A stretch of 54,828 nt of DNA from positions 1 to 54,828 of IMG/VR virus record IMGVR_UViG_3300030108_000328, one strand, 5' to 3'. How positions within the stretch are numbered: position 1 is the stretch's first letter; every line of letters begins with the position of its first letter. Shown here one piece after another: positions 1 through 54,828 of this stretch. Below the pieces are notes generated by a model, which searched no databases, had not been told where the DNA came from, and was given only the letters and a program-made list of their open reading frames with translations. A program made the position numbers and the translations under genes. The stretch is from a virus.

Positions 1-82
1 CTGCAGTAGGTGTAACACCTGTAGGTGGATCAGGTGCATCTAATCCATCAGTGCCTATAAAACCACCGTTATATCTGGGCAT
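1..82 (-). CDS. 5' fragment of the Fn3 / six-repeat tail protein (truncated by window edge)
   Basis: The ATG is at position 82 and the frame runs off the left edge after 27 codons. The residues (MPRYNGGFIGTDGL...) match the N-terminus of the complete gene at 53461-54672, with Lys3 replaced by Arg and a Gly for Asp change further on. It is therefore the same gene met again across the circular junction, not a separate gene. Read it together with the full copy. Confidence 0.8.
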   Translation of the reverse strand, partial: MPRYNGGFIGTDGLDAPDPPTGVTPTA

Positions 83-238
83 TATTAATTACCTTTAGTC
101 TACTAGAAGTTCGTAACTAACCAAGTATGTTAAATCACTGTTAGCAGAAGCTGTAACAGCGAGTAGATCTGTTTCGTCTAAATAAAATCCGTTGTCTTTA
201 CCTACAACAACTAGAGTTGCATCAGCAGGTACAGATAT
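1..238. repeat. Left copy of the imperfect terminal repeat
   Basis: Bases 1-238 match 54591-54828 in direct orientation with 8 substitutions (positions 8, 18, 23, 71, 75, 133, 149 and 173) and no indels. The repeat covers the 5' end of the Fn3/repeat tail gene, the gap after it, and most of the following 120-codon gene. This is what an assembler produces when it walks around a circular or terminally redundant molecule; the mismatches suggest microdiversity rather than one clonal template. Confidence 0.9.
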
Positions 239-457
239 TGTGTTAGCTATCTTAACATAGTTTGATCCGTTATCTACACTTACCTCAACGGTAATGTCAG
301 CAGCATTTGTACCATCTATGTTTGATATCATTAACGTGTTTATCTTTGCACAGTTTTCTGCAGGTACATCAACGATGTCTGCTCTACTTGTTGTCACTGC
401 ACCAACTGCTACCTTTGGAGTAATAGTCGCTACATTAATTATATTTGGGGTTGCCAT
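95..457 (-). CDS. Small putative virion protein, 120 aa
   Basis: A 120-residue protein with an N-terminal Ala/Thr/Val-rich stretch and alternating hydrophobic and Thr/Ser strands that predict an all-beta domain (for example ADITVEVSVDNGSNYVKIAN). There is no signal peptide or membrane segment. It lies between the long fibre gene and the Fn3 tail gene and starts 15 bases after the fibre stop, so it is probably a small tail or fibre accessory subunit. I do not recognise a family. Its 3' part occurs again at 54685-54828 because of the terminal repeat. Confidence 0.75.
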   Translation of the reverse strand: MATPNIINVATITPKVAVGAVTTSRADIVDVPAENCAKINTLMISNIDGTNAADITVEVSVDNGSNYVKIANTISVPADATLVVVGKDNGFYLDETDLLAVTASANSDLTYLVSYELLVD

Positions 458-471
458 TTACTTTTACCTTT

Positions 472-3306
472 CTATCCAAATACTATTGCCATAGCAATGG
501 CAAATCCTTTAGTGGCAGCACTACCTGCAGCGTAAGTTTTTACATCTGACGCAGGAATAGTTTTCATTGTTCCACCGTCATTAACTACAAAACCGTCAGC
601 ATCTGCCAATGTTATTGAACCACCAACAGAGGTATCACCATCTAGTAAGTTTAGTTCTGACGCTGTTGCTGTAACACCGTCAAGTATGTTTAACTCTGCT
701 GCTGTAGAAGTTACACCGTCAAGTATATTTAGTTCTGCTGCTGTTGAAGTTATAGCAGTTCCGTTTATAGCTAGTTTATCTGTGACAACGTTAAACGTAC
801 CATTGTCTTCTATCCTAGCTACCTCTGTACCATCTCTTTGTTGAAAGATAATATCTTTAGCATCTACGACAGGTCTAATAATTACATCACTAGATGAGTT
901 AGTGATTCTAAGTATCTCTGTGCCACCATCTTGAAACTTAAAGTCACCACCGTCTGCGTCTAAGATAATATCCCCTGCAACATCTACTGTCAAGTCTCCA
1001 GAGCTAAGATCTATCTCTGTTCCATCAATAGTAATATTATCTATTACCACACCTGCGTTAGCAGTAACTACACCAGTAACACCTAGAGTAGATGCCATAT
1101 CAACTGCACCGTCAATATCAACAACATCTAAGTTAGTTGTACCATCTACATCAATGTCACCACTAATATCTAGAGAAGCAGCTATAAGTTGATCAACTTG
1201 TAAATCCTCATGGGATGAACCTAACTTCAACTCAAACTTTGGACCTGTAGTGTTATAGGTAAACGTAGCATCGTCACCACTACCACCCTCTATTGTAATA
1301 CCTGCACCGTTGATTACAGCAGATGTGCTGTTACCACTATCAAGAACAATGTTGTGATCGTTAAGATTTACAGTAGTAGAATTTACCGTTGTAGTTGTAC
1401 CTGATACAGTCAAATCACCTGTAACTGTAAGGTTGTCTGCTACTGTAACCTCTGAGGTACTGTGACCTAACGTAATAGCTGTACCAGATATACCTGTGCC
1501 GATAGAGACAGACTCACTGCTGTTAGCTGTATCAATTATAAGATAGGCATCTGAGCCTTGTTTAATTGTAAGTGCAGTAGCTGAGTTATCTGATACAGCA
1601 ACGTTAATGTCTGTGGCGTCAGCACTGATAGAGTCTAAAGCAATGTCACCAACGTTAGTAATGTCGTTGTCACCAAAGCTAGTAGCACCCATTGTTTTGT
1701 TTGTAAGTGTTTGTGTTGCTGTAGTACCAACAATCTCTTGATCACCACCAGGAGGAAGAGTTAATACGTTAGTAACAGAAGCTGAGTGTGGTTGTGACTT
1801 AACTGTTTGACCATGAGAGTTAGACTCACAGTTAAATACTACAGTACCAGGATTAGTATTACCCTTTACGACTACTTTACCTGTACCGTTAGGTGCAAGA
1901 TCAATATCAGCATTTGACGTAGTAACAATATCCTGACCGTTCATATCAAGGTTGCCACCTAACTGTGGAGTGCTATCCTCTACTACGTTAGATATAGCAG
2001 CACCACTAACAGCAAGACCAGAAACTATCGTGCTACGAGTGATCTTTTTAAGACCACCACCAGAAGTATCTACAGCAAGAAACACGTCATCGTTAGCAAC
2101 CGTACTAATCTCAGATAAGTCACCTACACCAGTAGGGTTAAAGTTTGTACCATCTGCAATAAGTAGATGTCCTGAAGTGTTGGTAGCCATAGTGAGATCA
2201 TCACCGCTAATAGTAAGATCACCACCTACAACTACGTCACCGTTAAACGTAGCCTTACCTGCAAGAGCCATGTCAATGTCAAGAGCAGTGATAGCACTAG
2301 AGCTATCTGTACCCTTAACGGTAAAGTTCTTATCTGCTGTGCTTACTGTAAATACTGCGTCACCAGAGTCATGTTTAAACTCAAGTATTGATGTTCCAGA
2401 AGATTTAAAAAATACCTCATTTCCTGCAGCATCTAATATGATGTCACCACCTGAGTCTAGTGTAATATCAGTTCCATCGTTAGTAATAGTGTCAAGAGCA
2501 ATACTACCAACATTTGTAATATCAGCATCTCCAAAAGAGGTAGCACCTAATGTAGTAGAACCAGATACAGTTAAGGCATCAACACTAGCCGTATCAATAT
2601 AAGCTGTGCCATCTATGTATAAATCTTTAAACTCAAAAGAGCTAGAACCTAAATCTACATCATCATCTGTTGTAGGTAGTATTGACCCATTGTTAAAAGT
2701 AATCTGTGTCTCACCACCTGCAGTAATTGTAATTACATCAGATCCACTAAATGCTATGCTTGTGTTAGAGTCAGCATCACCTGCAATACTATCTAGTTGT
2801 ACTGCACCTACGTTTGATAAAGCAGCATCACCAAAGTCTACAGCACCTGCAACAGTAAGTGTTCCTGATACATCTACATTACCATTGATGTCTACTGTTG
2901 TGGCAGCAATCTGTATTTCTGTATCTGCAACAAGATCAAGCTGACCATCTGCACTAGAGTTAATATAGATAGCTGTATCACGAAACTGTAACTTTTCTGT
3001 AGAGGCAATAAGAATATCATCAGAGAACTCAAAGTAGTCTTCGTCTTCCATCCATTTAAGTTCACCGTCATTAGTCTCACCATCAAAGGTTACTGTAATA
3101 TCAGTGCCTGATGTGCCATCACCAATGGTAATACCTGTGCCTAATAGCTTAGTAATAGGTCCACCTTCTGCAGCAGTACCATCGTGAGTGTGTCCTGTAC
3201 TTGCTGCAAACGCAGCTAAGAGTTGATCATATTCATTGTTGAACAGATCAGCAGTAATAACATCACCGTCTGTAAAACTGGATTGTCTCGTGTATGTATT
3301 ACCCAT
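472..3306 (-). CDS. Long tail-fibre-like protein, 944 aa
   Basis: The N-terminus (DGDVITADLFNNEYDQLLAAF, then THTHDG-type residues) is the short attachment segment common in marine phage fibres. The body is low-complexity, Asp/Thr/Gly-rich and beta-predicted, with internal repeats. Three copies of an FGD-x-(D/A)-(I/L)-(T/S)-NVG unit are spread through the first two thirds. Three tandem AAELNILDG/ASELNLLDG units lie near residues 850-890 (bases about 640-760). The C-terminus is hydrophobic (GFAIAMAIVFG). Fibres of this kind bind host surface receptors. It follows the 579-codon tail gene directly (stop and start one base apart), as expected for a distal tail component. Assignment rests on composition, repeats and position. 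Confidence 0.8.
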   Translation of the reverse strand: MGNTYTRQSSFTDGDVITADLFNNEYDQLLAAFAASTGHTHDGTAAEGGPITKLLGTGITIGDGTSGTDITVTFDGETNDGELKWMEDEDYFEFSDDILIASTEKLQFRDTAIYINSSADGQLDLVADTEIQIAATTVDINGNVDVSGTLTVAGAVDFGDAALSNVGAVQLDSIAGDADSNTSIAFSGSDVITITAGGETQITFNNGSILPTTDDDVDLGSSSFEFKDLYIDGTAYIDTASVDALTVSGSTTLGATSFGDADITNVGSIALDTITNDGTDITLDSGGDIILDAAGNEVFFKSSGTSILEFKHDSGDAVFTVSTADKNFTVKGTDSSSAITALDIDMALAGKATFNGDVVVGGDLTISGDDLTMATNTSGHLLIADGTNFNPTGVGDLSEISTVANDDVFLAVDTSGGGLKKITRSTIVSGLAVSGAAISNVVEDSTPQLGGNLDMNGQDIVTTSNADIDLAPNGTGKVVVKGNTNPGTVVFNCESNSHGQTVKSQPHSASVTNVLTLPPGGDQEIVGTTATQTLTNKTMGATSFGDNDITNVGDIALDSISADATDINVAVSDNSATALTIKQGSDAYLIIDTANSSESVSIGTGISGTAITLGHSTSEVTVADNLTVTGDLTVSGTTTTVNSTTVNLNDHNIVLDSGNSTSAVINGAGITIEGGSGDDATFTYNTTGPKFELKLGSSHEDLQVDQLIAASLDISGDIDVDGTTNLDVVDIDGAVDMASTLGVTGVVTANAGVVIDNITIDGTEIDLSSGDLTVDVAGDIILDADGGDFKFQDGGTEILRITNSSSDVIIRPVVDAKDIIFQQRDGTEVARIEDNGTFNVVTDKLAINGTAITSTAAELNILDGVTSTAAELNILDGVTATASELNLLDGDTSVGGSITLADADGFVVNDGGTMKTIPASDVKTYAAGSAATKGFAIAMAIVFG

Positions 3307-5046
3307 CTAACGTCTTGCTCCTACTTGATATTCTAATTGAAACCCTTTTAGGGAATATGGTGCTGTTTCCCCACCATCTTTAATTCTTAACGCTACAGAA
3401 AAACCTGATCCTTCTACTGACTGTCTTACAAGTGGCTGTGAAGGACCACCAAAAACAAACTGTGCAGCACTACTAGTTGTACTAAAAGTTGCAGAACCAA
3501 ACTGTGCCGCAACTTGAGAACTATCTAAAGGATATGCTGCAGGTCTTGCAGAGTCAGAAGCCTCGTTGTCGTAACGAACAAATAGATCTGCATCTATAGC
3601 TGACTCAGGTTTAAAGTTAAGGATAACTCTTTGCATGTGTTTTCTAACACCAGTATCTCCAAAACTTAAATCGGGACTTCTATATCTTGCTAATATTGCT
3701 GTGCCATCAAAGGTATTACCTGCTTCTTGTCTGTGGATGTAACCTGAAAAGTCACCATGTATAACTCTTACATCTCCATCAACAACTAAAGCATCTGTAG
3801 CTGCAGGTTTTACTCCACGTATTTCCGCAAACTCAAATTTGTCTGCTCTTCTAACACAGATGATACCTCTTGTTAAATTTTCACCTTGTCCTGCTTTTGA
3901 AAAGAATATTCTATATTGTGTTTTGTCTGGAATAACTACACTATCAAATACTGTAGAGTCTTTAATGTTAGCATCAAAAATAGACTGTACGTTTTGCGTA
4001 ATAGCACCAAGAGCCGTATCACCAATTCTTGCAGTAGCAGCAACAGTTCTGAGTCCATCAGGACCAAGGAATAACAAGTCACCTGCAAATTCCTGTATCG
4101 TGTCTCTATTTACACAACCAATATCTCTGGTGACTGGTTGTATAGCAAAGTCACTAAGAGTAGATCCTGTCATTTTAAATATTCTGTTTTCACAAAATAT
4201 AAATAAAGAATCCCTAAATACTTTTAGACCAACGATGTTATCATCTACTTTAATAGTTCCTGCACCGTCACCTGACTGAAAACCATCTTCATCAAAAGGT
4301 TCACTAAATACTAAGGTCTGTGGTGTAGTAGACTTACCTGCATAAAACATATGAGATTTAAAAGCTACAACTATTGTAGAACCTGCTACAGAACTCTCAC
4401 TAACATCTGTTGCTGATAAAGAAGAATTAAATATAGTTGGAGCATTTGTACCATCAACAACTATAATCTTTTCGTTACCATCAAAGTTGTATCTTTCAAA
4501 ACTATATTTACCTGCACTAGTTCTACCAGTATCTCTTTCAGTCCAAGACTCTGATACCACATCGTCAAGAGCATGATTGGCAGCAGTTGTACTTGTAGCA
4601 GCACGAGTTACACCTGTAAAAGTAGTAGAGGTAACACCAGTATAAGTAAACAACTCATCGTTGATCTGTAGTGTTCCACTAGAAGAAAATCCTGTTGTAG
4701 AGTCTACAGTTATAGTTCCAGAACCTGTCATACCTGTAGTAGAAACAATTTTAACTGCAAGCTCAGTAGATGCAGAACTAAATATCTTCTCACCTCTAGC
4801 TGCTAATACTTTATCTGCAAAGTTAGCAACCATTAATATTTTTTCACTAGCGTCAGATGTTTGGGGTACTTGTTGATTTACGTATTTACGAAAACCGTTT
4901 ATTCTCCTGTAACCACCCTCAATGTCAGGCTCAAAGTTTTCTAGTTCTAATGCTTCTCCTGGTTGCATTAAGAAAGTAGAACGATTTAAAACTAAGCCAC
5001 CCTCACAGTTAAATGCTGCAGGTTGTGCTTGAGATAGATCTGGCAT
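3307..5046 (-). CDS. Tail protein (tail hub/nozzle-like), 579 aa
   Basis: The N-terminus (NCEGGLVLNRS, then QPGEALELENFEPDIEGGYRRI) is the opening typical of tail nozzle/tubular-B-type proteins in marine podoviruses. A Thr/Ser/Gly beta module at about residues 95-162 (FSSSGTLQINDELFTYTGV) closely resembles one in the neighbouring adaptor gene. The centre and C-terminus are beta-rich. The ATG overlaps the stop of the adaptor gene by one base (TAATG type), so translation is probably coupled. Expected role: part of the tail tube below the portal and adaptor. Family assignment is from memory of related sequences. Confidence 0.7.
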   Translation of the reverse strand: MPDLSQAQPAAFNCEGGLVLNRSTFLMQPGEALELENFEPDIEGGYRRINGFRKYVNQQVPQTSDASEKILMVANFADKVLAARGEKIFSSASTELAVKIVSTTGMTGSGTITVDSTTGFSSSGTLQINDELFTYTGVTSTTFTGVTRAATSTTAANHALDDVVSESWTERDTGRTSAGKYSFERYNFDGNEKIIVVDGTNAPTIFNSSLSATDVSESSVAGSTIVVAFKSHMFYAGKSTTPQTLVFSEPFDEDGFQSGDGAGTIKVDDNIVGLKVFRDSLFIFCENRIFKMTGSTLSDFAIQPVTRDIGCVNRDTIQEFAGDLLFLGPDGLRTVAATARIGDTALGAITQNVQSIFDANIKDSTVFDSVVIPDKTQYRIFFSKAGQGENLTRGIICVRRADKFEFAEIRGVKPAATDALVVDGDVRVIHGDFSGYIHRQEAGNTFDGTAILARYRSPDLSFGDTGVRKHMQRVILNFKPESAIDADLFVRYDNEASDSARPAAYPLDSSQVAAQFGSATFSTTSSAAQFVFGGPSQPLVRQSVEGSGFSVALRIKDGGETAPYSLKGFQLEYQVGARR

Positions 5047-5990
5047 TAGGAAACAACTCCACCCATAAAGTTAGCAGAACCTCTAGGGGCAATAATAACT
5101 GTAGATCGTACATACTCATATTTGTTAATAAGTAAGCTTTGCATATTTTTAATACCTTGCTCAAATCTAGCAAAGTTTAATTGATACTGTTGTGTTTCAC
5201 CACGATACTGATAAACAAAAGCAGCAGCCCCATCTACAATTACAGGTGCAAATCTGTCTGGAACACTTGTGGTATCTCCATGTGCTGATAGATCGGATGG
5301 AAATGTAAAGTAGTCAAAGATAAGTGTGTATTGTTTGTCTGGGTAAGGGTACAACAAGTAATTATTGTCGGGGGTTCTAACTATGTTTCTAGGAACACCA
5401 CCGCCATCAAACTGTGTTACTGTAGTACTATTTGCTATTGCTGCTGCTGTAGTACTATTTGCACCTCTGGTACATCCTGTAAAATCGTTACCCGATATAC
5501 CTGTGTAAGTTATTTGTTCTCCACCTATGTACAGAGTTCCTGTTGAACTAAAGTCTGTTGTAGATGCAACAGTTATTGTTGTTACGGATGCAGACAACCC
5601 ATCTGTTGCGTTAACGGTTGTTGTTTTAACTTGATCTTCTTCGTTAGGATAACCTTTTTCTATGTACTCGTTATAGTTAAGAAGTACTAAATTATTTCCT
5701 GCAGCGTTGACATCATCATCTTTTTTAATTCTGGCAGTAGCGTAGTCTATTGATTTAGTATCTGTTGGTGCAGTGTATCTACACACACCTGGAGTTAGAG
5801 TAGAAGTATTCTGTGCATGGTTAAAAGAATATCCAAACTCTCTTTGATTTATATATCTTATAGCTTCATTGACAGCGTTTTGACACTGTACTTGAACACC
5901 CCTAGCGTTAGCAAAAGTAGTGGAAGTAAGCGTTACTTCATTCATTCTTGTAATTACATCGTTAGTTAACGAGAGAAATGTCAAAGCCAT
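5046..5990 (-). CDS. Head-tail adaptor / tail tubular protein A-like, 314 aa
   Basis: The first 60 residues (LSLTNDVITRMNEV, then NAVNEAIRYINQREFGY) are helical and fit the adaptor family that docks under the portal ring (T7 gp11 / P22 gp4 type). Residues about 117-195 hold an inserted beta module (FSSTGTLYIGGEQITYTGI) shared with the next gene. The second half carries aromatic strands (YLLYPYPDKQYTLIFDYF) usual for this family. It is encoded between coat-side genes and the tail tube gene, as in other podoviruses. Specific function is inferred from N-terminal pattern and synteny. Confidence 0.7.
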   Translation of the reverse strand: MALTFLSLTNDVITRMNEVTLTSTTFANARGVQVQCQNAVNEAIRYINQREFGYSFNHAQNTSTLTPGVCRYTAPTDTKSIDYATARIKKDDDVNAAGNNLVLLNYNEYIEKGYPNEEDQVKTTTVNATDGLSASVTTITVASTTDFSSTGTLYIGGEQITYTGISGNDFTGCTRGANSTTAAAIANSTTVTQFDGGGVPRNIVRTPDNNYLLYPYPDKQYTLIFDYFTFPSDLSAHGDTTSVPDRFAPVIVDGAAAFVYQYRGETQQYQLNFARFEQGIKNMQSLLINKYEYVRSTVIIAPRGSANFMGGVVS

Positions 5991-6012
5991 ATTTTTTCCT
6001 TAGATAAGCTAA

Positions 6013-6036
6013 AGGGGCCAACCTAAGTCAGCCCCT
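6013..6036. terminator. GC-rich hairpin between the coat-side gene and the adaptor gene
   Basis: AGGGGC at 6013-6018 pairs with GCCCCT at 6031-6036 around a 12-base loop. On the leftward transcript it lies just after the 178-codon gene stop. No long U-run follows, so it is more likely an attenuator or 3'-end stabiliser that lowers tail-gene expression relative to coat than a full terminator. Confidence 0.4.
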
Positions 6037-6045
6037 AAAGTTGCT

Positions 6046-6582
6046 TTATGCTAGTAGATCACGATCTACTTCATTAGCAGATGTGGACTGTGTTATATCA
6101 TCCATCATTACGCATACAGCGTACACACGAATAATACCACCAGTTATAGTTCCACCTGACGCATGAATCTCTACGTCAATAGTGTCTGCTGATGCAGTAA
6201 ACACTGGTAAGTTGGAACATACACCTGAAGATGTAATAGCAGGAGTGTGATCTCCTACTGATGCACCGTCTAGGTCAAATGCCGTAGCAAAAATGTCTAC
6301 GTCTGTTCCTGTGATACCTACGTGGATCGAAGAGTCTGTAGTAGTACCTGCCATTGCAGTTACAACTTCAAAACCTGCGTGTAGGATCAAAGTGTTTGCA
6401 GGGACAGCAATAGCTTCAATGATATCATTGGCTGCTAGTGCAGTACCACCGTTTTGTAATATAGCATCTGCAAGATCGATGTCGTTTTGCAAAGTAACTA
6501 AGCTGCCACGAAGCTGCTTATTGCCAGTACCGCCATTGTTGGAAGTAGAGGCTGAGTTCGTGCTCATTGTAATAGTAGCCAT
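6046..6582 (-). CDS. Putative head decoration/minor capsid protein, 178 aa
   Basis: Encoded immediately downstream of the coat gene, 16 bases away. The N-terminal 40 residues are Ser/Thr/Asn/Gly-rich; then come helical and beta segments with few charges (AIAVPANTLILHAGFEVVTAM) and a C-terminal VVMMDD-like strand. No membrane segment or signal peptide. Position after coat, size and neutral beta-rich composition fit a capsid decoration or head-fibre protein. No catalytic motif is seen and I do not recognise a named family. Confidence 0.65.
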   Translation of the reverse strand: MATITMSTNSASTSNNGGTGNKQLRGSLVTLQNDIDLADAILQNGGTALAANDIIEAIAVPANTLILHAGFEVVTAMAGTTTDSSIHVGITGTDVDIFATAFDLDGASVGDHTPAITSSGVCSNLPVFTASADTIDVEIHASGGTITGGIIRVYAVCVMMDDITQSTSANEVDRDLLA

Positions 6583-6598
6583 TATTCAATCTCCCTTC

Positions 6599-7672
6599 TT
6601 ACGCTGCGTTGTATTTAGCAGTTACGATTGCTTCTGGACGAAGAATCTTCCTACCATATAGATGCATACCACGAACAATGTCAGCAAAGCTGTCAGGGTC
6701 ACGATATGTTTCTGTCTTGTTGATCTGCTCTGCAGTTGCTACAGCAGAATCATGTCCAGCAACAATCACACCAAAGTTTGCATTTTGGTTTGCTGATCCT
6801 GTTGTACCTGGGCCTGTACCTACAGCAGGTAGGTTTGAGGACACGTACAAACGGAAGCCATGAAAGTTGTTGATTACAAGACCGTTACGAAGTCCACCAG
6901 ACTCACCGTAGTCTCCATTCATGAAGCGGCTGTCTTCGTCTGATAGGATTTCCATGAACACTGGGTCAATTACGAGCCAACGTCCTTGTGTATCAACTTG
7001 TTGTTGATCAAGCAATCTTTTCATTCTTGCAACAACCATTGCAGGTGAAGCTGTAGCTGTTGGCAAAGCAGTTGCACCTGGTAAACGTGCTACGACAGGA
7101 ATTGAGTGATCTCCTGCAGAGCTTGTTGTGATGTTACCGAATGAATCCTTACGGAGTTTCATGCTTGTAAGCAATTCGTCTGAACCTGCAGTAGTCACAG
7201 CTTTTGAACCGTTTACACTGTCATTAACTGTGTCTGCTTGTGCATGTAGAGAAGTTTGCTTATAACCTGACATATAGCCAAGAACTTCTTGGTCATACTG
7301 ATCAGCTAGTCTGTAAGCTGCACGATCTGTTGCAAGTTGCATGAAGTTCACATGTGAGTGAGCTTCTTCAATATCGTCCATCTTAAAAGCAAAGTAGTTG
7401 CTCTTGTCTACGACTAACTGAAAATCTTCATCGTCAAGGTCTTGTGCTGTGACTGTTGTGCCACGAGCATAAGATTGAACTGAGATTTCAGGCTCCTTGA
7501 TAATACGCACAGTATCACCTTGTGCGCTGATCTCTCCGAAATAATCGGAGTTAGTTATGTCTCCTACGGTAGCAGATTTGCGGAACGCAAGCTGTACCTT
7601 CTTGGAGTAGATTATAGGACTAAAATTACCGTTAGGTAGATTCCCATAACCCGATGCGGTTGTAAAAGCCAT
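6599..7672 (-). CDS. Major capsid (coat) protein, 357 aa
   Basis: Shows the standard order of marine podovirus coat proteins: N-terminal SPIIYSKKVQLAFRKSATVGDI, a beta strand DTVRIIKEPEISVQSY, and an F-helix region DDIEEAHSHVNFMQLATDRAAY. The C-terminus ends near a conserved HLYGRKILRPEAIV. The frame is open from an ATG at 7687, but a strong GGAGG lies inside those first codons, 8 bases before the ATG at 7672 (MAFTTASGYG), so I start there. Preceded by a scaffold gene and its own promoter-like sequence, consistent with high expression. The fold is presumably HK97-like; identification is by pattern and position. Confidence 0.85.
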   Translation of the reverse strand: MAFTTASGYGNLPNGNFSPIIYSKKVQLAFRKSATVGDITNSDYFGEISAQGDTVRIIKEPEISVQSYARGTTVTAQDLDDEDFQLVVDKSNYFAFKMDDIEEAHSHVNFMQLATDRAAYRLADQYDQEVLGYMSGYKQTSLHAQADTVNDSVNGSKAVTTAGSDELLTSMKLRKDSFGNITTSSAGDHSIPVVARLPGATALPTATASPAMVVARMKRLLDQQQVDTQGRWLVIDPVFMEILSDEDSRFMNGDYGESGGLRNGLVINNFHGFRLYVSSNLPAVGTGPGTTGSANQNANFGVIVAGHDSAVATAEQINKTETYRDPDSFADIVRGMHLYGRKILRPEAIVTAKYNAA

Positions 7673-7687
7673 TGTTAAATCCTCCAT

Positions 7688-7905
7688 GATATTTGGCTTT
7701 GGGAATAAAGCTTAAACACCTGAAAGAGGCTGTACGTTTTCTAGGGTGCAGAAAGTACTAGGTTGCGCTACCTAATACCACTGGGCCTATACTTGTCCAG
7801 GTAGTTCTTTGTAGTTTAGACTTTTGGGTTAAATGTATCTCTGAAGGTGGTCCTTTACGGAGGCTTCAAGTCAGATACGAGTAGTTATATAGATGACTTT
7901 AAATA
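7688..7905 (-). promoter_or_regulatory. Long structured 5' leader of the coat gene
   Basis: About 200 bases between the coat promoter and the coat start contain no credible ORF. On the transcribed strand there is a TAGGT/ACCTA hairpin (plus-strand copy near 7762-7777) and a larger TGAAG...CTTCA pairing around 7845-7872. A structured leader of this length could stabilise the abundant coat mRNA or act as a processing site. No known riboswitch is recognised. Confidence 0.4.
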
Positions 7906-7911
7906 TGTCAA
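7884..7911 (-). promoter_or_regulatory. Sigma70-like promoter for the coat gene
   Basis: On the minus strand TTGACA (7911-7906) is followed, after 16 bases, by TATAAC (7889-7884). The -35 is a perfect consensus and the -10 matches 5 of 6. It lies just upstream (in the leftward sense) of the coat gene leader, right after the scaffold stop codon, so it can raise coat above scaffold. It implies use of host RNA polymerase, in keeping with the lack of a phage polymerase gene. Confidence 0.65.
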
Positions 7912-7915
7912 CTAA

Positions 7916-8866
7916 TTATCTTGCAGAACCAGACATGTCATAAACAAATTTACCGTTACGGATAGCTTCGTTTATTTTGTCCTGCATTTCCTCAAACTCC
8001 TTGTTAGACATTTTGGCTACATCAGACTCTTTTATTTGTCCTTGTACACCCTCTGCGTCTACAGAAGTACGAGTTCCTTTAGCAACAGTAGATGCTGCAG
8101 CTTTCTTAGATTTCTTTTTAGCTGCTACGGTCATACCGTTGTCAATCTTGTATAGATCTATCACACGTACAACTGAGGCAGGATCATCCATGTTTTCATA
8201 GAGTGCATCCTTAACCCACTTGGGTTGTTCATCTGCCCAGTTATGAAACTTATCTGACTGTCTTAGTTCATCAAAGTCTTCGTGAGTCTTACGAATAACA
8301 TTCTCTGCTTTTACTCTTTGAGCTTCAGAATGTGCTTCATCTAATTCTTGTAGACGTGTCTCAGCTTTGTTAAACATCTCTTGAGCTTTCTTAGCTGCAA
8401 TTGTTTCAACAATACCTGCTACGTCTGGGTATTCTTGCGCCCACTTTTCTATGTCCTCATCAGACTTAGGAGGAACGATACCCTCGTGTTTACTCTTTTT
8501 CTCTAGAGCGTTAAACTTTTCTTGCCACTCTTTTTCTTTAGCAGCTAAGTGTTTGCGAATATCACCATAGCGTTTTTTAAAAGACTTCTCTTCAGCATCT
8601 AACTCGCTGTCATCGTCTTCCTGTGCTTTGGTTTCCTCTGGGGTTTCTTCTTGTTTGGAATCATCTGAGGCTTGAACTTCGGTGTTCTCAGTATCCTCGC
8701 TACTGGATTCCTCTTGTTCTTCGACTGTTTCACCACGAGCCTCTGCTTCTAGTCGGGCAATCTCTGCCTCTGCTTCTTCCATCTGTTTTTGTTTTTTAGC
8801 GTGGTTAAATCCACGATCTACAAAACCTGCTATTTTAGGTTTTTCCATTGCAGTTAGTTCAGGCAT
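7916..8866 (-). CDS. Capsid scaffolding protein, 316 aa
   Basis: Very acidic N-terminal half (long Glu/Asp/Gln/Ser runs at about residues 30-95), then a Lys/Glu coiled coil (about residues 100-205), a short Lys-rich patch (AAKKKSKKAAA) and a mixed C-terminus. This composition and its position directly before the coat gene are the hallmarks of a scaffold that drives procapsid assembly and is later removed. The ribosome binding site AAAGGAG is 7 bases before the ATG. No protease motif is visible. Confidence 0.8.
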   Translation of the reverse strand: MPELTAMEKPKIAGFVDRGFNHAKKQKQMEEAEAEIARLEAEARGETVEEQEESSSEDTENTEVQASDDSKQEETPEETKAQEDDDSELDAEEKSFKKRYGDIRKHLAAKEKEWQEKFNALEKKSKHEGIVPPKSDEDIEKWAQEYPDVAGIVETIAAKKAQEMFNKAETRLQELDEAHSEAQRVKAENVIRKTHEDFDELRQSDKFHNWADEQPKWVKDALYENMDDPASVVRVIDLYKIDNGMTVAAKKKSKKAAASTVAKGTRTSVDAEGVQGQIKESDVAKMSNKEFEEMQDKINEAIRNGKFVYDMSGSAR

Positions 8867-8890
8867 TTAAAGTTCTCCTTTATGTTGGGG

Positions 8891-8907
8891 CCAGGAACCA
8901 TTCCTGG
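8891..8907. promoter_or_regulatory. Perfect 7-bp inverted repeat in the scaffold leader
   Basis: CCAGGAA-CCA-TTCCTGG is a perfect stem with a 3-base loop in the 56-base gap between the 772-codon gene and the scaffold gene. In the leftward transcript it sits before the scaffold Shine-Dalgarno. No U-run follows; an RNA stability element or processing site is more likely than a terminator. Confidence 0.45.
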
Positions 8908-8922
8908 GTAGCCTTATAGTTA

Positions 8923-11241
8923 TTATTTCTTTTTGCCCTTTTTATTCATTAGTCCACCTTCATTTATAGCTGCCATGTCTACCTTTGATGGATCTCTAGA
9001 TCTTGCTTCTAGATTTTTTGCTGCTGCTCTTGCACCAGGTTTTTCTACAGTACGACCACGACCTCCTGCCACACCTTTACCAGTTTTTACCCCAGACCTA
9101 GAAGAACGCACTGCCTTTGCTTTAGCTGCTGCTGCTCTTGCACCAGGTTTTTCTACAGTACGACCACGCCCACCACTTACAGGTTTAGCAGGTGCAGCAG
9201 GTAAACCACCAACTGGAACTGATTCTCTACCAGTTGAACTTGTAGATATAACAGAGGTAATAGGCTCTGATTTTGATTTATTTTGCTCCACTATGGTGTT
9301 CTTTACTTCTTGTTTGTCTTTACCAAATAGACCAGAAACAAAGTCTGTAATGTTGTCTAGAACAGTTCCTTCATTCTCTGGTGGTTTAATACCTTTAGCT
9401 TCCATTGCAGCTATTATATCTTTTTCTTGTGCTCTTGTTGCACCCTGACCAAATAGAGCAATCATAGGATTAACAGCACCCAAAGCTGTTAGTGCTATGC
9501 GTGTCTTTCTGTTTTGATCAAAAGCTTCTAGTAACTGCTCTGGACTGTACGTAGTGTAGTCTATCTTTTCAGGTGTTGGAGGTTTACTACCACCACCTCC
9601 TTTACGTCCACTTCCTGTAGTTACTGTGGCTCCTGTAAGATCTGTAGTTATTGGAGTGTCTGTAGTTGTTGGAGTAGTTTCTCCTTGTCCTGCAGGTCCA
9701 GTCATAGGCATCTGCTTGGTGTAACCCATACCAAGATATTTTTGATATATTTCATTATCTCTAGGAAGATAAAAAGTTTTACTTCTACCATTTGTAGCGT
9801 AGTCAGGATGGTAAAGAACTGTAAAGGTTTGTCCTGTAGGAGCTTGAGTGGTTGTTGTTCCTGCTTGCTGTGGCTGACCCATAAAACTGTAACCAAGACC
9901 AAACTGAGCAGGGTTAAATTCATTCTCAACAAAAGGAGGGATATCATCATCTGGTTGTGTAACATCACCACTGTCTTGATATCCTTGTACCTGACCACCA
10001 CTAGCCATGCTCTGCATAGGCATTTGGTTTTCAACAGGATTAACGTTGGTTATAGTTGTGTTTCTTTTCTCATCTATAGGTGCAGGTCTAGGTTGGCTGT
10101 ACAGTTGCTGTTGCTGTAAGTAAGGGTTTTGTACTTCACCACCTTCAGCCATACCCATCACTTCTCTGATAGCAGCCATCTCTTGCTCAGATAGTTCCTT
10201 GTCATTTACAGGACCACCATCAGGCACAGGCTCCCCACCTATACGTCCATTGGCTTCCATCTCAGCTAGACCCATCTTAGCTTGATCTCTTAGATCTTCA
10301 AAGAACTTGACACCGTAGTATCTGACAACATCAGCAGGAACGACATACTCACCCTCAGAGAGTTGTGCAGGAATATCATCTCGAACTTCTTCTGCGAGAG
10401 AACCAGGTGGTACTTCGTTTCCTGATACTGGATCTACGTCCAGATCATCATCTATTATTCCACCCTCTTGCATAAATGCCATTTCCATTTGATCATTCAT
10501 TACTGCACCGCCTTTAAACATTTTTTTTGGTATATTTATGTTTACTTCTCTACTAGGAGTATCTAAAAGATTAGCTAAGTATTCTCCTGCTAACTCAGGA
10601 GAGTACCTTATGTGTCTTAAAATACCTTTTAAATCTGTAGGTAAGTCTCTTTGTACTTTGTTAAAATCATACTCATCAGTTATTCGTAATCCACTGGGAT
10701 TCTTTTCTACATCAAATCTACCTAAACTAGTCGCAACTCTATACTGTGGATCAGTAAATGTTCTAATTAAAGAATCTTTGTATGACTCATCAACTCTTGT
10801 GGTAACTCCTTTAGCATCTGGATCACGAAAGTATGGACTAACAGTTGTTACGTTTTCTGGTTGATTTTTAAATTTTCTATTTCGTACATTTCTAAAATTT
10901 TCTTCTTGTTTTTCTGCTAGAAGAATCATTTCTATTAATTCATCATTAGTGAAATTTTTTTCAGTTATATCAGAATCTTTACCTAAAACATTTTCTATTA
11001 ACAGTCTCGCATTAGTAGGTATTTTATTGTACAAATTTTTAAAAGAAAAAGACTCATCGTTTAATTTGTATTCAGCCCTTACACGATCTCTTTCTTCTTC
11101 TTTTATGTCATCTAATGACACAGTTCTAAGACCTGTCTTAGGTTTTTTGTCTTCCCCTACAAACTTGTCAGCCTCCTGCTGTGCTCCTTCAGCAGTAAAA
11201 CCAAACATCTCCATTTGATCACTGGTCTGGTTTAGGTCCAT
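8923..11241 (-). CDS. Large head/virion-associated protein, 772 aa
   Basis: Encoded between portal and scaffold. Residues about 1-250 are mixed and charged. A segment near residues 250-330 carries LSEGEYVVPADVVRYYGVKF and nearby MNDQMEMAFMQEGG, a motif set I know from many uncultured marine phages in this position. The middle is Gln/Pro/Thr-rich. The C-terminus is basic and contains two copies of GGRGRTVEKPGARAAA (encoded by an exact 41-bp direct repeat) and ends LMNKKGKKK. Probably a minor head or ejected protein with a nucleic-acid-binding tail; the function is not established. Overlaps the preceding 67-codon gene by 23 bases. Confidence 0.75.
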   Translation of the reverse strand: MDLNQTSDQMEMFGFTAEGAQQEADKFVGEDKKPKTGLRTVSLDDIKEEERDRVRAEYKLNDESFSFKNLYNKIPTNARLLIENVLGKDSDITEKNFTNDELIEMILLAEKQEENFRNVRNRKFKNQPENVTTVSPYFRDPDAKGVTTRVDESYKDSLIRTFTDPQYRVATSLGRFDVEKNPSGLRITDEYDFNKVQRDLPTDLKGILRHIRYSPELAGEYLANLLDTPSREVNINIPKKMFKGGAVMNDQMEMAFMQEGGIIDDDLDVDPVSGNEVPPGSLAEEVRDDIPAQLSEGEYVVPADVVRYYGVKFFEDLRDQAKMGLAEMEANGRIGGEPVPDGGPVNDKELSEQEMAAIREVMGMAEGGEVQNPYLQQQQLYSQPRPAPIDEKRNTTITNVNPVENQMPMQSMASGGQVQGYQDSGDVTQPDDDIPPFVENEFNPAQFGLGYSFMGQPQQAGTTTTQAPTGQTFTVLYHPDYATNGRSKTFYLPRDNEIYQKYLGMGYTKQMPMTGPAGQGETTPTTTDTPITTDLTGATVTTGSGRKGGGGSKPPTPEKIDYTTYSPEQLLEAFDQNRKTRIALTALGAVNPMIALFGQGATRAQEKDIIAAMEAKGIKPPENEGTVLDNITDFVSGLFGKDKQEVKNTIVEQNKSKSEPITSVISTSSTGRESVPVGGLPAAPAKPVSGGRGRTVEKPGARAAAAKAKAVRSSRSGVKTGKGVAGGRGRTVEKPGARAAAKNLEARSRDPSKVDMAAINEGGLMNKKGKKK
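9020..9168. repeat. Exact 41-bp direct repeat (two copies, 108 bp apart)
   Basis: Bases 9020-9060 and 9128-9168 are identical. They encode the duplicated GARAAA/TVEKPG segment at the C-terminus of the 772-residue protein. The 108-bp offset is exactly 36 codons, so loss or gain of one copy by recombination would keep the frame. Confidence 0.85.
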
Positions 11242-11422
11242 TCACTTCATCCCTTAAAAACTTTAGCCTACGGAGTGCTTTTGCTTCACCCTGCAGTCTA
11301 AACAAGTCTTCCTGTTTTATAGTTTGTTCCATTTGAATATGGACGTGGTTGAGTCTTCGATCCAGTTCATCGTTAAACGAGTTCCAGATCTCCATGTTAT
11401 TTACCAGTAGTTTTAATTTCAT
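11219..11422 (-). CDS. Small coiled-coil protein between portal and head gene, 67 aa
   Basis: A charged helical protein (ELDRRLNHVHIQMEQTI, then LFRLQGEAKALRRLKFLRDEV) with no membrane segment. Small helical genes after the portal are common in marine podoviruses and may be assembly factors, but I cannot name this one. Starts 10 bases after the portal stop; its end overlaps the next gene by 23 bases. Confidence 0.65.
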   Translation of the reverse strand: MKLKLLVNNMEIWNSFNDELDRRLNHVHIQMEQTIKQEDLFRLQGEAKALRRLKFLRDEVNGPKPDQ

Positions 11423-11431
11423 AAGTGTTCG

Positions 11432-13567
11432 TTATCCTGTGTTACCAGTGAACCCTTGTTCTCCTGGTAGTGGTGCTGTGCCTGTACCGATTTGACCACC
11501 ACCTGATCCCTGAGTGTCTTGTACTTGAGCACCTGCAGGAGGTTGTTCTCCCTGTTGAGGAGCACCCTGTTGCTGCTGTGGAGCGTTAGGGTCTACCTGT
11601 GGTGGTGGATTATCTGCTTGGAATTTCTTGAGAATCTCAGCCTGTATAGCTGCGTCACCCATAGAGTTTGTAAGTTTGTCAGGATCAAGATCCATAGACT
11701 TAGCAATCTCTCTGATAATATAATCCATTTTTGCAAAAGGTGCAAGCACTGGATTCTGTACAACACCAAGAAACTGCATAAGTCTCTGACTACGAACCTC
11801 GTTAGCCATCAAGCTTTCTGTTCCTTCAGCCTTTACAGACAAATCACCTTTTACACCATCATCATAATCAAACTGCATGTTAAAGTGAAAGAAAGCTCTA
11901 CCTAGTGGTGCTAACAGATAATCATCTATGTTCTTTACAACGTTTCTTATGCTACCGTTGGCAGCAGACATGAGCATAGAAATACCAGAGGCAGTACGCC
12001 CTACACCCTGTATGCCTGTCTGACCATGAGCAAAGGATGGAAAGCCTGTTGACTCATCTGCTAACACTCTTGCTTTGTCGAACATCTGCATGTTCTCGTT
12101 AGATACATTCGGGAACTTGGTACCAAAGATAGCTTGACCAGGTGCCCCTCCTTGTCTCCTAAACACTTTGCCTGGATACACAGAGAGGTCTTGCCCTGGG
12201 ACGAGATTAGTCTCGTCTACCTCTATAAGTAGATTACCAGACAATGCTGCGTTATCTACTGACATTCTCATAAATCCGTTCATAAGATTTTGTGTATCAT
12301 CCATATTTTCTGCAATACCTACTCCAAAGAATGAGTAAGGGTTTACCTCAAAAGGCACTGCGTAATATGGTAAGATAGAAGGAGTAAATGGATTCATAAC
12401 AAGACGTAACACTTGTCCGTTACAAACCCAGATGTTTACGGAAACCTGATCTTGGTTTTCTAATTCTTTGGGGATCTCTATGTCGTATTCTTTTAAAAGC
12501 TCTGTGTCAACATATCCCCAAAACTCTAACACTGAGTATCTCTCAGCTTTTGTTTCTTGATCAGCCTCTTCCATGACTTGTTCCCACCACTCTTTAGAGT
12601 AGGACTCTCCCATGCTGATAGCTGTATCAATAGCGTTTGATCTGAAGAAAGGTCTTTTCTTTAACCCACGCATTTGAGATCTAGACATCTTGTGTCTCTC
12701 AACTACGTACTCTGCCTCATCCATGTTATTAGCGTCTGGGTCAGGATAAAAGTTCCAGATACTTACACTAGATGTTTGTGGTACAGTTTTAATTGTGGGT
12801 GTGTATTCACCATCTTCTGACCAAGAAGGGTATTCCTTATCGTAAGCAAATGGACCCTTCATAATACCTGTACCAAACAGAGCAGTTTCAAATGCTGCTA
12901 TACGTAACTGCTTTCTAGCATTTGACTCTTCTAGTTGGTCATGTATTTTCTTTTCCATCTTTTTAGCTGCAACCATGGCAGGATGGAAAGTAACTTTACT
13001 TGGAGTTACTCCTGGCCCATCTTCTATAAGATCTTGCACAGGCTCTAGTTTATTACGAAGTGCTCCAAGTCTTTCTCGTAAATCAATAATTGTCTCACCA
13101 GGCTGTAGTCTTGTTTCATCTTCTGGCAACGCACCGTCAGACTCTTGAGCTTTACGCATGTTGCTGTCAGTCTCAAAGTTTACAGACTCTGATATACCTT
13201 CTGGTAAAACAGTAGGGTTGATAGAGATAGGAAATTTGTTAGAACCAAAGAGCACATCTACAATCTGACCATAGGCTGCAAGAACCTTGGTCTTAGTTAC
13301 TTTTACAAATACTCTAGACTTTTCTGTAGATGTAAACTGCACGTCTGATCCGTACACACCACGATAGTTTTGATAGGCTCTGATCCATCGTAGTTCGTCA
13401 GTGTATCTAGCTTTCTCAGCCTTGTAGAATTTGCCCTCGACAAGACCTACTACTGTTCCTACCTTTTCATCTCTACTACTATCAGCATCTTCTTTATCTT
13501 CTACAAAAGAGGATTCCTCTTCATCCATGTAAAGTTCGTCTGATTCAAAGATATCATCTTCTTCCAT
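11432..13567 (-). CDS. Portal protein (P22-type size), 711 aa
   Basis: Forms the dodecameric ring through which DNA enters and leaves. Acidic first 35 residues, then VYGSDVQFTSTEKSRVFVKVTKTKV, a central SVSIWNFYPDPDANNMDEAEYVVER and MNPFTPSILPYYAVPFE followed by FFGVGIAENMDDTQNLMNGFM, which are portal signatures in this phage group. The C-terminus is a Pro/Gln/Gly-rich tail (about residues 655-711). At 711 residues it is close to P22 portal size and larger than T7 gp8. Directly follows TerL, the usual order. Confidence 0.85.
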   Translation of the reverse strand: MEEDDIFESDELYMDEEESSFVEDKEDADSSRDEKVGTVVGLVEGKFYKAEKARYTDELRWIRAYQNYRGVYGSDVQFTSTEKSRVFVKVTKTKVLAAYGQIVDVLFGSNKFPISINPTVLPEGISESVNFETDSNMRKAQESDGALPEDETRLQPGETIIDLRERLGALRNKLEPVQDLIEDGPGVTPSKVTFHPAMVAAKKMEKKIHDQLEESNARKQLRIAAFETALFGTGIMKGPFAYDKEYPSWSEDGEYTPTIKTVPQTSSVSIWNFYPDPDANNMDEAEYVVERHKMSRSQMRGLKKRPFFRSNAIDTAISMGESYSKEWWEQVMEEADQETKAERYSVLEFWGYVDTELLKEYDIEIPKELENQDQVSVNIWVCNGQVLRLVMNPFTPSILPYYAVPFEVNPYSFFGVGIAENMDDTQNLMNGFMRMSVDNAALSGNLLIEVDETNLVPGQDLSVYPGKVFRRQGGAPGQAIFGTKFPNVSNENMQMFDKARVLADESTGFPSFAHGQTGIQGVGRTASGISMLMSAANGSIRNVVKNIDDYLLAPLGRAFFHFNMQFDYDDGVKGDLSVKAEGTESLMANEVRSQRLMQFLGVVQNPVLAPFAKMDYIIREIAKSMDLDPDKLTNSMGDAAIQAEILKKFQADNPPPQVDPNAPQQQQGAPQQGEQPPAGAQVQDTQGSGGGQIGTGTAPLPGEQGFTGNTG

Positions 13568-13577
13568 TAGTTAATCC

Positions 13578-14978
13578 TTAATATCCAAATGTGGGATCTG
13601 ATGCTTGAAACCCTGTTCGTTGAGAGTCTGGGTTGAAATCAAATAAGTTGCTTCTGGGTCTAGTCATCACACCGTATCGCAAAGCATCGTACAGGTGATC
13701 TTCTGAGTTGGTGTCCACGTCTTCAGGGTTCTTTTTATCTAAAGGTATGGACGGTAATTGAGAGACAAGATTTGTGCAGTTATTAAATATAACAAGCCTG
13801 GGTTCCTCTGTAAACTCATCTACTTGTAGTCTTCTGTGTAGTTCGTTTTTACCTGCTACTCGTGAGCCTCTTGATCTATCTGCAGGACGCCATCTACATC
13901 CTTTCATGATCATCTGCTCTGCTAGGCTAGGACCAGTGTCACCTCTTTTGTGCCAGAGTGAAGAGTCTAAGACACCGTACCTTATTTTTTCTCCTTCTTC
14001 CAATTCCAGGATCATGTCAGCCAAGTCAGTCGCTATGATCTTAGAAACATATAACTCCCTGTAGACAATTAGCTGTTCAGACCCTGGAACTATTGCTATC
14101 CATACAACGCCTGTGTGAGATCCGTATCCGTAGTCACAGGCTCTAAAACGAGTCCAGTTTGAAGGTATATCGTAGGGGTCAACTACGTGTATCTTTCTGT
14201 TGAACTCTGGAAATGCTGAACCCTCGTTTATATCCCAGTCACCTTCTAGTAGTTGTCTCCTCTGGTGTTCAGGAAGAGATAGAAGGTTTGCTTCGTACAT
14301 CCCATCCTCAGATAAGTAGGGATTGTCAAACAGGGTAGCAGGTATAAACTTTCTTTTGAATAGAGGTTCACCCTCTCTTGAGTGACCTTTAGGCCATTGA
14401 ATTATATCACCGTTTTCGTCAGTTGCCCAGAAAGCACTTCCTGGAGGACTGGGTTCTATAAAGTGTTTTCGTACCCACTGGTGTCCTGGCCCCCCAGGGT
14501 TGCTAGTAGCTCTCATATAGAGTGGTAATCCACTTGCTTTTGTAGCACGTAACCTTGATCTCATGTAGGACCAAGCGTAACTGGAGGGCCATTGCGTTAA
14601 CTCATCAAAGCCTATCCAGTTAAAGGCTTGACCTTGATACCTCATAACGTCATCGTCACGATCAAGATATGACATCCAGAGTGTTGCACCGTTAGGTGCC
14701 ACCCAAGTCTTATCTCTTTCCATGAACTTTATTCCTGGAACAGCCTTTGGGTAAAGCTGTTTACTTACAGATATAAGTTCTCGTAACTCTTCTGTACTCC
14801 TACGAACAAGTAACATTCGTGCATGTGGATTCGTAAAATATCTAACTGGATCAGCCACCATCGAATACGACTTGCCACCACCTGCTGCTCCTCCGTATAA
14901 CACCTCTTGTTCTGTTGAAGCTAGAAACTTAGTTTGTGGACCTGGATTAGGCTCAAATATTACCTCTTGTTTGTCCAC
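13578..14978 (-). CDS. terL: Terminase large subunit (DNA packaging ATPase-nuclease)
   Basis: Pumps DNA into the prohead and cuts it. Visible motifs: Walker A GGAAGGGKS, Walker B region FNWIGFDELTQW, conserved TSNPGGPGHQWV, an RNase H-type nuclease start FRACDYGYGSHTGVVWIA, then LDSSLWH and DHLYDALRYGVM. The frame is open to an ATG at 15164, but that N-terminal stretch lies in another frame over a convincing upstream gene and is Lys/Arg-rich low complexity. I choose the GTG at 14978 (VDKQEVIFEPNPGPQ), which leaves a 26-base overlap; a GGAGAA lies 13 bases upstream. Alternatively the upstream frame is joined to TerL by +1 frameshifting (see findings). Function is certain, start is not. Confidence 0.9.
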   Translation of the reverse strand: MDKQEVIFEPNPGPQTKFLASTEQEVLYGGAAGGGKSYSMVADPVRYFTNPHARMLLVRRSTEELRELISVSKQLYPKAVPGIKFMERDKTWVAPNGATLWMSYLDRDDDVMRYQGQAFNWIGFDELTQWPSSYAWSYMRSRLRATKASGLPLYMRATSNPGGPGHQWVRKHFIEPSPPGSAFWATDENGDIIQWPKGHSREGEPLFKRKFIPATLFDNPYLSEDGMYEANLLSLPEHQRRQLLEGDWDINEGSAFPEFNRKIHVVDPYDIPSNWTRFRACDYGYGSHTGVVWIAIVPGSEQLIVYRELYVSKIIATDLADMILELEEGEKIRYGVLDSSLWHKRGDTGPSLAEQMIMKGCRWRPADRSRGSRVAGKNELHRRLQVDEFTEEPRLVIFNNCTNLVSQLPSIPLDKKNPEDVDTNSEDHLYDALRYGVMTRPRSNLFDFNPDSQRTGFQASDPTFGY

Positions 14979-15450
14979 AGAAAGGGCATCGTTCTCCAGG
15001 TTCGAGTGAGATGTAGTCTTCGTCTTCGCTAAGATCTCTGGTGTTTCTACCACCAATTCTTTTCTCTTCGATTTTCTGGCTCTTCCTTGCCGCTTCTTTG
15101 TATTTTTTGGCATACTGCTTGTAGTTCGAGGAAGCTCTACGCCTTTTTTCTTCCATTCTGACACGTTTGTATAACCCTACATGTGATATTTCTCTACCAG
15201 ATTGTTTAGATAACCAGACTGCTACTTTCCTGGTACTGTATTCTTGAAGAAATAGTTTAGCTTTTTCTAGTAACTCTAACTCTTCAGGGATAGGTAGCAG
15301 TAAGTCTGGATCTGTTTCATCCTGTTTGTAACCAAAGGGTACGTGTCTTCCTACTCTTATAACAGGATACCACTCTCCTAGTTCCCCTTGTAGTGGTATC
15401 TGCCAGTCAACTTTGGTTGGGTGGTCTGCTGTTGTAGCTCTTTTACTCAT
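14953..15450 (-). CDS. HTH / CxxC protein ahead of TerL (probable separated terminase N-terminal domain), 165 aa
   Basis: Residues GELGEWYPVIRVGRHVPFGYKQD, then LPIPEELELLEKAKLFLQEYSTRKVAVWLSKQ and ISHVGLYKRV contain a helix-turn-helix of the sort used to bind packaging DNA. A basic coiled region follows, and the C-terminus has CPFCGQ just before a TGA. In related marine phages, as I recall them, this segment is fused in front of the TerL ATPase; here it ends in a different frame exactly where TerL begins. It overlaps TerS by 8 bases. Possibly a second small terminase-like protein or half of a frameshifted TerL. Confidence 0.75.
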   Translation of the reverse strand: MSKRATTADHPTKVDWQIPLQGELGEWYPVIRVGRHVPFGYKQDETDPDLLLPIPEELELLEKAKLFLQEYSTRKVAVWLSKQSGREISHVGLYKRVRMEEKRRRASSNYKQYAKKYKEAARKSQKIEEKRIGGRNTRDLSEDEDYISLEPGERCPFCGQTRGNI

Positions 15451-15805
15451 TATCTTTCGCAGGTAAAATAAATAAAGGCTCTGATGTCTTTACTTCTACC
15501 TTGTCTGTTTTAGTAAATCCTGCACGATCTAGAATGTCTTTAGCTGCTAACATCTTTTCTTTTACACCTAGATCAGTAGGATCTTTCATAACAGAAAACA
15601 TTGTGTAGGCTGCTTTGGTTGAAGACTGTGCTATAAACTTTTTTGTAACGTCTGCTATTTCATCTGTCAGACTGTTGACAACAGAAGTAGAGGCTACACT
15701 GTCAGCGTATCCTGCTAGTTTCTTAGCCTGTACAGGATCTCCTTGTGCCTCTTCAAACAGCACGTCTAAGAACTTCTGTTGTTTTTCTGTTAAGTTTCTT
15801 GCCAT
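15443..15805 (-). CDS. terS: Putative terminase small subunit, 120 aa
   Basis: Begins MARNLTEKQQKFLDVLFEEAQGDP, followed by AKKLAGYAD, the N-terminal HTH pattern of many phage small terminases, and has further helices and a C-terminal FILPAKDNE. TerS recognises the packaging site and stimulates TerL. The frame is open to 15877, but the ATG at 15805 overlaps the previous stop as TAATG and matches family starts, so I use it. Overlaps the downstream gene by 8 bases. Assignment from HTH and position before TerL. Confidence 0.75.
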   Translation of the reverse strand: MARNLTEKQQKFLDVLFEEAQGDPVQAKKLAGYADSVASTSVVNSLTDEIADVTKKFIAQSSTKAAYTMFSVMKDPTDLGVKEKMLAAKDILDRAGFTKTDKVEVKTSEPLFILPAKDNE

Positions 15806-16260
15806 TATGCCACCATGTAAAGTATAAATCCTAGAGTACCCACACCAACTAAAAGAATAACACCTGATATACCCCAAGTAATTATTGCTTCAATCATTTC
15901 TGCTTTTCGGTACTCTTGCTCTTTCTTTTGTTTACGTATTCTACCTTCAGTTGCCACCAGTTCATCCCAAACGGATGGTCCATACGTAAAACTAATCCAG
16001 TCTTTTAGCTCCTGACGCATAGCCTCTGCTTTCTTTTTAGCAGTAAATATCTCTAAAGCTTCTGCTTCAACAGAACCTCCCATAGCTTTCCACCAAGGGG
16101 GGTTCTTATTTTTCTGCTCTAGGTAGGCTAGATCGCTCATGCTACTAGCCCACTGATTTAGTTGACCACCCATCTCCTGAAGATCTTTTCCAAACTGGAA
16201 ACCTTTCTTCAGCGCATTGAACGCTACGGTGGCTCCACCGATTATTGTAACTGGGTCCAC
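15805..16260 (-). CDS. Membrane-anchored protein of unknown function, 151 aa
   Basis: Starts MDPVTIIGGATVAFNALKKGF, has a soluble helical middle (KKKAEAMRQELKDWISFTYG), a charged stretch RIRKQKKEQEYRKAE and one C-terminal membrane helix (about residues 124-150). Conserved in marine podoviruses at this site as far as I recall, without a known role. Its place before TerS and the tail-anchored topology could suit a lysis or membrane-modifying role; that is a guess. Confidence 0.75.
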   Translation of the reverse strand: MDPVTIIGGATVAFNALKKGFQFGKDLQEMGGQLNQWASSMSDLAYLEQKNKNPPWWKAMGGSVEAEALEIFTAKKKAEAMRQELKDWISFTYGPSVWDELVATEGRIRKQKKEQEYRKAEMIEAIITWGISGVILLVGVGTLGFILYMVA

Positions 16261-16311
16261 GAGCCTCCTCCCAAAGTACTCCTAGTATCATCAAAGAAGT
16301 GATTGTGCTTT

Positions 16312-16476
16312 TCAAAGGGCTTTACCTTTTAGTAGAACCCTTTCTATATCATGCCTACCAATACCTAAGTCTCGTAGTTCCCTGTCGGTCATTTGGTAAA
16401 GTTGCATACGTGCAATCTTACGTCTAGCTGACTCTGTTCTTGCTTCTATTATTTTGTTGAGTAATCTTTTAAACAT
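16312..16476 (-). CDS. DUF1127 (YjiS-like) microprotein, 54 aa
   Basis: Starts MFKRLLNKIIEARTESARRK, then ARMQLYQMTDRELRDLGI and GRHDIERVL, a textbook DUF1127 sequence: basic N-terminal helix plus the LxxMsDreLrDiGlsRxdI core. In Alphaproteobacteria small DUF1127 proteins have been linked to RNA turnover and to carbon and phosphate metabolism. ATG at 16476, TGA at 16312. The start follows GAGGATAGATA and a promoter-like sequence at 16533-16561. A phage copy of a host-type regulator suggests it alters host RNA or stress physiology; exact role unknown. Confidence 0.85.
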   Translation of the reverse strand: MFKRLLNKIIEARTESARRKIARMQLYQMTDRELRDLGIGRHDIERVLLKGKAL

Positions 16477-16532
16477 TATCTATCCTCTATTTGTGTTAGC
16501 CCTAACTGGGTGAGGATAGTTATATTCAAGTA

Positions 16533-16561
16533 GTTATATCATAGTAGTGACAAATATGCAA
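16533..16561 (-). promoter_or_regulatory. Sigma70-like promoter ahead of the DUF1127 gene
   Basis: Minus strand TTGCAT (16561-16556), 17-base spacer, TATAAC (16538-16533). A short inverted repeat GTTAG-CC-CTAAC lies at 16495-16506 between it and the DUF1127 start and could be an operator or RNA hairpin. The -10 hexamer is the same TATAAC as at the coat promoter. Confidence 0.5.
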
Positions 16562-16566
16562 CTCCG

Positions 16567-16818
16567 TTATGATTTACCTGTTGCCTTCTTGACTACCTTT
16601 GTAGTCCAAGCTTCATTGACATCAGGAGTAGAGGGATCATCACCTTTTAACGTTCCATCTTCATTTCTAGCACGAACTTTTTTAGTTTCTGTTTTAGGTT
16701 TGTCTTGTTCCTGAATAAACTCTAAAACAGCAGGGTCTTTAGAGTGCCACTCTCCATGTACATATTCTGCTAAAACAGCACCATATTGATCTATTACTTT
16801 ATCATTTTCTATTTTCAT
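16567..16818 (-). CDS. Hypothetical small soluble protein, 83 aa
   Basis: N-terminal domain with VIDQYGAVLAEYVHGEWHSKDPAVLEFI, then a Lys/Thr linker and RARNEDGTLKGDDPSTPDVNEAW. The second motif is one I have seen in many marine phage small proteins, function unknown. Overlaps the previous gene by 4 bases (ATGA), so probably translated with it. Confidence 0.7.
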   Translation of the reverse strand: MKIENDKVIDQYGAVLAEYVHGEWHSKDPAVLEFIQEQDKPKTETKKVRARNEDGTLKGDDPSTPDVNEAWTTKVVKKATGKS

Positions 16819-17300
16819 CTTTTAACTTTCTTTCTTTTAGCTACGCCACCCTTAGATTGACCTGCAGCAGCAGCACCTGGGTTTGCAATAAATAGTAAAA
16901 CTTTTTTAGGTTTTTTATTTTTAATAGGATATTTTTTGTAATAATCTTTAACTCTTTTTTTAGCTTCTGCTTTTGTCAAAGCACCTTCAACAATTCTTTT
17001 AATTTCTCTTGTTGATAGTTCTTTGTTTGCTCTTTTTACTTCTGCAATTTCTTCAGGGTTTAAAACACTTTTTACAGAGCCTGGACGTACTCTAGGTTTA
17101 ATAGGTTTGATTGGCTTTTTAAGATCTTCTGCGTACACAGCAGCCATTACGTTACCATTTTTATCTGTGTAGTAAAGTGACCCTGCTTTCTTTGCTGCAG
17201 CAATACTTTTGTATTTACCTGCGTTCTTTTTAGCCTGGGTGAGAGTCAGACCTTTTGCTTTTAGTTTGCTGTTTAAATATTTACGCAGTGTTACAGCCAT
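16815..17300 (-). CDS. Lys-rich basic protein, 161 aa
   Basis: Highly basic throughout (AVTLRKYLNSKLKAKGLTLT; IKPIKPRVRPGS; C-terminal KSKGGVAKRKKVKR). The N-terminal 60 residues contain a YTDKNGN-type strand and AVYAEDL. The central KELSTREIKRIVEGALTKAEA resembles a helix-turn-helix. Likely nucleic-acid binding, perhaps virion or DNA associated, but no family is recognised. Confidence 0.65.
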   Translation of the reverse strand: MAVTLRKYLNSKLKAKGLTLTQAKKNAGKYKSIAAAKKAGSLYYTDKNGNVMAAVYAEDLKKPIKPIKPRVRPGSVKSVLNPEEIAEVKRANKELSTREIKRIVEGALTKAEAKKRVKDYYKKYPIKNKKPKKVLLFIANPGAAAAGQSKGGVAKRKKVKR

Positions 17301-17302
17301 TG

Positions 17303-17737
17303 TTACTTACCTCTTCTGGACATACCACCATAAAACATTCCTGTTTTACGCATGTCATTCATCTTGCCACCCTTGGCGTAACCTTTTTTCTTAGGCATAC
17401 CACCCTTGTTTAGTTTTACGCCTCTGCCTTTTAATATATCTGCTTGGGTAACTTTACCGTCACCAGTCAAGTCTGGGAATTTTTTAGCCATACCGCCCTC
17501 ATTTGCTCTAAATTTTCTTGTTTTCTGTGCAATCTTTTTAGGTTGCTTAACAAACTGTTTGCCTTTTGCTTTGCCTTCTCTTTTAGCTTTTGTAGTTGCT
17601 GCATACTCAGCAGAAGACAAAGACTTTATGGCAGCTTCAGGCAAGTATCTTTCCCCAGTCTTAGCACTAGGCTTTCCACTCTTTGTACGCCACTTTTGTT
17701 TTGTCCAGTCTTTTAAACTTTTCTGAGGGGCTTTCAT
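17303..17737 (-). CDS. DUF5872-like basic protein with EF-hand-type loop, 144 aa
   Basis: The N-terminus (KSLKDWTKQKWRTKSGKPS, TGERYLPEAAIKSLSSAEY) is widespread in marine phages and cyanophages; I connect it with DUF5872 from memory. A 12-residue EF-hand/dockerin-like loop DLTGDGKVTQAD follows near residues 90-101, with Asp at positions 1, 5 and 12 of the loop. The C-terminus has the Gly/Lys-rich MPKKKGYAKGG motif also found in the 60-aa gene nearby. Abuts the next gene by one base. Probably nucleic-acid or virion associated; role unknown. Confidence 0.75.
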   Translation of the reverse strand: MKAPQKSLKDWTKQKWRTKSGKPSAKTGERYLPEAAIKSLSSAEYAATTKAKREGKAKGKQFVKQPKKIAQKTRKFRANEGGMAKKFPDLTGDGKVTQADILKGRGVKLNKGGMPKKKGYAKGGKMNDMRKTGMFYGGMSRRGK

Positions 17738-18027
17738 TATCTGTAACCCCCACCCTTAGCTTTGTATTGTTTTGCCAACATCTGTGCTTTTCTCGCAGAC
17801 CATTGTCCAGGTGAACCACCTTTTCCACCTGCTTTGATCCTGTTGAATAGGTTTTTACGCATAGTTGGTTTAGTGTAATTACCTGCTTTGTTGACTGTAC
17901 TACCACCACTAGACATCCCAACTGCTTTTTTTAAAGTCTTTGCTTGACCTGCATGAGTCTTCGAGGCTTTGCTTAAGCCTTTGATTACTTTCTTTACTTT
18001 ATTCTTATTTTGTTTAGATAAAGCCAT
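17737..18027 (-). CDS. Conserved basic marine-phage protein, 96 aa
   Basis: Strongly basic with a C-terminal block RKNLFNRIKAGGKGGSPGQW followed by SARKAQMLAKQYKAKGGG, which I know as one of the commonest unannotated marine phage segments. No catalytic residues or membrane helix. The pattern suggests a nucleic-acid- or membrane-binding small protein. Its ATG lies 5 bases from the neighbouring gene end and its end overlaps the next start by one base. Confidence 0.75.
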   Translation of the reverse strand: MALSKQNKNKVKKVIKGLSKASKTHAGQAKTLKKAVGMSSGGSTVNKAGNYTKPTMRKNLFNRIKAGGKGGSPGQWSARKAQMLAKQYKAKGGGYR

Positions 18028-18031
18028 GACA

Positions 18032-18214
18032 CTATATCTTTACTAATTTATAACCCATTTTTTTAGCGGCTGCTCGTAGTTTAGCAAGTGTCATTTTTGT
18101 AGCACCACCCTTAGAGTAGCCCTTCTTTTTCATGCCACCTTTTGCGTAACCTTTTTTCTTCATGCCACCACGAGCCATACCTTTTTTCTTCATCTTGTTT
18201 CCATGCATTGCCAT
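18032..18214 (-). CDS. Gly/Lys repeat protein, 60 aa
   Basis: Four tandem (M)KKKG(Y/M)(A/S)(K/R)GG units followed by a helix TLAKLRAAAKKMGYKLV. Such short, extremely basic repeat peptides occur widely in marine phages; possible roles are DNA condensation or RNA binding, none shown. Translation start MAMHGNK. Confidence 0.7.
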   Translation of the reverse strand: MAMHGNKMKKKGMARGGMKKKGYAKGGMKKKGYSKGGATKMTLAKLRAAAKKMGYKLVKI

Positions 18215-18216
18215 AG

Positions 18217-18894
18217 TTATTTTTCCTTATATAAATTGTTAAAGACACGTTCCGTATCCCAAATATATTCAACATCTTCTTTAGAGTTAAAGATGTTCTG
18301 ATTAGGTCTAAAGTCTGGTGCGCCTTGACCAGTTTCAAACCAAGCAGGGTGAGTTACTCTCACTCTATTATTGGGTAACGCAACCATGTTACCTGTGTAC
18401 TCTCCTGCATCTAACAACTCCAGAACGTGTGACTGTTTGTGTTGTGCAGGATCATCTGCTACTTCGTTGTCTGTGTAGTCAACAGTGAAGTAATACTTTG
18501 CAGGATAAAACTCTCCATCTACTTTGGCAATCCAAGGAGCAGGAGAAGCCCTTTCTATTTTATATACTGAGTGCGTATGAGACATACAATCCCAGGGTTG
18601 TGCTAAGTATGGTGGTAACTCTGTAGGCCATTCCTCAAGGGGGGTATCTGCCACGAGTGCTGTTAGAGGCATCCTTGCCCACATTGCACCACCATGTATG
18701 TTAGGGCTGTCATCTTCTTCATCAGACTCGCAGCCTGTAAAGATAACCTGGAAACTCAGTGTTCTGTTTGGCATAGTCGTTACTGCTACCACCATACAGT
18801 GCAGGAAGTCTCCATGATATTCCTGCATATTCTTTGTGTATTCTCTTCTTACCCAAGCTTTAAAATAGGGTATGTTACTTTGTAGATACGCCAT
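18217..18894 (-). CDS. Conserved hypothetical protein, 225 aa
   Basis: Starts MAYLQSNIPYFKAWVRREYT at 18894, the start used by the homologues I recall; the frame is open 16 codons further upstream, but that would deepen the overlap with the preceding gene (stop 18875). Mixed alpha/beta, aromatic-rich, containing WARMPLTALVADTPL, YLAQPWDCMSHTHSVY and YYFTVDYTDNE. Abundant in marine phages, function unknown. No signal peptide or membrane helix. The conserved WD-C-S-HTHS stretch could be a metal or active site, a guess. Confidence 0.8.
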   Translation of the reverse strand: MAYLQSNIPYFKAWVRREYTKNMQEYHGDFLHCMVVAVTTMPNRTLSFQVIFTGCESDEEDDSPNIHGGAMWARMPLTALVADTPLEEWPTELPPYLAQPWDCMSHTHSVYKIERASPAPWIAKVDGEFYPAKYYFTVDYTDNEVADDPAQHKQSHVLELLDAGEYTGNMVALPNNRVRVTHPAWFETGQGAPDFRPNQNIFNSKEDVEYIWDTERVFNNLYKEK

Positions 18895-19180
18895 CTTTTT
18901 TGTGTTTCCTTCGCAATTCTGCTTTAGCTTGTTTAAAGACATTTGCTATTGCTGTCTTGCCCATGACTTTAGCACGTTGCTCTGCTACGGTCAATATTTG
19001 GATCTTTCTTGCGTAAGGTTTCTTTAACTTTTTTACTTTGGCTACTGTGGCTTTAGCGTCAGCCATTGTAGCAAACTTGATAGATACTGTATCTTTTGGA
19101 TTCTCATCCGTATATAGTCTACGTCCAGACCCTTTTGGTTTTTTACCTGTTCCTACTTTTGGGTCTTTTTTCTTTTTCAT
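18875..19180 (-). CDS. Conserved basic marine-phage protein, 101 aa
   Basis: Contains GSGRRLYTDENPKDTVSIKF, then MADAKATVAKVKKLKKPYAR and KIQILTVAEQRAK, a highly conserved small protein of marine phages with no known function. Lys-rich at both ends, helical centre. Overlaps the next gene by 20 bases. Confidence 0.75.
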   Translation of the reverse strand: MKKKKDPKVGTGKKPKGSGRRLYTDENPKDTVSIKFATMADAKATVAKVKKLKKPYARKIQILTVAEQRAKVMGKTAIANVFKQAKAELRRKHKKDGVSTK

Positions 19181-19183
19181 TAG

Positions 19184-19279
19184 TTAAGCTTTGCAGTTAC
19201 AGTTAGGCCCACAATTTCTGTTTAAAATTGCACACACTATCCTTTTTAAATATCTCCATAACCATTTTACTATCTTCAT
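19184..19279 (-). CDS. Cys-rich microprotein, 31 aa
   Basis: Reads MKIVKWLWRYLKRIVCAILN then RNCGPNCNCKA: an amphipathic Trp/Arg/Lys helix followed by NCGPNCNC. Its ATG overlaps the preceding TGA as ATGA (19279-19276), so it is probably translated by coupling. Four cysteines in 31 residues suggest metal binding or disulphides; the amphipathic helix suggests membrane contact. No family is recognised. Confidence 0.6.
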   Translation of the reverse strand: MKIVKWLWRYLKRIVCAILNRNCGPNCNCKA

Positions 19280-19470
19280 AGTGAAACTCCCATTTTAATT
19301 TCTTGACACTCTGGTATAGCTAGGTATCCCTGTTGTTGAAAATATCTAGCTACAACCAAAGCTTCTTTAGCACATGCTTCCTCTGTAGGAAACGTTGACG
19401 TTGTTTTTATCATCACCTCACAAGATATTGACGCAGGTGTTGCACAGAGAAGCATAAAGGCTATCCACAT
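19276..19470 (-). CDS. Small secreted two-Cys protein, 64 aa
   Basis: N-terminal signal peptide MWIAFMLLCATPASIS, then FPTEEACAKEALVVARYF and a second Cys 22 residues later (IPECQEI). The FxTxExC...C arrangement also occurs in the proteins at 20548 and 30018, implying a small family of exported disulphide proteins. ATG overlaps the preceding stop (TAATG). Possible roles are periplasmic interference or superinfection exclusion; unproven. Confidence 0.65.
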   Translation of the reverse strand: MWIAFMLLCATPASISCEVMIKTTSTFPTEEACAKEALVVARYFQQQGYLAIPECQEIKMGVSL

Positions 19471-19856
19471 TAGAAACTAACTGTAGCTCCTATTGTTACG
19501 TCACCAAACTCTAGGTCTGAGTCTGTTGATACTTCAGTGTACAAGCTTATGTTTGTGCTAGGAACTGTGTAGTCAACAGTGAAGTCCAGTCCTTGAAAGA
19601 TGTCTCCATCCTCTAACTCTAACATGTCAATGTCTGTAGCCATTGTGAAACCTAGACCCATAGCTGAAAGACCTGCTGATGGTGTTAGCTCCCACTCCCA
19701 GTCTTCTACACCTGTTGTGTAGTTAAGATCTGAGGATGCTCCTATTGATACTGTTTGTCCTGCTACAGAAAAATCTTTTCCGTAAGACGCTGTGGTTGCC
19801 ATCATTGCAGCCAAGCCTACCCATGCTGCTATCACAGCTACTTCTATTTTACTCAT
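19470..19856 (-). CDS. Outer-membrane beta-barrel-like protein with signal peptide, 128 aa
   Basis: Signal peptide of about 26 residues (EVAVIAAWVGLAAMMATTAS), then alternating polar/hydrophobic strands (QTVSIGASSDLNYTTGV, LDFTVDYTVPST, TNISLYTEVSTD) and a C-terminal GDVTIGATVSF ending in Phe, the recognition feature of outer-membrane proteins. The mature part of about 100 residues would make a small barrel or part of one. A phage-encoded outer-membrane protein might block receptors or alter permeability. Also possible: a periplasmic beta protein. Function inferred only. Confidence 0.6.
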   Translation of the reverse strand: MSKIEVAVIAAWVGLAAMMATTASYGKDFSVAGQTVSIGASSDLNYTTGVEDWEWELTPSAGLSAMGLGFTMATDIDMLELEDGDIFQGLDFTVDYTVPSTNISLYTEVSTDSDLEFGDVTIGATVSF

Positions 19857-19873
19857 TTACTTTTAATCCTTTA

Positions 19874-20170
19874 TTACCATTTAACTTTGTTAGCCCAATA
19901 CGCAGCAGACATTTTACCTTTTGCAATATTCTTGCTGTGTCTTGCTTTAAAACTTGCCCTCTTCTTTTTCATTCTATCCGATTCACCTGCTTTGGGTTTA
20001 CCTGCAGTAGAGGCTCCTTGCTGACCAAAGCGAATCAATTTATATTTGCCACCTTCTGATGCCATGACAACGTGAGACTTAGTTGGGTGATCAGGAGTCC
20101 TCTTTGGTTTGTTGACTCCTTTTAACCCTAGCCTTTTCATTGTCGCTTTGACACGCTCAGGTACGCTCAT
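19874..20170 (-). CDS. DUF6321-like small basic protein, 98 aa
   Basis: Contains KRTPDHPTKSHVVMASEGGK, YKLIRFGQQGASTAGKPKAG, SFKARHSKNIAKGK and AAYWANKVKW. I recall this set of motifs as a conserved domain (DUF6321-type) of marine phages. Highly basic, no membrane helix. Overlaps the lipoprotein gene by 4 bases (ATGA). Role unknown. Confidence 0.75.
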   Translation of the reverse strand: MSVPERVKATMKRLGLKGVNKPKRTPDHPTKSHVVMASEGGKYKLIRFGQQGASTAGKPKAGESDRMKKKRASFKARHSKNIAKGKMSAAYWANKVKW

Positions 20171-20547
20171 TTATATCTCTCGTATTTAGGGTTATCTTTC
20201 CTTCCAAATAGTGTCAGTATAAAGTTCATTATACCTCTACCAATTTCTGTAGGTGTTGGCAAGAGCCAACCTAAAATAAGGAGCAACATAACCCAGGGCG
20301 GTATGTTTGTGTTTATAATATCTAAGCTTCCCACTGCACCTGTCTCTACTTCTTTTATTATTTCAGTTTGTATAACATCTCTACCTGCAGACACTTCTTC
20401 GGTCTGCTCAACACTCATTACTGACTGTCGGTTTTCTTTACCTATCTGTGCGTTAGAATTTACTGTAGGACCGTCTGATCCTCCTAGCAACCCCAGAGTA
20501 CTCAAACCACAACCAGATAAAAATAGAACGAGTATTAACCATCGCAT
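20167..20547 (-). CDS. Lipoprotein with C-terminal membrane helix; unimolecular spanin candidate, 126 aa
   Basis: Lipobox LSGC with the lipidated Cys at residue 13 after a very short leader (MRWLILVLFLSG). A polar periplasmic stretch (residues 25-80) is followed by a hydrophobic segment about 82-98 (PPWVMLLLILGWLL), then a second hydrophobic helix and a basic tail. Outer-membrane lipid anchor plus C-terminal inner-membrane helix is the architecture of u-spanins such as T1 gp11 (similar length), which fuse the two membranes in the last step of lysis. It lies beside the endolysin. Alternative: an unrelated lipoprotein. Confidence 0.6.
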   Translation of the reverse strand: MRWLILVLFLSGCGLSTLGLLGGSDGPTVNSNAQIGKENRQSVMSVEQTEEVSAGRDVIQTEIIKEVETGAVGSLDIINTNIPPWVMLLLILGWLLPTPTEIGRGIMNFILTLFGRKDNPKYERYK

Positions 20548-20757
20548 TTATTTCCACTCTCTATCGTCTTTGTTAAAACAGTCAAACTGCAAACCTAAGT
20601 ATTCATTCTCTTCGTACTTTTCCCAGTTTGCGTTCTGAGCAATTACTTCACACTGTTGCTCAGTAAACAGTTCCTGCATGATGTACTGATTGCCTGTGTA
20701 GATCCACTCCTCCCCAGTGTTTCCCCACAGACTTATAACCAGTATAAACTCTTTCAT
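20548..20757 (-). CDS. Small two-Cys protein, 69 aa
   Basis: Short hydrophobic N-terminus (MKEFILVISLWG), then LFTEQQCEVIAQNA and a second Cys 24 residues on (LQFDCF). Shares the F/T-x-E-x-C...C layout with the genes at 19276 and 30018. Probably exported, but the leader is weak. Sits between the spanin candidate and the endolysin. Function unknown. Confidence 0.65.
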   Translation of the reverse strand: MKEFILVISLWGNTGEEWIYTGNQYIMQELFTEQQCEVIAQNANWEKYEENEYLGLQFDCFNKDDREWK

Positions 20758-20759
20758 CT

Positions 20760-21227
20760 CTACATCATCTCAAAATGTGGAGCATCTATAAAAGGTCTAC
20801 GTCCTTGAGATCTTCTTAGATCAACGTAAGCCATCATAGCTTCCTCTGAAGTTCCTGGATATGTTCTGATATCCCCTTCACTCCAGGCTGCTCCCCACTT
20901 GATAGCGCACTCGAACTCTTCTGCTGCTTCTTTAAAAGCGTCACAGATGTCATCGTATAAGTTCAACTCCCACGATACTTCTGGTCCTACGTAGGCTACA
21001 ACATCTACAGCCTGTGAATATCCATCCTCTTGAGGAAGGTGTTTGGATCGCATAGTTTGAGATCTTCCTGCAGCTACGTTAGCCTCTTGCTCTTCTATGG
21101 TTCTTACGCCACACGTCACTCCGAAGTCAACTTCGGTCAGTTCGATAGCTCTTTCAACAACTGAGACTAGATCAGGGTGTACGCCTATCAGTCTTTCTTG
21201 TGATCTTTTACTTAGGTTAAAACTCAT
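20760..21227 (-). CDS. Endolysin: peptidase M15 (L-Ala-D-Glu/VanY-type), 155 aa
   Basis: Zinc peptidase that cuts peptidoglycan cross-bridges at lysis. The zinc-binding pattern SxHLxxxDGYSQAVD gives His63 and Asp75; the third ligand is His151 in DAPHFE, with Asp148 as the likely catalytic acid. GVTCGVRTIEEQ matches the family. Between the WGAAW segment (about 111-115) and the DAPHFE end there is an insertion of about 25 residues. No signal peptide, so a holin is needed. Overlaps the next upstream gene by 4 bases. Confidence 0.85.
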   Translation of the reverse strand: MSFNLSKRSQERLIGVHPDLVSVVERAIELTEVDFGVTCGVRTIEEQEANVAAGRSQTMRSKHLPQEDGYSQAVDVVAYVGPEVSWELNLYDDICDAFKEAAEEFECAIKWGAAWSEGDIRTYPGTSEEAMMAYVDLRRSQGRRPFIDAPHFEMM

Positions 21228-21760
21228 GATCCTGGCCTTCTCTTTGGTCTAACTCTAGGAATAGGTTTCTTTGGTCTTGGTTTTGGCTTTGTAGCTTTTT
21301 TCTTAGGTGGACTAGCCACTGCTTTCTTTGCAGAATCTAAAGCTCTGTTTACAGGAGTACGTGCTTTGTTCCTACCTTTGTTACCAGTGCCTGTTTTTTG
21401 TTTTTTCTTAATCCCTGTTTTAATTCCTACTCTTACGTTGGGTTGAGCTTTCTTTCCTCCTGTATCTTTTGAGGCTGATAGTATACTCGTTACAAGGGTA
21501 GGCGTTAGAAGACCTGCTGCAAGACCACCTGCTCCAACCTTTGCTTCACCTGCAGCCATAGTCACACTTGATTTAATTGCACTAGATATCTTTTGTTCAC
21601 CTGCAGTCTTTGGTCCTTGAAGTAATTTTTTATACCTAACAGGGATGTTCATATTCTGAATCATCTTTTTAGTTACTTTAGCTAGAGGCACTCCTGCCTG
21701 TCTAGCTGCTGACTTTGCTAAAGCTAAAAGTGCTGCTGCTCCTAGTATTGGTGCTGCCAT
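21224..21760 (-). CDS. Basic Ala/Lys-rich protein, 178 aa
   Basis: N-terminus has a hydrophobic Ala-rich helix (APILGAAALLALAKSAARQ), then KVTKKMIQNMNIPVRYKKLL, and a long Lys/Arg/Pro-rich tail from about residue 100 (KKKATKPKPRPKKPIPRVRP). Possibly a membrane- or DNA-binding accessory of the lysis block. Overlaps both neighbours (4 bases and 1 base). Not recognised. Confidence 0.65.
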   Translation of the reverse strand: MAAPILGAAALLALAKSAARQAGVPLAKVTKKMIQNMNIPVRYKKLLQGPKTAGEQKISSAIKSSVTMAAGEAKVGAGGLAAGLLTPTLVTSILSASKDTGGKKAQPNVRVGIKTGIKKKQKTGTGNKGRNKARTPVNRALDSAKKAVASPPKKKATKPKPRPKKPIPRVRPKRRPGS

Positions 21761-22089
21761 TATCTCATATCCTTCTTCATAGCTATTTTGTTGCCCATTG
21801 GCTTCCCTGCCATGTATGCTGTCGCTCCCATGTAGGCTGCTACAACACCAGTCTGTGCAATGTAAAATAGCCCAAGCAAGTCTGCTAGGGCGTTAACTCT
21901 TGTGTCAGATAGTAAAGGAGTAAATAAAATAACTGTGAATACAATCATCATCCCCATTGCTACCCAGGCCATAAACTTTTGAGACTCAGCCTTTTCTTCT
22001 CGTAGCTCTACTTCGAGCATACGCTCTTTCATCGCTATCTCTTCTGCTGTGATCTTACCATCACCGTCTACGTCAAAGTCTATAACCAT
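21760..22089 (-). CDS. EF-hand plus two-TM protein; holin candidate, 109 aa
   Basis: N-terminal canonical EF-hand loop (Asp6, Asp8, Asp10, Lys12, Glu17 of DVDGDGKITAEE), a charged helix to residue 40, then two membrane helices (about 41-62, FMAWVAMGMMIVFTVILF, and 70-92, LGLFYIAQTGVVAAYMGA) and a basic end. Size, topology and position beside the endolysin fit a holin. The calcium loop on the cytoplasmic side is unusual and might link activity to Ca2+. Alternative: another small membrane protein conserved in marine phages. Confidence 0.65.
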   Translation of the reverse strand: MVIDFDVDGDGKITAEEIAMKERMLEVELREEKAESQKFMAWVAMGMMIVFTVILFTPLLSDTRVNALADLLGLFYIAQTGVVAAYMGATAYMAGKPMGNKIAMKKDMR

Positions 22090-22359
22090 CTAATCCCCCA
22101 CAACCTCTTTACTTCCACAGACACGTTCATACACCATGTCTCCAACGTAGGCTTCAGCCCACTTGTTCTCAGTGAAAGTGCAGAACTGCCATAAATCGTT
22201 TACGTCATCGTTCAACACGTTGATTATTTCTTGTTGTTCGTTGACTGTTTCCGTTAAGTGTTCAATATCGTGAACCATTTCACTGGCATACCAAACAACA
22301 CCTGCCAGTTGGACAGCCATTGCTACAACAAGAGCTATAGGTATTTTTAAAGTGTCCAT
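22090..22359 (-). CDS. Single-TM coiled-coil protein, 89 aa
   Basis: One N-terminal membrane helix (KIPIALVVAMAVQLAGVVWY) followed by a coiled coil (EHLTETVNEQQEIINVLNDD) and a C-terminal part with two Cys (QFCTF; ERVCG). Topology (N-in, periplasmic coiled coil) resembles i-spanins and antiholin-type proteins. Lies in the lysis cluster between the holin candidate and the 40-aa peptide. Function not proven. Confidence 0.65.
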   Translation of the reverse strand: MDTLKIPIALVVAMAVQLAGVVWYASEMVHDIEHLTETVNEQQEIINVLNDDVNDLWQFCTFTENKWAEAYVGDMVYERVCGSKEVVGD

Positions 22360-22469
22360 ATAAAAACCATCGCTATAATAAATCCTAGAATAAAACCTAC
22401 TGTCAGTGTTTTTTTGTTAGCTAGGATCATTTTTACACTATACTTCAGCTTTCCCCACTGTTTCTTCAT
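22347..22469 (-). CDS. Membrane microprotein, 40 aa
   Basis: Basic N-terminus (MKKQWGKLKYSVKMILANKK) then a single membrane helix TLTVGFILGFIIAMVFIWTL. The start at 22469 has a near-perfect GGAGG six bases upstream; an internal ATG at 22430 would give 27 residues. Overlaps both neighbours (32 and 13 bases). Small single-TM peptides are common in lysis blocks (antiholin or accessory holin). Confidence 0.6.
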   Translation of the reverse strand: MKKQWGKLKYSVKMILANKKTLTVGFILGFIIAMVFIWTL

Positions 22470-22731
22470 AGCTATCCTCCCACTTTCGTCTTCTATCTGG
22501 ATCTAGAACGTCAAATCTGGACAACATACCCTCCAGGTACATTGATCTTTCTATCCTATCCAGAGATTCCCAGTTTCCTGTGTGTTCAAAGTAGGCTCTA
22601 CGCACATAGAATACATCAGATCTGGGGATGTGTACTCTTCTGAGCTTCTTTTCGTCTTGGTTAGCTAGTGCGTTGTAGAACTCTTCTAGTACTGAGTCTG
22701 ACTCAAAGTACTTAATTCTATTTTTACTCAT
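22438..22731 (-). CDS. Conserved hypothetical protein, first gene of the leftward unit, 97 aa
   Basis: Charged, helical protein (YFESDSVLEEFYNALANQ, VRRAYFEHTGNWESLDRI, YLEGMLSRFDVLDPDRRRKW). Present in many marine phages as far as I recall, function unknown. As the first leftward gene it lies right behind the promoter-like sequence at 22745-22772. No membrane helix or known motif. Confidence 0.7.
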   Translation of the reverse strand: MSKNRIKYFESDSVLEEFYNALANQDEKKLRRVHIPRSDVFYVRRAYFEHTGNWESLDRIERSMYLEGMLSRFDVLDPDRRRKWEDSYEETVGKAEV

Positions 22732-22744
22732 TTTGATTTCGGTA

Positions 22745-22772
22745 GTTGTACTTAAAGTAGTACCTATGTCAA
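22745..22772 (-). promoter_or_regulatory. Leftward promoter with internal inverted repeat
   Basis: Minus strand TTGACA (22772-22767), 16-base spacer, TACAAC (22750-22745). The 16-bp spacing is the same as at the coat promoter. A GTACT/AGTAC inverted repeat at 22748-22763 lies between -35 and -10, ideally placed for repression. It precedes the first late gene (ATG at 22731). Confidence 0.5.
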
Positions 22773-22823
22773 CATACTTTTATCTTTTTTTCCAAAAAAG
22801 GGACAACAAAAGCAGAATATGGG

Positions 22824-22945
22824 GTACTGTAAGTAATACTTTAAGTAGTTACTGTTAGTAATACTAATATTAGTATAAATAAAGGTATAAAAAATAAAGG
22901 TAATGATACCTTAAGTATTACTGTAAGTATATACTAATAGTTATA
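22824..22945. repeat. TACT/AGTA repeat cluster
   Basis: Direct and inverted copies of TAAGTA(A/T)TAC-like words recur: gtactgtaagtaatact, tttaagtagttact, gttagtaatact, then a perfect 16-bp palindrome ATACTAATATTAGTAT at 22861-22876, and ttaagtattactgtaagtat. Similar words reappear at 29.35-29.44 kb. Iteron-like arrangement: origin or regulator binding region. Confidence 0.5.
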
Positions 22946-23118
22946 CACGCTTCAAGTATAAAACAACAGGATAATACACGCCATGACACTATGTCACACC
23001 CATAAGACGTAAGCATATACTTTTATATCTAGTTATAATTAGAACAAACCCCTTGTCATCCAGGACTATATACTTGTTCTTTACCTTATATAGTTTCATA
23101 TCGTTAGTTATATCCAAA

Positions 23119-23128
23119 TGTGATCACA
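23119..23128. promoter_or_regulatory. TGTGATCACA palindrome, copy 1
   Basis: Perfect 10-bp palindrome. Two identical copies follow at 23376-23385 and 23451-23460. The half site TGTGA/TCACA is that of CRP-family sites but without their 6-bp spacer. Confidence 0.5.
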
Positions 23129-23130
23129 AC

Positions 23131-23149
23131 TCAAGTGTAAACCACTTGA
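23131..23149. promoter_or_regulatory. Perfect inverted repeat TCAAGTG-N5-CACTTGA
   Basis: Seven-bp arms with a five-base centre (TAAAC), 3 bp from the first TGTGATCACA. Could be an operator or a hairpin; no U-run follows. Confidence 0.5.
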
Positions 23150-23268
23150 TTAACAATGTGGTTAACAGACCTAAAATACCCCTCTCTGTCATTGAGCATA
23201 CACGTATACGTATATACCCACCATGGACCATGCACGCTATGCCTTTATTACCTTTTGTTAGGCAGATA

Positions 23269-23368
23269 GTTTAATATTAAACTACTTTTTGTTTAGCGTT
23301 AACCGTTTCAGTATAATTTTAGTTTAACATTAAACTATTTTCTGCGGGAATACTGTTTAGTATTGAAC
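23269..23368. promoter_or_regulatory. Four-site operator-like array (GTTTA-N3-TTRAMC)
   Basis: Sites start at 23269 (GTTTAATATTAAAC, the core of a 16-bp perfect palindrome at 23268-23283), 23291 (GTTTAGCGTTAACC), 23322 (GTTTAACATTAAAC) and 23355 (GTTTAGTATTGAAC). Spacings of 22, 31 and 33 bp are near two and three helical turns, so a bound protein would occupy one face of the DNA. Typical of cooperative phage repressor or initiator sites. Confidence 0.6.
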
Positions 23369-23375
23369 TTTTATT

Positions 23376-23385
23376 TGTGATCACA
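23376..23385. promoter_or_regulatory. TGTGATCACA palindrome, copy 2
   Basis: Identical to copy 1; lies 8 bp after the last site of the GTTTA array. Confidence 0.5.
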
Positions 23386-23450
23386 GAATAACAGTGCGGA
23401 TGCATATCCCCCAGTCTCATTTGGTCACTCAGAATATACCCCTAGTTTTT

Positions 23451-23460
23451 TGTGATCACA
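23451..23460. promoter_or_regulatory. TGTGATCACA palindrome, copy 3
   Basis: Identical to copies 1 and 2; followed about 110 bp later by a half-site GGTCACA. About 250 bp upstream of the first rightward gene. Confidence 0.5.
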
Positions 23461-23709
23461 CTATAACCACCAGTTAGAACAGACATAGAACAAACAAAGA
23501 AATACCTCTCACACTCAATATAACGCCCACTGAATAACTTTTAATGTTCTGGCTGTTACTGGTCACAAAATAGTCTTTCCCTCAATTCTTAATATTTGTT
23601 GCAAACTTACAACACAATAAAAAATAATAATGTTCTGGATCTTGTGTGTGCTGCTTAAGCTGATAACTTGGATACATAATTTATATATATTTAAAAAGGA
23701 CACACTCTT

Positions 23710-23982
23710 ATGACTACTTCTATTGTAACAAACAAATATGGTGAGCAATTCAAAAAGGTTGCTTTGAAAGATCTTAAAAAAGGAGATGAATTTAAAAGAA
23801 AACCAGACGCAATTAAAAACTTTTATAAAGGACACTATAACAGAAAGTCTTACTTACAACCTACACCTAGTTATACTTGTGTAGCTGATAATGATGTATG
23901 GGGTTCTGGAATAGAGATAAATTCTAAAGCTTATGTCTATGTAGATATAGAAGGTCCAGTAAATTATAAAGGAGTACTTTAA
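23710..23982 (+). CDS. First early protein, hypothetical, 90 aa
   Basis: Lys-rich small protein (VALKDLKKGDEFKRKPDAIK) with a beta-rich C-terminal half (ASYTCV-like strand, KAYVYVDIEGPVNYKGV). Resembles small SH3-like early proteins of marine phages but no named family. ATG is preceded by an AT-rich TATATAT stretch and AAAAAGGA, compatible with a promoter and ribosome binding site. Two bases from the next gene; probably an operon leader. Confidence 0.65.
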   Translation: MTTSIVTNKYGEQFKKVALKDLKKGDEFKRKPDAIKNFYKGHYNRKSYLQPTPSYTCVADNDVWGSGIEINSKAYVYVDIEGPVNYKGVL

Positions 23983-23983
23983 A

Positions 23984-24724
23984 ATGGATAACTTTACTTT
24001 AAAAGAAACTATTGAGAATAGTGGCAAGGTTTCACTAGGTAACACTAAAATGCCTAGTACAACCTTTGCTATCAGTGCAAAGCATTGCAAGGTTGGCTCT
24101 AAGCTTGCCAAAATAGATGGTTCAACATGCTCTAAATGTTACGCTCTTAAACTACAAAAGCTTAGACCTAGCGTTGATCAAGGTTGGACTAACAACCTAT
24201 TTAAAGCTGAAAAGCTAATTGCTAGTAATCCTAAATTGTGGGCTAAACAAATGGCGTTTCAAATTAAAAGAGGTTGCGACAAGCTAGGTGTAAACTTTCA
24301 TAGGTGGTTCGATAGTGGTGATTTACAATCTGTAGAAATGCTACATGCAATTGTTTTGTGTTGTCTAGAGACGCCAGATATTAAACACTGGCTACCAACT
24401 AGGGAAGCTAAGATAGTGCAAACATATCGCAAGAGGCATGGTCTAGAGCCAGATAATTTAGTGATAAGAGTAAGTTCAACTATGATTAGCGACAAGCCTA
24501 TAAAAGGCCATAGTCACACTAGTACAGTCCACAAGCATAAAGAGACTGTATTCGGTAAAGAATGCCTAGCTTATAGAACCAACAAAGATAATATTGTTGT
24601 CGATTTAGAGACGTTCAAAGCTATGACTAGACCAGAAAAGAAACAACAAGACTTTGGACATTGTGGTGATTGTCGAGCTTGTTGGTCTAGAGACGTAGCT
24701 AATATTAGCTATCCATTACACTAG
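23984..24724 (+). CDS. Cys-rich Gp88-like protein (function unknown), 246 aa
   Basis: Conserved features: GNTKMPSTTFAIS, Cys35, STCSKCYALK (Cys49, Cys52), FHRWFDSGDLQS (about 105-116), HWLPTRE (135-141) and a C-terminal Cys227-x2-Cys230-x2-Cys233-W followed by NISYPLH. CxxCYA plus HRWFDSGD is the signature I know from the phage Gp88 family (PF17338-like) and related marine phage proteins. The cysteines suggest an Fe-S or zinc centre; no classical radical-SAM CX3CX2C is present. Enzymatic role unknown. Expressed early. Confidence 0.75.
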   Translation: MDNFTLKETIENSGKVSLGNTKMPSTTFAISAKHCKVGSKLAKIDGSTCSKCYALKLQKLRPSVDQGWTNNLFKAEKLIASNPKLWAKQMAFQIKRGCDKLGVNFHRWFDSGDLQSVEMLHAIVLCCLETPDIKHWLPTREAKIVQTYRKRHGLEPDNLVIRVSSTMISDKPIKGHSHTSTVHKHKETVFGKECLAYRTNKDNIVVDLETFKAMTRPEKKQQDFGHCGDCRACWSRDVANISYPLH

Positions 24725-24736
24725 GAAGGATTAAAA

Positions 24737-24829
24737 ATGTTTTTAACTTGGATTATTGGAACGATAGCAATAACGGCTATACTAGGCATACTAGCATGGA
24801 TCATAACTTATTTAATTATGGAGGTGTAA
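24737..24829 (+). CDS. Membrane microprotein, 30 aa
   Basis: MFLTWIIGTIAITAILGILA followed by WIITYLIMEV: almost all one hydrophobic helix. ATG 6 bases after AGGATT; TAA abuts the next ATG (TAAATG). Single-TM early peptide, role unknown. Confidence 0.5.
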   Translation: MFLTWIIGTIAITAILGILAWIITYLIMEV

Positions 24830-25012
24830 ATGATTATTGACGAAGAAAGAGGAACTATTTTTGGAACGTGGGATGAACGTGAAGAAATGCTTGAGAAAAT
24901 AAAAGAGATAGCTCTAAAAAAAGAGAGCAGAAAAATATGTTATAGGATTGAAGAACTAATGCAACAGATCAAACAACAAGAGAAAGACAATGGATCAATT
25001 AATTTATCATAA
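24830..25012 (+). CDS. Small helical early protein, 60 aa
   Basis: Charged helix-rich (DEREEMLEKIKEIALKKE, ICYRIEELMQQIKQQEKDN). GGAGGTGTAA precedes the ATG. Overlaps the next gene by 23 bases. Not recognised. Confidence 0.6.
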   Translation: MIIDEERGTIFGTWDEREEMLEKIKEIALKKESRKICYRIEELMQQIKQQEKDNGSINLS

Positions 25013-25208
25013 AGAAAAGCTATATAGATTTGGTGAACATATGGATGATTTAACAAGGAGGGCTAGTAGTCACTTTAGTACTGAGACTGAAAGAACAGAA
25101 GCACTAACAGAAATTTGTTTAATAAATAATTTTTTAGAAGGGATATTTAAAAATGCAATACATAACAACTCTGGACGTATGGGATCACAGCATAAAGAAA
25201 GCTATTGA
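24990..25208 (+). CDS. Small early protein, 72 aa
   Basis: Helical, charged (KLYRFGEHMDDLTRRASSHF, TERTEALTEICLINNFLEGI). It overlaps genes on both sides (23 and 56 bases), so its 3' end is less certain, but the central helix is gene-like and AAAGACAATG gives a weak ribosome binding site. Confidence 0.5.
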   Translation: MDQLIYHKEKLYRFGEHMDDLTRRASSHFSTETERTEALTEICLINNFLEGIFKNAIHNNSGRMGSQHKESY

Positions 25209-25386
25209 GACTGGACAAATAAAGCTACAGCGAGGGCAATGGTTGCGCTGTGGCACTAAAGGCAAACGCTGTAGATACATAGGTTTACTTAACGATAAAT
25301 CTATATGGGTAACACACTGGCAAGGATCGCCAGAAAGAACAAACGCAAAATTTTTAAACGCTGTTGAAGCATACAATGAAAGGTAA
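25153..25386 (+). CDS. Small early protein, 77 aa
   Basis: Begins MQYITTLDVWDHSIKKAIET, then GQWLRCGTKGKRCRYIGL and IWVTHWQG. Beta-rich and basic in the centre; it might bind nucleic acid. Start overlaps the preceding frame by 56 bases, with AGAAGGG upstream supporting it. Not recognised. Confidence 0.6.
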   Translation: MQYITTLDVWDHSIKKAIETGQIKLQRGQWLRCGTKGKRCRYIGLLNDKSIWVTHWQGSPERTNAKFLNAVEAYNER

Positions 25387-25390
25387 AAGA

Positions 25391-25651
25391 ATGACTAAAC
25401 AATTTAAATCTTGGTGTATTGTCTATGATAAATTTGAAGTAAAAGCAAATGTATCATCTAGCGAGTACTGGCAAACAGTGCCTACTGTATGGGCAAGGTT
25501 TACACATGATGGTTATTATCAATTACTTGATAGGTTAAAACCTCTAAAAGAATTAGAGGGTAGGGTAATAAAAAATTACAGGATAATTCCAAGTGAATTT
25601 GATATTGAAGAATTAGAGGGTAAACCACCAGTAAAAGGAATTAAAAAATGA
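25391..25651 (+). CDS. Small early protein, 86 aa
   Basis: Starts MTKQFKSWCIVYDKFEV at 25391, 7 bases after AAGG; the frame is open 9 codons further upstream without a good site. Alpha/beta, aromatic (SSSEYWQTVPTVWARF), ends PPVKGIKK. No known family. Overlaps the next gene by 4 bases. Confidence 0.6.
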   Translation: MTKQFKSWCIVYDKFEVKANVSSSEYWQTVPTVWARFTHDGYYQLLDRLKPLKELEGRVIKNYRIIPSEFDIEELEGKPPVKGIKK

Positions 25652-25848
25652 CTAAGAAAATATTAAAACACTGGGCGTTATTCTACAAACATGGAGAGCG
25701 ACAATTCATCAGCGCACCCACTAGGAAAGAGTTGGATAGTGCTATCTTTGCAGGAGCTTACGCACCTAGTCCTAACAACGTGACATACTATGTCGAGTAT
25801 GAACGTGACATAAAAGACACACAATATAACCAAGTTACTGAGGTGTAA
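25648..25848 (+). CDS. Small early protein, 66 aa
   Basis: MTKKILKHWALFYKHGERQF, then TRKELDSAIFAGAYAP and TYYVEYERDIK. ATGA overlap with the preceding gene. Shares the opening MTK-W-Y pattern with its neighbour, perhaps a distant duplicate. Function unknown. Confidence 0.6.
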   Translation: MTKKILKHWALFYKHGERQFISAPTRKELDSAIFAGAYAPSPNNVTYYVEYERDIKDTQYNQVTEV

Positions 25849-25910
25849 TGACAACAACAATTCTATTTGATATTTAAAGGATAGAACAAATAAAAAAGGA
25901 GAATAAAGAA

Positions 25911-26255
25911 ATGATACAACTAACACTAGCAACAAACAACGAAGCACATCCTGAGTATAACAGCAATGAGATTGCACAAATTCTAGGACTACTACCGCTA
26001 TGGGTGGCTGAACACATAGGTAACGATGATGGTACGGACTTGGTACAATTTATGGAAGATCGTTACGGATTTGGTAAACTGTACAAGTTTGAGGGTGAGG
26101 TAAACGAAGATGGTGACTACGTGTCTAAGGATGACGCAAACTTACCGTACATGGGTAGGATGATTACCAAGGATGGTTACGCATACTTTTATGAATACGC
26201 TATCGTAGCACTACCACAGCCAGACGGTAAGCATTTTATAACAAGGATGGACTAG
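25911..26255 (+). CDS. Acidic early protein, 114 aa
   Basis: Acidic, alpha/beta (AQILGLLPLWVAEHIG, then FMEDRYGFGKLYKFEGEV and GYAYFYEYAIVALPQ). AAAAAGGAG precedes the ATG by 12 bases. Acidic small early proteins often bind host enzymes, but nothing here shows a target. Not recognised. Confidence 0.65.
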   Translation: MIQLTLATNNEAHPEYNSNEIAQILGLLPLWVAEHIGNDDGTDLVQFMEDRYGFGKLYKFEGEVNEDGDYVSKDDANLPYMGRMITKDGYAYFYEYAIVALPQPDGKHFITRMD

Positions 26256-26259
26256 ACTG

Positions 26260-26409
26260 ATGTTGTACATCATAAAAATTATGGATGAGGATGGTAAGTT
26301 TTTTGCTTACCATACCACCAAAAGCAAAGTAGAATTAGAGACTTTATCTAAAAAGTATCTAAAGATGAAGGGCATAACAGTAGAAATTAAAAAGAAGGAA
26401 TTATCATGA
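26260..26409 (+). CDS. Small early protein, 49 aa
   Basis: Reads MLYIIKIMDEDGKFFAYHTT, then KSKVELETLSKKYLKMKGIT and VEIKKKELS. ATGA overlap with the following gene; good coding character in a compact block. A DEDGKF hairpin and Lys-rich helix are visible. Unknown function. Confidence 0.5.
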   Translation: MLYIIKIMDEDGKFFAYHTTKSKVELETLSKKYLKMKGITVEIKKKELS

Positions 26410-26582
26410 AATACAGAGAGATTGTGATAGCAGCAGAGGATTTGGAGTGTGATCAAATAGACACAATCTATAAAGCAATTAAAAATCATATCTTGGATGT
26501 TGGGATTGCAACACCTAAAACTTTAACAGGGTTTACTTGGAGACTAGACGTAAGAATGAGGATGGATAACTATGACACCTAG
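26406..26582 (+). CDS. Small early protein, 58 aa
   Basis: Reads MKYREIVIAAEDLECDQIDT, then IYKAIKNHILDVGIATPKTL and TGFTWRLDVRM. Starts in an ATGA overlap and overlaps the next gene by 11 bases. Compact alpha/beta protein, not recognised. Confidence 0.55.
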   Translation: MKYREIVIAAEDLECDQIDTIYKAIKNHILDVGIATPKTLTGFTWRLDVRMRMDNYDT

Positions 26583-26772
26583 AATAGAAAAGATATTTAA
26601 TTTAATCTACTACTCAGACTTTGATGAGGCAGAGATAAAACAACTAGCAATAGGTTTACTTGGTATGACATTGAACGATATGGCATGGCATCAAACATCA
26701 GACACTGTGAGTAGCTACAAATTAGATGATGAAATAGAACTGGACTTTGATGAAGGAGATAACCTGAGATGA
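26572..26772 (+). CDS. Acidic early protein, 66 aa
   Basis: Helical, acidic C-terminus (DDEIELDFDEGDNLR), hydrophobic core AIGLLGMTLNDMAWHQ. Overlaps the next gene by 4 bases. Unknown. Confidence 0.6.
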   Translation: MTPRIEKIFNLIYYSDFDEAEIKQLAIGLLGMTLNDMAWHQTSDTVSSYKLDDEIELDFDEGDNLR

Positions 26773-27089
26773 GACTATACAGATCAAGTAAAGGACAGTG
26801 GGTTGGTACTCAGAGAGATGCTCAGAGATACTTCCCTAAAGACTGGAAGCAAGTAGATGTACCAGTGTCTAAGGTTTACCTGATTGAGTTCCTTAACGAG
26901 AACAAGGTAGGTGCTACACAGACTGAACAACAACAGCCAGTGATGACTGCACCTGATCCAGAACAGATAGACCCAGAGGCTTACAGTTGGGTATCATGGG
27001 CATACGAAACGCTCAAGCGTGGAGATAAACAGGAAGCAATCAAGATGCTTGAGAACGGATTGAATAAACAAAAGGAGTTAATGAAATGA
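26769..27089 (+). CDS. Early protein, 106 aa
   Basis: N-terminal basic beta part (MRLYRSSKGQWVGTQRDAQR then YFPKDWKQVDVP), a Gln/Pro linker and a C-terminal helical pair SWVSWAYETLKRGDKQEAIK. The first part resembles a small DNA-binding or SH3-like module; not recognised. ATGA-type overlaps at both ends. Confidence 0.6.
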   Translation: MRLYRSSKGQWVGTQRDAQRYFPKDWKQVDVPVSKVYLIEFLNENKVGATQTEQQQPVMTAPDPEQIDPEAYSWVSWAYETLKRGDKQEAIKMLENGLNKQKELMK

Positions 27090-27298
27090 AAACTGAAAAG
27101 GAACTAGACGCTGAAGTGCGAGAAGCTTTTGACAGGGCAATAGACGCTATCATGTTTGACTACATGTACATGGGTACTGAGAAGGGCAGAGATGATCTTG
27201 AGTATATGGGGTTCAAACACATTGAGACTAGGGAATACATAAAGATACCCAAGTGTGGTGTAGCATTTATGAAAAAGAAGGAGACAGAAAATGCTTGA
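27086..27298 (+). CDS. Small early protein, 70 aa
   Basis: Acidic helix ELDAEVREAFDRAIDAIMFD then YMGTEKGRDDLEYMGF and IKIPKCGVAFMKKKE. Overlaps both neighbours by 4 and 8 bases. Unknown function. Confidence 0.6.
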   Translation: MKTEKELDAEVREAFDRAIDAIMFDYMYMGTEKGRDDLEYMGFKHIETREYIKIPKCGVAFMKKKETENA

Positions 27299-27545
27299 TA
27301 TGACAGCAATAGATAACATTGACCGATGGGTAGTTTTCTACACGACTAGAAGTGACACTGGTGAACCTGACCAACAGTGGGGAGATCCAGATAACCCAGT
27401 GTACCTGACTGATAGTTGGGAGATTTGTTACAACAAGAAGGAAGCAATAGAACGCTACAAAGAATTGTTTGACAGGTATCCCTTTATGGATATTCACAAC
27501 GCAGGGATCGCACCAGTAGATCCAGAGTACAGCACAGGGTGGTAG
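27291..27545 (+). CDS. Small early protein, 84 aa
   Basis: Acidic, Trp/Tyr-rich (DRWVVFYTTRSDTGEPDQQW, DSWEICYNKKEAIERYKELF). An 8-base overlap links it to the previous gene. No known family or membrane segment. Confidence 0.6.
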   Translation: MLDMTAIDNIDRWVVFYTTRSDTGEPDQQWGDPDNPVYLTDSWEICYNKKEAIERYKELFDRYPFMDIHNAGIAPVDPEYSTGW

Positions 27546-27547
27546 GC

Positions 27548-27718
27548 ATGGATAAAAATATACACAAATTAATCATACCAAATGTGGATTATGATGAACT
27601 GCATAAGCAATACAAGTGGTTGTTAAATGTAGAAACAGTCTTTCACGAGGATGAAAGAGAAGGATTACTATATTTATTAGAAGATATGTTAGGTAGAATG
27701 AATTGGGGGAGAAGATGA
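27548..27718 (+). CDS. Small early protein, 56 aa
   Basis: Reads MDKNIHKLIIPNVDYDELHK, then QYKWLLNVETVFHEDEREGL and a helical end MLGRMNWGRR. Ends in an ATGA overlap with the next gene. Helical, not recognised. Confidence 0.5.
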   Translation: MDKNIHKLIIPNVDYDELHKQYKWLLNVETVFHEDEREGLLYLLEDMLGRMNWGRR

Positions 27719-27951
27719 ACACTAAAATATTTAACTACAAAGATAAGTCAGTCATGTTTATGAACTACGACTTGGACTACTGCTACAAGGTAGCTGACTA
27801 CATGATTAAAAGACCAGATACCAAAGGTTACTGGAGGCCAAGATTGTTTGAAGAAATTTATGACTGGATAGAAATAAATGATGATGATGATGATGAGCTA
27901 GTGCCTGTCACTGCTGAAGAGATAGAGAGAGCGTATAATGACTTGTGTTGA
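27715..27951 (+). CDS. Acidic early protein, 78 aa
   Basis: I start at 27715 (MNTKIFNYKDKSVMFMNYDL) because it forms ATGA with the previous stop and follows GGGGGAGAAG; the frame is open 4 codons upstream. A five-Asp run (NDDDDDELV) is encoded by a GAT repeat. C-terminal helix EEIERAYNDLC. Unknown. Overlaps the HNH gene by 14 bases. Confidence 0.6.
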   Translation: MNTKIFNYKDKSVMFMNYDLDYCYKVADYMIKRPDTKGYWRPRLFEEIYDWIEINDDDDDELVPVTAEEIERAYNDLC

Positions 27952-28501
27952 AGAATGGAAACCTATGCCAAGACTAGATTCTTTATCTGACGAACAAAAT
28001 GATGAGTGGGTAAAAAAATATCAAATATCTAATCATGGTAGGGTGTGGTCTAATGCTACAAACAAGATACGTTCTTGTTCAAAGAATGATGGTTACGTTA
28101 TAGTTAATGCAGCCGTAGGTAGTAAGTCTAAAGGTAATTACAAAGCAATACATCAAAGAGTACATCGTATGGTTGGTATGCAGTTTATCGACAATCCAGA
28201 AAACAAACCACAGATTAATCATATTAACTTTATTAAAACAGACAACAGAGTTGAGAATCTTGAGTGGTGTACCCTACAAGAGAATATAAAACACTACTTA
28301 GACACATCTAACGATGATCATTTAAAGAGTAGGTGGGAAAGCCCTTACTCACGTTTTACAGAGGAGCAGTACAAATATATATGGGATAACTACAAGGAAA
28401 GACACAAAGAGTTTGGTGCTAGAGCTTTGGCTAGAAAGTTTGGAGTGCACCACTGCACAATATTAAAAGTTTTAAAGGAAAAAGAAAATGAGCTACGATA
28501 A
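27938..28501 (+). CDS. HNH homing endonuclease (NUMOD4-type), 187 aa
   Basis: Free-standing endonuclease of the kind that spreads between phages. N-terminal NUMOD4-like part YQISNHGRVWSN and a KNDGYVIVN strand, then an HNH core QRVHRMVGMQFID, NHINFIKTDNRVENLEWCT, and a C-terminal helix-turn-helix (EFGARALARKFGVHHCTILK) that would choose the target. Overlaps the next gene by 14 bases and the previous by 14, so it is embedded in the early operon without breaking a gene. Signs of intron-like mobility, but no intron is seen. Confidence 0.8.
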   Translation: MTCVEEWKPMPRLDSLSDEQNDEWVKKYQISNHGRVWSNATNKIRSCSKNDGYVIVNAAVGSKSKGNYKAIHQRVHRMVGMQFIDNPENKPQINHINFIKTDNRVENLEWCTLQENIKHYLDTSNDDHLKSRWESPYSRFTEEQYKYIWDNYKERHKEFGARALARKFGVHHCTILKVLKEKENELR

Positions 28502-28895
28502 ATGGATCATGATTGAGGGTGGCACAAAGAGCCAACAGAAACACGCCATAAGTATGATCATGTTCTTTAAGAAGAAGTTCAACATAGATCCTTACATAGA
28601 GGTGTGCTTCCGAAGACAGGGTTACGGTCTAGGTGGGTGTGTTCAGATGGAAAAGGGTGAGTACATGATAGACTTAGATAAATCTTTGAAGCTCAAAGAT
28701 ATGCTTACGACACTGGCTCACGAACTGGTACACGTTAAACAATACGAGTGTGGAGAGCTAACGCAGAACAGTGAGGACAACATACCATACTGGGATAAAC
28801 CCTCAGAGATCGAAGCCTATGGACGTGAAGTAGGATTGTTTATTACTTGGGCAGAAGAAAATAACTTAGGCAATAAAGCCTGGACACAAAATTAA
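28488..28895 (+). CDS. Zinc metallopeptidase-like protein (SprT/HExxH), 135 aa
   Basis: Contains AHELVHVKQY (His78, Glu79, His82), the HExxH zinc motif, with a later PSEIEAYGRE (Glu107) as probable third ligand, and a compact alpha/beta fold. Similar short HExxH proteins are encoded by many marine phages; substrates are unknown. It may act on host or phage proteins early in infection. No signal peptide, so cytoplasmic. Confidence 0.75.
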   Translation: MSYDKWIMIEGGTKSQQKHAISMIMFFKKKFNIDPYIEVCFRRQGYGLGGCVQMEKGEYMIDLDKSLKLKDMLTTLAHELVHVKQYECGELTQNSEDNIPYWDKPSEIEAYGREVGLFITWAEENNLGNKAWTQN

Positions 28896-28909
28896 AAAGG
28901 AGAACTAAA

Positions 28910-29224
28910 ATGTTAGAAGACAAAACATACAAAGTAAAAGTAGGTGAGTATTGTGATGCGGTTATATACGTGTACGAAAGACATCGTAAATGTTTGAACC
29001 CGAAGGATGAACCAGAAAAACACAAGTGGAAACACTGGAAAGAAGTAGTGACAGTAATACCTGTTACTCACGATGATTATGATGACTATCAAGATAAATC
29101 AGGTAACTTTCACAACAACGTAAGGGTAGTGGTTGATGCATTGTCAGAGTTGTACGGTAACAATCCTGACTACGAGATGGGTATAAGTTACACCATGAAC
29201 ACACACCAGTACATCAACGTATAG
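28910..29224 (+). CDS. Early protein, 104 aa
   Basis: Strong ribosome binding site AAAAAGGAGAACTAAA. Beta-rich N-terminal domain (YKVKVGEYCDAVIYVYERHR), charged middle (EPEKHKWKHWKEVV) and Tyr/Asp-rich end. Not recognised. Confidence 0.65.
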   Translation: MLEDKTYKVKVGEYCDAVIYVYERHRKCLNPKDEPEKHKWKHWKEVVTVIPVTHDDYDDYQDKSGNFHNNVRVVVDALSELYGNNPDYEMGISYTMNTHQYINV

Positions 29225-29239
29225 TAGGAGGTATAATCT

Positions 29240-29308
29240 TTGGCACCATATATTGCGTTAGTATGCTGTATAGTTTTTTACATCTGGGTTTTCTATATGT
29301 TAAAATGA
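29240..29308 (+). CDS. Possible membrane microprotein, 22 aa, TTG start
   Basis: TTG start 8 bases after AGGAGG; reads MAPYIALVCCIVFYIWVFYM then LK. The excellent Shine-Dalgarno and hydrophobic sequence support a translated single-TM peptide, but so short an ORF could be chance. Confidence 0.35.
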   Translation: MAPYIALVCCIVFYIWVFYMLK

Positions 29309-29345
29309 GGGTGACAACGTGTCTCACTTGAAATAAAAACAACAG

Positions 29346-29373
29346 TTGCCAACTAATAACTAAAGGTTATACC
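29346..29373 (+). promoter_or_regulatory. Second rightward promoter candidate
   Basis: TTGCCA (29346-29351), 16-base spacer, TATACC (29368-29373), in the only sizeable gap (29309-29448) of the early block. Followed by TAAAGTATACTTATA and AGGTATTACTTAAAG, words resembling those in the 22.8-22.9 kb repeat cluster. It could start a second early transcript. Confidence 0.4.
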
Positions 29374-29448
29374 TAAAGTATACTTATATTTATTATTACT
29401 AATAGATAATAATACTATAGGTATTACTTAAAGAAAGGAACTAACAGT

Positions 29449-29679
29449 ATGGATCATGATGAGGAAGATGATTTGTTGTATCTAACAACGTTTGAAGTTG
29501 GATCTCTCCTCGACAAATTAGAAAAAGAAGACAGAGATATTGTTGAAGTTATCATGGAACAAAACTCTACTTTGTTGAATTGTATTCTTGATATGCAAGA
29601 CTTTATGAAGGAGAAGGGTTACGGTACAAAAGAATTTAAGAAATGGATAGATCAAAAAGGGGAGGTAGTATATCACTAA
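29449..29679 (+). CDS. Acidic helical early protein, 76 aa
   Basis: Starts MDHDEEDDLLYLTTFEVGSL; helical and acidic (LLDKLEKEDRDIVEVIMEQN), then MQDFMKEKGYGTKEF. First gene after the 29.3-kb promoter-like gap; GGAAC before the ATG. Its TAA overlaps the next ATG (TAATG). Unknown. Confidence 0.65.
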   Translation: MDHDEEDDLLYLTTFEVGSLLDKLEKEDRDIVEVIMEQNSTLLNCILDMQDFMKEKGYGTKEFKKWIDQKGEVVYH

Positions 29680-29864
29680 TGAGACACTTGAAATACGAAG
29701 ATGAAAAAGTGGTAGCTGTTGAATCTTACATCAAAGATTTGCAAAGAGACATTGACGATCTTGAGTGGGATGGTGAACAGTACAAAGCAGACAAGTTAAA
29801 GATCTTGTTAAAAGAAGTTAAAGAATACAGAGATAGAGGTGAACTATGGTATCCAATGTTTTAA
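29679..29864 (+). CDS. Charged helical early protein, 61 aa
   Basis: I use the ATG at 29679 (MRHLKYEDEKVVAVESYIKD) because it forms TAATG with the previous gene and its GGGGAGG upstream; the frame is open 12 codons further. Coiled-coil (LQRDIDDLEWDGEQYKADKL). Unknown. Confidence 0.6.
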   Translation: MRHLKYEDEKVVAVESYIKDLQRDIDDLEWDGEQYKADKLKILLKEVKEYRDRGELWYPMF

Positions 29865-30016
29865 AAGAAAAGAATGTAGTAAATATTAGTCGAGAAGATT
29901 TAGTTAAAAATTTATGTAGTAGATATTCTCAAGAGGAACTAGCAAAGATAACAGTCAGCATGTTGGTAAAGAACAGTGACCTATCCCAGAAGTTAAAAAG
30001 TTTGGAGAGTGAATAG
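29846..30016 (+). CDS. Small early protein, 56 aa
   Basis: Reads MVSNVLKEKNVVNISREDLV, then KNLCSRYSQEELAKITVSML and VKNSDLSQKLKSLESE. Overlaps the previous gene by 19 bases. Helical, HTH-like spacing but no clear motif. Confidence 0.5.
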   Translation: MVSNVLKEKNVVNISREDLVKNLCSRYSQEELAKITVSMLVKNSDLSQKLKSLESE

Positions 30017-30017
30017 C

Positions 30018-30191
30018 ATGATGTACATACTAATATGGATGCAGTTGTTCAGCACACAATCAGTCGAATACTACCAGTTGGGTAACTACGCTACACTGGA
30101 GGAGTGCCAGATTGAATTGAGCAAAGCAGCCAAGATGATAACACACAAGTCAGAGACAGTGGCTTGTCTAGAAGTAGAGGTACAACAATGA
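30018..30191 (+). CDS. Small secreted two-Cys protein (early copy), 57 aa
   Basis: Start MMYILIWMQLFSTQSVEYYQ at 30018, ten bases after GGAG. Hydrophobic leader, then YATLEECQIELSKAA and a second Cys 22 residues later (VACLEVE). Same FxTxEEC...C pattern as the late proteins at 19276 and 20548. Ends in ATGA with the next gene. Probably exported; function unknown. Confidence 0.6.
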   Translation: MMYILIWMQLFSTQSVEYYQLGNYATLEECQIELSKAAKMITHKSETVACLEVEVQQ

Positions 30192-30382
30192 CACCAAGTG
30201 AAGCAGCAGAGGTAGAAGCAAAGAAAACATTTGAAGGGTTTATCAAGTGGATGAAGACATCCTTCTACTGGATCATGGCAATCCTAGTTATACTGGCATG
30301 GTGTAACTTTGGAACAGACACTGAGACAGGTAGCCAGTACAACGGTGAGGTGTACGCACCCAGAAATATAGGAGAGAAGTAA
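30188..30382 (+). CDS. Single-TM early protein, 64 aa
   Basis: ATG at 30188 overlaps the preceding TGA (ATGA); the frame is open 8 codons further. Helix EAAEVEAKKTFEGFIKWMKT, then membrane helix SFYWIMAILVILAWCNFG, and a polar end. N-in topology. Unknown; one of several small membrane proteins in this block. Confidence 0.6.
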   Translation: MTPSEAAEVEAKKTFEGFIKWMKTSFYWIMAILVILAWCNFGTDTETGSQYNGEVYAPRNIGEK

Positions 30383-30612
30383 TGCAACCAAAGAACGTAC
30401 CAGTACATGTTCGGATCAAAGTAGAGCCGACAGTAAAGCAGAGGGGTAGACCTTGCCGTTTACATGGCAAAGACTTCAACAGCATAGCTGACGCAGCACG
30501 ATACTTTAACGAGAACTATTCATGGGCAGCAGAGCAAGTTCAAAAGGGTATGAACAGAGAAAGTTTTCCAAAGAAATATAAGGTTAAAAAAGATGAACTG
30601 TTGGCACTGTGA
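30382..30612 (+). CDS. Small basic early protein, 76 aa
   Basis: Basic (NVPVHVRIKVEPTVKQRGRP then CRLHGKDFNSIADAARYFNE), with an ADAARYF motif like the DNA-binding helices of HNH-associated modules (NUMOD/IENR-type). Begins in TAATG. Might bind DNA. Confidence 0.6.
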   Translation: MQPKNVPVHVRIKVEPTVKQRGRPCRLHGKDFNSIADAARYFNENYSWAAEQVQKGMNRESFPKKYKVKKDELLAL

Positions 30613-30775
30613 TACTAAATTAACTTGGGGTGGTAATCACGACATTGACGAGGATCAAACTTCCCTCTTTGGGGAATACAGCATAGTAACTAACCTAACC
30701 TGTCCTAACTGTGACACATATGTTTTAGTATACTATCCAAGGGAAGAGGAAGAAAATGACAAAAAACTGCACTAG
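30593..30775 (+). CDS. Zinc-ribbon early protein, 60 aa
   Basis: Two CxxC knuckles, CWHC at residues 3-6 and CPNC at residues 37-40, with a strand between: a rubredoxin-like zinc ribbon. Such proteins bind nucleic acid or protein partners. ATG overlaps the previous gene by 20 bases. Confidence 0.65.
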   Translation: MNCWHCDTKLTWGGNHDIDEDQTSLFGEYSIVTNLTCPNCDTYVLVYYPREEEENDKKLH

Positions 30776-30929
30776 TGATACGAGTGAGAACTACTGCACA
30801 ACAAAAGGACTGGGGTGGGCATTTATTATCTGCTCATTTTTAATCCTGGGATTACCTGTGCTGATGTGGTTAGCTCTGGAAGGGGCTGACTGGTACACCA
30901 AGTTTGACTTAATGAACCCGATGTGGTAA
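30756..30929 (+). CDS. Single-TM early protein, 57 aa
   Basis: Reads MTKNCTSDTSENYCTTKGLG then WAFIICSFLILGLPVLMWLA, so one membrane helix at about 21-40, and a Trp/Tyr end (GADWYTKFDLMNPMW). AAGAGGAAGAAA precedes the ATG. Overlaps the zinc-ribbon gene by 20 bases. Unknown. Confidence 0.5.
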   Translation: MTKNCTSDTSENYCTTKGLGWAFIICSFLILGLPVLMWLALEGADWYTKFDLMNPMW

Positions 30930-30933
30930 AGAT

Positions 30934-31071
30934 ATGGATGAAGCAAAAGAATGGCACGTTGACAGGAGGAAGGGAATCTCGAAAGAGATAAGGCCAATGA
31001 CCAAGGAAGAACGACAAAGAGCGAAAGAAAAGGAACAACAGAATGACAGCAGCAGTGAACAGCAACAATGA
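30934..31071 (+). CDS. Small charged early protein, 45 aa
   Basis: Reads MDEAKEWHVDRRKGISKEIR then PMTKEERQRAKEKEQQ. Very polar; overlaps the start of the primase-helicase gene by 29 bases. Borderline, but continues the pattern of overlapping small genes. Confidence 0.4.
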   Translation: MDEAKEWHVDRRKGISKEIRPMTKEERQRAKEKEQQNDSSSEQQQ

Positions 31072-32638
31072 GATTATACATCAACCATGTCCTTTCGAGG
31101 ATTGTGCAAGTTCAGATGCTTTCAGCTACAATCTAGTAACTAAAGTTGGTAAGTGCCACTCCTGTAACAGGGGTTATCCAAACTCAGCAAAAAAGTTTGA
31201 CTGGGCAGAGGCAACATATCCACCACCACTACCCAAGGTAGACTTACGTAACGTCAACGTAATCTCAGGCAGATACGAGGGTATCAGAGGATTAGATGAA
31301 GACGTAGCTAAACTCTACAACATCCAACTACAAATAGGTGAGGGTGGTGAGCCAGTACGGTACGCTTTCAAGTACAAAGATAACGTAAAGTATCGTGGCT
31401 ATCACGAGAAGAAGTTCTGGACTAAAGAGCGTGGGTCACTGACAGAACTATTTGGGCCTGAGTTTAACGCAGGATCTAGTAAACGTATCTACGTTACAGA
31501 GGGTGAGTTTGACGCAGCCAGTCTGTATCAGGTCTTAGGTAAATCCTATCCTGTAAAGTCACTGCCAAGTGCAGCCCTATCAGATAAATTTATTAAGGAT
31601 AACTTTGACTACCTCAACTCTTTCGAGATGGTAGTCTACGCAGGTGAACTAGATCAAGCAGGTCAGGGTGCAGCACAGAAACTGTACAGCATAATGCCTG
31701 AGAAGTTTTACTACGTGCCTATGTCGAAGCACAAGGATGCCAACGAGTTTCTCATGAAGGGTGACGAGTCGGATCTCAAGTGGGCAGCACTCAAGCCACA
31801 GAGATTTGCACCAGACAACTTCTTTGTTGGAGACTTGGAGGTAGAGAAAGCTATCACCACAGAGAACCCTTACGAGTATGTGCCGACAGGACACACTGGT
31901 ATTGATGATAAGATCAGAGGACTGGTGAAGGGTGGACTTACATTCATCAAAGCACTCAGGGGTCAGGGTAAGACTGAGCTAGTCAGATACTTTGAGGTAG
32001 GACTGCTCAAGCAGAACACAAAGCTTGCCCTGTTACACATGGAAGAGATGAAGTCTACAACCTACAGGGCTATGGCAACCTACGAACTAGGATGGAATGT
32101 CAGAACCAAAGAGGATGCAGTGACCACAGGGTTCAGTGAGGATCAAGTTATCAAAGCAGCACAGAAGATGGCAGGTGGTGAGAACACAGTTATCTTTGAA
32201 ATGCGTAGTCATGATGATCCAATGCAACTCTTGGACTACGTTAGACTTGCAGCTACAGTCTATGGTGCAGAGTACATCTTTATAGATCACGTTCAACGTC
32301 TAGCCTACCTGTCAAACTCTGGGGTTGACGCAGCTACTAGCACGTTGACAACTCTTGGATCACGAATGGCGCAGCTTGCCAAAGAATTAAATATAGGTGT
32401 GGTATTTATATCACAGGTCAACGATGATGGACGCACCAAGTATGCAGCATCTCTTGAAGAGGAGGCTATCGTCTGCATAAAACTGAACAGGGATACTGAG
32501 TCAGATGATGATGTGGAAAGAAACACAACACATTTTATTGTAGATAAAAACAGACCTTTTGCCAAATTAGGCAGAGCAGGGTCAGTCTACTACGATCCTG
32601 AGACAACAGTCCTCGAAGAGGTAGTGTTCAACGTATGA
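31043..32638 (+). CDS. T7 gp4-like primase-helicase, 531 aa
   Basis: Unwinds the fork and makes RNA primers. N-terminal zinc-binding part CPFEDC...CHSC (residues about 16-38), TOPRIM primase motifs (YVTEGEFDAASLYQVLG; YAGELDQAGQGA) near residues 150-220, and a C-terminal DnaB/RecA-type helicase: Walker A LRGQGKTELVRYFE (about 310) and Walker B EYIFIDHVQRLAYL (about 410). Length matches T7 gp4 (566). Ends in an ATGA overlap with DNA polymerase, so the two are translated together. Confidence 0.9.
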   Translation: MTAAVNSNNEIIHQPCPFEDCASSDAFSYNLVTKVGKCHSCNRGYPNSAKKFDWAEATYPPPLPKVDLRNVNVISGRYEGIRGLDEDVAKLYNIQLQIGEGGEPVRYAFKYKDNVKYRGYHEKKFWTKERGSLTELFGPEFNAGSSKRIYVTEGEFDAASLYQVLGKSYPVKSLPSAALSDKFIKDNFDYLNSFEMVVYAGELDQAGQGAAQKLYSIMPEKFYYVPMSKHKDANEFLMKGDESDLKWAALKPQRFAPDNFFVGDLEVEKAITTENPYEYVPTGHTGIDDKIRGLVKGGLTFIKALRGQGKTELVRYFEVGLLKQNTKLALLHMEEMKSTTYRAMATYELGWNVRTKEDAVTTGFSEDQVIKAAQKMAGGENTVIFEMRSHDDPMQLLDYVRLAATVYGAEYIFIDHVQRLAYLSNSGVDAATSTLTTLGSRMAQLAKELNIGVVFISQVNDDGRTKYAASLEEEAIVCIKLNRDTESDDDVERNTTHFIVDKNRPFAKLGRAGSVYYDPETTVLEEVVFNV

Positions 32639-34596
32639 GGATTGTCATCAGCGACATAGAAACAAACGGTCTTAACGACAGCGACAAGCTTTGGATCTGT
32701 GGTGGTAAGGATCTTACTACTGGTAAGATTTCAAGGTTCGATAACTGTCACGAAGATCCAGTTGCTAGGCGTGAAGCTATCAAATGGTACGAGTCAGCAG
32801 ATCTAATTGTTGGTCACAACTTTGTACAGTTTGATGCACCCATGTTAAACAAACTACTTCAACCCAGACTGATAGATCCAAGAAAGATTGTAGACACTCT
32901 CCTGATTAGTAGGTTGGTGGACTACGACATTGAGACACCCAAGGGTGCTAAGTTTCCTCACAGCCTACAGGCTTGGGGTATCAGGTTAAACAAACATAAA
33001 GGAGACTTTCATGAGTTTGATAAATTCAGTATCGAAATGGTTGACTACTGGTATCAGGACATCGAGGTTACAGAATCTTTGTTCAATCATTTCAATGATA
33101 TTGTTTGGAGTCCTGATTGGCGTAAGTCTTTAAGGACAGAGCACGATGTACAAATAGAGTTAGTTCGTACACAACACTACGGTTTCTTCTTTGATAAAAC
33201 AAAGGCAGAGTTTCTTCTTAACTCAGTCAAGACAAAAATGGGTACACTAGAGGAGCAGTTCCAAGTAGACTTCCCACCCAAACTTACTGAGGTCAATCGC
33301 ATCAAGTATCGACTCAAGAAAGATGGTGGTGAGATGGCTACAGTTACAAGGGCAAAAGAAAAATATGCCATGACAAACGTAGAGGATGATGACCTCGTTT
33401 GCTTTGACTGGATAGAGTTTAATCCAGGATCTGCAAAGGACAGGATAGATGTTCTCTGGGATGCAGGGTGGAAGCCAGTAGATAAAACAAAGACTGCTAT
33501 CAACTTCTCTCGAAAGAAGATAGGTGATCCATACGGCAAGTCAGTAGCCGCTATGGACGAGGATTTTTACAATCAAAAGAAGAAAGACTTGGACAGGTAC
33601 GGATTCACTGTATCGGAGGCAAACCTTGGCACACTGCCTGAGACAGCACCTACAGGAGCGAAAGCTCTAGCCCAGTGGTTGACACTCGAAGGACGCAGAA
33701 GCTCACTGGTTGAGTGGCTAGGGCAGTGTGGTGACGATTTAAGGATTCATGGTAGGATAAATAACATTGGAGCATGGACTGGACGGTGTGCTCACAAAGA
33801 TCCTAACACTGCTAACATATCCTCTCCGTTTCATGGTGAACCTAAGTCAGCAGTAGATGAAGTAAAGAAACAATTTGATGTGCATCTACGTGCTTGTTGG
33901 ACAGTTCCTTCTGACTCTTGGTTGGTTGGTACAGACGCAGACGGTATTCAACTACGTGTGTTAGCTGACTATCTTTGGAGACACTTTGAAGCAGATCAGT
34001 ATGCACAAGCCATTATGAAGGGAAAGAAAGAGGACGAGACAGACATACACAACGTCAACAAAAAAGCTTTGGATGTACCCAATGGTACGAGGGATATGGC
34101 AAAGACTTTTATCTACGCTTGGTTATTGGGTGCAGGTGTAGCAAAGACTGGTCAGATACTAAAAGTAAACATGAAGGAAGCACAGGCGGCACGTACTCGT
34201 TTCGAGATGAGCATTGATGGTTTGTATAACTTGAAGAATCAACTCGTGCCTTACATTGCAGAGCAAGGGTACTTTACGGGTTATGATGGACGTAAAGTTC
34301 CAGTACCCAACGCACACAAAACACTGGCAGGGATATTGCAGAACGGTGAGGCTTGCTTGATGAAACACAGCCTACTCAAGTGGCATAGTAGAGCCAGACA
34401 GGAAGGGATAAAGTTTAAAATGGTTGGGTTCATCCACGATGAATACCAAGTAGAAGTAACAGGAACAGAGGAGGAAGCTAAAAGATTAGGACAGATACAG
34501 GCAGACTGTATGTTAGAAACTGGTCAAGAGTTAGGGTTTAAAATACCTACTCCAGGATCTTACGACATAGGAAAAAACTGGGCTGAAACCCATTGA
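32635..34596 (+). CDS. Family A DNA polymerase (T7-like), 653 aa
   Basis: Replicative polymerase with proofreading. Exonuclease motifs: ISDIETNGL (D-x-E, residues 7-9), VGHNFVQFDAPML, and YWYQDIEVTE. Polymerase motif A GTDADGIQLRVLADYL, motif B RDMAKTFIYAWLLGAG with Arg486, Lys490 and Tyr494, motif C GFIHDEYQVEV. Tyr494 sits where T7 has Tyr526 and E. coli Pol I Phe762. No thioredoxin-binding insert is obvious and no DnaJ-type insertion as in the SAR116 phage HMO-2011. ATGA overlap with the helicase gene. Confidence 0.93.
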   Translation: MRIVISDIETNGLNDSDKLWICGGKDLTTGKISRFDNCHEDPVARREAIKWYESADLIVGHNFVQFDAPMLNKLLQPRLIDPRKIVDTLLISRLVDYDIETPKGAKFPHSLQAWGIRLNKHKGDFHEFDKFSIEMVDYWYQDIEVTESLFNHFNDIVWSPDWRKSLRTEHDVQIELVRTQHYGFFFDKTKAEFLLNSVKTKMGTLEEQFQVDFPPKLTEVNRIKYRLKKDGGEMATVTRAKEKYAMTNVEDDDLVCFDWIEFNPGSAKDRIDVLWDAGWKPVDKTKTAINFSRKKIGDPYGKSVAAMDEDFYNQKKKDLDRYGFTVSEANLGTLPETAPTGAKALAQWLTLEGRRSSLVEWLGQCGDDLRIHGRINNIGAWTGRCAHKDPNTANISSPFHGEPKSAVDEVKKQFDVHLRACWTVPSDSWLVGTDADGIQLRVLADYLWRHFEADQYAQAIMKGKKEDETDIHNVNKKALDVPNGTRDMAKTFIYAWLLGAGVAKTGQILKVNMKEAQAARTRFEMSIDGLYNLKNQLVPYIAEQGYFTGYDGRKVPVPNAHKTLAGILQNGEACLMKHSLLKWHSRARQEGIKFKMVGFIHDEYQVEVTGTEEEAKRLGQIQADCMLETGQELGFKIPTPGSYDIGKNWAETH

Positions 34597-34650
34597 CAAC
34601 TACAACAAAAAAGATTAAATGTAAAAACAGTAAAAGAAAAGGAGGGCAAT

Positions 34651-35163
34651 ATGCCATCAACACAAATTGATATTAAAGGTACACTCGAATGGGCAAAGGT
34701 CTTTGAGTTAAACAGAGATCACAACGAGTGGAACGAAGATAAAGGGGGTGAGTATAAAGTCACTGTCACCACCGACAAGAAGACAGCAGATGCTTTGAAG
34801 AAAGCAGGATGTCAAAAGAAGATAGAGGAAGTATCTGGCGGTCACAAAATAACCGTAGTGCGTCCTCACGTTGGTTCACAAGACTGGATGGGCGGTGCCC
34901 CAATAGTCGCTGACAAATCAGGTAAAGAATGGAACTTCGAGGAGAAGGGTTTTATCGGAAATGGAAGCAAGGGTATTGTGAAAGTTGAGATATATCCTAC
35001 TGCGGTTGGTTCAGGAACACGCCTAGTAGGACTTCAAGTTCTCGATCATGTGGTTTATGAGGTTGAGGCCCAGTCAGCCTCTGATATGTTCTCAGACCAC
35101 ACGAAGAGTTCTAGTGGTAAGTCTTCCTCCCGAAAAGAACCACAGGACTCTATCCCCTTCTAG
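34651..35163 (+). CDS. ssb: T7 gp2.5-like single-stranded DNA-binding protein, 170 aa
   Basis: An OB-fold-like beta protein (GTLEWAKVFELNRDHNEW, then YKVTVTTDKKTADAL and KITVVRPHVGS) with a flexible Ser/Lys tail ending in DSIPF, the acidic-aromatic tip that SSBs use to bind replication enzymes. Lies right after polymerase. Ribosome site AAAGGAGGGC. Covers ssDNA and recruits polymerase and helicase. Confidence 0.85.
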   Translation: MPSTQIDIKGTLEWAKVFELNRDHNEWNEDKGGEYKVTVTTDKKTADALKKAGCQKKIEEVSGGHKITVVRPHVGSQDWMGGAPIVADKSGKEWNFEEKGFIGNGSKGIVKVEIYPTAVGSGTRLVGLQVLDHVVYEVEAQSASDMFSDHTKSSSGKSSSRKEPQDSIPF

Positions 35164-35193
35164 GTTTTCGTTCCTTTTTACCCTAGAAGAATA

Positions 35194-35230
35194 AGCCCCC
35201 ATCTTTTTCGTTCATTTTTAGGTGGGGGCT
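35194..35230 (+). terminator. Rho-independent terminator after ssb
   Basis: AGCCCCCATC (from 35194) pairs with AGGTGGGGGCT (ending 35230), one mismatch, followed by ATTTTATAAT. The loop carries TTTTCGTTCATTTTTA (35205-35220), a near copy of 35165-35180 (one mismatch, 40 bp apart). It may only partly stop transcription, since more early genes follow. Confidence 0.7.
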
Positions 35231-35256
35231 ATTTTATAATAACAAGGCAGATGATA

Positions 35257-35337
35257 ATGAAACTATTATTACACGTTTTATTTTTGATGTTTGTAGCAGC
35301 TTTTCCATTCATATATATGCTTGTTGCGAGTATTTAG
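35257..35337 (+). CDS. Membrane microprotein, 26 aa
   Basis: Reads MKLLLHVLFLMFVAAFPFIY then MLVASI: one hydrophobic helix. AAGG lies 9 bases upstream; an in-frame ATG at 35251 is possible. Lies between the terminator and the exonuclease gene. Confidence 0.45.
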   Translation: MKLLLHVLFLMFVAAFPFIYMLVASI

Positions 35338-35349
35338 ATAGAGAGATAC

Positions 35350-36135
35350 ATGGACTACAAAAAAGAAATCATAACAGATTTGTCTAACGAAGAGTATCAC
35401 TCTAGAGGTGGTGTATCCTCAAGTGCTGTAAAAGCAGTCTACAAAAAATCACTGGCACACTGGAAGGGTGAGAAGCGTAACTCTAGCAACGCAGCCTTTG
35501 CTATGGGTAGTGCAGTACATGCCAACCTGTTAGAGAAAGAACGCAACCTGGTGGTCAAAGGACCAAAGACTAAATCCAGTGCAGCGTTTAAAGAAATGCA
35601 AGCCAACCTAACTGAGGATCAGATCTTACTCACTGAGGTAGAGTTTAACGTAGCCAACTGTATAACTAGGGGTGCTCTAAACAATCCTGTATGCGCCTCT
35701 CACTTAAATCATCCTAACAGATTAAACGAGATCAGTATCTTTGTAGAAGATCCTATCTCAGGATTAACTTTAAAAACTAGACCAGACTTACTGATAGAAG
35801 AAGAGAACACAGTCTTTGATGTAAAGACAACACAGGATGCTAGTCCAAGAGGTTTCTTAAAAGAGTGCTTAAAGTATGGCTACCTTTTACAAGGTGCTCA
35901 CTACGTTTACACATGTAAGTTAGCAGGTTATGACGTAGATAAATTTTCTTTTATCGCCTGTGAAAAGACTGCACCCTTTCTTTCACACGTACATGTAATG
36001 GGTCAAGACATCATGCACTGGGGTATGAAACAACTGCACAAAACTTTAGCTGTTATTGCAAAAGCAGAAAAAGATTCTGACTACAGCACAGGTTGGGGTG
36101 ACTACACCGTTATTCAAAAACCTGATTGGTTGTAA
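35350..36135 (+). CDS. PD-(D/E)xK exonuclease (RecE/DUF3799-like), 261 aa
   Basis: Has the recombination exonuclease layout: SSSAVKAVYKKSLAHWKG, AFAMGSAVHANLLE, NEISIFVEDPISGLTLKTRPDLLIEE and VFDVKTTQDASPRGF. The nuclease triad is in RPDLL (Asp) and DVKTT (Asp-x-Lys). Produces 3' tails for strand annealing or degrades host DNA. Stands where T7 has its gp6 exonuclease. Confidence 0.8.
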   Translation: MDYKKEIITDLSNEEYHSRGGVSSSAVKAVYKKSLAHWKGEKRNSSNAAFAMGSAVHANLLEKERNLVVKGPKTKSSAAFKEMQANLTEDQILLTEVEFNVANCITRGALNNPVCASHLNHPNRLNEISIFVEDPISGLTLKTRPDLLIEEENTVFDVKTTQDASPRGFLKECLKYGYLLQGAHYVYTCKLAGYDVDKFSFIACEKTAPFLSHVHVMGQDIMHWGMKQLHKTLAVIAKAEKDSDYSTGWGDYTVIQKPDWL

Positions 36136-36141
36136 TCTAAC

Positions 36142-36528
36142 ATGAGCACTAGAGCCAGAGCTTTGAGAGCAGGGTATCGTTCTGGTTTTGAAGATGATAC
36201 GGCAAAGTATCTAAAAGAAAAAGGTGTTGAGTTTACCTACGAGAAAGAACGTATAGAGTGGCTAGACATTAGAACTCGCCACTACACACCTGACTTTATT
36301 TTAAGTAACGGTATTGTCATAGAAACCAAAGGACGTTTCGTATCTAACGACAGACGTAAACATGTTGAGATACGGAAACAGTATCCTGATTTAGATTTAC
36401 GTTTTGTGTTTCAGAACAGTAGAGTTAAGTTGTACAAGGGTGCTAAGTCTTGTTACGCTGACTGGTGTAAACGTCATGGATTTAAATATGCTGATAAGGT
36501 AATACCTGATGAGTGGCTTGAAGAATAA
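36142..36528 (+). CDS. T7 endonuclease I-like Holliday junction resolvase, 128 aa
   Basis: The PD-(D/E)xK core is clear: SGFEDDTAKYLKEKGVEFTY, HYTPDFIL (Asp), GIVIETKGRF (Glu-x-Lys). Size and motif order match T7 gp3. Cuts branched DNA, degrades host DNA and helps clear replication intermediates before packaging. A Cys/Trp C-terminal end (CYADWCKRHGF) is typical. Confidence 0.85.
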   Translation: MSTRARALRAGYRSGFEDDTAKYLKEKGVEFTYEKERIEWLDIRTRHYTPDFILSNGIVIETKGRFVSNDRRKHVEIRKQYPDLDLRFVFQNSRVKLYKGAKSCYADWCKRHGFKYADKVIPDEWLEE

Positions 36529-36570
36529 TCTTGACGGAATGAATTTAATTCTTATAACTTGGAGATTCCT

Positions 36571-36732
36571 GTGTTGTTTGAAATAACAATGCTAGTTAAT
36601 TTAGATCCTGATGCTAACTTTATAGCTTCAGATAAAGACGGTGCAAAGATAGGGCTTGAACAAGTCGTGTCGGATGCAGTGTATGATATTGATGATGTTG
36701 AAATAGTAGAAATATATGTAAAGGAAAAATGA
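36571..36732 (+). CDS. Small acidic conserved protein, 53 aa, GTG start
   Basis: Starts GTG at 36571, six bases after GGAG (a TTG follows it directly). Reads LFEITMLVNLDPDANFIA then SDKDGAKIGLEQVVSDAVYD, a motif I recall in cyanophages and marine phages. ATGA overlap with mazG. Function unknown. Confidence 0.7.
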   Translation: MLFEITMLVNLDPDANFIASDKDGAKIGLEQVVSDAVYDIDDVEIVEIYVKEK

Positions 36733-37109
36733 TGCTAACACGACAAGACTTGGAAGACATGGGATACTTTGAGGCTTTTGAACAAAAAAAACCAATACAC
36801 TTAGATGATTACGCTGAGTGGGTTGAGAACAAGATCGTAACCACTGGTGACAAAAGAATACTAGAAAACACTATGGGATTTATTGGGGAGACTGGTGAGT
36901 TCTTTGAGAAGATAAAGAAACATGTAAGAGATAACACACCACTGGACAAGGATAGTGTTACACTAGAAGCAGGTGATGTAATTTTTTACTTTGTTGCTTT
37001 GTTGAACGTGCTAGATATAAAAGTAGAAAACGTTCTAAGAAAAAATATGGAAAAGTTAGATAGTAGAGAGAAGCGTGATAAAATAAAAGGATCGGGAGAC
37101 TATAGATGA
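36729..37109 (+). CDS. mazG: MazG-like nucleotide pyrophosphohydrolase, 126 aa
   Basis: All-alpha NTP-PPase fold: Glu residues in GFIGETGEFFEKIKKH and the downstream LEAGDVIFYFVALLN (E-x2-D) bind Mg2+. The C-terminus ENVLRKNMEKLDSREKRD is typical of phage MazG. May hydrolyse NTPs or ppGpp-like alarmones to alter host metabolism, or clean the dNTP pool before NrdJ. ATGA overlaps on both sides. Confidence 0.85.
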   Translation: MMLTRQDLEDMGYFEAFEQKKPIHLDDYAEWVENKIVTTGDKRILENTMGFIGETGEFFEKIKKHVRDNTPLDKDSVTLEAGDVIFYFVALLNVLDIKVENVLRKNMEKLDSREKRDKIKGSGDYR

Positions 37110-39004
37110 ATAACTATTTACCAACGGACTATCAATCATTTATTCACACATCAAGGTACGCTAAATACTTCGATGGTAAAGGCAGAGAATCCTGGTCTGA
37201 AACAGTAGACAGATATATGGGTAACGTTGTAGGTTACGACATTGACCACGAAGTTTACAACGAAATAAGAGAAGCTATCCTTGGACTAGAGATCATGCCT
37301 AGCATGAGAGCCATGATGACAGCAGGTGTAGCTTTAGAAAGAGACAACACTGCAGGATACAACTGCAGTTACTTACCCGTAGATGACCCAAAGTCCTTCG
37401 ATGAAGCTATGTTTATTCTCCTCTGTGGTACTGGTGTTGGCTTCAGTGTTGAGAGGCAGTTCATTAACAAGCTTCCCGAAATCCCTGAACTCTTCCAAAG
37501 TGATACTACCATTGTGGTAAAGGACAGCAAGGAGGGGTGGGCTAAAGCGTTCAGACAACTACTGGTGCTCCTATGGGCAGGTGAGATTCCATTGTGGGAT
37601 GTAAGCAGGGTTAGACCTGCAGGTGCAAGACTCAAAACATTTGGCGGTAGAGCCTCTGGCCCTGCTCCTCTTGTGGATCTGTTTAACTTTGCAGTTAAGA
37701 TGTTCAAGGGAGCAGAAGGGCGTAAGTTATCCTCAATAGAGTGTCACGATCTAATGTGTAAGATCGGAGAGATAGTAGTTGTAGGTGGTGTTAGACGTAG
37801 TGCTATGATTAGTCTGTCTAACCTCAGTGATGATCGTATGCGTCACGCTAAGTCTGGTAACTGGTGGGATAACGAACCCCAACGTGCCTTGGCTAACAAC
37901 AGCGTAGCTTACACAGAGAAACCAGATAGTCTGTCCTTCATGCGTGAGTGGATGGCACTAGTAGAATCAGGGAGTGGTGAACGTGGTATATTTAACAGGG
38001 AAGCATCTAAAAAACAGGCTGCAAAAAATGGCAGACGTGATTCGGACTACGACTTTGGAACTAATCCATGCAGTGAAATTATTCTTAGACCGTATCAGTT
38101 CTGTAATCTTACGGAAGTTGTGGTACGAGCCACAGATACGGTGGATGACTTGGCTAGAAAAGTCAGACTCGCCACAATACTTGGGACGATCCAAAGCACG
38201 TACACGAAATTTCCATACCTGCGAAAAGTGTGGACAACGAATACTGAAGAAGAACGTTTGTTGGGTGTGTCACTAACTGGTATTATGGACAACCCAATAA
38301 TGACTACAAAAAATAAAGGACTGGATAAAACACTTGAAAACCTACGTAACGTTGCTGTTGTTACTAACGCTGAGTGGGCTGATCGTCTTGGTATTCCACA
38401 ATCAGCAGCTATCACTTGTGTTAAACCATCAGGAACAGTCTCACAGTTGGTTGACTCTGCCTCTGGTATCCATGCACGTCATTCACCTTATTACATTAGA
38501 ACCGTTAGAGGAGATAACAAAGACCCTCTTACCACCTTCATGAAAGATCAAGGTATTCCTAGTGAGCCTGATGTGTTTAAACCAGATCAGACAACAGTGT
38601 TCTCGTTTCCTGTGAAAGCTCCTAACAAGGCTGTGGTTACATCTGATCTATCTGCTGTTGATCAACTCAATATGTGGTTGATGTATCAGAGAAACTGGTG
38701 TGAGCATAAACCTAGTGTAACAATCAACGTCAAGAAAGATGAGTGGTTTGAAGTTGGAACATTTGTGTATGAACACTTCGATGAAATGTCTGGTGTATCT
38801 TTCTTACCCTACAATGAACACACCTATCAACAGGCTCCGTACCAGGAGATAGATAAAGAAGAATACAAGAACATTCTATCCACTATGCCAAAAACTATTG
38901 ACTGGTCTAGACTCAGCGAGTATGAGAAAGAGGACACTACTAGTTCGAGTCAAACATTTGCTTGCACTGGTGATGTCTGCGAGGTAGTAGATATAGGAGC
39001 ATAA
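37106..39004 (+). CDS. nrdJ: Class II (B12-dependent) ribonucleotide reductase, 632 aa
   Basis: Makes dNTPs from NTPs with adenosylcobalamin, independent of oxygen. The diagnostic residues are all present: Cys87 (NTAGYNCSYLP), the radical-site NPCSEI with Cys322 and Glu324, Cys333 eleven residues on, and C-terminal Cys620/Cys625 (CTGDVC) for thioredoxin-linked re-reduction. The same 11- and 5-residue spacings occur in Lactobacillus RTPR (739 aa), so this is a shorter monomeric type. It needs host cobalamin. ATGA-linked to mazG. Confidence 0.92.
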   Translation: MNNYLPTDYQSFIHTSRYAKYFDGKGRESWSETVDRYMGNVVGYDIDHEVYNEIREAILGLEIMPSMRAMMTAGVALERDNTAGYNCSYLPVDDPKSFDEAMFILLCGTGVGFSVERQFINKLPEIPELFQSDTTIVVKDSKEGWAKAFRQLLVLLWAGEIPLWDVSRVRPAGARLKTFGGRASGPAPLVDLFNFAVKMFKGAEGRKLSSIECHDLMCKIGEIVVVGGVRRSAMISLSNLSDDRMRHAKSGNWWDNEPQRALANNSVAYTEKPDSLSFMREWMALVESGSGERGIFNREASKKQAAKNGRRDSDYDFGTNPCSEIILRPYQFCNLTEVVVRATDTVDDLARKVRLATILGTIQSTYTKFPYLRKVWTTNTEEERLLGVSLTGIMDNPIMTTKNKGLDKTLENLRNVAVVTNAEWADRLGIPQSAAITCVKPSGTVSQLVDSASGIHARHSPYYIRTVRGDNKDPLTTFMKDQGIPSEPDVFKPDQTTVFSFPVKAPNKAVVTSDLSAVDQLNMWLMYQRNWCEHKPSVTINVKKDEWFEVGTFVYEHFDEMSGVSFLPYNEHTYQQAPYQEIDKEEYKNILSTMPKTIDWSRLSEYEKEDTTSSSQTFACTGDVCEVVDIGA

Positions 39005-39005
39005 T

Positions 39006-39494
39006 ATGAAACCTTACGTTAGACCGTTTCAAAAGGATGTTTACGATGAAGTTGACACACCATCTAAACAAGCCTTGATAAAGGTTCTACTGTCTGAGGG
39101 TCATAAGATAGTTTCATCCAAAGAAGATTACTATGCTGACGTAGTATCTGAGAAGGACGGAGTTACTTATTATCATGAGGCAGAACGTAAAGCACAGTGG
39201 GGTCAGGATTATTTAAAAGAAAAGAACTATGATGTTCTTCCTGATAGTGGTTGGCCTCCATCCTGGAAAGAAGTTAGAATACCAGGAAGAAAGAAAAGGT
39301 TAATAAATAAATACAAAGATCAAATAGAGAATCTTTTCTTTTACGTGTTTAACTTTGAGTATGATAAAGCTTGGAAGATCAAAGCAACTCAGATGACTGA
39401 TGACGTTAATCACAGACCAGACTTCGCAAGAGTCCACAGGTCTGAAACGTTCTTTCACATTCCTTACGAAGAAGCAGAGCTAGTAACAGTATGA
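39006..39494 (+). CDS. Putative PD-(D/E)xK-like protein, 162 aa
   Basis: Conserved in marine phages next to nucleotide metabolism genes. A possible nuclease core is Asp45 and Glu60-x-Lys62 (YYADVVSEK; YYHEAERKAQWG). The rest is aromatic (LFFYVFNFEYDKAWKIK) and ends SETFFHIPYEEAELV. The conserved spacing would suit a restriction-endonuclease-like fold, but I cannot confirm the family. One base from nrdJ. Confidence 0.6.
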   Translation: MKPYVRPFQKDVYDEVDTPSKQALIKVLLSEGHKIVSSKEDYYADVVSEKDGVTYYHEAERKAQWGQDYLKEKNYDVLPDSGWPPSWKEVRIPGRKKRLINKYKDQIENLFFYVFNFEYDKAWKIKATQMTDDVNHRPDFARVHRSETFFHIPYEEAELVTV

Positions 39495-39838
39495 AGTGTA
39501 AGAATTGCGGTTTCCTTTTAGATGATGATGGTCACTGTGGAGAGTGCAACAAATATAGTATTTCAGACATAATAGACTTAGCAGGAAGGAAAGAAATGAG
39601 TTCTAAATTTAATCCAGTTGATAGACCTTTTCATTATAATCATGCAGACGATGGCATAGAGTGTATCGACTACATAAAACAAGTGTTAGGTCTTGATGGC
39701 TTTATAGACTACTGTCATGGCAACGTAATCAAGTATCAACACCGTCACAAATATAAAACTAATCCTGTAGAAGATATGGAGAAAGCACAGTGGTATCTTG
39801 CCAGGATGTTAGAGTCGTTAAAAGAAAAACATAAATGA
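39491..39838 (+). CDS. DUF3310 protein with N-terminal zinc ribbon, 115 aa
   Basis: The DUF3310 core is clear: VDRPFHYNHADDGIECIDYI, then CHGNVIKYQHRHKY and EDMEKAQWYLARML. It is preceded by a CxxC...CxxC zinc ribbon (CKNCG, CGEC; residues 3-19) that most family members lack; an internal ATG (MSSKFNPV) would give the core alone. DUF3310 proteins are common in phages with nucleotide metabolism genes, role undefined. ATGA overlaps on both sides. Confidence 0.8.
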   Translation: MKCKNCGFLLDDDGHCGECNKYSISDIIDLAGRKEMSSKFNPVDRPFHYNHADDGIECIDYIKQVLGLDGFIDYCHGNVIKYQHRHKYKTNPVEDMEKAQWYLARMLESLKEKHK

Positions 39839-40059
39839 CTAACAAAGATAATAAAAAAACCCTTGAGCAAGAAGCCCAAGAGTTTGTGTCAAAGAAAGAC
39901 ACCACTCAGATAAAGGTGGAGACTGACGATTTTTTTGCAGGTCATGCCTTGTCAGGACTCCTTGCTTCTGGTAAGTATGTCAGGTCTGAGGAGATAGTTG
40001 AAGAAGCATTTTCTTACTCAGACAAAATGATAAAGTACAAAAAAACTAAAAAGAAATAA
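39835..40059 (+). CDS. Conserved hypothetical, last early gene, 74 aa
   Basis: Lys-rich ends with a helical centre (EQEAQEFVSKKDTTQIKVET, FFAGHALSGLLASGKYVRSE). I recall this as a small widespread marine phage protein, no known role. Ends 10 bases before the bidirectional terminator. Confidence 0.7.
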   Translation: MTNKDNKKTLEQEAQEFVSKKDTTQIKVETDDFFAGHALSGLLASGKYVRSEEIVEEAFSYSDKMIKYKKTKKK

Positions 40060-40069
40060 CAAACTAAAA

Positions 40070-40094
40070 AACCCCCAGTTAATTTCTGGGGGTT
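40070..40094. terminator. Bidirectional terminator between convergent units
   Basis: AACCCCCAG (40070-40078) pairs perfectly with CTGGGGGTT (40086-40094). Rightward it is followed by TCTTTTTATT; leftward by a T-rich run (the A-run at 40064-40071 on the plus strand). It ends both the early and late transcripts, whose last genes converge here. Confidence 0.85.
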
Positions 40095-40103
40095 TCTTTT
40101 TAT

Positions 40104-43100
40104 TCATCTCAATCCCGATTCTGCTTCTAGCATTCTATTTCTAAAACCCTCATCGTCTAAGAATGAAAGTATTAGTTCTAGTTGAGGAGGGTCTAACTCC
40201 CACAGATTCTTTTCTGAAGTTCCAAATGATTCTAAGTATTGTCTTAGTTTAGATTTCTTTATATTTTTATTTGTAATTGAGAATATTAATTCTGCTTTTC
40301 TGGGTTCATCTTTTTCAGAAACTCTCAGAACTTCTCTAACATCTTTCTTTGCCGCAACAAGAACGTCACTTAAAATCTTTTCTTTTTCAGCTAGTGTTCT
40401 TTCATCCCAGTTATTTTTAACAACAGTGTCTGCCCACATCTCTAGGTATGGAAAGATATAATCGTTGATAACGTTGGTTGCCTCTGGAATACTATACAAG
40501 TTTGTTTTCCACTGTGATCTACCTACATCGTTAAATAACTTTTCTATTGTTGATGGTGCTTCTATTGCACGATAACCAAGTATCCTTCCTATTGGAACTG
40601 CAGGTGTGTCCTCTTGGGTAGCTATCTTCTTTTCTACTGCGTTCTTTTTAAGAGCACCACCTGTCATTATATCAAATATTTCATCAGTATATCTCAAAGC
40701 ATTATTAAATTCTTTTACACCTTGTTTTTTGTCTGCATAAACGTAATCCTCACCTCTAGAAAATGCAATAATTTGATTAGCAGGATCAGCAACTCTACTA
40801 AAACCAGATGCGTACATACCCAAAGCCTCACCAAGAAGCTTCATACCGTTATCACCTGCTGCAGTTCCATCAAGATCAAGGATGCTTGTTCCTAGATCAC
40901 TGAGCACTCTACCCTGTGTACCAAGGTTTCTTATAAATCCTTGCACACCCACTTGCTCTGATATTACTCTCTTTAAATCTTGAGGCACGTCACCATCCCT
41001 TAACTTGTGTGCCATCGCTCTACCTAAAACTTTAAAGTGGCTGTACGGAAAGTCGTATTGTCTACTTACAATCTGTCCATCCGATTGTCTCTCCTCATGC
41101 CAAGCTAGGTTTTCATCAAGATTCTTTTTTTCTTTCATTGTTACTAGAGCCAGAGCACTCCAACCTGCAGCCATTCTAGCAATACCTTCATAAGGGTCTT
41201 GTTCAATACCTGCTGCTTTTCTGTAAACCATAGTTGCCCCTGAGTGTTTAAAGGTAAAAGCCAGGGTGTTGTTAAAGAACTGACCGAATGGAGCGATAGC
41301 TCCTATAACAGGTATCTTTCTTGTCTCTTCAATAATACCTGCAAGCATGGCAACAGGATCACCTTTTCTTGCCTGTACTACATTTGTGAAAGATCTAGAA
41401 AAAGTGTTATCAAGGGCTTCTGTTACAGCAGTTGTTTCTATTTTAAGAAACTTTTGATAAGCATCAGACGCAGGATCAGACAAGTACTCCCACACGTTGT
41501 CCTGTGTCATAAACTCGTTAAGGGTCATGTCATACTCAAGTCTTATTTGTTTATCAAGAGAATACATAAACTCTTGAGTTTTAGTAAGAAGATCTTGAGC
41601 TTTAACTCCGTAAAGTGTTTGTAAGTTTCTCGTTATCTTTTCAAAACTAGTTTCAGTTAACTTCTCACCAGGATTTAGTTGTAACTCTTTTAATACATCA
41701 TCTATTTCTACACCACCATTTATGTACCTAAATAATTCTTTCCTAGCCTCTGGTCTAAAAGTAAGATAATCCATAGCAGCTTCATAAGTCATGTAAGGAT
41801 CAAGAATATTTCTAGCTTTCTGACTCTGTAAATGGATCAGTTGTTTTGCTTTATTCCGATAGGATACTGCTGAATCTTTTCCGTCAAAGATTACATCTGC
41901 AAGACCGTAAAGACCTGCCTTTAACATGTCTGAGTAAGACTGCATACCAGATGCTTGAACCCAACCCTTTACGTTGAGGGCTGTAGTTCCAGGGTGCATA
42001 ACTAAATACTTAATAAAGTTCTTTTGAAAAGGTGCAGACTTTTCTGTAATTGTTTTGTATATACCTTTTTTAGCAGGATCTAACACAACATTGATAGCTT
42101 GTTCATTAGTAATATTATTTGTCTCTTTACCTGCTACTGTAAAAATAGAATTTAATTGTTTTGAAAGCTGTAATGTTTTACCTGCCTCACTTGCTTTAGA
42201 TGCAAAAGCTTTCATAAAATCTTCAAAAGAAATTTTACTTAATCTTTTATCTAATGCGTTACTAAATATTTTATCAAAAGATTTTTGAATGTTATCTAAT
42301 GTATTTTTATCTAACTTTTCAATTACTTCCCCTAGATATAAATTAAATCTATCGTCTGGAGATCTTGCACTCCACCTTTGTACACCTGCATCATATAAAA
42401 TATCTCTAAGACCTGTTACCGTTTTTTCATCACCAAATAAAAAGTATCTTACTAATTCAAGATCATGATTAAAATCAAATATATTTTCATCTATTTCTTT
42501 ATTATCTAATCTTACTTGTAGACCTTCTTTTACTCTTTCTGCCCACATATCAGCGAAAGAGGAGAGCCTTGCTGTTCCGTCTTCAATAACTTTTATATCT
42601 AGTTCATCGACAGACTTGGCTACATCAATAAGTCTAGCGGCCTCCTCCATGTTTGCTTGTCTAGCTGCGAGAGTTACTTGCTCTGACTGATCTATCAGAG
42701 TAGAGTAAAGAGGTATCTTAGATGTTCCTCTTAACTTGTTTAAAGCAAAGGCAAGACCACCTCCACCAATGCCACCCACTCCACTAAACAACAAAGCAAC
42801 AGGATCATACTCCTCCTGTGCTCCTGCTTTCATTCTTGCTTTTTGATTTAAAGCTTCAACTCCTATACCTGCTGCAGAATCAACACTAGCTGTAGCCACA
42901 ACCTCTTTATTAAGAGCTTTGTTAAGAGCAGTCTTATAACCTGCATCATTTATTATATTTTTTGTGTAGGCTTTACGAGCTTCTTTAGCAATCTTTTCCT
43001 GACCTCTTTTTGTTAGAGCTTTCTTACCAAGAGTTTTAGTAGCTGCTTCAGCAGCCTCTACTGCAGCTTGTTTAGCTACCTGACTAGCTGCTTTGGTAGC

Positions 43101-43580
43101 ACCAGATGCTGCAAGTTTACCAATACCAAGACTAAGAATGTTTACAGGGTCAACGATAAGAGCACGAGCATAGTCAAAAACAGCGTCAGCTTTCTCACCT
43201 ACCGTTCTTCCCTCACTGAACGCTCCATCAAGACTGTCAAATAAATTATAAGCATCTCCTGCAAGTTTTCTTCTACGAGCCAGTGCTTGTTCATCACCCT
43301 TGTTAAGATAGCTAAGTTCACCAACTGTAACAAGAGACTGACCAAAGTTAAACTTACGCATGTTGTTTACGTAAGAGTCTATGATCTTTTCCTTATCGTA
43401 CTGGTCTGTTGTCATACCAAAACGATCATCCATATATCTACTTATAACTTTAAAGTTTTCATCCTGACTTAGTTGAGCCATCAAAGAACCAGACGGTGCT
43501 TCTTTTTCTCTATCTTTCTTTACAGAAAAGAGATCATCATATTCTTCTTGAGAGTATGTTCGATACTGTGTTTGAGACAT
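40104..43580 (-). CDS. Large internal virion / ejection protein, 1158 aa
   Basis: The largest protein of the window and last of the late unit. N-terminus EEYDDLFSVKKDREKEAP. Ala/Lys-rich helical region near residues 150-220 (AAVEAAEAATKTLGKKALTK), a Gly/Ala hydrophobic segment (LLFSGVGGIGGGGLAFALNK, about 262-282), then long helical stretches. Resembles internal core proteins (T7 gp16-type place and size) that are ejected with the DNA. No lysozyme motif in this one; that role is taken by the 256-aa gene. Name by place, size and composition. Confidence 0.7.
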   Translation of the reverse strand: MSQTQYRTYSQEEYDDLFSVKKDREKEAPSGSLMAQLSQDENFKVISRYMDDRFGMTTDQYDKEKIIDSYVNNMRKFNFGQSLVTVGELSYLNKGDEQALARRRKLAGDAYNLFDSLDGAFSEGRTVGEKADAVFDYARALIVDPVNILSLGIGKLAASGATKAASQVAKQAAVEAAEAATKTLGKKALTKRGQEKIAKEARKAYTKNIINDAGYKTALNKALNKEVVATASVDSAAGIGVEALNQKARMKAGAQEEYDPVALLFSGVGGIGGGGLAFALNKLRGTSKIPLYSTLIDQSEQVTLAARQANMEEAARLIDVAKSVDELDIKVIEDGTARLSSFADMWAERVKEGLQVRLDNKEIDENIFDFNHDLELVRYFLFGDEKTVTGLRDILYDAGVQRWSARSPDDRFNLYLGEVIEKLDKNTLDNIQKSFDKIFSNALDKRLSKISFEDFMKAFASKASEAGKTLQLSKQLNSIFTVAGKETNNITNEQAINVVLDPAKKGIYKTITEKSAPFQKNFIKYLVMHPGTTALNVKGWVQASGMQSYSDMLKAGLYGLADVIFDGKDSAVSYRNKAKQLIHLQSQKARNILDPYMTYEAAMDYLTFRPEARKELFRYINGGVEIDDVLKELQLNPGEKLTETSFEKITRNLQTLYGVKAQDLLTKTQEFMYSLDKQIRLEYDMTLNEFMTQDNVWEYLSDPASDAYQKFLKIETTAVTEALDNTFSRSFTNVVQARKGDPVAMLAGIIEETRKIPVIGAIAPFGQFFNNTLAFTFKHSGATMVYRKAAGIEQDPYEGIARMAAGWSALALVTMKEKKNLDENLAWHEERQSDGQIVSRQYDFPYSHFKVLGRAMAHKLRDGDVPQDLKRVISEQVGVQGFIRNLGTQGRVLSDLGTSILDLDGTAAGDNGMKLLGEALGMYASGFSRVADPANQIIAFSRGEDYVYADKKQGVKEFNNALRYTDEIFDIMTGGALKKNAVEKKIATQEDTPAVPIGRILGYRAIEAPSTIEKLFNDVGRSQWKTNLYSIPEATNVINDYIFPYLEMWADTVVKNNWDERTLAEKEKILSDVLVAAKKDVREVLRVSEKDEPRKAELIFSITNKNIKKSKLRQYLESFGTSEKNLWELDPPQLELILSFLDDEGFRNRMLEAESGLR

Positions 43581-44779
43581 TATCCAACCTCTTGTACAGA
43601 TATTCTTTTATTTCTTCCTGTTCCAGACTCTATTTTTCTAAATCTTTTTTCAGATCCATCAGGTAATGTTACAACAAGAGACTCTGAGTCTGGATTATTT
43701 CTAAAATATTCTTCCGCTTGTTCTTGAGGGTTTTGATAATCTTGAATAGTAATTACAGGAACTTGTGTGGTTGGTGGTGGAGTAGTTGTTTCATCATCCT
43801 CATTTCTTTCTTGATTTGTTTCTTGAGTAGGTTGATTGTAAGTTTCATCACCAGATATAAAAGGTAACAAGTCGCTATCTATAAAGCCAGGTTGATTTAT
43901 AAATAACTGAGGTGTCGTGTTATAAAATTGTTGAGCTATACCAAAACCAAGATCAGGATTTTGCATCATTTCTCTAAGCTGTTCTTTTGGATTATCTATT
44001 TCAGATATTCTCTCTAATTCTAATCTTCTATTTTGTAGATTACTTCTTTCATCTCCTGTTGCATCTTCAGCAGCAGCAACTAGACTTGCTATTTTTCTTT
44101 CTAATTCATCCCCATAGTCTAGCATTATTTGTCTTTGGTCCTGACGTATCTCTGTTGTGGATATAGCACCCAGTCCTGTGTAGTCAGTGTCAACACCACC
44201 TGCAGCATCTCTAGCCCTTATAGTAGGTTCTGAGATACTTGCCATAATGTCTGATCCTTTTCTACCCATGATCTCAGACGAATAAACATCATACCTAATC
44301 TCATCCATAGATGGAGTTCCAAACAGTTTCCCTAAGAAAGATCTTTCCTGTGCAGGAGGATCTAACTCTGCACCCTCTATAAAGTCAGGTGCTGCTTTCT
44401 TAATTAACTCTGAAGCAGTCATGTCTGGTGCTTCGTATCCCTCTGCCATTGTCACTGCACTATTTAAAATATTAGAAGAAAGTCTACCAGATTTTAACTT
44501 GTAGTTTTGAGCAACTTTATACAGACTTAACATTTCTTTTGGATCTGTGTCTAAAAGAGCTAAAGCTTTGTCTTCGTCAAGTCCGTTACCTGTTAAGTAA
44601 TCAAAAGCTTCTTGCAGTTGTACTTTAGATTTTTTTACTTCGTTACGTCTGTTAAGACCTGCTGTCCACAGGTACTCCTGCATGGCGTCAGATGTTTTTC
44701 GAGTGTATTCTCTGTTCTCTGCTAATCTATCTGAGAGAGCACCAAAGAAAGCACCTCTTTTTACTGCTGCTAATACCAT
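43580..44779 (-). CDS. Internal virion protein candidate, 399 aa
   Basis: Helical, acidic (LSDRLAENREYTRKTSDAMQ, DDEDKALALLDTDPKEML region), ending in a Gln/Asn/Pro-rich linker (NQERNEDDETTTPPPTTQ) and a beta C-terminus. One-base junction with the 1158-aa gene. Likely a member of the internal core set (T7 gp14/gp15 place). No enzyme motif. Confidence 0.65.
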   Translation of the reverse strand: MVLAAVKRGAFFGALSDRLAENREYTRKTSDAMQEYLWTAGLNRRNEVKKSKVQLQEAFDYLTGNGLDEDKALALLDTDPKEMLSLYKVAQNYKLKSGRLSSNILNSAVTMAEGYEAPDMTASELIKKAAPDFIEGAELDPPAQERSFLGKLFGTPSMDEIRYDVYSSEIMGRKGSDIMASISEPTIRARDAAGGVDTDYTGLGAISTTEIRQDQRQIMLDYGDELERKIASLVAAAEDATGDERSNLQNRRLELERISEIDNPKEQLREMMQNPDLGFGIAQQFYNTTPQLFINQPGFIDSDLLPFISGDETYNQPTQETNQERNEDDETTTPPPTTQVPVITIQDYQNPQEQAEEYFRNNPDSESLVVTLPDGSEKRFRKIESGTGRNKRISVQEVG

Positions 44780-44780
44780 T

Positions 44781-45296
44781 TTATTCCCTCGCCATTAAAC
44801 CTTTTGGTTTTTCTTCTATCGTTTCTTCTTCAGGTTTGTCTTGCGCTGACTCAGCAGCTTGTTTTAAAACTTTAAAACCTTCATCTCTTTTTTCTTTTGG
44901 TGTTGCCTCTACAGCACCCATAAGCACAGCAGCACGTTCCTCAGTACTCATTGCATCACCTTTAAAAGTTTCTTTATATTCTACACCTGCCATGTCAGCA
45001 GCTTTCATAATAAAAGATCTAATCACAGGCTCTGCTATCAAACTAACATCTATACTGTGTATTCCCTCAGATACTGCGACTGTCATCATAGACTCAGACA
45101 ATACCTTTGCAGGTACTCCAAACTCAAGAGCGTCAAGAACGTTGTCTATTACATCCTCTTGAGATACCCTGTCCATGTGAAATTTTATGGCATCGTTAAA
45201 ATCTGTTAACTCAGGAGGTCTTTCCCAAGGATAGTTCTTAGGATAGTCCGTAAGAGATTGTCCTGGCACTGCTGCCATAAGTGCTGCTTCTGTCAT
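44781..45296 (-). CDS. Internal virion protein candidate, 171 aa
   Basis: Helical (NDAIKFHMDRVSQEDVIDNV, LDALEFGVPAKVLSESMMTV), acidic. Close-packed with its neighbours (one base on each side). In T7-type phages small core proteins lie here. Not recognised. Confidence 0.65.
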   Translation of the reverse strand: MTEAALMAAVPGQSLTDYPKNYPWERPPELTDFNDAIKFHMDRVSQEDVIDNVLDALEFGVPAKVLSESMMTVAVSEGIHSIDVSLIAEPVIRSFIMKAADMAGVEYKETFKGDAMSTEERAAVLMGAVEATPKEKRDEGFKVLKQAAESAQDKPEEETIEEKPKGLMARE

Positions 45297-46067
45297 CTAG
45301 TAACCCTCGTTAAATAATTTAAGTTCTGCTGCTCTTCTTTTTATAAGACCATCACGAACTTTACCACCTGCGTACTTGTATTCTGGCAACATATCAGCAA
45401 TCTCTTCGTCACCTCTTGTGCCGTCCTCTGTTAACTTTCTTAAGTTACCTGCCCCTAAATTATAAGTAAAACTTGTAAGAGCATCCACTTGGTTTTCGTT
45501 CCAGTCATAACCTGCTGTTTCTTTTAGTTTTAAAACAGTTTTACGTGCAGCATCTAAATCTTTTTCTAGAAGTTTTCTAGCTTCTGTTTCAGTTATTGTT
45601 TGATCTTTACTACTAGCTTTTGTTCCATAACCTATAGATGTTTGTTTAAAATCATCGTAAGCAGTTGAACTAAACTTTTCATATTCCATCACAAACTCAA
45701 CTAAGTTAGAGGGTGTTTTAGAACCTTCTTTATTAGGTGAAAATGTGCTTTGCGTAGGCTTTATACCTAACTCTTGTTTTTTTTCTGATAACTCTGGTGC
45801 TTCATCTAAAGCAGCTATAGCTTCCATCCATCCACCTACTGTAGCAAGGAGATTATCAGAATCCTTTTCACTAGAACTTTTTTTAGAAACATTGTCATCT
45901 CTAGTCATACCCTCCCTGACAGTGTCAGCGTCTGGAACTGAAACTTTTTGAGCACCAAGACCTGACCCTGATTTAGCTTTGCCACCTGGTTGTGCAATAT
46001 TCAACTCAGGATTAAGCTGTTGACTTAAATTTCTTTTTGTTATTCTATCTTGTGCTCTACTTAACAT
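45297..46067 (-). CDS. Virion-associated lysozyme (GH24-type), 256 aa
   Basis: Residues 1-110 are a polar linker (Lys/Ser/Gly-rich). The C-terminal part is a T4-lysozyme-like domain: FVMEYEKFSSTAYDD, then TSIGYGTKAS, with Glu followed by the DD pair and a Ser/Thr in the expected GH24 order, then NQVDALTSFTYNLGAGNLRK and IKRRAAELKLF. The loop between Asp and the IGYG strand looks shorter than in T4. Placed among internal proteins, it most likely opens the cell wall during entry. Confidence 0.75.
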   Translation of the reverse strand: MLSRAQDRITKRNLSQQLNPELNIAQPGGKAKSGSGLGAQKVSVPDADTVREGMTRDDNVSKKSSSEKDSDNLLATVGGWMEAIAALDEAPELSEKKQELGIKPTQSTFSPNKEGSKTPSNLVEFVMEYEKFSSTAYDDFKQTSIGYGTKASSKDQTITETEARKLLEKDLDAARKTVLKLKETAGYDWNENQVDALTSFTYNLGAGNLRKLTEDGTRGDEEIADMLPEYKYAGGKVRDGLIKRRAAELKLFNEGY

Positions 46068-46077
46068 ATTTTAATTC

Positions 46078-49000
46078 CTACTTAAATGGAAGTATACTTA
46101 TGGCTGTGTCAATTATATCAAAAAGACCTCTGCCCTGTTGTTCTGCAGCTTTAATTTGAGCCTGTAACTCTGCCACATCTATTGAAGCATCTGCAGCCAT
46201 CTTCTGAAGTATGATACTGTTAGCTCTTTCAGCGTTACTCTCTGACACTTGGAAAGCCATAGACATTATATCTCTTTCTCTCTGCCATATTGCATCAAGA
46301 TTAGTAGATGTCAAAGCGTTTATAGTCTGAGCAAAAGCCATGTTACTTTCGTTTTGTGCAGCAGTGTTAAGTGTGGCTAAGTTCTGCCTCCACTGAGCGT
46401 TAGCTTGTGCTATCACCAAACCGTTCTGTGCGTTAAACAAGTCTCTTTGCTGTTGTATCTGTGAGTTAAACTCTCTCAGTGCGTTGACACTGTTGACGTT
46501 GAACTGATCCATAGCGTTTGCTTGAACAGCGTTAAACTGTGATGTTTGACCTGCCAGGTTAGCAAAGAACTGATCTGTTTGATTTTGGTTTGCTGCGTTG
46601 AATTGTTCAGCAGCGTTCTCTGCAGCTTGATCAGTAAACAAAGCCTGTATGTTTTGCTGTGCTTTGAACACCTCTGTCTGCTGTCTGTTTGACAGGTTAG
46701 CCATGTCCATCTGTAAGAAGTTAGATGCGTTCTGTACAGCAGCCTGTTGCCTGTTGGATAGGTTAGCCATATCTAGTTGAGATAGAGCAGCAGCCTCTGC
46801 CATTACCATAGACTGTCTGTTAGACAGATTGTTTAAATTTACTGTGTTAGCTGCACGAGAATCCTCAAGAGCTATCTGCTGTTCAGCAGTAAAGTTCATG
46901 TTAGCTATGTCAGAAATCTTAGCTGCATTTTGTACACGAGCCTGAAACGCTTGGTCAAACTCTTGCCCTATAAACTGAGCACGTTGTTGTGCTGCAAGCA
47001 TAGCACGTTGCTGTCTGTTAGACAAGTTCTGTGCTTCAAACTGAGCCTGTGTAGCAGCATCTATTTGTGCGATAGGTATTGCAGACTCCATAGCAGCCTG
47101 TACGATAGCCTGTCCTGCTATAGAGGATGCACCAAGACCTCTTGAGATCATAGCGTTAGTAGCAGATCTCATAGCTCCTGCAGCCCAAGAAGGTGTGTTA
47201 TCACCCTCGAACTGAGCCATCAATCCTTCTAGCTGACCTTGAACTGTAGCCTGTTTACTTGGTGTAGCCTCTTCAGCCTGTTTAGCTTCAGTAAAAGCTG
47301 CAGCAGTCTCAGCGTTAGCAGCACCAGAAATAATCTCACTCTCACCTGATACAGGATCTGTCTCTAGTTTTCTAGCTGTTGGTCCTTCTACTTTTATTGC
47401 TGCACCTTGAGCAGCCTCCATACCTGTCACAGAGGTAGTAGCTTGTTGAGCAGCACCCACTTGTGCTTGCTCTGATAAAGTTCCTTGAGCAGGTTGTAAC
47501 GCACTAGTTGCAGCCTGTACACCTGTAGCTGCAGTAGAAGGTGTCATGGTTGCCGTAGGTGTAGTTAAAGGCATTGGTGCTTGCTGTGTTGTGCCTGTTG
47601 TAGCAGCTTGAGCAAAAGGAGCCATAGGCACAGTCATACCTGCATCTACTGGTATAAACTCTGCAGGTGTAGGTTGTATCCCTGCTATCGGTGCTTGGAT
47701 AGGTTGCATTGTTTGACCTACCAAGTTAGCACTCTGTTGGGCTAGGGGATTATATACAACAGGAGCAGGAGTAGGAGTAGGAGTAGGAGTAGGAGTAGGA
47801 GTAGTTAAACCTACATCGCTTGGATAGGTTGTTGAAAGAGTACCTGCTTGAGCACCCATACGCATACCGCCCATGTTCATCATAGCCTGTCTGTATTTAC
47901 CCATACGTGCAGCAGCAGCAGGACTAGACTGTAAGAAGTTATCAAGCTGATTATCAGGTGCGTCCTCTGGGAAACCTAAAAACTTTCTAGCTAGGGTAAC
48001 ATCCCCACCCTGTGAAAAAAACTTTCCAGGAATAAATCTATCTGGAAAACTATTTTCTGGAGAAGGCTCTTCATATGGAATATCAGAACCAGGAAAAGAT
48101 CTATCTGAAGGAGACTGAGGAGTAGGTTGAGGTGTTGGTTGTTCAACTACTTGTTGTTCTGCTACTGGTGTTTGACGTACAAATCCAGGTGGTATGTAAG
48201 TAATTGGTTTACCGTTAAATTCAGTAACAATTATTGTTTGATTAGTTTGTGGATTTATGTACGGAACTTGCTGATACCCTGAAGTAATCTCCTCACCTGA
48301 TCCTGGAGTAGAGGTAAGCACTGTTTGTGGCACTGCACCTGCAGTACCTGCGTAACTTGTTTTGTAAGTCACTTGTCCAGGAACAGCAGATAGTCCTGCA
48401 GTCTGCACAGGTGTAGCAACAGTTCCTGTCTGAGGCACAGAACCTGGCATTACAAAAGGTGTAGCCTGTGGTGTTTGTGTCTGTACCACAGGAGCTTGTG
48501 TTACAGGTGCAACCTGTTGAACAACAGTCTTTGGTGTGCTTGGATCTATGGGGGCCACTTCACCAGGTTTTAACTGCAACACCTCTGTTGAGGGTGTAGT
48601 CTGCACGATCTCAGGTCTATCCACAGTTCTATCAACAAAAGCTGTGTCTTGCAGACTAGGACTTCCTCCTGCACCTGGACCATCAGTAAGACTAGTATCT
48701 GTAATAGGGGTAGTAGTAGTAGTGTTTGTAGTAGGAGTATCAGTATCAGTAGTTTTATTATCGTCTATATCTAACGAACTTTTAAATCTGTCAAAAGCAC
48801 CTAAAACTCTTTTTTTACCTTTAGATTTTGTACCACCTTCGTCTCTTGCTCTGGTTGAGGCTCTGTAAACACTTTCAACTCTTTCATGAGTGCCATCAGG
48901 GTTTATTTTTTGAATAAAACTAGAGTTCTTACCTCCAACAGCTAAATATTGTGTGCCATCAGCATCTGTAACACTGTCATAAACAGCGTAACCTTTTTGA

Positions 49001-49284
49001 ATTCCCTCTACACCACCTGTGCCAAGAGTTCTGTCATAGTTTGTGTGTTCATACAACATGGGGGCATCTTTACTAGCACCACTATAGTCACCAGTAGTAG
49101 CACCCTTCAAAGCGTTTTCTTGTTTAAGTAACTGAGCACCTGCATTTTGAAGATTCTTTAACTGCTCATTTGCACTAGTCATGTTAGCAGGTATTTGACC
49201 ATAACGATCAGGGGTGTTCATTATTGCAGAGTAGTCTCCGCTTTTAGCAGCCTCTAAAAGTTGCTCATTTGTTGCTTGTGCCAT
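46078..49284 (-). CDS. Large repeat-rich internal/tail protein, 1068 aa
   Basis: N-terminal domain (TNEQLLEAAKSGDYSAI), then a Thr/Pro/Gln-rich, low-complexity middle (about residues 165-660) including a (TP)n run encoded by a GGAGTA hexanucleotide repeat. The C-terminal part is Ala/Gln/Asn-rich helix with four NLSNRQQ/NRQS units (about residues 750-880) and QFN repeats. This looks like an extended coiled rod, such as a tape-measure or ejected core component. The NLSNRQQ unit is widespread in marine phages. No catalytic motif. Confidence 0.7.
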   Translation of the reverse strand: MAQATNEQLLEAAKSGDYSAIMNTPDRYGQIPANMTSANEQLKNLQNAGAQLLKQENALKGATTGDYSGASKDAPMLYEHTNYDRTLGTGGVEGIQKGYAVYDSVTDADGTQYLAVGGKNSSFIQKINPDGTHERVESVYRASTRARDEGGTKSKGKKRVLGAFDRFKSSLDIDDNKTTDTDTPTTNTTTTTPITDTSLTDGPGAGGSPSLQDTAFVDRTVDRPEIVQTTPSTEVLQLKPGEVAPIDPSTPKTVVQQVAPVTQAPVVQTQTPQATPFVMPGSVPQTGTVATPVQTAGLSAVPGQVTYKTSYAGTAGAVPQTVLTSTPGSGEEITSGYQQVPYINPQTNQTIIVTEFNGKPITYIPPGFVRQTPVAEQQVVEQPTPQPTPQSPSDRSFPGSDIPYEEPSPENSFPDRFIPGKFFSQGGDVTLARKFLGFPEDAPDNQLDNFLQSSPAAAARMGKYRQAMMNMGGMRMGAQAGTLSTTYPSDVGLTTPTPTPTPTPTPAPVVYNPLAQQSANLVGQTMQPIQAPIAGIQPTPAEFIPVDAGMTVPMAPFAQAATTGTTQQAPMPLTTPTATMTPSTAATGVQAATSALQPAQGTLSEQAQVGAAQQATTSVTGMEAAQGAAIKVEGPTARKLETDPVSGESEIISGAANAETAAAFTEAKQAEEATPSKQATVQGQLEGLMAQFEGDNTPSWAAGAMRSATNAMISRGLGASSIAGQAIVQAAMESAIPIAQIDAATQAQFEAQNLSNRQQRAMLAAQQRAQFIGQEFDQAFQARVQNAAKISDIANMNFTAEQQIALEDSRAANTVNLNNLSNRQSMVMAEAAALSQLDMANLSNRQQAAVQNASNFLQMDMANLSNRQQTEVFKAQQNIQALFTDQAAENAAEQFNAANQNQTDQFFANLAGQTSQFNAVQANAMDQFNVNSVNALREFNSQIQQQRDLFNAQNGLVIAQANAQWRQNLATLNTAAQNESNMAFAQTINALTSTNLDAIWQRERDIMSMAFQVSESNAERANSIILQKMAADASIDVAELQAQIKAAEQQGRGLFDIIDTAISILPFK
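47762..47803. repeat. Hexanucleotide microsatellite (GGAGTA)6
   Basis: One GGAGCA followed by six GGAGTA units within the 1068-codon gene, encoding a Thr-Pro repeat. Units of six keep the frame, so slippage changes linker length only. Confidence 0.85.
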
Positions 49285-49294
49285 ACTTTATTCC

Positions 49295-49549
49295 TTATTT
49301 ACCCATTGTCATCCACACTGCACCTGCAATAAACGTCAGCAGTGCGACAGTGGTTACTTTAACTATTGTTGACCAGACAGATTTACGTGTGTCTCTCCAA
49401 GCCTCTAACAAACTTCTCATCTCTATAATATCTCTAGCTGCATCATCATCAAGCAAACCTATAGAACGCAGAGCCTCCTTTGCCCCACGTCTAGCTGCGT
49501 TGTCTAACATCTCCTCTAGATCATCAGGAGTAAGTTTGATGTCAGCCAT
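49295..49549 (-). CDS. Small tail-anchored membrane protein, 84 aa
   Basis: Acidic N-terminus LTPDDLEEMLDNAARRGAKE then LRSIGLLDDDAARDI and one C-terminal membrane helix (about 59-82, VTTVALLTFIAGAVWM). The motif EALRSIGL...LLEAWRDTRKS recalls small membrane proteins encoded by phages of Alphaproteobacteria (possibly DUF6127-like). May be a holin accessory or virion-membrane protein. Overlaps the 287-codon gene by 8 bases. Confidence 0.65.
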   Translation of the reverse strand: MADIKLTPDDLEEMLDNAARRGAKEALRSIGLLDDDAARDIIEMRSLLEAWRDTRKSVWSTIVKVTTVALLTFIAGAVWMTMGK

Positions 49550-50405
49550 CTGTCTTATCCTCTAGCTGTGGTGTGTTTGTTAAAGATGTTTTATCTAATA
49601 TGTTAAATCCACGACTGTTAGCAAAGTCACCTGGACAGTGCGCCCACTTGTCTGCACAAGCCTCTAGCCACTGTACTGTGTGGTGATGCTCTGGTGCTTT
49701 ACCTTCCTGTATTACTTTGTTTTCCCACTCTAGGTAAGCAAACACTTCAGCCTGTGCCTGTGCTGCGTTGATACCTAAATCAAACAAGTAGATCATGTTA
49801 CCTTCATCAATAACACCCTGTCGTGGTCTTGCACTGTTGAGTGCTTGTTTCATGCAGGTCATAATGTGATACTTAATTTCTTCTAACTCGTAATCTTCTT
49901 CTGTCAGTTCCTCTTTACCTATCTTTTCCATTAGGTTGTCGTACTGATTCGTAAAGAAGTTTAGCTTACGTACTGCACCTTCAACATAACCACGAGAGCT
50001 TGCAGCCTGTGCTTGCTTCTCTGTTATCTTAATCTCTAACATCTCTTGCTCTAGTGGGTCAGTCTCATCCAGTAGTTTACGTTCTAGCTTCTTTAGTTTT
50101 ACTTCATCCTTCTTCATCTTAAAGTAAGACTCTTGTAGTGCAGCTTTAGTTTTTTCTATCTCAGCTAGACTGTGTTTGATAGAACGGATAGGTGTAATAG
50201 CTGTAACGTCCAGTGTTACACTCATCATCTGTGAGTGAGACTTATAGAAGTTGCTTGATGCCTGTCGTATAGCAGGAGCATGATCTTTAATGTTAGCCAA
50301 CATAGATTTGTATTCAGGCTTTGACATTGGTAGCTGAATGTCTATGTCTTGTGTGACCAGTTGTGTCTGATCCTCATTGTAAGTTTTTGATAAGTCTTTT
50401 AACAT
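49542..50405 (-). CDS. Conserved hypothetical late protein, 287 aa
   Basis: Helical with a long coiled coil (KAALQESYFKMKKDEVKLKK, LERKLLDETDPLEQE), then GNMIYLFDLGINAAQAQAEV and HHHTVQWLEACADKWAHCPG. The His/Cys cluster at the C-terminus (three His, CADKWAHC) could bind metal. Present in related marine phages, function unknown; by place, a virion-assembly or tail component. Confidence 0.7.
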   Translation of the reverse strand: MLKDLSKTYNEDQTQLVTQDIDIQLPMSKPEYKSMLANIKDHAPAIRQASSNFYKSHSQMMSVTLDVTAITPIRSIKHSLAEIEKTKAALQESYFKMKKDEVKLKKLERKLLDETDPLEQEMLEIKITEKQAQAASSRGYVEGAVRKLNFFTNQYDNLMEKIGKEELTEEDYELEEIKYHIMTCMKQALNSARPRQGVIDEGNMIYLFDLGINAAQAQAEVFAYLEWENKVIQEGKAPEHHHTVQWLEACADKWAHCPGDFANSRGFNILDKTSLTNTPQLEDKTDG

Positions 50406-50420
50406 TTTATTCCTTTGTTG

Positions 50421-52526
50421 TTATGCTATTGCGTAGAAGATATATGTTTCACCAGATTCATTTAAAACTACCCCTCCAGTTTGATTAATTGTAAAACCAC
50501 TTTCAAGAGGATCTATAAAATCATATCCACCACCTTCAGCATTAGTTACGTCAAGTCTTAAATAACTATCATTACCTGCAACAAGCCCACGATATGTATC
50601 AAAAATTACCCAACTACCTGTAGCATCTACATTTTTGATTAAAACAAACTTAGCACCAGTGCCGCCACTAAAACCACAGTCTATGTTTTGACTAGAGCCG
50701 TTTCCAGTATAGCTTCCCAACTTGGATACACCTGCTGCAGTAGCAAAAAGGTAGGCAATATAGGTTTTTGAACTTCCATTTGTTTTTCCTGCTGTTCCTA
50801 CAGTAAATACTGACGATGTTGGTGCAGTGTCATTCCAAAAGTTTGCTGAGTTTACTCTTGATGCGGTATCATTTAAATATATACCATAGTCTTCAGGAGC
50901 ACTACTATCTATGTTGTTATGATACACAGCCCAATCCTGACTGTCACTACGACATTTCACCCACATCATCTCAGGTGCAACCCCAAGATTATGAGCTACA
51001 GTTCTTGCACTTCCTGTGCCTGTGTATGCTACAACGTCACAAAAACCTCTGGCTCTTTTCCAATGAAGATCAAAAGCAGGTTGATTACCCCAAAGGTCTT
51101 TCCACTTTATACCGTCTTGATGATCTAATTCCATATAACTAGAATAATCATCAGACTGAACGGCATTAGAATTTGTTTTAAGTATACGATTACCCATAAG
51201 TCTTGTTGCAACTGTTTTATTACCTGTTTCATCTGTTTTTGATGTAATTGCAAAATCAGTTGTAAAACCAGGAGAAACAATAACATTACTAGAATCATTT
51301 GGATGGTTTACTACATTAAACACATCAGAAGCTAAAGTTGGGGTTTGCATACCACCACGTCTGATTGCCATGTAGATGTAGTTATGCCCAGACTGGTTGT
51401 TTTGAGCACCCGACCCACTAACTCTGAAACCAGTAGATGTTGCAGAATGAGACTCAACTCCCAGATTGTTACTTTCCGTTCCCTCTGCTGAACTTGAATC
51501 AGCATATAGATAACCATCAGACGTATCAAGGCTCATTCCTCTCATGTTGTCTATTATGTACCATCCAGCACTATTGGATGTGTTTTTTATAAGAACCCAC
51601 TGGCTTTCAAATCCTAAATTTATATCTTGAGAAGAACTATCACTAGAACCATTCCCAGTATAACTCCCACACTTGATAATATCCTGATCTCCAGGTTCAC
51701 CAAACCCACCGTCATCATTGTTGTGTGCGAATAGGTAGGCTACATAACCACCTCCAACTTCACCAGAAACTTGGTTATTACCACCAACAAAAAACTGTGT
51801 TGAAGTAGGCGTTAAGTAATTGCTTCCATTACCAAAAAGACCTGCGCTGTCCGTTTTAGCTGCTGTAGTGTTTAGCTTAATATAGTCGGTACTACCTGTA
51901 AACTCTCTGTGCCAAACAGCCCAGTCATATGTTGCGCTTGTAGATTTAACGATAATCATACCTGGAACTTGACCAAGGTTGTGGTCAATAGTCATTGCAC
52001 TTCCAGTACCTGTCCACGTCACAACATCAAAAAATTTAGGCTGCTTCCTAAAGGTCCACCCTACATATTCGTAAGTATTGCCATTAACAGCAGTTGAGCT
52101 ACCTAAAGCAAAACCATTTGAGTTAAATGCACTTAATCCATCAGCTAGTTCAGATTGTGCATTTGTATCATCAGACAATAATCTATAAGCAAAGCTCGAT
52201 CCTTTTCCTCTTACAGTATCAAAAAGACCGTTAACAAGTGCTTGATCTCGTGATTTAATCCAAACTAAACCACCTTTATTAGATAGATCAATATTATTTG
52301 TAATTGTTTGAGTTGAACCATTACCATCCCACAAATCACAAGAAAACAAAGCATCAACAAAAGCAGCAGGGTCAATGTTAGCTGCGTTAGGCCAGTTACC
52401 ACCTTTGATAAGATCTAGTGCTTCATTAATATCCCACACACCTGACGCTTTACTAGTTTTAAAGTTACCATCAGGTACTACTTTACTAGCAGATATAACG
52501 TTAGCTGTGAAGTCTCTAGTTGTCAT
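50421..52526 (-). CDS. Tail-fibre/receptor-binding protein (DUF7483-like), 701 aa
   Basis: N-terminal attachment segment (DFTANVISASKVVPDGNFKT), then an array of beta modules of about 150-180 residues with VVTWTGTGSAMTIDHNLGQV / VVAYTGTGSARTVAHNLGVA, WAVWHREFTGS / WAVYHNN and CGSYTGNGSSDSSSQDI / LGSYTGNGSSQNIDCGF signatures. I know this repeat (DUF7483-type) from many marine phage fibres. Probably binds host surface. Follows the two six-repeat tail genes. Confidence 0.75.
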   Translation of the reverse strand: MTTRDFTANVISASKVVPDGNFKTSKASGVWDINEALDLIKGGNWPNAANIDPAAFVDALFSCDLWDGNGSTQTITNNIDLSNKGGLVWIKSRDQALVNGLFDTVRGKGSSFAYRLLSDDTNAQSELADGLSAFNSNGFALGSSTAVNGNTYEYVGWTFRKQPKFFDVVTWTGTGSAMTIDHNLGQVPGMIIVKSTSATYDWAVWHREFTGSTDYIKLNTTAAKTDSAGLFGNGSNYLTPTSTQFFVGGNNQVSGEVGGGYVAYLFAHNNDDGGFGEPGDQDIIKCGSYTGNGSSDSSSQDINLGFESQWVLIKNTSNSAGWYIIDNMRGMSLDTSDGYLYADSSSAEGTESNNLGVESHSATSTGFRVSGSGAQNNQSGHNYIYMAIRRGGMQTPTLASDVFNVVNHPNDSSNVIVSPGFTTDFAITSKTDETGNKTVATRLMGNRILKTNSNAVQSDDYSSYMELDHQDGIKWKDLWGNQPAFDLHWKRARGFCDVVAYTGTGSARTVAHNLGVAPEMMWVKCRSDSQDWAVYHNNIDSSAPEDYGIYLNDTASRVNSANFWNDTAPTSSVFTVGTAGKTNGSSKTYIAYLFATAAGVSKLGSYTGNGSSQNIDCGFSGGTGAKFVLIKNVDATGSWVIFDTYRGLVAGNDSYLRLDVTNAEGGGYDFIDPLESGFTINQTGGVVLNESGETYIFYAIA

Positions 52527-53461
52527 TATTGAAGTCCTCCATGAGCAGAACTAAACCCACTATTACAGCTATCTGTAGTTGCTAATAAATTACCAAAACT
52601 AGCAGAGTTACCTGCACTAGCTATTGTTATAAACTCTATTGATGAACGCAAACCAGAACTGTCACCTCCTCCCATAACTCCACGAGTTGCATTAGAAGTA
52701 GATGCAAGCCTACGTGTAGCTGCTGAAAGATCACCAAAATCAGTAACGTTACCAGTAGTGTCTGTAGTAACAAACTCTAGTACATTAGAGTTATAACCCC
52801 CTGTAAAAACAGTTCTAGTTGCATTAGAAAGAGCATCACCTTGTTGTCTAGCAGAACTCAAGTCACCAAAGTCTGTGGAGTTACCTGTAGAACTTATAGT
52901 AAAATATTGAATACGGTCAGTAGCACTTGATTCAATACCACCACCTACTAACATACGGACACTACTTCCTGCTCCTGAAGGAGAGGTATTTGCTGCTGCA
53001 AGGTCACCGAAGTCTGTAGCATTACCTGCACTAGCTATTGTTACGTAATCTACCACATCTGATTTACTACCTGTATCACCACCTGCAACCATACCTCTAG
53101 TAGAACTTGAGTGACCTGCACACTCTTCTCTAGCCACTGTTAAATCACCGAAGTCTGTAGCATCTCCTGTAGTTACAAAAGTTATAAAATCTATTATGTT
53201 TACTGGGCCACCATCACCGCCTCCAACTACACCTCTGGTTGTACTACCAAAACCTGCACCTTTACCTCTTTGAGTTGTAAAATCACCGAAGTCTGTAGAG
53301 TTACCTGCTGTAGCTATACTAAATGTTTGTAGCCCACTAGCGTTACTAATAATAGCAATACCATTTGCAGTACGAGTTGCAGGACTTATATTATCTGCAC
53401 TCCAATCTGAAGAGTATTGTATTTGTGTTGTGAGTGACCACACGCCATTATAGTTAGGCAT
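52526..53461 (-). CDS. Six-repeat (propeller-like) tail protein, 311 aa
   Basis: Six repeats of about 45-48 residues from residue 44, each with an (I/V)-x-(F/Y)-(I/V)-T-x-x-(S/T)-(A/T)-G-(N/D)-x-TDFGDL core, a variable stretch, then S-x-(A/S)-TRG-(V/M)-x-GGG. The last ends FSSAHGGLQ. The regular six-fold pattern suggests a beta-propeller, possibly a carbohydrate-binding tail tip. Paralogue of the adjacent gene with 403 codons; one-base overlap with both neighbours. Confidence 0.75.
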   Translation of the reverse strand: MPNYNGVWSLTTQIQYSSDWSADNISPATRTANGIAIISNASGLQTFSIATAGNSTDFGDFTTQRGKGAGFGSTTRGVVGGGDGGPVNIIDFITFVTTGDATDFGDLTVAREECAGHSSSTRGMVAGGDTGSKSDVVDYVTIASAGNATDFGDLAAANTSPSGAGSSVRMLVGGGIESSATDRIQYFTISSTGNSTDFGDLSSARQQGDALSNATRTVFTGGYNSNVLEFVTTDTTGNVTDFGDLSAATRRLASTSNATRGVMGGGDSSGLRSSIEFITIASAGNSASFGNLLATTDSCNSGFSSAHGGLQ

Positions 53462-54672
53462 TAACCTAGTCCTCCATGTACAGATGAAGCACCACCATTT
53501 ATTAATCTACGTGCTACAGTAAGATCACCAAAGTCTGTAGCATTTCCTGTCGTACCAATTGTTATTTGATCTATTATATTTGTAACCCCTGCACCAATAT
53601 TGTTCAACGCTATACCCATTTTTGTAGATCCTGTAACACCACCAGTACATTCACAATTTTGAGTTAAGTTACCAAAGTCAGTGGTATTACCTGTTGAACC
53701 TATAGTTATGTACTCAATTGTATCACTAGATCCATTTGAGACATTAGCAAAAATACCTCTTGTAGCACTACTACCACTCGCCATAGCACCTGTGTTAGTA
53801 CCAAGTGACCCAAAATTAGTTGAGTTTCCTGTTGAAGATATAGTAATGTACTCCATAGGAACTCCTTGACCGTTGGAAACACTTCCAAATACGCCCCTTG
53901 TTGAAGAAGAAACACCTGCCATTTGTTCACAATTTGTGCTTGTATCACCAAAGTCTGTTGCATTACCTGTTGATGCTATTGTTACATATTGGATTACATT
54001 TGTGCTGTCACCCCCACAACAAACACCTCTTGTAGAACTTCCTACTGCTGCACTTTTTGTGGGTGTATTAGCTAAGTCTCCAAAATCTGCAGCGTTACCA
54101 GTTGAAGCAAGACCTATGTATTGTATTACATTAGTTTTTGCACTAGGTGTTTCACCACTAAATATAAGTGCTCTTGTACTTGACCCTACATTTCCATTTG
54201 CACCCTCTATCATTCCTTGAGTAAGATCACCCCAATCACTTGCATTACCTGCACTTAAAAGATTTATATAATCAATTATATTTGTATTAGTGTTACCACT
54301 CCCAGGGTTATAGTATCCTCCACAAAACAAACCATATTGAGGAGCAAGAGGAGCTACCGCAGAACTAGCATCACTGGGAGCAGATGTGCCATAAGCGTTA
54401 ATAGCCCATACTTTAGCCGTATAAGATGTACCGTTAGTCAAACTACTTACAACAATAGGAGAAGATGAACCTGTGTTAGAACCCCCACTATAATCTGTGC
54501 CATCTGTGCTAACCTGTGCAACAAACCCTGTGATAGCAGACGTGCCTGTATCAGTAGGAGCAGTAAACGCTATACTAAGTTGTGCATTACCTGCAGTGGG
54601 TGTAACATCTGTGGGTGGATCAGGTGCATCTAATCCATCAGTGCCTATAAAACCACCGTTGTATTTGGGCAT
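53461..54672 (-). CDS. Fn3 plus six-repeat (propeller-like) tail protein, 403 aa
   Basis: N-terminus MPKYNGGFIGTDG, then a fibronectin type III domain (about residues 15-108: PTDVTPTAGNAQLSIAFTAP; TSYTAKVWAINAYGTSAPSD), then six repeats of the same (Y/F)IT-x-STGN-x-TDFG type as the neighbour, ending ASSVHGGLG. Fn3 domains are common on phage tail surfaces and aid carbohydrate contact. Its 5' end falls within the terminal repeat and is met again at 1-82 with changed residues. Confidence 0.8.
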   Translation of the reverse strand: MPKYNGGFIGTDGLDAPDPPTDVTPTAGNAQLSIAFTAPTDTGTSAITGFVAQVSTDGTDYSGGSNTGSSSPIVVSSLTNGTSYTAKVWAINAYGTSAPSDASSAVAPLAPQYGLFCGGYYNPGSGNTNTNIIDYINLLSAGNASDWGDLTQGMIEGANGNVGSSTRALIFSGETPSAKTNVIQYIGLASTGNAADFGDLANTPTKSAAVGSSTRGVCCGGDSTNVIQYVTIASTGNATDFGDTSTNCEQMAGVSSSTRGVFGSVSNGQGVPMEYITISSTGNSTNFGSLGTNTGAMASGSSATRGIFANVSNGSSDTIEYITIGSTGNTTDFGNLTQNCECTGGVTGSTKMGIALNNIGAGVTNIIDQITIGTTGNATDFGDLTVARRLINGGASSVHGGLG

Positions 54673-54828
54673 TATTAATTACCTTTAGTCTACTAGAAGT
54701 TCGTAACTAACCAAGTATGTTAGATCACTGTTAGCAGATGCTGTAACAGCGAGTAGATCTGTCTCGTCTAAATAAAATCCGTTGTCTTTACCTACAACAA
54801 CTAGAGTTGCATCAGCAGGTACAGATAT
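54591..54828. repeat. Right copy of the imperfect terminal repeat
   Basis: Corresponds base for base to 1-238 with 8 substitutions. Together the copies define a unit of 54590 bp. Confidence 0.9.
54685..54828 (-). CDS. 3' part of the 120-aa virion protein (truncated by window edge)
   Basis: Same frame and stop as the gene at 95-457 (offset 54590). It is the last 47 codons plus stop of that gene, seen again across the circular junction, with synonymous and one amino-acid-changing difference. Not a separate gene. Confidence 0.75.
   Translation of the reverse strand: MSVPADATLVVVGKDNGFYLDETDLLAVTASANSDLTYLVSYELLVD

What the first reader, a model, noticed from the sequence alone, without database searches (positions are those of the whole stretch)
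19470..19856. Possible phage-encoded outer-membrane beta-barrel protein
Signal peptide, alternating strand pattern and C-terminal Phe are hallmarks of BAM substrates. At about 100 mature residues it is smaller than known 8-strand barrels. A phage protein put into the outer membrane could mask the receptor or exclude other phages.
Basis: inference. Interest (0 to 1): 0.55.

Follow-up and report, generated by a model that had tools for sequence, protein, structure and literature searches.

The report
Six-stranded outer-membrane-like phage protein family
A marine phage carries a small, probably exported protein, of a family that my searches found only in uncultured phages, which looks like half of an outer-membrane barrel and sits near the genes that burst the host cell; its function is untested.

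Summary
ORF 19470-19856 (-) encodes 128 aa: a signal-peptide-like leader, then about 101 mature residues with amphipathic strands and a C-terminal Phe.

It belongs to a family I found only in IMG/VR phage contigs. tblastn of cultured phages and pattern scans of GTDB genomes found no member.

The mature part is under purifying selection (median dN/dS 0.085 against the window copy). The leader has been replaced: pairs with 97-98% identical mature DNA have leaders 46-52% alike, shuffled leaders 41-44%. All 73 distinct mature sequences end in Phe with Gly at -6; 70 fit the BAM beta-signal.

AlphaFold on the mature domain with 73 sequences gives pLDDT 90 and six strands. By title, 35 of 50 listed structural matches are membrane barrels, but every Z is below 8.

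In 33 of 43 testable relatives an endolysin or spanin-like gene lies close upstream. [quoted passage not shown] Closest known kind: Pfam Phage_OMP of cyanophages; sequence tests do not support membership.

Outer-membrane location is likely. A dimeric pore, a lysis role or phage exclusion are hypotheses that nothing here separates.

The parts
19470..19856 (-). Six-stranded outer-membrane-like protein, 128 aa
   Evidence: relatives; median dN/dS 0.085 on the mature part
19779..19856 (-). Signal-peptide-like leader, residues 1-26 (MSKIEVAVIAAWVGLAAMMATTASYG); exact cleavage site inferred
   Evidence: leader exchanged between relatives with near-identical mature domains; no SignalP available
19716..19757 (-). 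beta strand 1 (residues 34-47)
   Evidence: AlphaFold2
19662..19703 (-). beta strand 2 (residues 52-65)
   Evidence: AlphaFold2
19626..19655 (-). beta strand 3 (residues 68-77)
   Evidence: AlphaFold2
19566..19598 (-). beta strand 4 (residues 87-97)
   Evidence: AlphaFold2
19524..19550 (-). beta strand 5 (residues 103-111)
   Evidence: AlphaFold2
19479..19508 (-). beta strand 6 (residues 117-126)
   Evidence: AlphaFold2
19473..19496 (-). beta-signal TIGATVSF at the C-terminus
   Evidence: 70 of 73 distinct mature sequences fit the motif; Gly(-6) and Phe(-1) in 73 of 73
19276..19470 (-). 64-aa Cys-containing protein with a hydrophobic N-terminus; its start overlaps the barrel gene's stop (TAATG)
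   Evidence: homologue within 400 nt downstream in 67 of 82 distinct relatives with 600 nt of flank
19874..20170 (-). 98-aa basic protein (called DUF5872-like from recall), 17 nt upstream of the barrel gene
   Evidence: phrog_7595 E 4.5e-42, unknown function; homologue within 400 nt upstream in 56 of 76
20167..20547 (-). lipobox (LSGC) plus C-terminal membrane segment: candidate unimolecular spanin
   Evidence: phrog_1804 Rz-like spanin E 5.3e-05, phrog_30566 (unknown function) E 6.7e-23; topology read from the sequence
20760..21227 (-). endolysin
   Evidence: phrog_465 endolysin E 5.4e-53
21760..22089 (-). membrane protein, possible holin
   Evidence: phrog_27150, unknown function, E 8e-12; Phage_holin_3_6 E 0.02, below cut-off; EF-hand models also below cut-off
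22090..22359 (-). membrane segment plus coiled coil (by eye), possibly Rz-like
   Evidence: phrog_8909, unknown function, E 1.7e-06; Rz-like spanins phrog_214 E 0.0065 and phrog_739 E 0.0087, weak

Best explanation
The gene encodes a Sec-exported protein that the host BAM machinery inserts into the outer membrane. Each chain gives six antiparallel strands with one hydrophobic face and one strongly acidic polar face (19 Asp/Glu and no Lys/Arg in the 101 residues from Asp28). Six strands are too few for the known single-chain barrels, so the most likely form is a homo-oligomer, for example two chains making a 12-strand acid-lined barrel. It is made from the late operon with the lysis genes and acts on the outer membrane of the infected cell near the end of infection: loosening or permeabilising it for lysis, or changing the surface so that receptors no longer capture phage. 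Shown by computation: the conserved ORF, exchangeable leader, beta-signal, six-strand model and gene neighbourhood. Inferred: export, membrane insertion, oligomer, late expression and both roles.
For: Leader replaced while the mature DNA stays: L201/L220 mature DNA 98% (same protein) vs leader 52%; L013/L035 97% vs 46%; shuffled leaders of these two pairs give 44% and 41%. Median dN/dS 0.085, each relative against the window copy, 66 of 78 same-length members kept. Phe 73 of 73, Gly(-6) 73 of 73, beta-signal 70 of 73; 19 acidic and 0 basic residues. Alternation above shuffles. AlphaFold pLDDT 90.2, pTM 0.72, six strands. VIA-align: by my reading of titles 35 of the 50 rows listed are membrane beta-barrels (designed TMB10 Z 7.8, rmsd 2.6 over 89 residues; VhGalP Z 7.4, rmsd 2.4 over 90; OmpU, FadL, OmpG, FapF); several alignments run to the end of the chain, e.g. 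8xua 108..210 of 210, 1t1l 282..421 of 421, 3nsg 218..341 of 341. Foldseek's first six PDB rows are OMPLA, E 0.28-0.52. Sub-threshold family matches of the 15 members scanned are led by barrels in Pfam and NCBIfam: autotransporter barrel E 0.013 (2 members), OmpG porin 0.024 (1), Omp33-36 0.042 (2). Of 43 distinct relatives with 2.5 kb upstream, 33 have an endolysin or spanin-like homologue there on the same strand.
Against: All Z values are below 8, which the tool warns may be a common arrangement; no Foldseek match has E <= 0.001 in PDB or BFVD. 15 of the 50 VIA rows are soluble proteins by title, and seven porin rows (9a2y, 6rd3, 7q3t, 2xe5, 6v78, 5o77, 2j4u) align to N-terminal rather than C-terminal strands. 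PHROG matches of the 15 members show no barrel label (best E 0.16-0.33, unknown function or holin). The leaders of the compared pairs are slightly more alike than shuffles. The first AlphaFold job (full length, 24 sequences) failed, pLDDT 45.5, and the five models of the second range from 66.6 to 90.2. The family is narrow (Neff 1.7). No expression, localisation or lysis data exist. 10 of 43 relatives with enough flank show neither endolysin nor spanin homologue upstream; in 9 of 82 the basic partner gene lies downstream.
Confidence: 0.55

Rival explanations
1. Superinfection exclusion or receptor masking: the protein sits in the outer membrane and blocks adsorption of other phages, or keeps receptor-bearing debris from capturing released progeny. 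It acts by binding the receptor, not by making a pore.
For: Phage-encoded envelope proteins with this role are known (T5 Llp, N15 Cor; recalled). A marine methylophage paper proposes phage S-layer proteins for the same purpose (PMC9004378, passages). The gene is accessory: absent from CRP-9 and CRP-13 and shifted in order in some relatives.
Against: It lies among lysis and packaging genes, which suggests late expression (inferred), whereas Llp acts early (recalled). Strong overall conservation (median dN/dS 0.085) is not what a fast-changing receptor match would give, but variation was not tested site by site.
Confidence: 0.3
2. A soluble periplasmic or secreted beta protein: the six-strand sheet pairs face to face or forms a lipocalin-like shell and never inserts in the membrane.
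For: One hydrophobic face also fits a soluble sandwich; 15 of 50 VIA rows are soluble proteins, such as DUF3836 (Z 7.4) and VtrA/VtrC (Z 6.8).
Against: Invariant C-terminal Phe with the beta-signal; 35 of 50 VIA rows are membrane barrels; the lowest-E Pfam and NCBIfam matches, all sub-threshold, are barrels.
Confidence: 0.17
3. A virion component (head decoration or minor protein) that only looks exported.
For: Its neighbours include small basic proteins of unknown role; the upstream gene weakly matches a minor head/DNA pilot profile (phrog_220 E 0.00025).
Against: A conserved but exchangeable export-like leader has no obvious role in cytoplasmic virion assembly; lysis genes close upstream in 33 of 43.
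Confidence: 0.06
4. A distant true member of the cyanophage Phage_OMP family (PF24653) that has diverged beyond sequence detection (can hold together with the best explanation).
For: Same size, leader, six-segment strand pattern by eye and terminal Phe; the last 43 columns align ending at the shared Phe; cyanophage proteins rank 4th and 8th of 560 BFVD matches.
Against: No hmmscan match of P0001 at E 10 or of 15 family members at E 5; hhalign P 0.12, no better than the reversed-profile control (score 13.22 vs 13.32; 60 column shuffles mean 10.8, max 17.0).
Confidence: 0.3

Closest known systems
Pfam PF24653 Phage_OMP, cyanophage outer membrane protein like beta barrel domain (P-SSM4_188, gp222 homologues)
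   Same: Marine phages; leader plus about 100 mature residues; six apparent strands by eye; C-terminal Phe in 12 of the 13 members aligned here. No function found in my searches.
   Different: No significant sequence similarity; cyanobacterial hosts where a host is given; neighbours named in the 12 stretches fetched plus P-SSM4 include psbA, glutaredoxin, hli, hsp and structural genes, none labelled as lysis (one stretch has no annotation and most reach only 300 nt); more basic residues (2-14 vs 0-6).
Lambda Lom / Ail-OmpX family (8-strand barrels; recalled)
   Same: A phage-encoded small outer-membrane barrel protein.
   Different: Eight strands and longer (recalled); no Pfam match to it here.
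Phage-encoded CsgGF outer-membrane pore of the marine methylophage Melnitz (PMC9004378)
   Same: A marine phage protein for which the authors discuss an outer-membrane pore and a role in lysis (passages read).
   Different: A multimeric CsgG-type pore of other size and fold; no relation tested.
[quoted passage not shown]
   Same: Nearest cultured phages by DNA: 77.4% and 75.3% identity over 28% and 22% of the 18-kb query; CRP-9 has the same order endolysin / spanin-like / basic protein / 61-aa protein.
   Different: Both lack the barrel gene: CRP-9 passes straight from the basic protein to the 61-aa protein; CRP-13 has a different 106-aa protein between them.

Membership tests
PF24653 Phage_OMP | Match to the Pfam profile (cut-off 27 bits) | tested here: not met
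   P0001 no match at E 10; 15 members no match at E 5; control P-SSM4_188 scores 136.3 bits
PF24653 Phage_OMP | Profile-profile similarity over the domain | tested here: inconclusive
   hhalign 43 columns, P 0.12, not above controls
PF24653 Phage_OMP | Similar fold | tested here: inconclusive
   BFVD rank 4 (Q58LB0, P-SSM4, prob 0.94, TMq 0.43) and rank 8 (Q6SL64, prob 0.98, TMq 0.51) of 560; E 0.099 and 0.18. That Q58LB0 is P-SSM4_188 is inferred from name and length
BAM-inserted outer-membrane beta-barrel proteins | N-terminal Sec signal peptide | tested here: inconclusive
   No SignalP; several very different leaders exchanged on the same mature domain support it
BAM-inserted outer-membrane beta-barrel proteins | C-terminal beta-signal ending in an aromatic residue | tested here: met
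   70 of 73 fit the full motif; Phe last in 73 of 73; motif definition recalled
BAM-inserted outer-membrane beta-barrel proteins | Antiparallel amphipathic strands forming a closed barrel of eight or more strands | tested here: inconclusive
   Six amphipathic strands predicted; closure, alone or by oligomerisation, not testable without coordinates or a multimer prediction
BAM-inserted outer-membrane beta-barrel proteins | Located in the outer membrane | not testable with these tools
   Needs fractionation
Phage lysis proteins acting on the outer membrane (spanins, disruptins) | Gene placed with lysis genes | tested here: met
   33 of 43 with endolysin or spanin-like homologue within 2.5 kb upstream, same strand; holin-like homologue in 18 of 43
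Phage lysis proteins acting on the outer membrane (spanins, disruptins) | Required for, or causes, outer-membrane disruption | not testable with these tools
   Needs expression or deletion
Ail/Lom 8-strand family | Sequence match to the family profile | tested here: not met
   No Pfam match of any kind for P0001 at E 10; none to it for 15 members at E 5. That Pfam holds this family is recalled

The most novel reading that the evidence does not exclude
A natural family of outer-membrane proteins with only six strands per chain, which must pair into a 12-strand acid-lined barrel, or close as the first known six-strand barrel, and which phages use as an outer-membrane pore in their lysis cassette.
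Probability: 0.2. Interest if true: 0.75.

Novelty: new variant of a known kind. Interest (0 to 1): 0.5.

Why it matters
Small phage-encoded outer-membrane-like proteins are common in cyanophages (PF24653; 462 records), and my searches found no role for them. A second, sequence-distinct family in phages related to Roseobacter phages, mostly close to lysis genes, gives a context clue and a testable system. If each chain really has six strands, the family tests the lower size limit of outer-membrane barrels and whether BAM can insert half-barrels that pair. Repeated exchange of signal peptides on a conserved mature domain is a pattern worth study in itself.

Tried and rejected
Pfam, PHROGs and NCBIfam on P0001: nothing significant (only phrog_25728 at E 0.24). 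PDB sequence search with A1 and A3: 0 matches at E 10. Genome-contig scans: 30 and 9 pattern matches, none confirmed; these scans need exact short patterns, so distant cellular homologues are not excluded. tblastn of phages with P0001 and L078: none; with L187: 7 matches at E 5-10 taken as chance. First AlphaFold job: pLDDT 45.5, discarded. No eight-strand barrel such as OmpA or OmpX is named among the 50 VIA rows shown, which excludes nothing. Promoter and terminator scans: at shuffle level. Leaders of this family on other proteins: none at 50% identity or more among open frames of 40 aa or more in the 235 loci held when that file was made. My first wording called exchanged leaders unrelated; a control shows them slightly above shuffled leaders (52% vs 44%, 46% vs 41%, 52% vs 41%, 59% vs 47%), so they are described as very different. 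Literature: 8 searches, 3 papers opened for passages only. 'Phage_OMP', 'PF24653' and 'DUF680 domain-containing' gave 2 papers, both for the DUF680 phrase only and not opened; 'cyanophage' with 'outer membrane protein-like' gave 0. No listing named this family, but no search could use its sequence.

Rows dropped: L069 (ambiguous bases) from A4; fragments such as L057, L071, L079, L081 that lack the mature start; 12 of 78 comparisons from the dN/dS median (dS 2 or more, or undefined). The first A1 alignment used 24 sequences chosen by me; A4 used all 73 distinct mature sequences then held. The search for related loci kept at most 80 loci per call, so the 140, 116 and 111 relatives were not all fetched. 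The 84 distinct genes are unique barrel DNA sequences (the window's own not among them); near-identical contigs remain, so counts are not independent. Leader types were assigned by my own text patterns.

Full report
What is there. The ORF at 19470-19856 on the minus strand encodes 128 aa. The window is a virus record of 54,828 bases. [quoted passage not shown] typical of alphaproteobacteria, recalled), so a Rhodobacteraceae host is likely (inference). PMC8528129 (passages only) describes CRP-9 and CRP-13; the phrase 'outer membrane' does not occur in its main text.

Family. Scans of viral contigs confirmed 79 loci with P0001, 140 with A1 (80 kept), 35 with L078, 116 with A2 and 111 with A3 (80 kept each), largely overlapping; mature identity to the window goes down to 54%. 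No member was found in cultured phages by tblastn with P0001, L078 or L187 or in GTDB genomes by pattern scan. CRP-9 goes directly from the basic upstream protein to the 61-aa downstream protein.

Signal peptide. Among 80 distinct leader/mature combinations my text patterns gave five leader types (25, 22, 16, 9 and 7, and 1 unassigned). Pairs with almost the same mature DNA carry very different leaders: L201/L220 98% vs 52%, L013/L035 97% vs 46%, against 44% and 41% for shuffled leaders. What is conserved is the layout: a short start often with Lys, a hydrophobic core and small residues before the mature start; several leaders end in AVA, TSA or ATA. This is good but indirect evidence of export; SignalP was not available.

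Mature domain. Median dN/dS is 0.085, each relative against the window (66 of 78 kept). Alternation of hydrophobicity exceeds shuffles. It has 19 acidic and no basic residues in 101; family range 17-20 acidic, 0-6 basic. The C-terminus matches the BAM beta-signal in 70 of 73.

Structure. A first prediction with the leader and 24 sequences failed (pLDDT 45.5). The mature domain with 73 sequences gave pLDDT 90.2 and pTM 0.72 (five models 66.6 to 90.2), with strands at mature residues 7-20, 25-38, 41-50, 60-70, 76-84 and 90-99. VIA-align of 995 chains gave a best Z of 7.8; by title, 35 of the 50 rows shown are membrane beta-barrels and 15 are soluble. Several barrel rows end at the chain end; seven porin rows lie at N-terminal strands instead. 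A fit of 2.4-2.6 A over about 90 residues to a designed 10-strand barrel and a porin suggests an open, curved sheet rather than a closed six-strand tube; this is inference, since coordinates were not given. The tool warns that Z below 8 may be a common arrangement, and Foldseek gave no match at E <= 0.001.

Neighbourhood. On the minus strand, in order of transcription: Rz-like, holin-like, a basic 178-aa protein, endolysin, a 69-aa protein, spanin-like lipoprotein, basic 98-aa protein, the barrel, 64-aa protein (the first two labels are weak). Across 84 distinct relatives, counting only those with enough flank: the basic protein within 400 nt upstream in 56 of 76 and within 800 nt downstream in 9 of 82; the 64-aa homologue within 400 nt downstream in 67 of 82; endolysin in 32, spanin-like in 32 and either in 33 of 43 within 2.5 kb upstream; holin-like in 18 of 43; TerS downstream in 54 of 66.

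Comparison with the known. Foldseek against viral models listed cyanophage proteins at ranks 4 and 8, leading to Pfam PF24653 Phage_OMP, which P-SSM4_188 matches at 136 bits and whose relatives occur in 462 phage records. The 13 members aligned have about 100 mature residues and by eye six strand segments; 12 end in Phe. Sequence tests do not link the families. So this resembles Phage_OMP in design, but membership is not shown.

Mechanism. The best-supported claim is an outer-membrane protein. The place near lysis genes favours action late in infection; an acid-lined oligomeric pore is a reasonable but untested form. A marine methylophage paper makes related proposals for other proteins, a CsgGF pore in lysis and an S-layer protein in exclusion (PMC9004378, passages); spanin classes are summarised in PMC9636201 (passages).

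Noticed in passing
window 20167-20547 (-): 126-aa protein with an N-terminal lipobox (LSGC) and a C-terminal membrane segment, the layout of a unimolecular spanin; weak match to Rz-like spanins (phrog_1804 E 5.3e-05).
   Followed up: partly
window 16312-16476 (-): A phage-encoded DUF1127 protein (PF06568, 31.8 bits, above cut-off), a small domain typical of alphaproteobacteria (recalled).
   Followed up: partly
window 17303-18214 (-): Small Lys/Gly-rich basic proteins with repeated KKKGYAKGGM-type motifs; the two scanned, 17306-17737 and 18035-18214, have no Pfam match at E 0.01.
   Followed up: no
window 45297-46067 (-): A second lysozyme domain (Phage_lysozyme, 85 bits), far from the endolysin at 20760-21227; perhaps virion-associated.
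   Followed up: no
window 18217-18942 (-): 241-aa protein matching phrog_3704, labelled ferredoxin (E 7.6e-28), among late genes; no Pfam match at E 0.1, so the label is doubtful.
   Followed up: no
L201:245-613 and L220:1554-1958: Members with identical mature proteins and 98% identical mature DNA but very different signal peptides, suggesting recombination at the leader/mature junction.
   Followed up: partly
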